Part shown: positions 1 through 64,000 of the stretch, piece by piece | How the letters are laid out: every line of letters begins with the position of its first letter | Numbering within the stretch: the first letter of the stretch is position 1 | Source: Beroe forskalii | Lineage: Eukaryota > Ctenophora > Nuda > Beroida > Beroidae | Length of the DNA: 64,000 nt | Reading direction: 5' to 3' | Assembly (NCBI GenBank): GCA_011033025.1 | Contig: WFMF01000041.1 | Location: 268,706 to 332,705 of the forward strand | Program-made: the position numbers and the translations under genes | The notes under the pieces: generated by a model | The model's input: the letters and a program-made list of their open reading frames with translations, nothing else | The model's database searches: none | What the model was told of the DNA's origin: nothing

Positions 1-60
1 TGATCTGGAATAGTGGAATATTCTCTGCAAAGAGAGAAAGAGCACAAACGTACACAATAC

Positions 61-609
61 GCGGGGGGGGGATCATGGATTAAGTGCAAGACACGAGGGG
101 TACTAAGTGATTTTTTGCCCAATTTTGAAATACCACCCACCACCCCTTCAGATAATCCCATGAACTAAGTGATATTTGGCACCATTTGTAGTGACCCACC
201 CCAATATTAGCATAAAAACCTATCCAAGCGGCAGATTGTCCCCTGTACTAACTGATATTTGTCACTATTTGAAGGTACCCACCCCTAAATGAGCATAAAA
301 CGCTGCAGATTGTCCCATGTACTAACTGAAATTTGTCATGTTTTGTAGGGACCCACCCCAAAATGAGCAGTTTGTCCCGTGTACTAACTGAAATTTAATA
401 AAATTTGTGGGGACCCACCCCAAAATTATGACGTCATCTGGCAAAAAAGTGCCCAAATATGGAAAAATATGCCATTTGGACTAAGTGATTATGATTTTCC
501 CAAAAGGTGACCACCTCAGTTAGTACAGTGGACTAAGTGATTTCGCCAAGGGCCAAACACCACCCACCCTGGCCTCGTGTCTTGCACTTAGTCCCTGATC
601 CCCCCCCGC
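61..609. mobile_element. MITE with G-run terminal inverted repeats and 5-bp TSD
   Basis: The ends are inverted copies of each other: gcgggggggg-gatca on the left and its complement on the right, extending through the shared motif taagtgcaagacacgagg for about 40 bp. The five bases AATAC sit directly outside both ends (56-60 and 610-614), a target-site duplication. The interior is a degenerate tandem repeat of roughly 60 bp, with units containing gtactaactgaaatttgt and gacccaccccaaaat. No coding capacity is seen. It is a non-autonomous DNA transposon whose superfamily I cannot name. Confidence 0.8.
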
Positions 610-1294
610 AATACGAACTCGTACGATCATATTTCTCAAAATCAAACATTTTCTAGTTCCTAACTGTAGTAAGAAGAGGAGAAATTTGACTCTCTTTGTA
701 TGGTATTTGAAATTGGTGAATTGTTTTGTTGAGTATTAAAAAATGTGACCGATAAAGTTCAACGATGCACTTGTGAACAGTGATTCAAGGGTTTCAGAGA
801 ATCCAAAGCAAAGACTGGGAAATGATCAATACAGCATTTATCTGGAACCCTGCAACATTCCGTTGTTTTGTAGCCGGCCCGGTGTTCGTGATCTACCTCA
901 AATGAAATAATCAATAACAATGTACGTCTGACGTCATACTCCGTACATCTGCATATGAACATATGGGATTCTCCTGCAAATTGAATTTGAATATCTTAAT
1001 AACCATATTGAATTAGAGCAAATTATCGAGAAAGGTGCCACATCAACTGCTTATCAACTGCCAAATTAAGTTAGAACTTTAAAATCTGGGTAGTGGGTCA
1101 TACCACTACTTTCGCTTTCTAATATCATAATCTTATCGATTTGTATCATGTGCTTTGATATCATACGAATGCCGTGAACCTGAACACCAGAACTAATTAT
1201 TCAAGTAACCAATATGTACTGTATCATTGATAGGTGACCATATGAATTATGACGTCGACACACCAAGCAACTCAACACATCAAGCCAGCCCCTC
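610..1294. other. No gene seen; unique-looking AT-rich DNA
   Basis: This stretch separates the first MITE from the large fold-back element. A 67-codon minus-strand reading frame occurs in it, but it shows no recognisable motif, splice context or repeat homology in the window, so I do not call it. Confidence 0.5.
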
Positions 1295-2849
1295 TACTCC
1301 AGTAGCTGAGGGCAAGGTCGTGTACCCATCATTGTCCAGAAGGTTTCTCGACGGTTTTCGGTACTTTAGACCATGCTGAACAAAACGTACTTGCTGCCGT
1401 TCGATGAATCGACGTCCTGAGGGGTGATATGGCCACGCCCATTTTTGCCCTCAGGCGGTATTATGAGACCTGATTATTTCAACTTCTGATGGTCATAGAG
1501 ACTTCAGAATTGAACCAGAGTATCTATCTCATCAAGGGGAACAACTTTGTCTCTGACAACTTTTTTGTCAGATAATTAGTTAATTGACCAATTAGCTAAT
1601 TGGGTAATTTTCAAAAATCCTAAAAAACTTTTTATGGCTAAAAATGATCACAATTACCTGAAACGTGGAAAAAAGTGGTTTTTAAGAATATTTTTGAAAA
1701 ATTTTCACTTAGAAAATTTTCGGACTTTTCGGAAAATTTTGAGCGAAAAAACGAAAATTCCATCTTTTGCATCCTTAATTAACTTGGTCTAATAATTTTT
1801 GACTTCTAAAATTCACTGTGATTGCTTTTTGCTGTTCTGACAGCATATTTTGACTGCTCCTAATGGAAGTTTGCCTTCTTCAGACTTTCAGAACTGGTTT
1901 CAGGATCAGAGTAAAGCTGGGACTACTTACCTCCCCGAATAAGCGCCTTGCTTATGATGCCTCCACTGCACTTGATTTGTACTTTGTAGCCAAGATCAAG
2001 ATAAGCTATCCCTCCTAAAGTTACTAGAAGTGTGCTCTCTTCATTACTGGTTCCAGAGCCAGGTTCACCACTGTTTACAAGCAGGTGACTGCCCCCTGCC
2101 CCCCTGTACCAGACCACTCCAATCATGGTGCTCAGAGAGCCGCTCCCACTGTCTACGTGTGGAAGCAGGAACTGAAGAAGGAAGCTGCGACAAAATAAAG
2201 CTATGACAGCCCCAAATAAGCTCCTTGCTTATGATGCCTCCAGTGCACTTGATTTGAAGCCAAGGTCAAGATAAGCTGCCCCTCCTGGCGCCTCATCAGG
2301 GCGCTGGCAAGCGCCCGCAGCGCATGTTTGCACACAACTCAGGGCATCTGCCCGAAGGGCAGCCGAATTGGCCAGCAATCCCGGCCCGAAGGGCCGGGAC
2401 TGCTGGCCAGACACTCCAAACAAGCCAGTAGTACCAGCATGAAGTGCTAAAAGTAGAAGTGGAACCGTTTTTCAAGAATTGAAAAAATCGTTTGCCAGCG
2501 CCCATTATATAAAAATACAGTGATTTGCGAAAATCGCGATTTTTGTGCCGCGTTTTCATCATGTTAACTTTGGCTGTTGAACACGAAAATTTGCACAGCT
2601 TTAGTCCATCACATAATTAAGACACCCTTAAAATTTCATCAGAATCGACCGCACCGTTTCGGCAGGAAAAATTATTGAAAAATGCCTAAAATCACGAAAA
2701 TTAGTGTTATCGTCGTCTCTGAGCTCTCTCGGCACCACATTTTTATAAATCAGTTTGTGTGAAAACTAAAACAGATATCAACATGAATTTAAATGTATAA
2801 AAAACTTTGGCATAGGACGCGTGTAGTAGGCTATACATGAATCTTAATA

Positions 2850-3530
2850 TCAAATTGCTTAATTGGATAATTGGCCAATTAAACCAATTATCGCTCATAT
2901 CTCGTCTCAGGAACAAGGCAGAGACTTCAATCTAACGGCATTGAAAACTTCGGCATGGATTGCGTGTTTTCAGCACTGCAAAAATTTTCATCACAAATCG
3001 CTTAATTAGTTAATTGGCCAATTAAACCAATTATCGCTTATATCTCGTCCCAGGAAGATGGTATTGACTAAAATCTAACGGCATTGACAACTTCGGCATG
3101 GGTTGCGAGTTGTGAGCACTTTAAAAATTTCCATTACAAATCGCTTAATTGGATAATTGGTCAATTAAACCAATTATCGCTCATATCTCGTCCCAGGAAC
3201 ATGGTAGAGACTTAAATCCAACGACATTGAGAACTTTGTCATGAATTGCGTGTATTGAGCACAGTTAAAATTTTTATTACAAATCGCGTAATTAGATAAT
3301 TGGTCAATTAAACCAATTATCACTTATATTTCTTCACAGGAACATGGTATTGACTTGAATCCAACGGCATTAAAAACTTTGGCATCGACTGCGTGTTTTG
3401 AGCGCTGTAAAAATTCATTACAAATCGCTTAATTAGATAATTGGCCAATTAAACCGATTATCGCTTATATCTCGTTTCAGGAACATGGTATCGACATAAA
3501 TCTAACGGCGTTGGAAACTCTTTTCTCTTG
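2850..3530. repeat. Satellite of about 142-bp units, about five copies
   Basis: Five tandem units begin near 2852, 2995, 3139, 3283 and 3419. Each carries aaatcgcttaattrgataat, then ggccaattaaaccaattatc, then a block around caggaacatggta and aacggcattgaaaacttygg. Units differ by scattered substitutions. The unit contains its own small palindrome (attggccaattaaaccaatt). The array lies inside the fold-back element. Confidence 0.8.
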
Positions 3531-3548
3531 TTAAACACCAAAAAAGAA

Positions 3549-3892
3549 TGATATGGTATGACAAAAAACAATTGGAAATTGTGTATGTTTCGCAGCGCCC
3601 TTGTAAATTTTTGCGATTAAAAGTGGTGATATGGACTTTAATCGCAGCGCTGGCGTGGCAGTGAGCTGTTTGTTGCAAGGAATAGATACATTGTAATCCG
3701 TAGTAAGGTAGTAGATGAATGAACCTCTAATTTAATTGAATTAATAAGCCTATATCCCTTGTAGCAAACAGCTCACTGCCACGCCAGCGCTGCGATTAAA
3801 GTCCATATCACCACTTTTAATCGCAAAAATTTACAAGGGCGCTGCGGAACCTATACAATTTCCAATTGTTTTTTGTCATACCATATCACTAC
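3549..3892. mobile_element. Nested inverted-repeat element with about 130-bp arms
   Basis: The left half (3549-3681) reads tgatatggtatgacaaaa... and the right half (3762-3892) is its reverse complement apart from a few changes, leaving an unpaired centre of about 80 bp. Both halves contain gcgattaaaagtggtgatat and cgcagcgctggcgtggcagt. It sits between the satellite and the rest of the fold-back, so it is either a later insertion or the structural centre of that element. Confidence 0.7.
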
Positions 3893-6155
3893 TGGAAGTG
3901 TGCGCTCTTCAGACCTGATCGCAGAGCCAGGATCACCACTGTTGTGTGTTGACAGGAAGTTGACCACCCCTGTTCCTGACCATTTCAACATGTGGAAGGG
4001 GGATCTGCCTCCCCTTCATTGCTAGGTCACTAGTATAGCCAGAATGACCCACCAGACTGTTCAGCCAGGAGAACCCCCGTTCTCCCCGAGACATGGAACA
4101 CCCATCACCAATTGACGTTTTTGTCGCCGTCCCCCTAGAAATGGGGGGTCTGCAGTGACACTCCTGACACACTGAACAGACACCAATGTTGCTGCCATGC
4201 TGAACTGTACTTCAAGCTGCTCGACAGAGCGACAGATGCTGTCAAGCAGAACTTCTGGATGAGTAACCAATCGAGAACTCACCAATCAAGCAATCAGGGA
4301 TGATGTCGCCAAAAATGGAGCCATCTTCTTCATTCCAGCGGGTAATTTTGTACAGTTAGGAGAACCCTAAAGCCCCTTCTCACTGTAGACATGGCTTCCT
4401 TGTTCTGCTAGTTTCATGGCATGTGGAACTAGCAAAAAGCACGGCGCTTCCCTGAGACTCACCCACTGTATCATTGCTGAGGGCTCGCGCAACGGTTTCC
4501 ACTCCATGGCCCTCGACTGCTCAACTCCACCCTGTGGAAATTCCTGAAAGCCCATCTTGACAGTAGGCAATATCTTCAAATTTGTTCCAGTCAAGGCATC
4601 AGCACAGGATTAAGCTGAGAGTCCTTCACACTCTGTCAGCATCACCCACTAGAAGTAGAACAAAGGAAAGTCTTCAATCTTGGCGAAGTCCTAAGCTCTG
4701 ATTGGTGAGTCCTCAATCTGCTAATCTGGTACCTACTCATCCAGAAGATCTCCTCGGCAAATATGCTTGAAAGGGGACTGTTTAAAGTGCAGGTTGTAAC
4801 CCTGGTATCAGACAACAGCATTGTGGATTGCCAGCTCGTAATGCAAGAGAATGGAGGAGGGTTGGTAGGCAGCCCAGGTGTAAAGACCTAAGACGATAGA
4901 GGGACAGTCCGTCTGGGAAGAAGTCATGGATAATGAAAAAAGCTTGCATGTTTGTATAGGTTGGGTGAGGAAGGACTTTTGGGTGCCATCCATGATCCAG
5001 TGATTGTAGTCCACCATGCCAGCAGCATTGGTGTCTACTCACTGTGCCAGGCGTCCACAGCAGATGGCACTGGTTGTTGTGAGAGAGAATTTAGTCAGAA
5101 AGGTTGATGGGCGTTACTGGTCTTGGGGATAACAGGGGTTCTCCCTGCAGGGCAGCCTGAAGGATCCGTCTGACTATCCTTAGAAGGGAGGAGGTGGCAG
5201 CCCATCTTGGCTTCCAGTGCAGGGCGCAGGCATCAGCAGCAAGGCGCTCATTTGGGGAGGTCAGTTTGCAAGGCTTTCCTCTCAGATCCCGCTTCCACAC
5301 GTAGACAGTGGGAGCGGCTCTCTGAGCACCATGATTGGAGTGGTCTGGTACAGGGGGCAGTCACCTGCTTGTAAACAGTGGTGAACCTGGCTCTGGAACC
5401 AGTAATGAAGAGAGCACACTTCTAGTAACTTGAGGAGGGATAGCTTATCTTGATCTTGGCTACAAAGTACAAATCAAGTGCAGTGGAGGCATCATAAGCT
5501 GTGGAGGCATCATAACTTTGTTTACTTACTTATCCTGATCCTGGCTCTGAAACCAGTTTTGAAAGTCTGAAGAAGGCAAACTTCCATTAGGAGCAGTCAA
5601 AATATGCTGTCAGAACAGCAAAAAGCAATCACAGTGAATTTTAGAAGTCAAAAATTATAAGACCAAGTTAATTAAGGATGCAAAAGATGGAATTTTCGTT
5701 TTTTCGCTCAAAATTTTCCGAAAAGTCCGAAAATTTTCTAAGTAAAAATTTTTCAAAAATATTCTTAAAACCACTTTTTTCCACGTTTCAGGTAATTGTG
5801 ATCATTTTTAGCCATAAAAAAGTTTTTAGGATTTTTTGAAATTACCCAATTAGCTAATTGGTCAATTAACTAATTATCTGACAAAAAGTTGTCAGAGACA
5901 AAGTTGTTCCCCTTGATGAGATAGATACTCTGGTTCAATTCTGAAGTCTCTATGACCATCAGAAGTTGAAATAATCAGGTTTATATCACCTAATGCCTGA
6001 GGGCAAAAATGGGCGTGGCCATATCACCTCAGGACGTCGATTCATCGAACGGCAGCAAGTACGTTTTGTTCAGCATGGTCTAAAGTACCGAAAACCGTCG
6101 AGAAACCTTCTGGACAATGATGGGTACACGACCTTGCCCTCAGCTACTGGAGTAC

Positions 6156-6693
6156 TCATGTTCATACAGTCTAGGATCATGACGTTTACAACAAGAAACG
6201 GTCTGCACTATCAAGTATCGATAATTATGTTAGCAATTTTATAACACTGTGTGGCAATTCCATTTTATACCGTGTTTTCCTTATATGGTCAAATCCATCG
6301 GTCAGTTGGCATGGCAATATCAAAGCCGCGCACTAAATCGCGCGCGAAATATCACAGAAGTTGCTAGCCATGAAAATTTGTACAGTAAATTGTACTTGCG
6401 CGCGACGTACAGTAATAATTAAGTTTGTGACCGATGGGGCAAACCGACAAAATTAAATTTTAGAATGGAGTTCCAATTTTCAAACAATTAAAACAACGGA
6501 ATGCTGAATAAACATTAATGCAATATTATTTGGATCAACCAATTCGTAACGTTAACAGTCTATACAAAACTTCTGTAAATTTGAAATTTTAAACAGGAAA
6601 TCTTAAATCAGATAGGCGCGTAATTCAGCACCAACCCTTCCTAACAAGGTACAAGCACTATCAAAGACGGTTAGCTCTGGGTACAAATCTCAT
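6156..6693. other. IFT122 3' flank, nothing recognised
   Basis: This interval lies between the fold-back element and the IFT122 stop codon. I see AT-rich DNA with a short CpG-bearing stretch near 6325-6410 and no supported coding or RNA feature. Confidence 0.5.
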
Positions 6694-9600
6694 TCACTCT
6701 GGTTGCACAGTCTCAGATCGGGACACGGCTTTCCGACAGAAGGGACAAGCCTGCTTCTGTAAATACTGTAATTCTAAATCGTCAGCATAGAAAATTCGGT
6801 TACACGATTCGCAGGTATCGAGAATAATGTCCGGCATAAGATTCCGATAGAACTGGTATCGGAGCGGGGGTCCCCACTTCAGCACCACCACTTCTGATCG
6901 GGGTAACCGCTTGAGGATCTCGGTGCTAACTTCAACGGGCTGATAGTTAGTCAATGATTCCCAATTCTGAAGACGCGTCTCGAAGGTGTCTCCGTCGAAG
7001 GTACTCGAAGGGGCGGAAACCTCGAAGGTCATGGTCTGAACTTCACCCTGATCCGTCTCCTGCCAGCCCTTGCCCGCTGCTTCAACCCGCGGCGGGTCTT
7101 GGTTGATGAGTTTGACTGCCTCGCTGTCGCTGATTCCGTTTTCTGGGATAAACTCGACGAGAGGAAGGACTTCGAAGGCGTAGTAGGAGTGGACGAAGGG
7201 CTGCTGACAGTTGATGCATTGGTTACCCATCTGGTTTAACAGCGGGTTGGTGGTGGAACACTTGGAACACATCGGTAGTAACTCTTCTTTATCCTGGGGT
7301 CAAGAGTCAGATCAAACACCCTAGTTAGAATTAATTGTAGGTACCATGAACTTTTGAAACTTGACTCCAAGAATAGGTTAATGAGACAAGTGAAATTACT
7401 TAAATTGCAGTAGATTTCTAAGCGAATATAATTGCATAAAGTTCCAAAGTCAACAAACCTGGAATGGTTTTGATCTGATGGTGATACTACTCAAGTCAAT
7501 AGCCTCTCTGAACCGCCGGGGGATCACCAACTGTTGGAGCTTGTCGAATGCGTGTCTTGCCATCTTATACGCACCCATGTTCTTACTCTGTTTAGCCAGG
7601 GCGTAGAGGGTGGAAACTTTAGATATGCCTGACAGATGGGAGGTGTAAGAATAATTGTCACTAGAACTTTGAATGGCACATCTTCATGATATTATGTGAA
7701 TAGAACTTTTAAGTTTCCTGGATCGGCGCTAGTAAAATTCTGCCAAATATTCACGAAAAAAGAGCACATAAATGGAATCCTACATAGTTCATGGAAGTAC
7801 ACTATACACAAGTATACGCAATACACACCGTATGGTATCTCCTGAGAGAGGTTGTGAAGTAAGAAGCGGGCCATGTTGAACAAGGCTTCAGGGAGATGGG
7901 ATGTGAACGGCTCTTCAGTGTACCTACCAGTTAGAACTCAGATAAAACAGCAACCGGAGAATTAATTTATAGCTTGTGATTAGACAGGGAGTGGTGGAAT
8001 ATTATATTTACATTTTTAACCGACCACTTTGCCTAAATTACAACTGTATTTTGAGATGGGTATGATTAATTGAATATTTTGATTGTAGAGTTCAATGAAA
8101 GTTTCAAGTTAAACATTCCTTAGGTACTATCTAATTAGAACAGGAGTCTAGCAGGCACCCACCTGTGTATGGTCTGGTACACGTAGTAGATCTCAGCTCG
8201 GTGCTGGTAGTCTTGGAACTTGTCAAGATACTGATTCACCTGCTCTTCATTACCTGAAACGAGAGTTCGTAATTCCCTAAGTCATTACAAACTTCTTCAA
8301 CTTCCTGAAAGTGAGATTTCCTGAGTGTCATCTTAGATCCCTTTGGGAGACTGCTCGCCATTTCTTTGAACTTCATCTCCCAAAATCACAAAGTTACAAA
8401 CTCGATGCCTCATTGTGGAGTGAGTGGACAAATTGGTTAATTGGCTGTATATAAACAGCATATTGTATCAGTTAAGTTTCGTGTTCAGCTTGCAGTGTTC
8501 TCCCTGTACAAAACCATTTAAATGCTATACAATGAATACATCCATGTCGTCCTATATAATCGTCAAGTATAGAATAATGCTTGTTGCTTGCAGATGACGC
8601 ATCGCAATTGTATTCAGTCGAACACGATTTAAAACTACAAAAACTCATTTGCATTTATGCGAACATCCTTAAAATATTCGATTACTCTAAAAGGCTTAAT
8701 TGCTCCAAAAAGCTTAATTAACAGTGGAAAATCTTAACTATCATGGATAGTTTGAGAGCCGTAGCTCAATAAATATCAGTGATTGTAAAGATTGTACCAC
8801 AGTAGGTGATAAGATGTACAGAACGCTTGTATATAGCATGATGCTTATCTCTCAAGTTTATTTGATCATGACATAAAACACAATACGTTTAAAAGAAACG
8901 CCTAAAGCTAGCTCACCGCTTGACGTAGCCTGACTAGCGAGTTTGAGGTAAGCCATGGAGAGCTTCCAGAAGTAGTAAGATGCATCGTCATACCGCCTTT
9001 CTCCGACAGCGTTGTGCGTCAACTTCTCAAGCACCTTGACTGCTTCAGTCGGCTTCCCTGGGAATACCAGGGCGTTTTATGGCTTCATTTCTGATGATAT
9101 CACACGAAAGAGGTTTTCTCTCGTCCAAAATGTTTTTGAAGTTATAATATAAGAATGATAAGAATCTCTCTCTACATAAATTCACCGCTCGATACACTAA
9201 ACCTGCAAACTACTCAAAAACCGCACGTACCAGCGATGTAGTAAGCCTCCTGAGCCTCGTCGAACTTATCGTTCTCAGCCAGGTAGTTAGCGTAAGGAAT
9301 GTACACAGCTTCCTTGAACTCCGGGTGGTCCTCACAGAGCGCAAATGCTTCCTCCCACTGAGAGGTGGTTAGAATTGAGAAATGAGAGCAGTCAGGGGCA
9401 AAGCATTTACTCATTTATACAAAACGTGAAGTAAAGTATATTTCCATTTCAATTATTTATCATCTATGATATCAGATAGAAAAAAGGAAAATTTCTGCGT
9501 TCTAAACGGGAGATAGTTTTACCTGTTGAGATTCGATATGAAGTTCTATGAGAGAGTTCATTTCCCCCAGAGTTTGGTAAGCTTCAGCAGCAAGCTCGTA

Positions 9601-12600
9601 CTTCCCAAAGTCTTTGAAGTACATTGCACAAGCCCTCAGCTCTTCAACAGACGACTTGTCCAGCTGTCGCATTATCTCCATCAGCTTATCAGGCCACTTC
9701 TGTTTCCCAGCTATCTCGATAGCTTCTTTGAAAGCAGAGGCTGCAAGGTACAAGTCAATGGCAGATGCGGGGTCATTCGTTGATTTACACCACTCAGCTT
9801 GTTCACGAATGAGGCCCTTAACGTTTTTAGCATCTGATGAAGTTAAGAAATCTTTCGCATTTTCAAACTGCCGCAGATCACTGAACATAGCCATAGCCTT
9901 AGCTTCGTTTCCTGATTTCTTGTACATCTTAGCAGCTTCTTGGAACTCCCCTTTGAAGGCGTAGTAGTCAGCCAGGATCAGGTTATTGGTTGTTTCAGCA
10001 GCTTTGGACTGCTTCCTTTCCTCAATCTGGTGTATAAACTCCAGGTACCGCAGCTCTCTGACTCGAGTAAACGCTTTCTTGGCAACGTCCAGGTTCAGGT
10101 TTTTGAGAGACGCGTTAGCGAGCTGTAACCAGTCGTTGTTGGTAACCCCCAGACACGCCACGTTGTAGGCCGTATGGAACATCTTCTTCTCGATGTACTG
10201 GCTCATGGGGGCACTCTGAGGCACGTCCACAGCCTGCATCGTTAGGTTCTGGAGACAGAATATCTTGCTTCCTGTGAATCCCACCACATAACCCTGCATC
10301 TTCCTTTGGTGGACTGGGAAGTTGCTGGCTTTGATATTGAGGAAGCCATTGCTGGAGAAACACATCATGTCCTCGTTATGGGTGTTCCACGCCAGACTGG
10401 TTGCGTTGGGTTCCTGGAACAGCAGTTTCTTTGTCTTGATATCGTACACGGAACACGTTTGGGTTTCATCAATGATGGCAAGCTTGTTTCGACCCATGCT
10501 GATATCAATACACCTGATACACTGCGGCTGCTTGATTATAAGCATCGGGAATGGGTTATCCACGAATATCTTTAAAACTTGACCATTCCTGAGTCCCACC
10601 AGCAGTCCTTCCTTGCTCGGTGGACCTCCTATGACCTTGATATACCGGATATTAGCTTCCAGTACCCATTCCCTCTCCTTGATACCACTGAAAGAGTAGG
10701 ACTGGAGTCTGTGGTCTTTGCACAGGAGAATGTGATGTGCTGTGACAACAAGCAGATTACAATCAAATCTCTGCATGATCTTATCCTTCACTCGGTAGTG
10801 CATGTCAGAGACATCATCCGAGTACAACTCATACACGATTATCTTATCTGGCAGCTGAACAGCCAGTCTGTACTTGTAAATAGCGACCTTCTTCACCCAG
10901 TCCCGACACTTTATCTTCACCTTCTGGTCCTGTAGCAGGTTCTGTATAATCACATCCGTCATGTTCTCTCTGTAAGCATACCTGTCCTTGTACAACCCGT
11001 GCACTGTGTTGAAGTTAAGCTGCGTTACTTTGATGGAGCCGTCGTGACTGCCTGCAATCACATAGTTCTGAGAGAGGAACACATCTACACACCACGCCCA
11101 GGCACCCATGTCCACCACTTTGGTGAGGTAAATGCCTTCCTTGGTGTAGAGTCCTATTTCCTTGTTAGATCCCCCGATCAGAAGATACTCTCCCCCAGGA
11201 TACCACCTCATGCACCCCGGATCATAGCCGAGGTGTCTGTCCTTGCCGACTTGTCTTCCATTCAGCTGGTAAAACGATAACTTCTGGTTCCAGTCAGCCA
11301 CTGCCATTATGTCTACTGATTCTGACTTGGCTGGGTTCCAAGCGATGCACCAAATAGGAGCACCTCCAGGTCTCTCAACCTTTACTCTTTCCTCTCCTGG
11401 GGAAGTGCGAGTGATTTCTATGCATTTAAAGCTGTCTAAAGATGTATCAACTGAATTGGGTCAATTCTTATCATAAGTTGTTCGACCTGTCTTTATTGAA
11501 CACAAATTGAGTATGCTACACCTATCTTACACATTATTGAAGACATGCTTTTTAGGTAAAGCTAATTAAATTTTTTGCAACATGACACGTGGATTACTGA
11601 AATGAAGGAAAGAGTGAAGGGCACACACCTCCTTTGAGAGCTCTGACACTGATTTGCCCTGAGTAGTAACCAAGTGCAGCATACTGTCCATCTTTTGTCC
11701 AGCTACAGCATGTGATCTTGTTGGGGACCTTGTGCTTAACAACGGACTTTTGTTCTGGAGACCAGATACCAAAATCAATTGATGTACAGCTGATGAGGTG
11801 ACTGGTGACAGGGTTGTAGCACACTGACTGAATAGCTTCGTTGTGTTGATACTTCAGAATACCCACAAGCTCATCAGTCCATATGATAACTGTTTTGTCA
11901 GCACCACCTGAAACAGGACATGATCAGCTGACAACGATAATCAGATCAGAACTGATATAGTTGCATGGGTTACATACCAAAATCTAATCCAAATGTGCAT
12001 ATTTGAGCAATTTACCTATTATCTAGAAAATGTCAAACCTGAAGAAACACAAATCTTGAGTCCACCAAAATCTCTGTTTGACAGGTTACATTATCTGCAT
12101 AATATAAAACCTAACGTCCTCAGGACTCCTTGGACATAGACTTCCTGAAGTAATCAAAAACATAAAATGTCAAATGTCAAACCTGAAGCAAATCTTGAGC
12201 CATCTCTGTTGTAGCACACACAATACACTGCATCTTTGTGTCCCTTGAGAGGAGCTATGAATTCTCCATTAGCAGCATTGTAAACCCTCACATAGTTACT
12301 TGTAGCGGCAATAACTTTAGTTCCTGCAATGAATTTCATACCAGTTACCTAAAAAATTGAAAAGCTATCATAGCAAGCTTTCACAAATCACATAATCAAT
12401 CACCCTCTTTTATTCAATATTTTGTAGTTATCAAATTGTAATTAAGGAACATGTTTGTAAGTTAGAAACTTAAGAAATAGCTATTTTAAGGAGAAAGGAT
12501 AGATCTCTCTTAATTGTATTCTGTGACATTATTTATACATATCAAGCTAGGTTAGATGTTAATGCAAATTGAGCTAAAATAGCTTCCATGCCAACCTGTA

Positions 12601-12727
12601 ACCTGCAATCTACTAGATACAAATACTAACCATCTGGTTTAGCAGCTACACCATAAACAATGCAGTCCTGCTCATCAGCTTTATCTTTTTCTTGAATCTG
12701 CTCAACCCACACAGGATAGGGCTTCAT
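6694..12727 (-). CDS. IFT122: Intraflagellar transport protein 122 homolog
   Basis: IFT122 is a core subunit of the IFT-A complex, which drives retrograde transport in cilia and ciliary entry of membrane proteins. Ten exons with chaining phases give about 1,217 residues, close to the family length: 12631-12727, 12183-12323, 11629-11907, 9523-11435, 9231-9357, 8917-9057, 8163-8253, 7829-7923, 7459-7628 and 6694-7293. The N-terminal half is WD40 propellers ([39 protein letters not shown]). The middle keeps strong family blocks such as [20 protein letters not shown] and [18 protein letters not shown]. The second half is TPR-like helices ([20 protein letters not shown]). The C-terminus has two paired-cysteine zinc sites (CSKC...CINC and CESC...CPFC). 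In exon 2 the acceptor at 12323 rather than 12348 restores the family reading [12 protein letters not shown]. One exon of 1.9 kb covers half the protein. Confidence 0.96.
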
Positions 12728-13058
12728 AGCACTATAGTACTTGTCTCATTGCTAGAAAACTCAAGAGGAATTAGGAAAATTTAAATATTAAATTGATTTC
12801 TGTGTAGAGTTTTCAGGAAATACAAAAGCTAATCAATAACAATTTATGGACTAATGGAGTAATTGTGAGGAAATTTTCCTGATTCAATTCTTGAGCATAT
12901 ATGTTACTTCTTGGCTGAATTTGTCTTTGATTCATTGTCCACTGTATGTAACTAGCCAGAGGGTGGGAGATGTTTTTCAAATGACTACACTCCATGCTAT
13001 TGTAACAAATTCCACAGCCCTACAAATGTAAATATGCTGAAGATCGATATGTTTACTA
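12728..13058. other. IFT122 upstream region
   Basis: This AT-rich flank lies between the IFT122 start codon and a MITE. It must hold the IFT122 5' UTR and promoter, unless an upstream non-coding exon exists, but no clear TATA box or initiator could be singled out. Confidence 0.4.
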
Positions 13059-13570
13059 CTGTAAAGCCACATATTTTCGCGGGTGCTATTTTTCGCGTTT
13101 CTTTAAAATCAGACTAATTTCACGGTTTTAATTTTCACGCATTTCAATATCCCTTGAAGATAAACCAGTGCTTGTACGTGGTCATTTAACATTTTCGCTA
13201 ATTGCTGTAAACCTTGATAGCCGGTGATTGTACAAAGGCAAAAGTAATGAGGTGTCTTGTTCGTCTATGTTTACTTAAGTGTGTCTGTCAGACATTACAG
13301 CATGTCATTCGTAAACGATACTGAGATCTTAGTTGAGGGCTTAATGTTTCTAATGAGACACTTTGGGTTGAAAAATAATGCCTTGATGACAAACCAATCT
13401 ATCGAATACTTAAGAGGGAATAACGGCAAATGAATTGGACTCGAAAAACGCAAGTATATAAATTTATCTCCAAAATTGAAAATTAACTTCACGTCTGATA
13501 TTTTCGCGGATTTTCTTTTCCGAATAAATTCGCGAAAATTAATGCCTCGCGAAAATTAATGGCTTTACAG
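13059..13570 (+). mobile_element. TA-flanked MITE, copy 1, with 43-codon ORF
   Basis: The terminal inverted repeats start CTGTAAAGCCA and continue into ttttcgcg motifs, and both ends are flanked by TA, the target duplication of Tc1/mariner-type transposases. The 512-bp interior holds an ATG-to-stop frame of 43 codons at 13302-13433 (plus strand) beginning MSFVNDTEILVEGLMF and ending YLRGNNGK. It is preserved full length in a second copy at 15222-15799. Elements with actgtaaagccatta ends and tttcgcg subterminal motifs are common in aquatic invertebrate genomes; that comparison is from memory. Confidence 0.85.
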
Positions 13571-13861
13571 TATTTAAGTTTCAATAGACAGCTGTGCATA
13601 AAGGGTTATGTTTTAGCTTCTTTCGTTGCTGTCTCTAAGCTACCATAGTTTATTATTATATTATTATATGTAAAAATCCCTGACACACTCTGGTCGATTA
13701 CAGGAGGGGTTGAAAAAGAGGCATGGATTATTGTTCGGTAATCAAGCAGTCGGCCCACATACATGTAACAGGGAGTGACAGTTAGTTTTGGGCAAGCCCT
13801 TGATGCCTTTCTTCAGCCAGGTGATAGCAGTCACATTGACAGTCTTCTATAATCATGAATA

Positions 13862-14534
13862 GGGATCGTTCACATATTACGTAATCAATTTTTGGCCGAT
13901 TTCAACCCCCCCCCTCCCCCTCGTAATCAAGTTTACAGTAGTTGTATTTGTTACAATAACATGTAATGTAATCATTCGGAAACCCCCTCCACCCCTCTAG
14001 GTGATTACGTAATATGTGAACGATCCCATACTAAAATGCAACGGATGCACAGTTATGTTATTCTTAATTACTTTTCAGATTGCGTTCCTATTGAAAGCTG
14101 ACTTTACCCAGCCGACCTGGGCTGCTTTTATCCCATCTGTTCTTCTGAATCTTTCACGACGGCGAGGAAGGAACTTCAAGACAGCTGAAGATAAAGTCGG
14201 TGAAATCACTAAGGCTGTGTTTGACAACGTTAAGAACAAGAAATCAGGTTCCTTGTAAGTCACTTTTCAGTGTGATTCATCCCAATTTTCAAAAATCATT
14301 TTTCCCTGTTATCTTCAAGTTTCAAGTTGCGAGCGTTGCTTCGTTTAGCGGGAATTTCAGGTTAGGATCTTTACCGTAGCATTGAACTGGAATGCACCTT
14401 AATAAAACTAGCTGCAGCACACGATGCCACTACACCAAACTAAACTAGTTGTATTTGTTACAATAACATGTAACGTAATCATTCGGAAACCCCCTCCCCC
14501 CCTCCAGGTGATTACGTAATATGTGAACGATCCC
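13862..14534. mobile_element. Composite MITE enclosing a captured host exon
   Basis: A complete palindromic MITE occupies 13862-14027, with ends gggatcgttcacatattacg and its complement. A second copy of only its right half occupies 14446-14534 with the same end. The 418 bp between them (14028-14445) is not MITE sequence but a near-identical inverted copy of 29361-29780, an exon plus intron flanks from the TPR-MYND gene. The trinucleotide ATA follows both right ends and precedes the left end. The layout is that of a transposon that picked up host DNA between its terminal repeats. Confidence 0.8.
14028..14445 (+). pseudogene. Captured copy of TPR-MYND exon 6 with intron flanks
   Basis: The segment translates on the plus strand to IAFLLKADFTQPTWAAFIPS and onward to VKNKKSGSL, matching exon 6 of the minus-strand gene at 29554-29729 with about one residue changed in the exon. 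The 3' splice acceptor (ttacttttcag) and the 5' donor (ttgtaagt) are both retained, along with about 240 bp of intron. It is therefore a DNA-level duplication, not a retrocopy. The exon copy is potentially spliceable if transcribed. Differences cluster in the intron part, including indels. Confidence 0.88.
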
Positions 14535-15221
14535 ATATCATAATTCAATGCTGAATGAGCCATAAAAAAGTTCTTATGTAAATATGTGCATACAGTTTGA
14601 TTACAGGAGGGCTGAAAAGACACATGATTTACTCTTAGAACATCATGTGTGTCATGTGTGCAGATCCCACAGTCACCATAGAGTTCAAAAATACTTCAAT
14701 CCGTAGTGCAATCTGTAGTGCAGCCTTCCATCAATAGAGCAATCAGCTGCAGAAATATACATGTAGCTCAACATGTAGTTTGCAAATTTAATGTTATTTT
14801 TCATTCCAACTGCAGTACACTGTATTCAATTTAAGTGCAGTTTCTAAACTTTGACAAAATCTCCGAATCAGAGTAAAATATTGCATATGTTGAGAAAGCA
14901 CCAAACATTTATAATGGATGGTGTTTCACAATAACAGAATAAATATATCACATATCAATCAATAATAAATGATCAAAGGTTTAAGGAAGGAGAGTGAATA
15001 TAAAAATATAGGTAAGGAACATATTATGCAGTACAGTATGAAAATAACGCATCTGAATTATGACTAAAAATTATCTGAGTTAAAAAAAAGTCCAGATCAT
15101 TACAATTTTACCACTTACTGTTAAAAAACAATCCGTAGGATTAAAAAATAAATGAGAAGGTTTAAAAAAGGTCAATTTAATGCACTATGCAAGAATATTC
15201 TTTTGTCTTCAAAATGAAATA
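14535..15221. other. No gene seen; AT-rich spacer
   Basis: The interval between the composite MITE and the second TA-flanked MITE is AT-rich. It contains short homopolymer runs and no supported coding or RNA feature. Confidence 0.5.
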
Positions 15222-15799
15222 CTGTAAAGCCATTAATTTTCGCGCGGCATTAATTTTCGCGCATATATTTGGAAAATAAAATCCGCGAAAATATCAGCCG
15301 CGAAGTTGATTTTTAATTCTTGGAGATAAATTTATATCTGCGTATATTTTCTTGAGTCGAAGAAACTTGTACATTGTTAGTAGGTATAGCAGAGAGCACA
15401 CAGCTTCATTTGCCGTTATTCCCTCTTAGGTATTCGATAGATTGGATCGTCATCAAGGCATTATTTTTCAACTCAAAGTGTCTCATTAGAAACATTAAGC
15501 CCTCAACTAAGTTCGCAGTATCGTTTACGAATGACATGCTGCAATGTCTGACAAACAGAGGCACACTTAAGTAAACATAGACGAACAAGACACCTCATTA
15601 CTGGGGCACTGGGCTTTTGCCTTTATACAATTACCGGCTATCAAGGTGTACAGCAATTAGCGAAAATGACGAATGGCCACGTACAAGCACTGGTTTATTT
15701 TTAGGGAATATTGAAATGCGTGAAAATTAAAACCGTGAAATTAGTCTGTTTTTAAAGAAACGCGAAAAATAGCACCCGCGAAAATATATGGCTTTACAG
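15222..15799 (-). mobile_element. TA-flanked MITE, copy 2 (inverted), with 43-codon ORF
   Basis: It belongs to the same family as 13059-13570 in opposite orientation: ctgtaaagccattaattttc ends with a TA on each side. The 43-codon frame lies on the minus strand at 15406-15537 (MSFVNDTANLVEGLMF to YLRGNNGK). It has no stop or length change relative to copy 1, although most of the differences alter the residue. The outer ends are extended by an extra cgcggcattaattttcgcgc tract. Confidence 0.85.
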
Positions 15800-16055
15800 T
15801 AATGCAAATTAATAGAGGAACTGCAGAACAAGACGTAACCATTCGTAGGATGTTACCCTACCCTCGCGCGCGGCGCAACGTTCCACATTTGGACGTCACT
15901 TTGCAACCTCGCCATCCAGTCAGAAGAAATACACGGGGCAACGTCCGTCGACGTAACCATATTTTACTACGTACTAGTATTGCAGTGAGGTTTTATCTGC
16001 ATCATAGCATTAGCATAATAGCATATGACATCATCAGGCTGATTGTCTGACGTTC

Positions 16056-16276
16056 CTAAGCCCGCATAGGTGTGTGTACGCGCCGCGCGCTTCCCTGCTG
16101 GGGAAGCGCGCCGCGCGAGCCACACAGGGATATACGTGTTTAGCAAGTCTGACGTTGACTGCAGACCCTCTTGAGAATCGGCGCCGCGCTGATTCTCATC
16201 GAGAATCGGCTGGCGTCAGCGGGTCATACAACATACATCGTATTGCTAAAAGCCATTACCTTGACCTATGCGGGTA
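16056..16276. mobile_element. GC-rich palindromic MITE
   Basis: The inverted ends cccgcataggt and acctatgcggg enclose a GC-rich hairpin around 16076-16118 (cgccgcgcgcttccctgctg and its complement). It is flanked by direct repeats of about 50 bp (gtaggat-ttaccctaccctc) at about 15846 and 16277, an older duplication or part of a larger unit. A relative lies at 42310-42525. Confidence 0.6.
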
Positions 16277-16893
16277 GTAGGATTTTACCCTACCCTCCGC
16301 AACACGACCCTCCAAATTTCCGAGTGTTGCGCGCCAGGGATGGGTGAAATCCATCTATATGCGGGAAGATTTCTTAATGAAAATGAAAGAAACTGAAATT
16401 TTAAATCTTGAATAGAACTATTTGAATTTGAAATTAACTTGATCATATAATTATATTGATTGAACTTAAAGAGCATAACAAAATACATAAGATAAAGTAT
16501 TAACTATTAAATTGAAACTGAAAGATTAAATTTTTGCATAATATCTAGATTCCAACCAATCAAATTCGAACAGCAGTGTATTATATATATCAAACCGTAG
16601 TGTCTCACATATGGGTAAGATTAAGAATAAGATTATTTTATCAAATAAAACAAAATATTTATCATTATTTTAATAGAAATAGAATTTTACCCAGTAAAAA
16701 TATAATACTAAAAAAGCTTAAAGTTAAAAGCATGCATTTTAGTTTTACGAAAACCTACTTTTTAAGTTAGACATTTAAAAATACCTGAGTAGAACTAGAG
16801 GTTTAATAATGAATAAGGTACTGGTATGGCATAAAAAAACACTAAAACGTCTGGTCACTGGTAGGCTTATCTGAGTCACTGGTTTAGGTTGCG

Positions 16894-17011
16894 TCACTTT
16901 TTGCCGTACTTCTTGTTCATATTGGCCAGGAAAGAGCAATACTTGGAATGGTTGGGTTTGTCCTGCTTCCGGCACTCCACGGAACAATACGGGTGTTTGC
17001 ACTGCTTGCAC
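16894..17011 (-). CDS. Isolated last exon: second half of the MYND finger
   Basis: After an acceptor (gatttatcag) the frame reads KCKQCKHPYCSVECRKQD, then HSKYC and a short basic tail to a TGA. On its own it holds only the second zinc ligand cluster. Exon 15, 9.1 kb upstream on the minus strand, ends in AA before a strong GTAAGT donor and carries CIVCGEPSFEYLEK. Joining AA to the first G of this exon makes the lysine codon and gives the spacing expected of MYND domains. The assignment rests on phase and domain completion. Confidence 0.85.
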
Positions 17012-20000
17012 CTGATAAATCATGTGGTTACGCTCGCATACAGCGAAGAATTTACAGCGAATTTTGCCGAGTTCTCTTCTAACGTATGCAAAGGGGGGGG
17101 GTGACATGAGTAATTTTGAATAATTTTGAATATGAGTAATCAAGGCATTTTAAAGGGGGACTCAAAAATCATCATAATGAATATGAGTAATTTGTGTCGA
17201 AAATCAAAAATTTACTCAAAAATCATCAACATGAATAAGAGAAATTCCACAAAATTTGCAAAATTTACTCAAAATTACTCGCCTGTCGAAAATTTGAATT
17301 GTGGCCCCCACGAAACCCGTGACTGCGCACTATTCACGTAAGATTTGCAGGGCGCAAGTCATGCGACCAAACTTGTTACCGCATTTGATCGATAGCAGGA
17401 CACTCGTGGTTCCAACACATGAATGCAATGCTGTTATACGTTATTGTAATTGTATGTAAGTATGTAGACAAATAGTGACACACTTTACACGAGTGCAACA
17501 TGTAGATCGTAGCTTGACGGGGGGGGGGGGGGGGGAGTTAAGTTTTTAACTCCAGTTTCACACCTAAATCTACCTTCCAAATAGACACTGAAATTAGTGA
17601 GTAGACACCAATTAAGTGTGGAACTTTGACTTGAGTAAAGTGCGGATAGCCGACCAGTGTCAAGTGTGGACTGTACAGTCCACACTTGACACTGGTCAAC
17701 CATCCGCACCTCACTCAAGTCAAAGTTCCATACTTGATCCGACTTGATACCAGTCTTCGTTCCACAGTTGCCACCAGTTTACTTTCTACACTCCAGACCA
17801 GTCAACGTTTCAAACTTAACTCCAGTCTACGTAAAACACTTTTTACTCGAGTATGAGTTCCATACTTAACTCCAGGCTGCGTTCACACTTGACTTCAGCC
17901 CACGTTCCAACATGACGCCATTGTACGTTTCACAATTGACACTGCTCAATTTTACGTTTCACACTTGACACCGGTCTATTTAATCAGAAATAGGACGAGT
18001 AGAGTGGTTACGAACATCTTCAATTGTAACAATTAAAACGTCGTGTTCTTGTGATATTTCAATGAATATATCATTCATCATAGTCATACATTCTGAGAAG
18101 TTTATTGGTTAGAACATACAACTGACACGCAACATATTCATATCACTAAGCTCTTATCTTAGCTAAATCTATAAATAATTGAATTAAATTAATTTATTGG
18201 AAAATGCAATGCACTGAATACCTTAGTGGTAGAAATTAAGAAGTGTACTATTTAAGGCAGTAAGCGATTTTACTACCTTAAATAGTACACTCCTTAAATT
18301 CTACAAATCTTAATTTCTACCTACCGTAATTTTTACAATACCAAAATTTTAGAAAATTTTGCTAAAGTAAAGATTTATAAATTTACTAGCAGGCCCGTTG
18401 GGCCTGCAAATACACAGCTCACTCGGCGCTGCTACGCAGCACCTCGTTCGCAAATTCCAATGCCCACAATTCAAATCAACTAAATACTTTTTACCGCATC
18501 AAAAAATTCCAACCGCATCAAAAGTTATGAAGCTCCGAAATTAAAACAGCATTAAACCGAAATGTACGCGCGCGAAATTAATCTGCACGTGCAATTCCCC
18601 CATTGCGCGCGCGTTGCCATGGGGCGTGACGTACAAAGAAAAAACACAATCTGCGACTTTATAAGTAAGATACCTATCTTTTCTTTCACTACAATATTAA
18701 GCATTCTATTTTCTCTCAAAACAGGTTCAGAATTTTTCAGCGAAAGCATCAGTGCAGACAAAATCAAATTTGATATGATAAACAATCATCACTCGATAAA
18801 AATTATAGGCATTTCTTCAGCTTCTTCGTCTTCATTGACCCGTTTGCTAATCTGTTTCTCTAGAACGCATAGTTTTACTTTTGTCTATTTCATAGATTCC
18901 AAATAATCAAATAGATTGAATTCAATGAAAAAAAATCTGCCCTCTTCTTGTTTTCATATCGGTATTTTTGGCTGAAAATTGGTGAAACGACGTGAAATTT
19001 AGTCCTTATAGATTTGCCTGATTTTTGGAGAAATTTTACTGCCTTAATTAGTACACTTCTTAATTAGTACGTCCTTAATAAATACACTTCTTAATTTCTA
19101 CCACTAAGGTATATTATACGATAATCTACTGTCTGCTATAATGTGAAATACAATATACATTATACAATATACACAGCAATTGGCAATGTCAAGGCACGAG
19201 CACTGTACTCAGTACACGGTGACGTAATGACGTATGTGAGCTAGTAGAGAGAGAGAGAGAGAGAGAGTTCCCGCTCAAACCCTATGCTTGTCAATACGTC
19301 ACGGCATACCAAAACTCTGTTGCTCAGTGACTCTGTGTCTTGACCTTGTCAATAGCTGGGGAAAATTCTGCCCTTCAGTTGGTCTTGATACGTTGGTAAA
19401 TTGAATAAGAATAATGGTACTGATTTCAGTTTATCATTAATTAATGTTCCATCATCGTATTCCTGTATATATAAGCTTTCTTTAATTTTGCGTTTAAACA
19501 TTTTACTTTCAAACGTTAGTATATCACAATCCTCAAACGTAATTTGGCAACTTGGATTTGCCGCCAAGTTTTTTCAACTTCGGTCATACCAGTTCCACTT
19601 GTCTTCATGTGTTCTTCAAACCGTGTTCGAAAGAGCACGACAAGTCTCACCAATATACCGTCGCCCACAACTACAAGTGATCCTGTATACCAAATCATGT
19701 TTGAGGTGTTTTGGCTGTCTGTCTTTAAAACTGAACTTATGACATAATTTAGAATAACTGTTCAAATAAATTAACTGACATTTCCCCGGTAAATCCTTGC
19801 TAATACATTGTTTGACTTTCGATGAAATGTCGCCAATGTCAAACAATGTATTAGCAAGGATTTACCGGGGAAATGTCAGTTAATTTATTTGAACAGTTAT
19901 TCTAAACACATGATTTCAGTTTTAAAGACAGACAGCCAAACCTCAAACATGATTTGATAAATCACTGTAGTTGTGGGCGACGGTATATTCCAAGTTGTCC

Positions 20001-23000
20001 TCTTTCGAACACGGTTTTGAAGGATTGTGGAACTGGTATGACCGAAGTTGAAAAACGTTTAAAGTTGCCAAATTACGTTTAAACGCAAAACGTTTAAAAA
20101 ATGTTTAAACGCAAAAATTAAAAGAAAGCTTATATATACAGTGGGAATACGTGATGGAACATTAATTAATGATAAACTGAAATCATACCGTTATTCTTAT
20201 TCAATTTACCAACGTATCAAGACCAACTCCCCAGCTATTGACAAGGTCAAGACACAGAGTCACTGAGCAACAGAGTTTTAATGCCATGACGTATTGCGCC
20301 AGGTTTGAAGGGAACTCTCTCTCTCTACATGCACATGCGTCATTACGTCACCGTGTACTACAGTGCAATCTGATTCAATTGCTGTGTATTGTATAATGTA
20401 TTGCATTTCACATTATATAGCAGACAGTAGATTATCGTATAATATATTCAGTATTGCATTTTCAATAAATTAATTTAATTCAATTATTTATAGATTTAAG
20501 CTAAGATAAAAAACTTAGTGATATGAATATGTTGCGTGTCAGTTGTATGTTCTAACCAATAAACTTCTCAGAATGTATGACTATGATGAATGATATATTC
20601 ATTGAAATATCACAAGAACACGACGTTTTAATTGTTACAATTGAAGATGTTCGTAACCACTCTACTCGTCCTATTTCTGATTAAATTGACGAAGAAATCC
20701 CTATTCTACACACCACACCGGTCTATGTTCCAAACTTTACTCGACAGTGGAACGTATAATTGGAGTGAAGTGTGGATCGTAGATTGGTTTCAAGCGTCGA
20801 GCGTAGGTGTCGAGCGTAGGTAAGAATGAGACCGTAGAATGGTCTCAAGATGGAACGTAGACTGAAGTTCAGTGTGGAACCAGGCCCGTATACAGAGGGG
20901 AGGCTAGGGGGCTGCAGCCCCCGTCGGAAGAAAAGGTACCATTTCAGAAAAATAGTTAGAATAAAAGTTTTTTGACGGATAATCATAATTTCATACTTTG
21001 GCTTGGTTAGATAGTGGCAGTTTACTAGTTTAATCTTATTCTGACTGTTATAGCTCGTTTATATTTGATTGTATACCTTTTTGATGCTCTAATTTTGACA
21101 AATATCCTCCTGTACATTTCCTGTACATTTCTTTATTGTAAAAATCGACCTGCAGCACCCTTATTTCCCTAAAATGTTCCGGGGGCTCGGCCCTCTAACC
21201 CTCTTAGAGGGGTTTGCCCCTGGACCCTGCTGGGGGCTGCGGCCGCGGGCCCCCTGCCATGACCCTCGCTCCTGCTCGCGTGCACCAAGGGCCCCTCCGG
21301 AAAAAAATCCTGGCTACGGGCCTGTGGGACGGAGTTAAGTTTTTAAGACTGGTGCCAGCTATGAATCGTAAACCGCGTAAAAAAGTAAAACTATACCGGA
21401 AGTTCGTGTCAAGTTAGAATCCGGATCGTAGACTGGAGAAGTGGTGAAACTACCACCGAGACTGATGTGAAATGTGGATTAATGGATTATACTCTGGTGG
21501 CAAGTGCAGTTTCACACCTCAAGGCTCAATCTATGTTTGTAGACTCAGTCTAAACTCTAAAGTCCACACTTCACACCAATCTACGATCCACTCTAGTAAA
21601 CGTTCCACACTTTATTCGAGTCTACGTTGCTTTCATATAGAGTCTACGTTCACACTTAACTCAGGAGCTGCGTTCACACTTGAATTCATCTTCTTCAACC
21701 AGACCCCATACCATTCGGGCTGCAGTACAAATTGACAACAGTGTACCATTTCAGAAAAATAGTTAGAATCAATTTTTGACGGATACTATGTTTCACTTTT
21801 AATTCCAGTCTATTAAGTTGGAACTTTCTGACTGAATAGCTCGACGGGAGTTGATTTTAAAACTTTTTGATGCTCTAATTTTGACAAATATCCTCCTGCA
21901 TTTTGAAGCGTAAAACGTGGACTGGGTAAAATGTAAAACGCCATCATAGTGTCAAACTCCTCTTAGGGTTTAAAATTGACCCCTGGGGGCTGCTTGGGAT
22001 TAGAATATCTTGAGCTCATTAAGAATGGTCCGGAAAAAATCCTGGCTACGGGCCATGTGGGACTAATTCAAAGTTTTTAACGGAGAGTTAAGACTGGTGC
22101 CAGCTATGAATCGTAAACCGCGTAAAAAGTAAAACTATACCGGAAGTTCGTGTCAAGTTAGAACGTCCAATTGTGTGGATCGTAGACTGGAGAAGTGGTG
22201 AAACTACCACCGAGACTGATGTGAAATGTGGATTAATGGATTATACTCTGGTGGCAAGTGCGGATTTCACACCTCAAGGCTCAATCTATGTTGCAACTAG
22301 ACTCCAGTCTAAACTCTAAAGTCCACACTTCACACCAATCTACGATCCACTCTAGTAAACGTTCCACACTTTATTCGAGTCTACGTTCCACACTTCTATA
22401 CTAGAGTCTACGTTCCACACTTAACTCCAGGAGCTGCGTTCACACTTGAATTCATCTTCTTCACAACTTGACACCATTCTACGTGCAGTACAAATTGACA
22501 ACAGTGTACGTTCCACACTTAACTCAATTTCACGATCTACTATGTTTCACACTTAATTCCAGTCTATTAAGTTGGAACTTAGACAGAAACGCAGACGGGA
22601 GTTGATTTTTTTTAAACTTTGTGAAGTGGGTAACTTTGAGTAATAAGACTGCTTTGAAGCGTAAAACGTGGACTGGAGTAAAATGTAAAACGCCATCATA
22701 GTGTCAAGCTCAAGTGAGGGTGAGTAAAATTGATCCCGTGGCTGCTTGGGATTAGGAATATCTTGAGCTCATTAAGAATGGTCGGGATTTGAACTCAGAT
22801 TTTTCGACCATTTCACTAATTCAAACGGAGAGTTAAGACTGGTGCCAGCTATTTATAAAAATTTAAAACGATACCGGAAGTTTTCAAGTTAGAAACGTCC
22901 AATTGTGTAAAATTGACTTTTAAGTGGTGAAACTACCACCAGACTGATGTGAAATTTTTTGGATTATACTCTGGGGCAGTGGGGGGCCACGCCCCTTTTT

Positions 23001-26000
23001 TCAATCAAAATTTAAACTTTCGAATTTTTTCAAAATCCACACTTCCACCAAGTTACTTATGATGAATAAAAATTTTGATAATTTATTCCGAATACGTTCC
23101 ACACTTCTATACTAGGAGTCTACGTTCCACACCTTTTTTCCAAAGCTGCGTTCGAATTTTTTCATCTTCTTTGCAATTGACACCATTCTACGATGAATAA
23201 AAGTTTTGACAATTTTGTCCGTTTTGGGTAACTCAATTTCACGATCTACTATGTTTTCGCAGAGAATTCCAGTCTATTAAGTTGGAACTTAGACAGAATC
23301 ATGACGGGAGTTGATTTTTTTTAAAACTTTGTGAAGTGTAAGACTTTTGTTCAAAATAAGACTGCTTTGAAGCGTAAAACGTGTGGACTGGAGTAAAATG
23401 TAAAAACGCCATCATAGTGTCAAGCTCAAGTGAGGGTGGTAAAATCGATCCCGTGGCTGCTTGGGATACTAGGAATATCTTGAGCTCATTAAGAATGGTC
23501 GGATTTGAACTCAGATTTTTCGACCATTTCACTAATTCAAACTGTTAGAGCAGACAGTGTCAAAAAGGAAAATTGTGCCACGCCCACGTCATGTGAAATG
23601 AAACTGATGCCATTCATAAGAGACTCAGACAGTAATGTGCCAGTGTAACATATTAGTTGATGTAGACTGCTGTCAGTGAAGAAGAACTGGGGCCAGAGTT
23701 AAGAGTTTCGTACGGACTAGTTTCAAAACAACCCTCTACATATACATCTCGCCCTCATATGATGAGGTAATGAGGGTGAACTGGAGTCAGCGCTAGGCTG
23801 GATTGAATTCTGTGTTAATAACTAAATGTTGTTAGAGAAAATAGGGGTCGTCGAACAAAGTTACCGTAAGACAAGTTTCAACATTAACTGCTATAAAAAT
23901 TACCTACAGTACTCAAGTCGGCGTATCATGAATTGGCGGATAAAGGTGGAAATTTCGTGCGTGGCGAAAAGCAAAATGTGATGAGTCTTTTATGCTTGAA
24001 TTGTGGTGACCGCGGGCCGGGAGCGGAGCTCCAGCGGGCGACAGAGGCAGAGCCACTCAGAGAGCTAGTCTTTGTTTTGGACTAAGAGACTAAAAGAAAA
24101 TGAGGGTCAGAGTGAGCTTCTAGCAGGAGTCAGAGGAATGAAGAGGCCGTTGGCGAGACAATATGAACTCAAAATACGAATGTACGACTTATCGTCACGG
24201 TAACACATATAATGAGGTAAATAAATCAATTGGACAATGGACATCCTGACCGGTTCTTATCAAATTTATTCAATTATGATTATTCCTTGTTATCTTTAAA
24301 TTTTGTCGTTTCAAAGAAAAGTTGTTCAATTGAAATAGTGAAATACGGGAGAGCCTTTATCAGTTATTACAGTAGGGAGCTTTTTTATAAAGCTAATTTC
24401 ATTGATAATTGAATGCTGGATAAATCGCAACTCGGCCACCGTAAGAGATTTACCAATATATACGCAGTATATAACACTCGGGAATCTAATAGCTATGAAA
24501 TTTTTTGCTGCGTCGACTTGAAGCAGAACGAAACGTTGCTATGCGTGCGCGCTGAGAATGCGCACAATCCGCAGATCCGCGGATGGTAACAAGTTCAAAA
24601 TATGATGGTGCAGCTGTACTGTTTACTGTCTTGTGGAGTCTAAATACATTTCAAACTTTGATAATCAGTAAATATTATCAAGCATCAAACACAAGTACGG
24701 GATATCAGAATTTGGCAGGAAGAAATGAATACTAAAACCAAAAGTGGGTGCATGAAACGTCGAATGTTAATAAACAGGATAAAGAGGAAAAATGTTAAAT
24801 CTAGAACTCATTGGACTGGTCAATGGACAATGGTCTACCTCAATGGAGATTTACGAAGAAGCTCAACAGAGACACAATGCTCATAGCAATTAGCAATAGC
24901 AATGCTTACTAAAATCAAAAACAGGAAAGAAATCACACCTACAGAGAAACAGTATGTCAGAGTTCCGTAGGAAAGCGATTGCAATTGGATCAAGGTAAAA
25001 TAGGAGGATTTCGGGCAAGAGCTACAAAAAAGAATAGATGCAATCATTTCCATGAATAAAGTAAAAATTACTGAATCATCAAAGCATCAATCAGAGAATC
25101 ATTAGTTGGTACATACGTTGTACACAGCTACACACTACGCAGATTCGATTTCTTGTCCCCAAGTTAACCTAATCAGTGCATGTTACCCAATGTAGATGGA
25201 ATATCCAGATGAAGGTACCTTAGTACCAGAAATATAGGCGACTAATTATTAAGGCGCAAGATATTAAGGCGACAAGATATTAAGGCGATTTTTTCCTGGA
25301 GTTTGAATTGAAGTATTTTTTTCGAAAATAAACGATTTTACATTTAAAATGGCTATGAAATGAATATGGAATTGATCGAATATACAAAAAATCTTGTTGA
25401 GTGGGCCTTCAAAATACAGTACGTAAGATCCTGAGCTTTTCAAACGGGTCAATCATCATTCTAGAGTCAATACCGGCTTTTTACATCAGCCACAGCGTCA
25501 GTGATACCAGAAGTTGCACTGATAACAGGCTATTTAGTTATCAATTATGTTGCTAAATTGAAAAGTCGATTGGGGAGGAAAAATAATTGAAAAAATAAAG
25601 TCTTTTAAAAAATTAAGACGACCAGATATTTAGACGACCAGATATTAAGGCGACAAGAAATTAAGGCGATTTTTCCAAAATCGCCTTAATTTCTTGTCGC
25701 CTATATTTCTGGTACTAAGGTAATGTTATCCAAACAAATTAACGAAGCCACACAATGTTTCCGGTACAAGGACAGAAGGAAAGAAAGGATCAAGAAAATT
25801 CAATTTTTGAATATGAGTATGTGGTTTAATTTTACTCATTATTCATCAAAAATATTTTTGAATATGAGTAATTCGCAATATTTTTTGGGGGACTCAAAAT
25901 TACTTATGTCACCCCCCCTGCAAAGCTTCTCAGAACTAAAACCACGATGAAGGAGATGAGGGACAGCAAGAACGTCAGAACCATCTTCATTAAATTTAAT

Positions 26001-29000
26001 TTTAAACTTCTAATAACGCAAACTTTTGACACGAACGCACGAATGTTTGCAAATGCAGTGAACCAACAGAGTGCCAAAAAATCGATTTCGGATGCCTAAT
26101 TGAATTTGACAAAAATGAAATTCAGGAGGTTAGCTCCATACGGCCTACTTACTTCTTCTCAAGGTACTCGAAGCTTGGTTCACCACACACAATACACTTG
26201 TCAGGGTACTGGGCACTCTTATTCTCGCTCATGTACCTGTAGTGGGAAATTTCGGTTTCAGTGAAGGGCGAGGCAGATGTACCAAGATGTCAGTTGTATG
26301 AGAATCTACGAATTCGAATTTCTGTATTTCTTCCAGTTTTGTGGAGTAGATTAAGTGATATTGGACATAATGCAAATCAAAACACTCCACTTACTTCGCT
26401 AAGCAGTTGTAATAATGGCCTATAGCCTGCTCCTTCACAGCCTCATCCTCGACTATTTCCAACACGTTGTGTAGGGCCGGGCCCCATTGCTTCAGGTTGC
26501 TCAGGGCCTTCACTCGCTTAAACCGGGCCGTAGCGCCCCTCTTTTCCTACAATGGTGAAGTTGTTAAGTAATATAAAAGAAAATCCTGCATTTAATCAAT
26601 TATTTTAAAATATGTTATTGTACCTATTGGTATCATTCCATTTCCAGTATGAAATCCAATGATTGAGCAGAAATTTTCCTACCAATATCGGCTCATCCTC
26701 TACATTGTAAAATTCGTCGAAGAAGTCTGACTCCCTCAGCAGATAATCTATTTCTCTGATGGTGATAGTAGCATCCACAACGGCATCGTGGTACCTGCCC
26801 AGTTCCAGGCAACTGCTTACCCTGCCATAGTATTAGTAAAGAGGTTTGCGAGAGAAGTGGTATCAAGATAATGATATGAAAAAGATCAATAAGTAGATTG
26901 AGGAATGTTTGGTTGAATATTTAACAATTTGATGATTACCTGTTGCCACGGCACACTGTCAGTAGTTTTTCTATGCTGAATTCGTGTTGTTTGGTGATGG
27001 TCCTCGAGTATCTGAGATAAAATTTACCATTTACCAAAGTTAGCAAGGATTTGTTGGCAAGTTAGCAAGGGTTTTTAAGCAAGTTGGGAAGGGTTTGTAA
27101 GCAAGTTGGCAAGGGTTTGTAAGAATTTGGGGGATATGCTATTACGACTTTGCTTCAATTTTGGAAGTACAGTAGATGCACATTCGGCAAAGCGGGATGA
27201 TCTGGGAGGTCAAAAATTGGTCCATGGATCATATTTTGATGAACGACCGAGTGATGCATGAGCCGGTCTTCAAACTCCTCAATAATGATTGCAGCCTTAT
27301 GAGTATAACACATAAGTGTGCAGGTCGCTCTTAGCGATATTTACGGAGGGCTCGATTTAGGTGTACTTTTGATTAAAATTCACATCTAAGTTCTATTTCT
27401 AAAGTTGACGCGCAAATGGTAAATTTGTACGTCTTTATCGATGTCTCCGTCTATCTAGAAATCTGCACAGATACGAGTATCATATCATTACCTCTCACTC
27501 AGTTTATTGATCAGGAGAGACTCAATAGCTTTGTCGTACATCTCTAGAGCCTTCTCAAACTTCCTTTCTTTGTGGTATTCATTACCTGAACCATGGCAAT
27601 TAGTTGGAGACATAATAATTAGAGGGCTCGATAAAGACACGCCAATTTGGTGCACTTTGCGTGTTTTAATCGAGCCCTCCGTCAATCGAGGGATCTAAAC
27701 AAATATCAGTCATGCCAGGGATGAAATAAGGAATTCTCAAACAGCACATTGAGGGCCAAAGCCTTGACATGAAGGTATTCACTGATCGTAGAGAAATTCA
27801 AGACAAGAAACTCACCTTGGTTCTTGATATTCTCAATGGCATCGATTGAGAGCACCACTTCCCGCTCCATGAACCGGTTGTTGAGGGGAGCCATAACCGT
27901 GTTGAAGTACTTGGTGTAGATGGCGTAGTAGGTTGGCATGAGTTTGGGAATGTCTAGAGGGGAGAAGTCCAAACACCCACAGTCAGAAGTAAAGGGGACC
28001 TCTACAGCAGTCTAGAATGAAACAGATTTGAAACTAAGTCAAATGAAAATTGAAAAGTTTTCAGCATAATACGTCGCCCATTGAGTATCACTATCAGTAA
28101 TCTTCAAATTTATGGGATATCCATGATATAAGATAAAATAGTGAGTAGTAACAGCATTCCTCAATGGCTCAAAGCCGAAACCGCTTTTCGTCATAGCACG
28201 ATTAGAACAGGTTAAAACTTACGTCAGAAGGAACAAGATCAATCAAAAGGGGTTCCAGTTTAGCGTTCTCCCCCATCCAGTTGAGCCAGACACCAGTGAG
28301 TTCCTTGTTAGTGTGTTTCCATAGCAACTTAGTCAAGTTGTTGAAGGTGAAGGCCTGTGATGTTGTCTTGAAGTAGGGGTTGAGCTTGTTCTCTGCCAGA
28401 GTCACCAGAAACTTCTTGGCAGTGGAAATAGGTAGCGCCTGCAGTTTGCCTAGGGACATGGGAGTTTAAAATTCTGAAATTGAGAGGCACCTTTATCAGG
28501 TGATATTTTATACATGATTAAATTCATTCGAAAATACCTCGGGCTACCTTGCGAGAAATATCTATGTGGATTAAATTGTGAGTCTGGATTTTAGGATTTT
28601 ATTGTGAGTGTACATTTAATTTCGTCGAAGATCTCAAAATTTTGCACTTGAAATTAGTGCATGTATCTAATATTGGAATCCTAATTGTAGTAGGCGAAGT
28701 TTTGGAAGTGCGAAAACCCCATTTTTAATTTTCCTAATATTTGTCCGAGGTTTTCGAGGTCTCTCCGCCCATAAAACTACAAACCTTCAGTGATGAGAGA
28801 CAGGCAAAGGAAGTGGTAGAAGTCAATGAACTCATTGGTTACTTCATAGTCTGAGTTAACACAGTAGCTCACTACGATTCCGAGTAATCCCTGGTACAGC
28901 GATGAGGAACCAATACGATGGGCTGCGGGGATCGGAAGTTCATTAGAGTGACGTTTAATAGTATGCCGCTGAAGTAGTATTCCAAAAGTAGTATTTTTGG

Positions 29001-31609
29001 AAAAAAACTAAGAAATACTACTAAAAATGTTGGATGTAAGGGGTAAAGTCAATTTCTTCACAAATACAGAGTCAAATTGAATTAGAGTAGTAATCTCAGA
29101 GAACAGCCCTACCTAAAGGAAGAGCATTCTTCATGCTGAGGAAATCGTTGAGGTACTCCAGATGATCAGCCAGTTTGACAATTCGTTCCTTGTAGTGTGG
29201 GGATTGAGCTGAATCTCTGCCGTATAGTAACGGCATCGCGTGCAAGACAAACCGTGAAACCAGCCTGAAATAGAGAGAATTTGTGTTCAGTACCTTTATC
29301 CGTCCTGTTAGTTGGGGAAATTCGTCAACCAAATGCTCCTCTATAAAACCACTGGCTTCGGTTTAGTTTGGTGTAGTGGCATCGTGTGCTGCAGCTAGTT
29401 TTATTAACGTGCATTCCAGTTCAATGCTACGGTAAAGATCCTAACCTGAAATTCCCGCTAAACGAAGCAACGCTCGCAACTTGAAACTTGAAGATAATTG
29501 CAACAGGGAAAATGCTTAAAAAGTGGGATGAATCACACTTAAAAGTGACTTACAAGGAACCTGATTTCTTGTTCTTAACGTTGTCAATCACAGCCTTAGT
29601 GATTTCACCGACTTTATCTTCTGCTGTCTTGAAGTTCCTTCCTCGCCGTCGTGAAAGATTCAGAAGAACAGATGGGATAAAAGCAGCCCAGGTCGGCTGG
29701 GTAAAGTCAGCTTTCAATAGGAACGCAATCTGAAAAGTAATTAAGAATAACATAACTGTGCATCCGTTGTATTTTAGTATCCAATAATCTAAAGCTGAGT
29801 GATGAATAAATTCTCCATTTGATCGCATCTTAAGAGAAAATTTTGTGCAATTGAACTGCACAGCCACCAATGAACTAATTTGATCCTCGACGCCACTTCT
29901 ACAGATGAAATATCTGTATCTATCCAGCTGAGTCCCTGATACGCGGTGTAAAGAGATGGCACAGCACATAAAACAGAAAGAGTTGAACCATTCCCTTCCA
30001 GTGCTAATCCGCATAGTTTCCTAGGAGAATTCCACTGTGAACACAGGTGAACTTGCGATTTCAAAAAAATCATTACTTCGGCTGGGAACAATATTTTTTG
30101 ATGCGGTAAAAATCTTCTAGTAGATGGCATTTTCAGGAAACCGACCTCGGACCCCCGGCACCCTAACATGAAAATTTAACAATCAATTGCTTATTATAGC
30201 AGTAACATCCAGATATCAACTCACTTCTGAGACAACGTTAGCGAAGGCGCTGAGAGATTGGAGCTCCCCGAGAGTCGTGGGTTCTGAGACTGAGCCCACC
30301 TTCAGACTAGAGGATTGCATGTGTTCAGCCATGTAGGAGAACGCAGAGTTGGGTAGTACGTCGCCACTGCCGTTGTTCATCTGGGAGAAATTGAATACTT
30401 AGTCAGCAAGCTGAATCTTAGGTGGCAATTCAACCGGAATAATTCTGTACAATGCACATAAATAAATTAAGTACCCAAGGTGAATGTCCAGCTGATAAGA
30501 ATGGAAATAAACGATACGTTTCATAATTTGAATTGTTAAACATAGTCCTTTATCCATATTCATTTAGTTTATAACTATTTCAACTCGCCTTCTTTTGTCA
30601 GACTTAACATCAATCGTGACACAGAATTCGAGCTTAGAATTCTTATTTAGCTTTACACTCTTCACTTTCTGGAATGAAGCAGAGTATTATTAGCTGCATC
30701 ATTATTCATTAGCTGACCAAAGAATGTGTAATTCACAGCATTCCTGGAACTTACAAAATAAGATATCAAATACAAGTGTAATCTTCACTCAAAGAAGCCA
30801 CAGCTCATCCCAGCATACAACTCGCTAACAACTCACATTATGGGGGATGCAATCCGGCAAGACCATCAGTTTCTGCGAGACTCTGAAGTACCGTGTCTGG
30901 GACACGTAGGGGATGGGTTTGGGGGCACTTAGTCTGATGTTAGCATACACCTCGTAATCCTGTTGCCAGAGTGCCGAGGGGTGGTGACACTTTATGATAA
31001 CGTCGTGAGATGCTGTGGTGCTGGGCTCAAAGGAAATGGACCTGCAGAGAGATTGTAATTTATTAAATTTAATGTAATTTATTCAATCGAAATTAGGAAA
31101 AAAAGCAATAATTTAAGAGGGGGAATAACACTTTGAAATCAAGTATGATAGCAATGAAAACTGTAATTCAGGCACCAATTCAACTTACCATGGGATACTC
31201 TTCACAAAAACTATGTGATCCACAAAGAGGCGCTTCCGCGAGTATATCTGCTCAGGTGATATCTCAAACTTAAACTCCTCGTACATTGCCGTACCTGAAT
31301 CAAGTAAGCGGGTAGTTGAAAACAGAGAGACTCAAAGGAAAACAAGTTAAACAAGTAGGCTTTTTCAAAAATAAATCATGACTTCTGTTATCAAGCGTTC
31401 ATAGATTGTGATAATTCATATGACGCCTGATTGGAGTTTCAACCGCTTTGAATGTACTGGTGGTAACCTGGGACTCGTCTGAGCATTCTGTTAAAAGTTT
31501 CCAGTTTCGTAGGGGAGCTCGCTTCCTTTGTCAAGAACTTCCTCATGTTCCCGATGAACGTTTCCTCTGGCGAACCGGCCTTTCCGTTAACCAACCCTTT
31601 CTCAGCCAT
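16894..31609 (-). CDS. TPR protein with C-terminal MYND zinc finger, 16 exons
   Basis: I do not recognise an ortholog. Sixteen exons chain in phase to about 754 residues: 31444-31609, 31189-31294, 30837-31041, 30585-30668, 30225-30380, 29554-29729, 29113-29264, 28785-28922, 28223-28449, 27816-28011, 27492-27585, 26940-27011, 26683-26821, 26395-26546, 26153-26236 and 16894-17011. The start is the ATG opening MAEKGLVNGKAG. TPR-like helices occur late (GNEYHKERKFEKALEMYDKA; VSSCLELGRYHDAVVDATI; RFKRVKALSNLKQWGPALHN). The C-terminus is a MYND finger: CIVC from exon 15, then CKQC, YCSVEC, H and C from exon 16, ending YGKK. MYND fingers bind proline-rich partners and TPRs bind peptides, so an adaptor role is likely but inferred. 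The N-terminal 450 residues have no motif I can name. The last intron is 9.1 kb; all others are under about 0.6 kb. Confidence 0.82.
17560..17985. repeat. Degenerate 26-28-bp tandem repeat with a perfect palindrome
   Basis: Imperfect repeats of ttccacacttgactccagtc / tacg fill this stretch. Within it, 17655-17700 is a perfect 46-bp palindrome centred on actgt|acagt, which continues with mismatches to about 150 bp. The same motif family recurs at 20700-20880 and throughout 21330-23300, so the whole block probably derives from one satellite. Confidence 0.75.
17986..20690. mobile_element. Head-to-head Penelope-like element remnants (GIY-YIG end)
   Basis: Left arm (17986-18220 plus 19110-19842) and right arm (19845-20690) are inverted copies meeting near 19843. 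Minus-strand translation of the left arm gives VYRITCSCGRRYIGET and EHMKTSG, the GIY-YIG endonuclease signature with its CxC insert. A block DCDILTFESKMFKRKIKESL follows. Both are typical of the C-terminal part of Penelope-like retroelement proteins. The right arm carries the same region on the plus strand. Only the 3' portion is present, and the copies are broken fossils with several disruptions each. Head-to-head partial copies are known for this family. A later element (18221-19109) interrupts the left arm. Confidence 0.7.
18221..19109. mobile_element. 889-bp TA-flanked DNA element nested in the left arm
   Basis: The inverted ends ccttagtggtagaaattaag and the complement are flanked by TA on both sides. 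The opposite arm of the host inverted repeat (near 20430-20445) lacks the element and shows a single TA at the matching site. This proves that 889 bp were inserted with TA duplication. Subterminal regions hold further short inverted repeats (agtacacttcttaa). No transposase is seen. The first seven bases, CCTTAGT, are shared with the element at 25218-25720. Confidence 0.88.
20881..21325. mobile_element. TIR element with CAGGCCCGTA ends
   Basis: The left end caggcccgta and right end tacgggcctg are perfect inverted repeats, followed inward by G/C-rich tracts (ggggctgcagcccccgtcgg; cctccggaaaaaaatcctgg). The flanking octamers tgtggaac and tgtgggac differ at one base and could be an 8-bp hAT-type duplication if the last two bases are counted with the flank. 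There is no transposase. Elements with these ends are widespread in marine invertebrates, as I recall. Confidence 0.65.
21325..23545. repeat. Three tandem units of about 745 bp with patchwork divergence
   Basis: Units begin at about 21330, 22080 and 22830, each opening with gagttaagactggtgccagc. They share a satellite middle (cgttccacacttaactccag) and a tail containing aaaacgccatcatagtgtca. The middle unit looks like the parent sequence. The first is interrupted by 20-40-bp tracts identical to the neighbouring 20881-21325 element. The third is interrupted by tracts from an unrelated AT-rich repeat (gatgaataaaarttttgaya). Each unit ends with a tRNA-like B-box segment. Confidence 0.75.
22735..22828 (-). 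repeat. tRNA-derived SINE-like tail in the tandem unit
   Basis: On the minus strand this segment reads tagtgaaatggtcgaaaaat, then ctgagttcaaatcccgacca. The core GAGTTCAAATCCC matches an RNA polymerase III B box (GGTTCRANNCC) well. A related copy lies at 23445-23540, and a shorter one at 21995-22030. No full tRNA cloverleaf or A box could be built, so this is a SINE fragment rather than a tRNA gene. Confidence 0.45.
23546..25217. other. Intron stretch without recognised features
   Basis: This part of the long terminal intron is non-repetitive at the scale I can read. It has a small GC-rich patch near 24010-24060. Short reading frames in it lack splice context or motifs. Confidence 0.45.
25218..25720. 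mobile_element. 503-bp TA-flanked MITE with iterated subterminal motif
   Basis: The ends CCTTAGTACCAGAAATATAG and the complement are flanked by TA on both sides. Just inside both ends, the motif gatattaaggcgacaa is repeated three or four times, a layout resembling transposase-binding iterons. The terminal CCTTAGT and downstream AGAAAT agree with the element at 18221-19109, suggesting one mobilising transposase. No protein is encoded. Confidence 0.85.
27030..27125. repeat. 25-bp minisatellite in a TPR-MYND intron
   Basis: Four imperfect units of aagttggcaagggtttgtaag lie a few bases upstream of exon 12 on the minus strand. No function is apparent. Confidence 0.6.
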
Positions 31610-32271
31610 GCTAAAACTAATAGATTGCGATGGTTATCACATATTTTGAAATAATAAACATTAAATTGGTTAAATTGGATTGGGAAGCATATCTGATTAT
31701 GTTGCATGTTTGAAGAGCTATTGAATTGGACGTATAGGATGGGAAACAGTGCCCAATAACCGATCATTGCATATTCATTATCCAATCCGTGAAATAAAAA
31801 CGTATGTACAACAAAAACAAGAAAACACACGATAAACAATAAAAACTAAAATTAAACGAAAGTTTTAATACATTTATATGATTTAGGTCTGTTAATATTA
31901 ATTTGGCGAAAAGCGCCCTTTCAGAGCTTTCATATACCAAAAGTACGATTTACCTAAATATAAGTAACCAGGTATTCACCACCTTATAATGCATCACTTG
32001 GAAAAGTGATGGTTACGGTATCTTATAAAGTGTACGGCATGCAAAGTTACACCTGATCGGAGCGTACAAAGTACGACACGGTTCTGTCATTTTAAGTCCT
32101 CCCAACTTAATCGTCCATTGATAAATTATACCTCATACATTGGGACAGCCTGATCATGGAAAAACATCTTACGAAAGATGTGTAGAATACATAATGTCAT
32201 TATTTAGTGACAGTTTGACTTCCGGTGGCCCCTTTTTTATCTCGAGTCTCGACTCACTCTTCAATTCGACT
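31610..32271. other. Intergenic: POLDIP2 3' end to TPR-MYND 5' end
   Basis: This 660-bp spacer must contain the POLDIP2 3' UTR and the TPR-MYND promoter, both for the minus strand. It is AT-rich and I can define no discrete regulatory motif. Confidence 0.45.
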
Positions 32272-35200
32272 TTATATCTGCGTGTCTGCCATCTTGCTGA
32301 CCAGTAAGAAGGGCGGAATGCTGACATTGACAAACTTCATGTCTTCCCGCTCGAAGAGGTATGTGCCCCACATGTGTCCAGAACTGGATCGCAGACTGAT
32401 CAGTGAACTGTACTGGAAGCATTGCCCGGGCGCTAAGACAGGCTCTTGCAATAATTAGAGTGTCGGTTTGATACATTGAATAAAATGTATTAGCGTAACA
32501 ACAGAATGTGTTATGCAAAATATTCAATCGCAAAGTCTGATATCAAATGAAAGCCTTGCAAAATTACACACGCGGCTTAATCGACAGAAATTACGGTAAT
32601 AACACATCATCACATGACAATATAATAGAATCATTAAAAGATTCCTATCAGGTATTCACCGCATAAAAATATCTAACAAAAAAGCTGGTAGAAAAGACTT
32701 AATTGGGAGAAACGAAGGAATCCCAATGATTTGTAACATTCCCAAAATACGCCGATCAAAACACGACTCACTTGACCAACAACGCCCTTCCCCGTCACGG
32801 ATTCCTTGTTATCTGCGTTACTGAAGATAGTCCAGTCTCGTTCCCTGAGCTGCATCTTGACATCTCCTACATTCTCCATGAGGATACTGTACCTCCACCA
32901 GTGTTCCCTCCCAGACGTGTCAGGCTGCGTGGGGAAAGATGGGGTGATGGGGGGATAGGGGTGATAGGGGAGGGAGGGGACAAGGGGAGGGAGGGGCAAG
33001 GGGAGGGAGGGGACAAGGGGAGGGAGGGACAAGGGAGGGAGGGACAAGGGAGGGAGGGGGGGTGAGGGGGGGGGGAGGGGCAAGGGGAGGGAGGGGACAA
33101 GGGGAGGGAGGGACAAGGGAGGGAGGGACAAGGGAAAGGGGGGACAGGGGGAGGTAGGGGACACTGGGTCAAGAGTTGAGTGGGAGGGGATGGTAAGGGA
33201 GAAGGGATCAAAGGGGAGTTGGTAGCAATCATGGCCTAGAGCATACCATTAGTGCAATTTGGGAGTAAATGAAGCAATATGGGCACAAATGGAAAACTAA
33301 GGGCCAAGGGGTCGATTGAAGAGATCGAAAAGCCAACAGAATGTTGTCACATTTGAAACGTGGCCAAATTATTTAAACTTCATGTCGATGGTCATGTGTT
33401 GATGCGAATCCTAATAATTTCACACACAACGCGCGCGCTTGCACGCACGCAAAAAGCGCATTTGATTCCATAAAATCTTATCAGCGACAGAAGACCCTTT
33501 CAATAATGTCACAGATTTAGCAGTGTTGGTACGTGAAAATTGTACAAACTTCGGAGCTTTGACTGGCAAACAATAAATAAACCATATTGGAAAGGTTCGT
33601 CGTAACTTGCAAAGGCATCACTTTGACTTGAAGGTTTGTTGTACAAATAACAAGCAAAAGAATACTAGAAAACAAGAAAATATTATAGAAGGAAAGAAGA
33701 ATGAAAGAACGCATTAGAACAAGTTCAAACGACATGTCGAGCCTAACTTCCCCGATGATTGACAAGGTCAAATTGCGTCTATCGTTGAGGAAAGTCATAT
33801 CGACGCACAAGAACACTAGGGAACAAGAAAATGTTATAATGGGAGGAAATAAAGAATGTTTAAAACGAGGGCAGAAAGCGAACAAGTTTCAAAACCTAAT
33901 TAGCCCGTTAATAAACGAGCTCAAAATGCGTCTTGGGACAGTGGAGACAGTCATGTCGTGTAGTGTTTCTAATTAGGAAGTTAGGATATCATTACACCTT
34001 GTTCTAATCATCGCGGAAAGTGATTGGGTACATGAAATAGTTTACTTTGAATCAGATAAGTAGGTATTTGGACATTTGGGTAACTGCATTACCTTACAGC
34101 TTACAATAACATCTTGTCAGGCAATTCAAGCATTAATATGCAGTAATTCGAACATACCAGAATATTAGACTTACACAGTACAACACTACAAAACAAACAA
34201 ACCCGGCAGCCCATGTAGAAACTGTAGACAGTTATCTTGACACCGTTTGTTGTCTGGCAATGTACGTCACGGAGCCGCAGACAGTCGAAGTTGTCTTCGT
34301 GGAACTGATGCAGCATGTTCGTAGGATGGAACGCAGACAGACCGCCTGAAGGACGAAGTGATGGGAGTTTTGTAATGCTTGAACTGTGGCAAAGTGACAA
34401 ATTAATAATTGGTATTTGGTAAGTAAGTAAGTACAGGAAATATCACATCCGAATAAAGAACGAACGTGACATTAAACCCTTTTGGAAAGTCCGATACCTA
34501 AATCCTGATTACCTAACTACCTCTTGTACATTTGATAAGCTACGCTAAATAATGCATTCTCAATTGCCTACATGTTCCAATAAGTAAATGTTGCATTTGT
34601 ATCATGTATCTGAGACAAGTGATATGATGCTTTGGTCACTGAAAGACATAATACTGAGTCTGATTAGAATGGAGTGTCAGACACACGTAGTGGTGTCAAG
34701 TAAAATGCTGAGGCGGTTTCTGTCACAGATTTGCTGCTGGAGAATGTCTAATAATGCATATACTGCCAATACTTCCATATCTCCATATAATGACCATGTG
34801 ACAATTTACGAAGAAAAAATATACAAGTTATACCAGTACAGTTGAAATATCCAATTGGATTTGTAATTTGATACACTGAAGAAAAGGTGTGTCCAAAATA
34901 GCATGCAACCTGAAATTGTAAACAAAATTTGAAATTTTTACACTTAAATAGGTACTGGTGAATGCAATAAGTACGCATACTAATTATTAATTAATTGGCA
35001 GTTAATTATTGATTACTAAATACTATTCATTCATTACCACCTGTGGCAATACTCAGGAATATTCATTTATCATACAGATAAATAGTTTTGGCGTCAATAT
35101 CATTTCTTAACCTTCATGACTTAAAACGGTTGATTCCAAGATAACTTCTAAAATTTAGCAATAAAAACTTTCTTTGTTCACCCCACGTGCACTCACCAGG

Positions 35201-36854
35201 GTCTGTCTTCTTCTCAAAGAACTTGTTGAAGAGGTTGTGTTGAATGGGGTCTCGCGTAGACTCTGAGTGCTCGTAGGGCAGGACATCCTCGTGGGAAATG
35301 TAGTCTATGCCGGGGATCGTGTAAAACTTGTTGTCTGTCTTGCTGCCCAGGAAGGTTATTCCTTCCCCGTGTGACACCTGTGTGAAGGGGTTATTTAGTG
35401 GCAAAAAGAATGTTATTCCTTCCCCGTGTGACACCTGGGTAAAGGGGTTATGTAAAGGTAAGAAGAAGAGGGATGGGATACCTACTTTGGAAGAAGCGAA
35501 TGGTGAGTTGGAATTGGGAAGATGAAATGGAATGGAGGGACAGGGAAGACGGAACGCGGATGATACGGAGCAGGTTGTTATGTGTGAAAACACAAGAATT
35601 GAGAAAGACGTTTTTAACAAAATGGTTTAATGGAACGTATAACAGATAACTTACGATAGGACAGTCTCTGAAATCGAGTAGAGCTTGGTAGTAGATGACA
35701 GTTTGGAAGCTGTCCTGAGTAAAGCCTGGAACATCCTCCACCTCGCCTTTCTTTAGTTTACTGGACATGAGGAGGGGATTTATAGGAAAAAGTCGAAATT
35801 TGTTGCCAATAAAACAAAACTGTCTGGGATTGGACTTTGGATATTCAGAATTCAGAGCAGTAACCTTGCTGATGCTGAGCACAGTAAAGAATAAATTTAG
35901 CTACGTTTTATTGAATCAAACCTGTCAAACAAAGAAGGGAAAGCCTTGTTGTTGCGGTTGAAGACTCGAGCTACCCACGGGAACAATATAACTCCCCTGT
36001 AATCCAATTTTTGATGCAGGAAAAACTGAAATCATTGGTATATTTACAACTTGCTACAGAGCATAGTATGACTGGTAATCGCTAACATGAAATCGCAGAG
36101 AAATTTTAATGTATTCAAATCATTAAAGGCCAACTGATCATTTCAAGTTTTTCTACAAATGCTTGGAATAACATCGTTCATATGAACGATAAAGATTCCG
36201 CATATTTTTAGTTTGCACATCTGGACAGAATTACTGAAAATGACACATTTAAGAACATGCCGTGACGTAGCAGGTGGGAGTTTATAGCTTGAAATTACAG
36301 GTTAAAATAATTTAGCTATTAAATGTTGGCTTGTGTACTGAAAAATGATAGTAATTAGAAATCGTAATATTTATGTTTATTGAGCCGAAAATTTGTTTGG
36401 ATAAAGGATTGAATTGCCGCATCACGTCATCAGAAATTAATTACGACTTAACATGCACCAGCTACAGGCTCTGGAATGCGGCCCTTTTAACAGTAGTTTG
36501 TATTGTGATATCCCATCGATTCCCACATCATACGTAAGCAGTGATATTTCAGCTTCCTATACTGAGCGCTGTGTACAATATATAATGCCCGGACTTTGAT
36601 ACATGTTATTGATATAGTGTCGGGCGTGGTTTGGCATAATTATCTCAAAATTTTTTGTAATGATCAGTTGGCCTTTATTAAGCTAATACAAATTTTACCT
36701 GTCCACAATCATAGTTTCCACTAGTTTTGAGGGGAGTGAAGCGGCCCACTTCAATGAGGTTGTAAGCGGTGGAGTGGGATCTGCTGACCAACTTGCTACA
36801 CGCTAAAGCGGCCTGGTTCAGAACCCTCCAACTAGATAGAGCTGATTTGTACAT
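32272..36854 (-). CDS. POLDIP2: Polymerase delta-interacting protein 2
   Basis: POLDIP2 (PDIP38) is a mitochondrial and nuclear protein that binds the polymerase delta small subunit and PCNA, and modulates the ClpXP protease. Seven exons chain in phase to about 337 residues: 36699-36854, 35922-36025, 35655-35760, 35197-35377, 34203-34345, 32772-32924 and 32272-32442. The N-terminus is basic and hydroxylated (MYKSALSSWRVLNQAALACS), fitting a mitochondrial targeting peptide. The YccV-like domain follows (DYRGVILFPWVARVFNR; YYQALLDFRDCP; IPGIDYISHEDVLPYEHS). The ApaG/DUF525 domain ends the protein (REHWWRYSILMENVGDVKMQ; SSGHMWGTYLFERED; IPPFLL). The acceptor of exon 4 is tandemly duplicated, offering an in-frame 19-residue variant. 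The exon 6-7 junction uses a weak acceptor (gcaagag). Confidence 0.95.
32930..33185. repeat. G-rich minisatellite, strongly quadruplex-like
   Basis: Units of ggggagggaggggacaa repeat about a dozen times on the plus strand inside a POLDIP2 intron, immediately upstream of exon 6 on the minus strand. The transcript therefore carries a C-rich tract adjoining the exon 6 polypyrimidine tract and acceptor. The plus strand has dense runs of three to five G suited to G-quadruplexes. Confidence 0.85.
33650..33975. repeat. Diverged tandem duplication, two units of about 150 bp, in a POLDIP2 intron
   Basis: Two successive segments starting aacaagaaaat show the same order of motifs: gaaagaa..., acaaggtc/acgagctc, then aaattgcgtctatc/aaaatgcgtcttgg, then gtcatrtcg. 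They differ at roughly a quarter of sites. This explains a 91-codon frame there, which I do not call as a gene. Confidence 0.5.
35321..35434 (-). repeat. 57-bp tandem duplication spanning a POLDIP2 splice acceptor
   Basis: On the minus strand the sequence ccccttcacacag|gtgtcacacggg occurs at the exon 4 boundary and again 57 bp upstream as cccctttacccag|gtgtcacacggg. Fifty-seven bases is 19 codons without a stop, so either acceptor keeps the frame. The downstream one gives the family-like protein. Confidence 0.85.
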
Positions 36855-37381
36855 GTTTCAACTCATATGATGGGCCTTACTCATCCTCTCAAATACACGT
36901 TAGGTGGGTCAAGCGTTTGATAAATGTGTTACTAATTCTTCAAAAAATCACAGTCGTTGAAAGATTCAATAATTTTTGTCAACATAAAATAATTTTCAAT
37001 AATTTTTTCCCATTTTAGATTATAAACTCTTAATAATTTGTAATTGGCAAAGGTGATTGGGTATGCCTTATTCGAGTATGATTTGAACAGCTTTGAAACT
37101 TACATTTTGTGGAAGAACCACAATAAAATCAAACAATTGATAACTTAAGAATTCTATTCTACAAATGTGTCAAAATAATAGATTTAAAAATAAATTATCT
37201 GCTAGATCATAACAAAGTGGGTAGGTAAAGATAAAATTGATGGAAAGCAATTTGATATTTTATTAGCATTTTTGACTCCCAGGGCCCCCTCCTAGCATAA
37301 ACTCATATAAATATCAAATACCGATACCATTATAGAATACCGTCGGTTAATAAGAACGTCACATTATGCATGCTGCACCCG
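36855..37381. other. Intergenic: RMI1 3' end to POLDIP2 5' end
   Basis: This AT-rich spacer of about 530 bp should hold the RMI1 3' UTR and POLDIP2 promoter on the minus strand. No distinct element is visible. Confidence 0.45.
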
Positions 37382-38995
37382 TCAAACCACACTACATTTC
37401 CGTTTAACGAAACTCTTGAGTTCATTCTCTTCTTCAGCCCCCAGTTTTTCATGAGAAATAACTTCATACTGAGACGATGACACCGGTAATGAGTTTGGCT
37501 GAATGGTGAAAACGCCAGTCAAGAATATCAGCTGTTTTTGGCAAGACTCCAGACCTTGTCTGAGGAATGTTTTGACGGACGGATTAGTACTACTTACTGG
37601 TTTCAGTTCCGCGAAGTTAAGTGAAGTGTAGCCTATCATTTTTGACAGCAATGACTCACTGAGTCGGCACTCAATGTGCCCCGTGAAGTCACTTAACCTC
37701 GCCTGGACTGTCCACTCGGGAACCGGTGTTAACTTGGATAACAAGGAGGAAACAGTTGCAGTAATGCACACAGGGAATTCCAGATCTGTTCGAAGATCAT
37801 TGATGGGGATTGGTTTTCCACGGTTCTGATCTGGCTCTTCGATTGGTTCGAAGAATTCGGCGGTAAGACTGTCAACGAATCCTGATAGAGGTTCATCTTT
37901 TTGCAAACCAAAATTCGAAATTGAGGCAGGCGCAGGATTTCTAGCCTCTGTTTGGTTTATTGTGTTGGATGGATTCGTTGGTTCACTTTTCACTGTCGCT
38001 TCACATTTTACTGTAGGTTTTAGAGAAGATGCTTTGGTCAGAACGCCCCTATTCGATGATACTTTGGTGTTCTCCTGATTCTTGTTATTACTGGAACTGA
38101 TTTCAGGGTGTTGAATGGTAGTTTGAACTGCGTTCCTCTGGTTCGAAGATGCCGTGCTGGGTCCAGGTATCCTAGTATCTCTGGTTTGCAAAACGCTGTT
38201 ACTTGCTACGCTTCCCATACTTTGAGGTTGACGGCTGTTTTGAGACACATCAGTACTCATGGCATGATTTCTGGGAGCAGGAGGGTTTGAATTAGTAGTA
38301 TCTACTCTCATAACATTCTGATCTCGAGGGTGACCCCTTTCTTTGGGAATATCATTAGTATCAATATCGTCCATTTCGTCATCATCATCGCCTTCTAGAG
38401 CAGTCTTCAAGACTTGCTCCTGACTGTACTGAGCTCTCAAACTCTCGACACAACCGCCCAATATCCTAAAGTTACCTGGTTCCAACAACAGCATACCAAT
38501 TCTACAAGTAATATTGGAAATAACCATCTTAGAGCCCGATAAAAGATTCACTGAGAGCTGAGAACAAGGCTTGTACTCCATTGCACTGATGATATTGGTC
38601 CCATCCGTTAGGGTTAAAAACATCATCCTAGAGGGAGGCGGTTCGTTGTAATAAGATTTGTTTTGAGTGCTTTCAGTGGAAGGTTGTCCTCTGAGCTTCT
38701 TTAGTTGTGAGTAACAAGATGAACCAACATCCATGATGGATATAAGTTGGAGAGTAAATGGCCCTGCTAACTGATTCTTTGGTATTTCCATACTGATCGC
38801 TTCAGGAGGAATAGGTTCGCCATAGGTATTGGAAATGTCTGAAACAAGCCAGTTTTTATACATCTGATCCGCATTAGAAACTCCATTTCTGAGCTGTTCT
38901 GCTATCCAAACCTTGCTGACTGATACACCATGATGTTTGGAAGAGATGTGGGTAGATATGGCATTGGTATCTTCAGGAACAAAAGATGTTGGCAT
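37382..38995 (-). CDS. RMI1: RecQ-mediated genome instability protein 1
   Basis: RMI1 is the OB-fold scaffold of the BLM-TOP3A-RMI dissolvasome, which resolves double Holliday junctions without crossover. This is a single uninterrupted reading frame of about 537 residues (human is 625). I start at the ATG opening MPTSFVPEDTNAIS; a GTG three codons upstream is not a likely start. The N-terminal DUF1767 and OB1 region shows WIAEQLRNGV, YSQLKKLRGQP, MMFLTLTDGTNIISAMEYKP and CRIGMLLLEPGNFRILGGCV, all close to the family. The middle, about 210 residues, is low-complexity and Ser/Asn-rich, as in other RMI1 proteins. The C-terminal OB2 reads WTVQARLSDFTGHIECRLSE and ends in a basic tail. The absence of introns contrasts with its intron-rich neighbours, so a 5' UTR intron or an old retrocopy origin is possible. 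Confidence 0.94.
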   Translation of the reverse strand: MPTSFVPEDTNAISTHISSKHHGVSVSKVWIAEQLRNGVSNADQMYKNWLVSDISNTYGEPIPPEAISMEIPKNQLAGPFTLQLISIMDVGSSCYSQLKKLRGQPSTESTQNKSYYNEPPPSRMMFLTLTDGTNIISAMEYKPCSQLSVNLLSGSKMVISNITCRIGMLLLEPGNFRILGGCVESLRAQYSQEQVLKTALEGDDDDEMDDIDTNDIPKERGHPRDQNVMRVDTTNSNPPAPRNHAMSTDVSQNSRQPQSMGSVASNSVLQTRDTRIPGPSTASSNQRNAVQTTIQHPEISSSNNKNQENTKVSSNRGVLTKASSLKPTVKCEATVKSEPTNPSNTINQTEARNPAPASISNFGLQKDEPLSGFVDSLTAEFFEPIEEPDQNRGKPIPINDLRTDLEFPVCITATVSSLLSKLTPVPEWTVQARLSDFTGHIECRLSESLLSKMIGYTSLNFAELKPVSSTNPSVKTFLRQGLESCQKQLIFLTGVFTIQPNSLPVSSSQYEVISHEKLGAEEENELKSFVKRKCSVV

Positions 38996-39542
38996 ACTGG
39001 GCACTTGGACACTTACTTTTTCCTGTTTTCAGGTGATTCCCAGCATCGAGATTCATAAAAGCTATGAACTGTGAGATCAGATTTATGATACTTACCTAAG
39101 TTAATTTCCAAATATTGAAATGTAAGGAAGTAAGAAATTAAGAAGTCAATACCTAGTCACGATATAGGAGAAGATACAAATTACAATTCAAGAAAACGTT
39201 ATGTCATGTTTTCCTTGGGTTTATCAAAGTATCGCACACTCACACAGGAACATACCCAACATATCATCATCAAGAAATTGATCTTCCATTGCAGACAATA
39301 ATATAACAAGATACAAGTAGTGGTTTATTAGTCAAGCACATGATAATCAACAAGATGATGAGTTACCAAGATTTCATATTATGGAAATAAGTTTAACCAT
39401 AGCATGACAAGAATCGATAAATTTCCCTTTCTATCTACACCTTATAAGCTTATAATATAATAGATTTAGTTTTCGAATCTCCATTTGGCTGGTTTTTCGT
39501 GATAAAACCTTTAGATCGTTTTCAGCTTTTCAGAATCAACTC
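38996..39542. other. Intergenic: UBL/UBA gene 3' end to RMI1 5' end
   Basis: This spacer of about 550 bp is AT-rich. It must contain the RMI1 promoter or an untranslated first exon, and the 3' UTR of the upstream gene. No further feature was resolved. Confidence 0.45.
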
Positions 39543-41388
39543 TCAGTCCATGTCATTGAACAGCAGCTCAATTGCTGCTTCAACATTCCCATTCGTAGCT
39601 TGGAGAGCCTGTATGTTTGCAACAATTTTACTACACAAAGCATAACTAAACAATTCATTATTATAAGTACCAGTTGACTTAGAGTTTTGGATGTTGACGA
39701 AGAAAATTGTGGGCTTGAAAGAAGCGAAATTGTATCAGAGCGTTTTTACCATACACTGTACTACAGTGTTCTTATATTTCCTTTTTACTACATTTTTTGT
39801 TCGAATTTCAAAGCCATAAGTCACAGTAATATCCTGAATTTGAAGGTACACCCTACCAACCTGTATGTTCTGGAGATCGTTGGTTAGTCCCATAGCATGC
39901 AGTTGAGCGAGTTCCTGTGCCCTACTGGTCATCTGGTTTTGGATGGTTTCTTGTATGCCTTCCATGGGCTGTTGAGAGGCTGGTTCATCTGAAGATCCTC
40001 CAGTTGGAGGTGTATCCTGGTAACTTCCTAATAACTGTGCCAGCAACCCATTAGGATCAGTTGCAGGAGGTCCTGTGAAATACATCCATTAGTTGAGGAA
40101 TACAATACAAGTTGAATTGACATTTCTTTTGATGTTAATAAAAAATATGAATGATTCATTGCTCAATAAGACTTTTAGAGAAATGAACTCATGAAGTAAA
40201 AGGCATACCACTAGCTTGAGAGGGAGTCATGTTTGAAGCTCTCATTGCTCCTGCAATAGCCTGCTGCAGAAACTCAGGGGTGATTCTGTGTGGCTGACTT
40301 GGTCCTTCTTGCCGCAACCCTGCACCCATGTAAGGACCTGTCCGTGCTCCACCATTACTTGGCCCACTTCCAGGAGGGGGAGGTGGGTATCCTAAACCTA
40401 AAATGAGAAAACAAATCTGTGAATTTTTAATGAACAACATTTATACAGTACAAATATATCATATTTCCCAGAAAAATAAAGAAATATTTTCATGATATGA
40501 TAGTACAAGACTGTAGTGAGGACTGACAGTAGCATGAAAAAGGTTTTTTATAATTATAATAATAAAGATAATAGCGATGATTATTTATTAGACAATCCAA
40601 CCTGCCATCATGCTGGCCATATCATGTTGAGGAGCAGTTAAAATGCCAGGTTTTGTTCTCAAAGTTTCAAGGAATTTGATGATGCATGTATTAGATCGAA
40701 TGAAGTTACGGGCAGAAGATTTGTCCAGCAATCTTTTTCTCTGATCAGGACATAACAGAAGTGCAATTAAAGTAGATGGTATTGCCTTAGGTTCTAAATT
40801 CTTCTCTAGGTGCATGAGTGCCTTGTCATTGGTTTGTAACTGAAATTGATAAACTCTATAGTAGGTATATTTATCCAAAATGATATTTATGATGTTATCA
40901 AAGTCAAACAAATGATTAGTCAACCAAATGATTAGTCAAAAAAATGATGAGCCTTGCTTATTCAATCAAAATGAATTTGAAATGAGTGAGAGAAATTCCT
41001 CATTAACTCACCTGAGTTATTAGATTATGAAGAGATGCTACATGGTCATCAGTAACAATAGGAACACTACTTGGTGTGATGGGTAGAATATAAACTAAAC
41101 AGTCCTTATCAGCATCCACAGTTGTGTCATCTGAGAGAACCTTGGCATTCAGCACCTTAAAATGTTAATATTGCTAATTTTGAGATGAAATTAGCTCAAT
41201 AAATGTTTATAAACTCTCAATCTGAATCATAGAAAATTCTATGAAAATAATCATACCAATTGATGGCACTCTAACTGGTGGCTAGTGAGATGCTGAACAT
41301 GGTCTTTTATAAGGAGAACTGGAGTTGGACCTCCCAAGCCATCAAGATTATGCTTTGTTAAAGTTTCAGGATCATAAATAGTTATCAT
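39543..41388 (-). CDS. UBL-UBA protein, resembles UBL7
   Basis: Six exons chain in phase to about 326 residues: 41257-41388, 41012-41155, 40602-40839, 40209-40397, 39861-40072 and 39543-39608. The N-terminal part (LECHQLVLNAKVLSDDTTVD, then DCLVYILP) has the shape of a divergent ubiquitin-like fold. A helical middle region (RLLDKSSARNFIRSNTCI) precedes a Gly/Pro/Ser linker (GYPPPPPGSGPSNGG) and RITPEFLQQAIAGAM. The C-terminus is a UBA domain: QLHAMGLTNDLQNIQALQAT, then GNVEAAIELLF. The architecture and the UBA, with its MG(I/L).(D/N)..N(I/L).ALQAT pattern, point to UBL7, which carries an N-terminal UBL and a C-terminal UBA and binds ubiquitin. The first exon follows a good acceptor (tttccttgcag), so an upstream exon, possibly coding, may exist. 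A ubiquilin-like protein is the alternative. Confidence 0.75.
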
Positions 41389-41963
41389 GCTGCAAGGAAA
41401 GAATACATTAGATCATTAAGAGAACTCGAAAAACTTCTCAGTACATTATAGCTTCTCCTTTTGATTTGAATATAGGCATACTAAATTATTGCTTACTATA
41501 CTTTAACTTTCTTTTGATCATTTACTATTCCAATCTTGGTTGTTACAATCACCAGTTCATAATGGTTAACACCAGATTGCAAAAACTCTTAGAATGACTA
41601 ATAACATTCAACCAGAGACCCTGCCAGCCTGAAGATGGAATCTAAAATTCCAAAACTGTGAGATATTTTAGTGGTTGTATGAACAGATAAACAGAGTACA
41701 TTCTTCCTATTAATTTTGAATCATTGGAGAGTTTCACTCATCCACAGAATTTAACTCGTTTTTGGAACTTAGCATGAGTTGTGATTCCTAAATAGAAAAT
41801 ATATTGTCTGACAAAAAATATATGCATGGGGATTGAAATAATGACACATATTATATTACATCATTACAATGGAATGGATTGAATCAGTAAAATATTAAAA
41901 TAATGGTCGAACAACGTCTGACAAGAAAATGAAACTGGTTTCCATGTCAAATCTAAAATAATC

Positions 41964-42200
41964 TCTCCCATATAAACGGCTCTGAGTGACGTCACAGATC
42001 TAAACGTCAATTTTTCTGTATCCTAAACCTCACCATAACCCTAACCAAAACCCTAACCTTAATCCTAACCCTAACCCTAACAAACCTTGACCCTAATCCT
42101 GACCCTAACCCTAGTCCTTAAAGCGCTTGGTGCGCTTAATTATATTTTTCTGAGTGACGTCATTGTCATAGATAATGAAGGCTCCCGTTTATATGGGAGA
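41964..42200. mobile_element. MITE with interstitial telomeric repeats
   Basis: The inverted ends tctcccatataaacgg and the complement are followed on both sides by ctgagtgacgtca. Between them lies an array of CCCTAA units, perfect and imperfect (aaccctaaccttaatcctaa, then ccctaaccctaac), at about 42020-42115. The remaining interior has the palindrome aagcgcttggtgcgctt. Target duplication is not clear. Confidence 0.8.
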
Positions 42201-42309
42201 CCTACCAAAATATGAACACTAAGTTTGCGCATTTGCGCAAATGCGCCCTTTACAATTTTTCGACGGGCATAGATTTTTTTGGTGATATGATTATACCGGA
42301 CCCAGTGAT

Positions 42310-42525
42310 GCAGCAGTTGCTAAACACGTATATCCCTGTTTGGCTCGCGCGGCGCGCTTCCCCAGCACAGTGTGTCCCGTAGGGAAGCGCGCGGCGCGTA
42401 CACACACCTATGCGGGCTTAGGAAATGCAGCAGGCAGGCGCGGCCGCGGCTCGGTTCCCTATGAGGAAGCGCGCGGCGCGTACACATACCTATGCAGGCT
42501 TAGGAACGCCGCGCGACGCAAACAA
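42310..42525. mobile_element. GC-rich palindromic MITE, relative of 16056-16276
   Basis: It shares with the 16-kb element the blocks gctaaacacgtatatccctg, ctcgcgcggcgcgcttcccc and cgtacacacacctatgcggg, in reverse orientation. The last block is repeated once more at about 42470-42505, so this copy contains an internal duplication. Several 70-codon frames here are shadows of the GC-rich palindrome. Confidence 0.65.
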
Positions 42526-42625
42526 GGGTATTTGTGTTTGGCAATGGGTTGAGCAGCGCTTGACAATTGCGAAGTGCGCGCAGCGCGCCGCGCAGAACTT
42601 TATAGAACAATGTTTATATTTAAAA

Positions 42626-42733
42626 TATATAAAATAAAACAAAATTAGAAAAAAAAATTGGAAAATCATTGTTAAAGAAGGATTCTTCCTTTAACAATGA
42701 TTTTCCAATTTTGTTCAAATTTGTTTTATTTTA
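42626..42733. repeat. Near-perfect 108-bp palindrome
   Basis: The arms of about 50 bp read aaattggaaaatcattgtta on the left and the complement on the right, centred near 42681 with a 6-8-bp loop. The long hairpin is outside any gene. Confidence 0.8.
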
Positions 42734-42948
42734 CTTATTTGAAATATTAGAGTTGATATATCATATCATGTAAAAATTATTACAAAGAAGATGGAAATTA
42801 TTCAAATGTAATTTAATTTAAAAGTGTATCAATAAAACATTGTCCATAATAACAACAAGTCGAAAATATCATCGATAATTTTGAGAGCTGGCTAGATCTA
42901 GACTAAATTAGTATGTTGACATCAATTTTAAAGTGAGAATTGTACTTA

Positions 42949-45770
42949 AAAGCTTTAATAATCCACCCAATTTTTGCAAAAATTCCAGCTTACCTGGAAA
43001 TTTTTTATAACAATTCATTAACTATTTCAGGGGCTAGTACTGGGTCTCAGGAGCCCAGAAAAAAAAGTTTACCAACCTACCCCATGGGGGCAGTGGTTTT
43101 TTGGGCCACGCCCTTTTTTATATTTATACGCTATGTCGTTTTTTCATAACTCGGCTTAGGAAAGTCGTAGAGACTTCATTTTGGGCTCAAACGAATCGCA
43201 ACAAACATGTTTTTATACAATTGTTGACACCAATATGCCGTAGAACCCTCAGGGAAGAAGTTATGGGCCAAAAACCATTTTTGGAGTAGTCCGCGAACCA
43301 TTATTGGGGCTATATTGGTATCTTGTCTCAGGAAGGTCGTAGAGACTTCATTTTGGGCTCAAACGAATCGCAACAGCCGTGTTTTTATACAATTGTTGAC
43401 ACCAATATGCCGTAGAACCCTCAGGGAAGAAGTTATGGGCCAAAAACCATCTTCGGAGTAGTCCGCAAACCATTATTTGGGCTATATTGGTATCTTGGCT
43501 CAGGAAGGTCGTAGAGGCTTTATCTTGGGCGCAAAAGAATCGCAACAGCCGTGTTTTTATACAATTATTGACTCCAATATGCCGTAGAACTCTCAGGGAA
43601 GAAGTTATGGGTCAAAAACCATTTTCGGAGTAGTCTGCGAACCAATTATTGGGGCTATGTTGGTATCTTAGCTCATGAAGGATGTAGAGGCTTTATCTTT
43701 GGTGCAAATGAATCGAAGGGACCATGTTTTTATTCGATTGTCGTTACAAATATATTCGAAAACTCTCAGAAAAGAAGTTATGGGCCAAAAACCACTTTTC
43801 AGGGTACTTGCAACCCATTCTTTGGGCTATAGTGGAATCTTGGCGGAGGAAGCTCAATGCTCATAGAACTCAAGAAGCTTCATTTTGAACTGAAGTGAAT
43901 CACAATGGCAATGTTTTTATTTGATTGTTGCCACAAATATGCTTGGAAACCCTCAGGAAAGAAGTTATGGATCAAAACCATGTTTCTAGCTGCCCATGAC
44001 CCATTGCTCGGGATATATTGGTATTTCGACTCATGACCTCAGGTTCGGCTCAGATAGTTCCTAGTGACCCAAAACCCATGATTTCATGGAGCTTTCGTAG
44101 TTTTGTACGTAGGTAAGTAGGTATTCACTCACTGTCCTACAGCTTTAGGTCTCGGACATTATCCTACAGCTTTAGCTTTAACAATAGGGAACGATTCATT
44201 GGTCTCTTCTGACCAATCATGTTCTTATTTGACATGGTAGAAATCCAGAACTTAATAATACCATGATATAAGCATCTGCACTCTTTTCCCTTCACTTCAG
44301 ATTCTGTTCATTCCTCAACAACTAACAAAGTTTTACACAAACATAAATTTTAGCATACTTAGTTATTTAGCATACTTAGGTATCTATTAATACTTTAAGC
44401 TTTGGAGCTTAAATGGTTGAAATTTGTAGTCACCTTATAATCAAGACATTTGGTGTCTCTATGAAAGAAAATAGATGCACTTGCCTGTCACTGACAAGCT
44501 GACACGTCTTGTTCATCCAGCTGCCGACACCAGCTGCTTCACAGCTGGAGTCAGCAGGCCTAGCAGCACTAGGCAAATAAGCACCAACAGAATATATATG
44601 AATACTTCACATCAAGAATGGGTTGCGGGTACCCTGAAAAATGGTTTGTGGCCGCTATGAAATAAAATCGCGTTTTTTTGTCTATAGGAACTGCCGGAGC
44701 CCGCCTGAGTTCATGAGTCGAAATACCAATTTAAAATCCCGAGCAATGGGTTATGGGTAGCCAAAAACATGGTTGTGATCCATATCTTCTTTCCTGAGGG
44801 TTTTAAAGCATATTTGTGGCAGCAGTCAAGTGAAAACATTGCCAAATTTGCGAGCAATTTCATTTTAAGATGAATCTTCCACGAGCTTCCCCAGCCAAGA
44901 TACCACTATAACCCCAAAGAATGGGTTGCAAGTACTCTGAAAAATGATTTTTGGCCCATAACTTCTTCCCAGAGAGTTTTCGAGTATATTTGAGGCGACA
45001 ATCGAATAAAAACGTGGTCATTGCGATTCGTTTGCGCCCAAGCCTCTACGACCTTCCTGAGCCAAGATACCAATATAGCCCCAATAATGGTTTGCGGACT
45101 ACTCCGAAAATGTTTTGGCCCATAACTTCTTCCCTGAGGGTTCTACAGCATATTGGTGTCAACAATTGTATAAAAACACGGCTGTTGCGATTCTTTTGCG
45201 CCCAAGATAAAGCCTCTACGACCTTCCTGAGCCAAGATACCAATATAGCCCAAATAATGGTTTGCGGACTACTCCGAAGATGGTTTTTGGCCCATAACTT
45301 CTTCCCTGAGGGTTCTACGGCATATTGGTGTCAACAATTGTATAAAAACACGGCTGTTGCGATTCATTTGAGCCCAAAATGAAGTCTCTACGACCTTCCT
45401 GAGACAAGATACCAATATAGCCCCAATAATGGTTCGCGGACTACTCCGAAAATGGTTTTTGGCCGATAACTTCTTCCCTGAGGGTTCTACGGCATATTGG
45501 TGTCAACAATTGTATAAAAACATGTTTGTTGCGATTCGTTTGAGCCCAAAATGAAGTCTCTGACTTTCCTAAGCCGAGTTATGAAAAAACGACATAGCGA
45601 TAAATATAAGAAAAGGGCGTGGCCCAAAAAAACCACCGCCCCATGGGGTAGGTTGGTAAACTTTTTTTTCTGGGCTCCTGAGACCCAGTACTAGCCCCTG
45701 AGATAGTTTATGAATTGTTATAAAAAATTTCCAGGTCATTGCAAAAATCGGGTGGATTATAAATTAAGCT
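42949..45770. mobile_element. 2.8-kb fold-back element with 175-bp tandem arms
   Basis: The outer ends (taatccacccaatttttgca and its complement) are followed by inverted unique blocks (ggggctagtactgggtctca), then by five tandem units of about 175 bp. Left-arm units start near 43150, 43325, 43500, 43675 and 43850; the right arm mirrors them at 44735-45560. Each unit carries ggaaggtcgtagagactt, ttgttgacaccaatatgccg and agggaagaagttatgggcc. Units nearer the ends are more alike than those at the centre. A single-copy spacer (43990-44735) separates the arms. No protein is encoded; the layout is that of Foldback elements. Confidence 0.85.
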
Positions 45771-46332
45771 TAGTGCTTTCACTATTTTGCAATGCTGATC
45801 TTTTTTAAATTTGCATCAATGCATTGCAGCTCCTTGTAAAATTCTTTTTTGCATATGTTACTTAACATGGTACAATGTTCATGTTTTTTTTAAACTTATT
45901 GTTGTATTTCGAGTACCTTGATAGGGTGCATGATGAAAGAATAAGTGTGGCGAGGAATTTTATCCAGTTGTGTTGTAATATGACAAAAATGTTATCTTAT
46001 CTTATCTTATCTTAACTACTTAAACTAAACTAGCTAACTAGCTGATTCAGCCAAAGACTCTTATCAGAAGTGATTGTGCAAGGTGTTGGTTTTGTGTTGC
46101 GTTGAAGGGTTCCATTGAATTTAGTATTATTTGCATTCATTCAAGTCTGTTGAGTTTTGGTATTAATCAGTAGGAAGTTAGAAGCCTAGCTTGATATGAC
46201 CAATATAGCAAAATTGCTAAAGATGATTGGCATGTCACTCTGATCATTGAAAGATTGTGAGCTCCTGACATATGCAAATTCTTTCTTTTCAGCTAATTGT
46301 TTAAACTTGATAATACCTCTGATTAATTACAA

Positions 46333-46403
46333 AATATATTCTTCTTCAATGTCCAATATAGCATCGTGACCATGCTATATTGGACATTGAAGAAGAATAT
46401 ATT
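46333..46403. repeat. Perfect 32-bp-arm palindrome
   Basis: The left arm (aatatattcttcttcaatgt, continuing to agcat) and right arm are exact reverse complements around a 7-base centre. It lies about 550 bp upstream of the SPTLC2 start, at the edge of the TAGCATGGT repeat block. Confidence 0.9.
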
Positions 46404-46945
46404 CCGCTACCACTCCACTACCAGTTCACAACTGTGGAACCATGCTAGACCAACTCGTCAGAGTCATTACCAGCCCTGACAAGTTGGTGTAGCCTGGTTC
46501 CCTGTTCAATGCTAGCGAACCACTTGGGAACTGGTTGGGACCAGTAGCAGAATGGTCCACATTAATCACTTAGCTAGCATGGTTCCACACTGCCTAGCAT
46601 GGCAACCATGCTACCAGCTAGCTAGCCTGTTATCATGGTAAGTAGCATGGTAGATTGCATAATATTGGACTTGTTTCATCGTTTATCACCCTAATTATCT
46701 GCCACACTGTGTAGTGTGGTTACACTCTACATAGCATGGTAGTTTTAGAGCAATCTACCATGCTACATACTCTGGTTATACGTTACATACCATAGTGACA
46801 TGCTACATAGCATGGTCGCCACACTACATAACATGGTCCCCAGGCTACGTAGCATGGCACCAGGCTAGCAAAGCAGTTGTGGACCGTTCTGCTACCACTT
46901 CGCTAGCTTGGAACCATGCTATACCAACTCGTCAGAGTATCATTG
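46404..46945. repeat. TAGCATGGT / ACCATGCTA repeat block with direct-repeat edges
   Basis: The motif tagcatggt and its complement occur more than a dozen times in both orientations. Both edges carry ggaaccatgcta-accaactcgtcagagt (46436-46465 and 46909-46938), as if an insertion had duplicated its flank. The right edge overlaps the reading frame leading into SPTLC2, so I start that gene at the ATG just after it. Confidence 0.7.
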
Positions 46946-46952
46946 CTTTGAA

Positions 46953-56958
<10,006 letters not shown>

Positions 56959-57155
56959 TAATTCAATTTGGTTGAAATAATTTGACTGATTCACATTGCT
57001 TTTCTCGTTTTATTCACAATTCACATTTCATATGCAATTTTCCATATCATATGCCATCGATAATAAATTTATCAGAAATTATAACGCTTCTTGAGAACTA
57101 TCCAGTATAAAAATCAAATAAATAACAAACAAATATCGGATTATACATCCACCGT

Positions 57156-58124
57156 TCAAAGCACGGTTGACTCTCCAAAAATAATATTCCCGTACTCAAA
57201 CTCGTCCCAATACTCGTCCGTTTCGTTCAACTCGTCCAAAAAGCTAGTCTCATACTGCTGTAAACTGGACGGTTGAAGGAACATTGGCCCACCTCGTTCA
57301 TTAACCAGATTACTGAGCGCCTCTTCCTTCGCCCTACGCAAGCGTTCCGTTCTCGCGTACACATCGGACAAACTGTAATCCGCCGACTGGTAATTGTCGA
57401 GTAGTTGTCGGGTAGCAGATTGCTTCTCCTTCAATCCTGACAACAGTTCCCTGATGTTCTCTATCTCACTCACCATCCCATCCAAACACTCGTCCTCCTC
57501 CGATTCCTCCTCCTCGTGATCCTCCTCCTCCTCGTTCACTATAATATCCGGAGTACGGTAGTGCGAGGGTTGCGGAGTCTCGCCTCGCTCCCCCTCGTCA
57601 TCTTCCTCCGGAAAGTCAACACCGTACGAGGAACTGGGTGATACGTTGCTGTAATCGTACTGCGAATCACTGTCGATGGAAGACAGCCGTTCTACCGTGC
57701 TTCGCTGCGCTAAGTCCACGCCGAAGGAGTGCGCGTTGATCCGGTGGGAATCCCTCCGTACGGCAGGCGCTTTCTTCAGATTCTCCGTGCTGTACAGCAC
57801 CTCCCTCCGTCCCAGTTCTTGCTTCCCTAGGGGGCCCCCTCGAGCTAACGACTCCCGCCGCACCACCAACTCCCGCTTAAACATGTCCTCGTTTAGGGAC
57901 AGTCTCTTGCGGCGCGTGGGCCGGGATTGCCTGTCCGCCGCATCGTTGCCCGGATCGAAGAGCTGGATCATGCGGGCGGTGTTGCGGGCCTGGCGCAGGG
58001 AGCCGAACACGCGGCGCTCCTCCGGTATGACGTCATCTTCCTCCTCCTCCAGTGACTTATCCACCGTGCGAGAGAATGCCTGAGTCTTTGGGGGATTAGG
58101 AGAGATAAACGGAGAGATGAACAC
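57156..58124 (-). CDS. Unrecognised acidic protein, terminal coding exon
   Basis: An open frame of about 320 codons ends at a TGA (57156-57158). Its codons are GC-rich compared with the surroundings, a sign of real coding. Upstream, the frame continues to about 58180 without an ATG and meets a stop near 58204, so the true 5' end is an acceptor somewhere in 58120-58200 and earlier exons are missing. The protein is rich in Arg/Ser/Glu, with a poly-acidic stretch (NEEEEDHEEEESEEDECLDG). A predicted coiled coil follows (SEIENIRELLSGLKEKQSAT and ARTERLRRAKEEALSNLV), then a tail ending ESTVL. The last four residues, STVL, resemble a class I PDZ ligand (S/T-x-hydrophobic). I know no homolog. It lies antisense to SPTLC2, inside the region where its last intron or 3' end would be. 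Confidence 0.7.
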   Translation of the reverse strand: MFISPFISPNPPKTQAFSRTVDKSLEEEEDDVIPEERRVFGSLRQARNTARMIQLFDPGNDAADRQSRPTRRKRLSLNEDMFKRELVVRRESLARGGPLGKQELGRREVLYSTENLKKAPAVRRDSHRINAHSFGVDLAQRSTVERLSSIDSDSQYDYSNVSPSSSYGVDFPEEDDEGERGETPQPSHYRTPDIIVNEEEEDHEEEESEEDECLDGMVSEIENIRELLSGLKEKQSATRQLLDNYQSADYSLSDVYARTERLRRAKEEALSNLVNERGGPMFLQPSSLQQYETSFLDELNETDEYWDEFEYGNIIFGESTVL

Positions 58125-58199
58125 TCGGGGATTGACTTTCGGAAACGAGTCCGAGGAAGTGAAGAATTCTTTGGCTACGTGTTGCGGAAATGAGTTCCG

Positions 58200-61100
58200 G
58201 AGTTAGCGCTGTAGGAATTTGTGTTGAAGGAATTGGTATACGCAGGTGTTCAGAGACAACAGTTGACGTCTTTAGAGCAGAAGGCAACAGTAGGGCACCA
58301 AGGAAACAACGCGTTGAGAGTTGGGAATGTTGTAGTTTTAGCTGTAAAATATTCTTCGTATATTTTCTTGGAAAAGCGCCCTCCCCTCTCACGGAAAGCA
58401 GACTTGTAACATCACACTGCAATCATAGAACTGCTCAAACATACCGTGTAACTTATTACAAAGCAGAAGAAAAAGAGAAGAAGACTTCTCTGACAAATTA
58501 TACTGAACTTATATTTATTAATGTAAGTGCGAAAATTATATGTTTTGATATAGGTAGCATGCTAGAATGCTATATACGTCCTGGCATTGAAAGCAATTAA
58601 CAGCTTAACAGCCACAACTTAGCTAACTAATGTACTGAGTATTTTCTTTGAAATATATTTCAGGATATAATGGATAAATAATAACCTGGCAAAATAAAGC
58701 GAATACGGAATGCGCCATATTTAAGGTAGAGCTTTAGTTGTAAAAAGTCAATATAATTGGTTTGTAGGGACTTTTAACACGTAAGTGCGAAAGTAAATCA
58801 TAACTGGAAGCTAAGCACAGATGGAGGCTTAAAAACAAAGCTGTTCCGAACACAAACAAACAACAAAGTGTAGAAGTAACAATGTAATAAGGAGCTTTGA
58901 ACTTAGCGGTCAATGACTCTTGCTCTGGTGTATAGTAGCACACTATAACCATGATCAATCTCTCTCTCATGCCAGATGACCTTCAAGATAATCATGACGA
59001 AAGTAATGTGCTGTACGGTACTCAGAGCTGTGTAGACCGTTGTGTGTGATTTGAAACATGATGGTTATTTCGTCCAATATGAAATATGCCAAGTATGTGA
59101 CCCAGGTGTAGTTTTCATTAAGGGGATCTGGAGAAAGTGTGATGAGTGGAGTTCTATAATCATAGGAGCACTATAATCATAGGAGGTTTAAGCGAGCCGG
59201 TATCATCAATCAAGTGAGTTTGACACGTTCGCGAAACCTTTTAGAGTCCTAATGTAAGGAATTATATATGATCATGTGGAAGTGAGGCTTACTACAGAAG
59301 CCCAAATCATAGCAAATTGTAGCTGGTATGAAAAGATAGTATTTAATGTAAGTCCATCTTATAGTAACGCAGGACGAAGGATGAAAAAGTTAAAATCAGC
59401 GATTATCAACTGTCAAAATGTCAAACATCCCGGTTTTAAAACTTCATAGCAGCTCTCGCGTTAGAAAAGTTAAAAACACAAACAAAAGTTGCCACACCTG
59501 TATACACATTACACCTGTACCCACGTAGGTAAACAGAAAACATAAACAACTTCGTCTCTTTCCGGCGCACTATTGATGCCTCCCTATATATTGTAATATT
59601 ACTCGATAGCTAACGACTTTGGTAACACAAAAGTTCTCAACAAAGGGCGAATTTATTGTTCGCTATTACTAAGTGCATACAAAGCGCCTTTCTACGTTAC
59701 ATATTCATTAATAATACCCACCTAAAATATGTTATAATATGTTTTACAACTTTGGAATCCGTATAATAGTGCTTGGGCAAAGTCAGACGAGTCAAATATA
59801 TGTTTAATAGACCCGGTCAGATCACGATAAGCCTCGTTTATATCCAAAGTGATGTGCTGCACAAGCAGGTCATATTGTCTGCAGATCATTCAATTCATAT
59901 CGTGAGCATTGATCAAATCATTGTTTTATGATCATAAGCCATCAAAAACGCCATCAAAGTAAACATCGATCTGAAATGACTCCTGACAAACGTATAACTA
60001 TGTCTCCACACGAAAAAGTAATTACGAAGTCAAAATATGTACATCAGAAGGAGGGAACTAATGAATCAGAAAATACACTCTGAAAAGTGAAAACTGCAAA
60101 ATGCTGTTGTACTATAACCTACTGAAAGGCGAGGAATACAGAACTACTGAAACAAAAAAATACATTCTGAAAACTTTAAAATGCTGTTGCACTAACCTAC
60201 TGAAAGTGAAAGGAGAGAAATACAGAATCAGAAAATACATTCTGAAAACTTTAACATGTCGTTGTACTAATAACCAACTACGAATATATCCACAACGAAA
60301 AAATAACACGAAAGGAGAAGCCATGGAAATGGCAGTAACGTCAGATGGCGTAACACTCTCGGAATGTCTTGGAAATGTTACTATAAATGGTACTCTTTGA
60401 TAGATTGAGTAGAATCGTGGGAAGACCACTAAACTGGGTGCATTTTGATTATCGTGAACTATTCCTTATTAAGTTATCATTAAGAGGTTTTGTGCTGGGA
60501 AAATGGATTTATTCTTGTTATGTGCGATCCATAGTTTAATTATAGCTTCCGATATTAACTGCTTATAGTAATGGCTCAAAATAGGTTGCAATCATTGGTT
60601 CATTGCATTCTATTTTTGTCAAGCACGATTATTTTTATTTCTTCGCATTATAATATTGCTTTATTAAAATTTACTGATTTCAAGTTTTAAAACTCTTTAA
60701 TGCGAGGAGAATTTTTCTAAAAGATGCTTGATCTATATTGCTAGGTTCAATTTTGAATTTTCAAATGAAACGAAATTGTCTCCGATTTGGCCTCATACTC
60801 AATAACTCCATGCAGCTCCATGGCCTCATAATCATTAATAAATTAATAATTTGACTTATATTTACATAATCAGGCAATGACTTAATCCAAGAATTCAAAC
60901 CAATTGATTGGCCATAAACTTATTATAGCTTTATAGGGAGTGATTTTGTTATTGATGTTGGATCTAAACCCATGACCCAAATTGAGTTTTCTGCGGAAGT
61001 GAACCAGTTTAAATTCAGGTAATTGAATTTTCGTGATGATAGATTGCCACCTAGAAATCTAGAAGCTACAACTCGTGTGAAGACGTTCTAAAAGCCTAGT

Positions 61101-64000
61101 GAAGTATAGTGGAATGGTAATTTGATCACCTTTACTCCTATAGTTGAACTGGAGTGACTTGGGTTTTATGAAATGGATGGCTGGAGCTTTGCTTGGTACT
61201 GTACGATTTATAGTCCTATATCCTCACGCCAATCAAAGTGTAGAGCCATATAATAAACTACTTTATGATCACATCCATGTCTAAGAAATTAAAATGATTT
61301 ACAGATTACAGCTATACCATTCTATAACTCGTCTACTGGCGAGTAATAGAATTGTTGACGTTTAGTCGAGATTGATTATTGAAGTCATAGCGGAGTGAAA
61401 TCATAGTGAAATCATAGTGAAATCACAGTGGTCTGTGAAATCATAGTGGAGTGAAATGTCAGATTATAATACAAGCCTGGTGCACTGGATGAATACATGA
61501 AATTACAGTCGGTGATTTAGGATAGAGATTTGAAAATGACAAAATCAAATACAAGATAACGGAGGTCATCCTGTATTTACCATGATTCTAAATCAAAATC
61601 AAGAGAAATTAGCAATTCTATGAATCAGACAAAGATGTGGTAAGAAATAGTAGTATTTGATGAGCTAACAATCATCACTGAACTGATCAACACAAACGAA
61701 AGGGAAACATTTTACTGCTAGCATGACCGATAATTCACACCTGGAGCACGAAGGTTATCATGTGACAAGAATCAATCATAAGATGATTAATAGTTCTTCA
61801 AAGCTGTTAATCAAAGAGTGACTATATCATATCATCGTGAGTGAAATATGACCGTATATCAAAACGAGTCTATACCTTGACTTCAGCATCTGAAAGACTT
61901 CGAGTAGGGAAATGGGTGGCATCTCGTCAGTGTTTGATGACTCCAAACCCTGATAACTACGTCACACTCAATCGAGTATCATGTCCAGTGGGCATTATGT
62001 CCAGTACCCTCACACCCTTCTAAACTACTACAACTAGGAGTATAACAATAGTAAAATGCTGTGTTGGAATATGATACTTGTAAGACACTCCAGCATCTAC
62101 CACCCAGCAGTATATATACCACTGGAGCATGACAAGTCAGGTGCTTCCCCAACTGGAAGAGAAGAACAGGTGTCAGAAGCTCACACTAAACTATAAACTG
62201 GGTTAATCTTGTTTAGTGAGCAGAAGGAGCAGTGACCAGATGTGAGCAGTGTGACCAGTCTTCCAGTATCTGCACAGATGCGACCAGTCCTACAGTATCT
62301 ACAATTCTACACAGATGTCAGCAGTGTGACCAGCATCTGCACTGCTGCTAATTCCATGAAATATGCACTTCTTGGTCAGAACATAGAGATTCCAGCACCA
62401 TAAATGCCCAGTACCTATAAACTACCATTTATGATCCCCTTTTTTCATGCACAATAGTTCCTTTTAGTTTCCGTATCAGTCAGTACGTTATGTAGCGGTG
62501 TAATCACTGTGTGCACCCATGATCCCAGAAGTGTATGGTTCATCGGGCAGCGGGGGCCGAAAAATCGTGTGTGGTGCACTCATACGCTGCCCAACTGACG
62601 CCCTGTTTTTAGCCCAGCGCATTCTCTAGAATCTACCCTTTCAAGCTTCAAAATTAGATTTAAATTACCTGCACGATATGAACGAGTCAAATCACAGCAC
62701 TGTACTGTGCTTTGTAGATTAAAATACGAGCGAATCAGACATCAGCGACACCCTTTATTCTGTCACAAAGAAGAACTTAAAATAGCTTGATTAATTTCAA
62801 GGTACTCGACAGCTTGGATGCATTCCAAGTTTTAAATAGCTTGGAGCGTTGGCACATTCCTAATATTGAATTAAGAAAATTTCTTTATCTCTCGAACTGA
62901 AGCTATATAATGTAAGACTGTATGGAAGGAAAAATACTATGGAAAAGAGAACGGAAGAAGTCAAGAAGTCCAGAAAAAACAGCGTACAGTAAAGTTCAAG
63001 GCACTCAAAAATGGCAGAAAAACACACATACTAACTCACATAACCACCCATATTATTATCATTGTACTCTTTAAAAACTCGAAAAGTATAAACTATAGGT
63101 TTGTGATGTGGCACGACGTAGTGAAATAAATAGCTAAAAGCAAAGCAGGATCTAGAAAAAGTGAACAAAACAAAGAGCTTGAGCTAGCTGTGTCTGTAGG
63201 AAGAACAAGATACTTAATTCAATGACTCCGCAGCGATTACCACGTTAAGGAAGACTTGGTTAATATCACTCCGTAAATAATACGATTATATAATGATAAT
63301 AATAAAACATACACACGACTATAGGCTGCGCAGTGGATTATAGGCGGTTTAACGTCATCAACGCACTACATTAATCTATGATAATGACGTCATCAAGACA
63401 GTCAGTGAGTTCTGAATGATGCACCAATACAGTGCTCAGAGGGCGCGCACCAATCTCAAATGCGCATTTGGTGATCAGGGATATAATATATGGGGATTAA
63501 AAGAGGTTAAATACCCCTCCTTGCTCTCTCAGGTCCAGTTATATCGCACTAAACACACGTCGCATGTCAAATTAATTAATCATTAATTACGTAATGAAAT
63601 ATATCCGCCCCGAGTGGGGTACGAACAAAACAAAGGAAAAGAGGTCAGAAGGAGGGACGCTGATTGAGCAATTTCTCATAATTCAGGACATTGTATGGAA
63701 AGTAAAATTCAGAGAAACATAGAAATATAAGGGGGATATAAAAGGGGGATAGGTAGCAATAAAGGATAAGGCTGTGAGGAGATACGCGCACCAACACTCG
63801 GACGAACAAACATACCGCATAATAATATATTATAACACATCACACTATAATACGAGAGGGGTAACAAAGTTAAACGTTCGAATATCAATTAGCAGCGAGT
63901 AGTAGCAGTAGCTCCAGTTGTAGCTGAAGTGTCAGACCTGATGTATGTTTATACAAGAAATACGTGGCGAGATACCACTCGACACACTCACGCTTCTCAT
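58200..64000. other. No supported gene; AT-rich DNA with small tandem repeats
   Basis: I find no conserved domain, splice-framed exon or RNA gene here, including the missing SPTLC2 C-terminus. Visible structure is limited to a three-unit repeat at 60090-60290, short repeats of tgaaatcatag at 61385-61460, and repeats of cagtgtgaccag at 62220-62345. Upstream exons of the acidic gene or downstream exons of SPTLC2 could be hidden if short. Confidence 0.5.
60090..60290. repeat. Three diverged tandem units of about 85 bp
   Basis: Units share tgctgttgtactaacctact, then gaaatacagaa, then acattctgaaaactttaa. They differ by small indels. Frames of about 100 codons on both strands here derive from the repeat. 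Confidence 0.7.

Follow-up and report, generated by a model that had tools for sequence, protein, structure and literature searches.

An inverted exon copy between a complete and a half MITE in Beroe forskalii, a probable single-copy Pack-TIR-type chimera

Introduction

In plants, gene fragments lie within non-autonomous terminal-repeat elements known as Pack-MULEs and Pack-MITEs. A literature search under the name Pack-MITE returned no animal report; a search for Pack-TIR led to a survey reporting 370 Pack-TIRs in 100 animal genomes, which describes them as mostly single-copy and cis-biased, often with microhomology (Tan et al. 2021, PMC8277862). According to the figures given there, 56.9% of 281 unique Pack-TIRs lie within 15 kb of the parent, 67.6% have microhomology at one or both breakpoints, and four (1.4%) are multicopy. 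The breakpoints are described as skewed to element interiors, and the gaps are small, with a median of 4.6% of the element (PMC8277862). The word Harbinger is absent from the main text of that paper. An earlier animal case is the Turmoil-1 transduplication of C. elegans, in which protein-coding fragments sit in the inverted terminal repeats of the element, as described in PMC2572040. Tandem MITE arrays in coral, as presented in PMC2872659, are ascribed to replication slippage.

The original prediction for the locus analyzed here was that a MITE had captured an intact exon from a gene 15 kb away, and that such capture is little documented in animals. The latter statement is out of date, given the 370 cases listed in PMC8277862 and the earlier C. 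elegans case in PMC2572040. The process is known from animals already, and the locus is a clean but unremarkable further case that, by itself, leaves the general picture unaltered. It adds a young, base-pair-resolved animal case of DNA transposon-linked exon duplication in which the splice sites look as if they could work.

Results and discussion

Structure of the composite and its source

The composite occupies positions 13862-14534 of the window, the 64-kb stretch of DNA that was analyzed. Its order is ATA, MITE1, ATA, inverted gene-segment copy, right half of MITE2, ATA. MITE1 (13862-14027, plus strand) is a complete 166-bp element with perfect 26-bp terminal inverted repeats. Comparison of the flanks placed one copy of the target-site duplication, ATA, at its left (13859-13861), and the inner-junction ATA (14028-14030) flanks MITE1 on its right while also supplying the first 3 bases of source homology. 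The gene-segment copy (14028-14445, plus strand) is an inverted copy of 29361-29780 and consists of an intron part, an exon, and a second intron part. The copied 176-bp exon (14079-14254, plus strand) differs from its source by 2 substitutions and retains an AG acceptor and a GTAAGT donor. The right half of MITE2 follows (14446-14534, plus strand); it corresponds to element positions 78-166, is broken at the centre with its right terminus intact, and is 98.9% identical to positions 77-165 of another MITE copy (L006). Thus 77 of its 166 bases, 46% of the broken element, are gone. The second outer copy of the duplication, again ATA, lies at 14535-14537. Both outer ends of the composite therefore carry an intact terminal repeat (26 of 26 bases) with matching ATA flanks.

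Alignment of 14028-14445 with 29780-29361 gave 95.5% identity over 424 columns (E 0.0), a match far beyond chance, which confirms the predicted arrangement of an inverted, near-identical exon copy between one complete and one half MITE. The junctions had been predicted to fall exactly at MITE ends. This holds for the left junction; the right one lies mid-element, at position 78 of 166 of MITE2. The homology to the source starts exactly at the ATA adjoining MITE1 and stops exactly at the start of MITE2, and microhomology was not detectable at the right junction. The intron edges were present as predicted, with the splice sites and flanking intron copied along with the exon. Because intron edges are retained on both sides of the exon, the segment was copied at the DNA level and is not a retrocopy. 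These results indicate that the composite holds a DNA-level copy of host DNA placed next to and into MITE sequence.

The source segment (29361-29780, minus strand) lies in cis, 14,915 bp from the copy, in a TPR-like gene; its 176-bp exon (29554-29729, minus strand) is an open reading frame. When the 216-Mb assembly was searched and all three candidates were scored, copy and source were each found once. The sole third match was 74% identical over ~94 bases, covered the last 94 bases of the copy, and fell inside the dispersed-like stretch at 29325-29454. The suggested search for further copies of an exon-bearing MITE thus found the composite to be single in the assembly. No homology to the MITE family was found at the source edges. 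One edge is spanned by 29325-29454, which resembles dispersed sequence elsewhere in the genome at 70-88% and in which no relation to the MITE was seen. In the source, the bases preceding the ATA that opens the homology are unrelated to the composite; ATA accounts for 1.1% of start positions in the 1,580 bp around the source.

The source gene had been named TPR-MYND. The TPR part of this name stands weakly, with a TPR_1 match in hand-joined downstream exons below the Pfam cut-off (E 5.7e-6; 26.4 bits versus 27.8), and the MYND part was not borne out, as the gene has one C-x2-C pair and no Pfam MYND match. The captured exon joined to the next exon matched no Pfam family.

The MITE family

Terminal-repeat sites of the family numbered 1240 in forward and 1217 in reverse orientation in the 216-Mb assembly (at most 2 mismatches), and the same pattern read backwards, used as a control, gave 0 sites. 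With a length of 166 bp, 26-bp repeats, a 3-bp duplication, more than 1,000 terminal sites per strand, and many similar copies, the family has the properties of a MITE. Among 64 pairings of element ends less than 3 kb apart at sampled loci, 53 had identical 3-bp flanks. These 64 are a non-random sample, as many loci were picked as best matches, and in two of them (L047 at 225 bp and L045 at 1555 bp) the paired ends belong to separate elements that are nested or adjacent. The 53 clean duplications comprised 38 TAA/TTA, 5 ATA/TAT (including that of MITE1), 4 AAA/TTT, 3 AAT/ATT, 2 CTA/TAG, and 1 CAA/TTG. At two loci, MITE copies were inserted at TTA inside other MITE copies (L047, 324-486; L048, 344-510), and an old remnant of the same family (76%) lies at 12945-13010 of the window.

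A 3-bp, TWA-like duplication is taken as a mark of Harbinger, and other superfamilies with 3-bp duplications also exist. The preponderance of TAA/TTA (38 of 53) agrees with this mark, and on the target-site duplication alone the family likely belongs to PIF/Harbinger. The genome contains 35 matches to DDE_Tnp_4 (PF13359). Among 5-kb stretches from four of these 35 loci, none had MITE termini on both sides of the transposase; in one locus (L103) a diverged non-autonomous relative lies beside a PF13359 transposase.

Longer elements with the same termini were also observed. A family of 1.1-1.2 kb, represented by L011 (1501-2686) and its relatives, has a common interior with short open frames. Among the elements listed, L011, L014, L023, L025, L028, and L045 have this interior at ~90% and L033 at 77%. 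The L011 interior is in turn repetitive, with matches at 94-97% (best 40 of 305 candidates; itself 100%), and the family could be either a deletion derivative of an autonomous element or an old amplified capture. Six of the seven listed elements of 420-482 bp (L030, L034, and L041-L044) have one interior in common, and L019 (1486 bp) combines ends of the 450-bp type with extra internal sequence. L031 (482 bp) was considered as a second capture and rejected, its interior being a dispersed repeat found at many places (best 40 of 1047 candidates); MITE termini were absent from five other loci with this interior (L082-L086). No recognised piece of a host gene was found in the longer elements sampled.

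Divergence and age of the copy

In a global alignment, copy (418 bp) and source (420 bp) differed by 8 substitutions in 414 aligned sites and by 3 indels. Alignment of copy and source had been proposed as a way to date the capture, and it gave a K2P distance of 0.020, summed over both branches, which matches the MITE divergence of ~1.2% on one branch. In 42 sampled MITE copies, the median divergence from the consensus was 1.2%; MITE1 differed at 2 of 166 sites (1.2%) and the half MITE2 at 1 of 89 (1.1%). With 8 substitutions counted, the age of the capture would be in rough agreement with that of the MITE burst.

The differences between copy and source comprised 1 transition and 7 transversions, whereas the MITE copies had 58 and 27, respectively (Fisher P 0.003). 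Half of the substitutions (4 of 8) fell within 30 bases (P 0.056, simulation), and the indels lie in or beside that stretch, so that the differences are partly clustered near 14268-14300. The excess of transversions perhaps reflects error-prone synthesis, or an alignment effect around one complex change.

The boundaries of the copied segment bear on two other explanations. An older inverted segmental duplication could have received two MITEs independently, and the family is certainly abundant, as the terminal-site counts given above illustrate. However, the homology ends at MITE sequence on either side, and on one side at the middle of a broken element; the source edges lack MITE; and the flanks outside the composite do not match those of the source. 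Independent insertion into an older duplication, which the original prediction had set against its own reading, also fails to account for the half MITE2, because insertion yields whole elements. We rejected this explanation on the boundaries and consider it very improbable. The other explanation is that the assembly wrongly joined a gene fragment to repeats. Repeats at joins are where assemblies fail, and the locus is judged from assembled sequence alone, but the copy differs from its source by the substitutions and indels described above, both junctions are single clean joins with ATA flanking the elements, and the joins lie in an 820-kb contig. An artefact of this kind is likewise very improbable.

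Proposed formation by gap filling in place

We favour the explanation that the composite is a single-copy Pack-TIR-type chimera built in place by gap filling, and give it a rough probability of 0.8. By this route, MITE1 and MITE2 would have come to share one ATA duplication, one element inserting into the duplication made by the other, and MITE2 would then have suffered a break or been excised, leaving on the left an end that terminated in ATA. This end would have annealed to an intronic ATA of the gene 14.9 kb off, and ~415 bases would have been copied from there. Synthesis would have returned to mid-MITE2, either that of the sister chromatid or that of the resected right end, without detectable microhomology. 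The three ATAs fit this scheme, because a 3-bp duplication common to two elements should appear as one triplet in three places. Also in its favour are the scarcity of ATA, both among the clean duplications (5 of 53, MITE1 included) and around the source (1.1% of positions), the source edges free of MITE homology, and the agreement in age. The middle one is also the joint with the source, whose homology begins with ATA, and we infer that it acted as microhomology. Several features count against gap filling: microhomology is lacking at the right junction, abutting pairs with a shared duplication are rare, and a terminal left breakpoint with 77 of 166 bases lost is unlike the typical case of Tan et al. 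The clustered differences and the transversion excess between copy and source also weigh against it. An empty paralogue of the composite site was not present among the scored matches to the flanks (best 40 of 47 and best 40 of 187). No function is proposed for the product, which is most likely a neutral scar.

The predicted mobile Pack-MITE, captured elsewhere and transposed here as a unit, agrees with the intact outer 26-bp inverted repeats and their matching ATA flanks. The composite is nevertheless a single copy in the 216-Mb assembly, and nothing in that assembly shows movement of it as a unit; unless it hopped locally, its landing 14.9 kb from the source would have to be put down to chance, and so would the inner ATA. 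The three ATAs, together with a cis source 14,915 bp away in 216 Mb, therefore speak for repair at the site rather than for arrival of a finished chimera. With the copy single and the source in cis, mobile capture was rejected as the leading reading and appears unlikely.

A variant in the order of events, which overlaps gap filling in place as a sub-case, is that a single MITE2 was broken and gap-filled and that MITE1 inserted later in the left ATA. It calls for neither more nor fewer insertions, and three ATAs would result as well. MITE1 and the half MITE2 are equally near the consensus, so that their ages give no order, and insertion of one family member into another is seen at L047 and L048. 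The later element would have to pick exactly this ATA, and ATA/TAT is a minority duplication in the family (5 of 53, including MITE1); this objection weighs little, because a comparable event is required if the dimer came first. This order has a real, if minority, chance of being right, and if so, the Pack-MITE appearance of the composite would be only superficial.

Excision or hairpin as possible causes of the break

Gap filling requires a break, for which there are two possibilities. One is excision of MITE2 by transposase, which is favoured because the left breakpoint is terminal and the ages match the MITE burst. The other is a hairpin of two abutting elements around their shared duplication, which would also put the breakpoint at an element end, as seen on the left.

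Abutting pairs with a shared duplication are rare in the genome: the pattern was found at three loci, one of which (L099) lacks the left element. The other two (L097 and L098) have intact abutting junctions, each with one shared triplet. At L097 (1347-1624), two head-to-head MITEs share TAA; the second, which has other repeats alongside, is truncated beyond its midpoint, with positions 1-107 matched and no right end in the locus examined. At L098, the shared triplet is TTA and the far flank is ATA, so the triplet is not repeated. The full pattern of triplet, element, triplet, element, triplet is thus shown by neither locus. Both junctions are predicted to fold as ~26-bp stems with a 3-base loop that is the shared duplication (L098, -23.7 kcal/mol, z -12.5; L097, -19.9 kcal/mol, z -9.5). 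The present composite junction (14002-14056) folded no better than shuffles (z -0.24). The right breakpoint lies ~6 bases from the centre of the foldback of MITE2 itself.

Such a two-element junction might be a built-in break or fork-stalling site at which the loop triplet primes template switching, a model that we regard as speculative and rather doubtful. If it is true, both breakpoints would lie at hairpin apices, the left one at the loop of the lost junction and the right one at the MITE2 foldback, and adjacent MITE pairs would be hotspots of exon capture. L097 and L098 are precedents for shared duplications, short of proof of the hotspot idea. The target-site triplet, apparently doubling as priming microhomology, bears on the choice among excision, a hairpin break, and a start by fork stalling.

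Comparison with described systems

The composite was compared with the definitions in the Methods of Tan et al. 2021 (PMC8277862), using BLASTN-type tools in place of the BLAT of that paper. Its interior is 418 bp (range, 100-5000 bp) and lies between parts of one MITE subfamily, and each flank contains 26 of 26 terminal bases (at least 10 bp). The parent is unique, with 95.5% identity (at least 90%) and 420 bp against the 418 bp of the copy (length ratio, 80-120%), and intron is kept on either side of the exon, which sets it apart from a retrocopy. The 100 bp beside the parent, which should be free of transposable elements, have no MITE homology, yet the dispersed-like 29325-29454 (70-88%) crosses the edge. 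A multicopy mobile Pack-TIR or Pack-MITE is amplified with differing duplications, and here there is one copy.

As in the animal Pack-TIRs described in PMC8277862, host DNA lies between terminal-repeat parts, in a single copy and with the parent in cis (here 14.9 kb away). The resemblance extends to identity (~98% when indels are set aside), to a copy equal in length to its parent, to microhomology at one of the breakpoints, and to retained introns. In contrast to the single split element described there, the composite contains a complete element and half of a second; one breakpoint is at an element terminus and uses the 3-bp duplication; and 46% of the broken element is lost, as against a median of 4.6% (PMC8277862). 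The composite is like plant Pack-MULEs, as presented in the same paper, in having a gene fragment within non-autonomous terminal-repeat elements. Unlike plant Pack-MULEs and Pack-MITEs, it shows no amplification and no sign of transposition of the chimera, and its source is in cis. Turmoil-1 likewise has protein-coding fragments in an animal terminal-repeat element, where they sit in the inverted terminal repeats by the account in PMC2572040; here one fragment occurs once, between element parts. MITE copies are neighbours here as they are in the coral arrays of PMC2872659, which are attributed to slippage, whereas the present neighbours seem to have one 3-bp duplication in common, a pattern indicative of insertion into a duplication.

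Neighbouring genes and other features of the window

The copied exon reads on the plus strand. On each side it has a recognised minus-strand neighbour, IFT122 and the source gene. IFT122, which matches solved IFT122 chains at E 1e-248, lies to the left of the composite. The farthest-upstream coding exon located for this gene is 12181-12324, and the first 23 residues of the protein were left unplaced; the composite may therefore lie in the first intron of IFT122 or upstream of the gene, antisense either way. No plus-strand gene was recognised around the copy in the ORF lists. The suggestion that the exon could be trapped into transcripts is thus unsupported, given minus-strand neighbours and no recognised plus-strand gene; judged from its splice sites, trapping would be possible in principle.

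An inverted pair at 13057-13584 and 15208-15801, 82% identical, surrounds the composite, and the outer ends have a common ACTGTAAAGCCA-like sequence; the pair probably represents two copies, or arms, of another repeat family. A second inverted pair of ~248 bp (17974-18220 and 20445-20690, 96.8%) flanks a long imperfect palindrome at 19110-20446. ARAGORN found no tRNA in the 64-kb window. An RMI1-like gene is located at 37385-39028 on the minus strand (RMI1_N_C, E 3.2e-31). An LTR retrotransposon at 51075-56181, with reverse transcriptase, protease, gag, and RNase H matches, appears to have inserted recently, because the two 130-bp direct repeats between which it lies are 100% identical.
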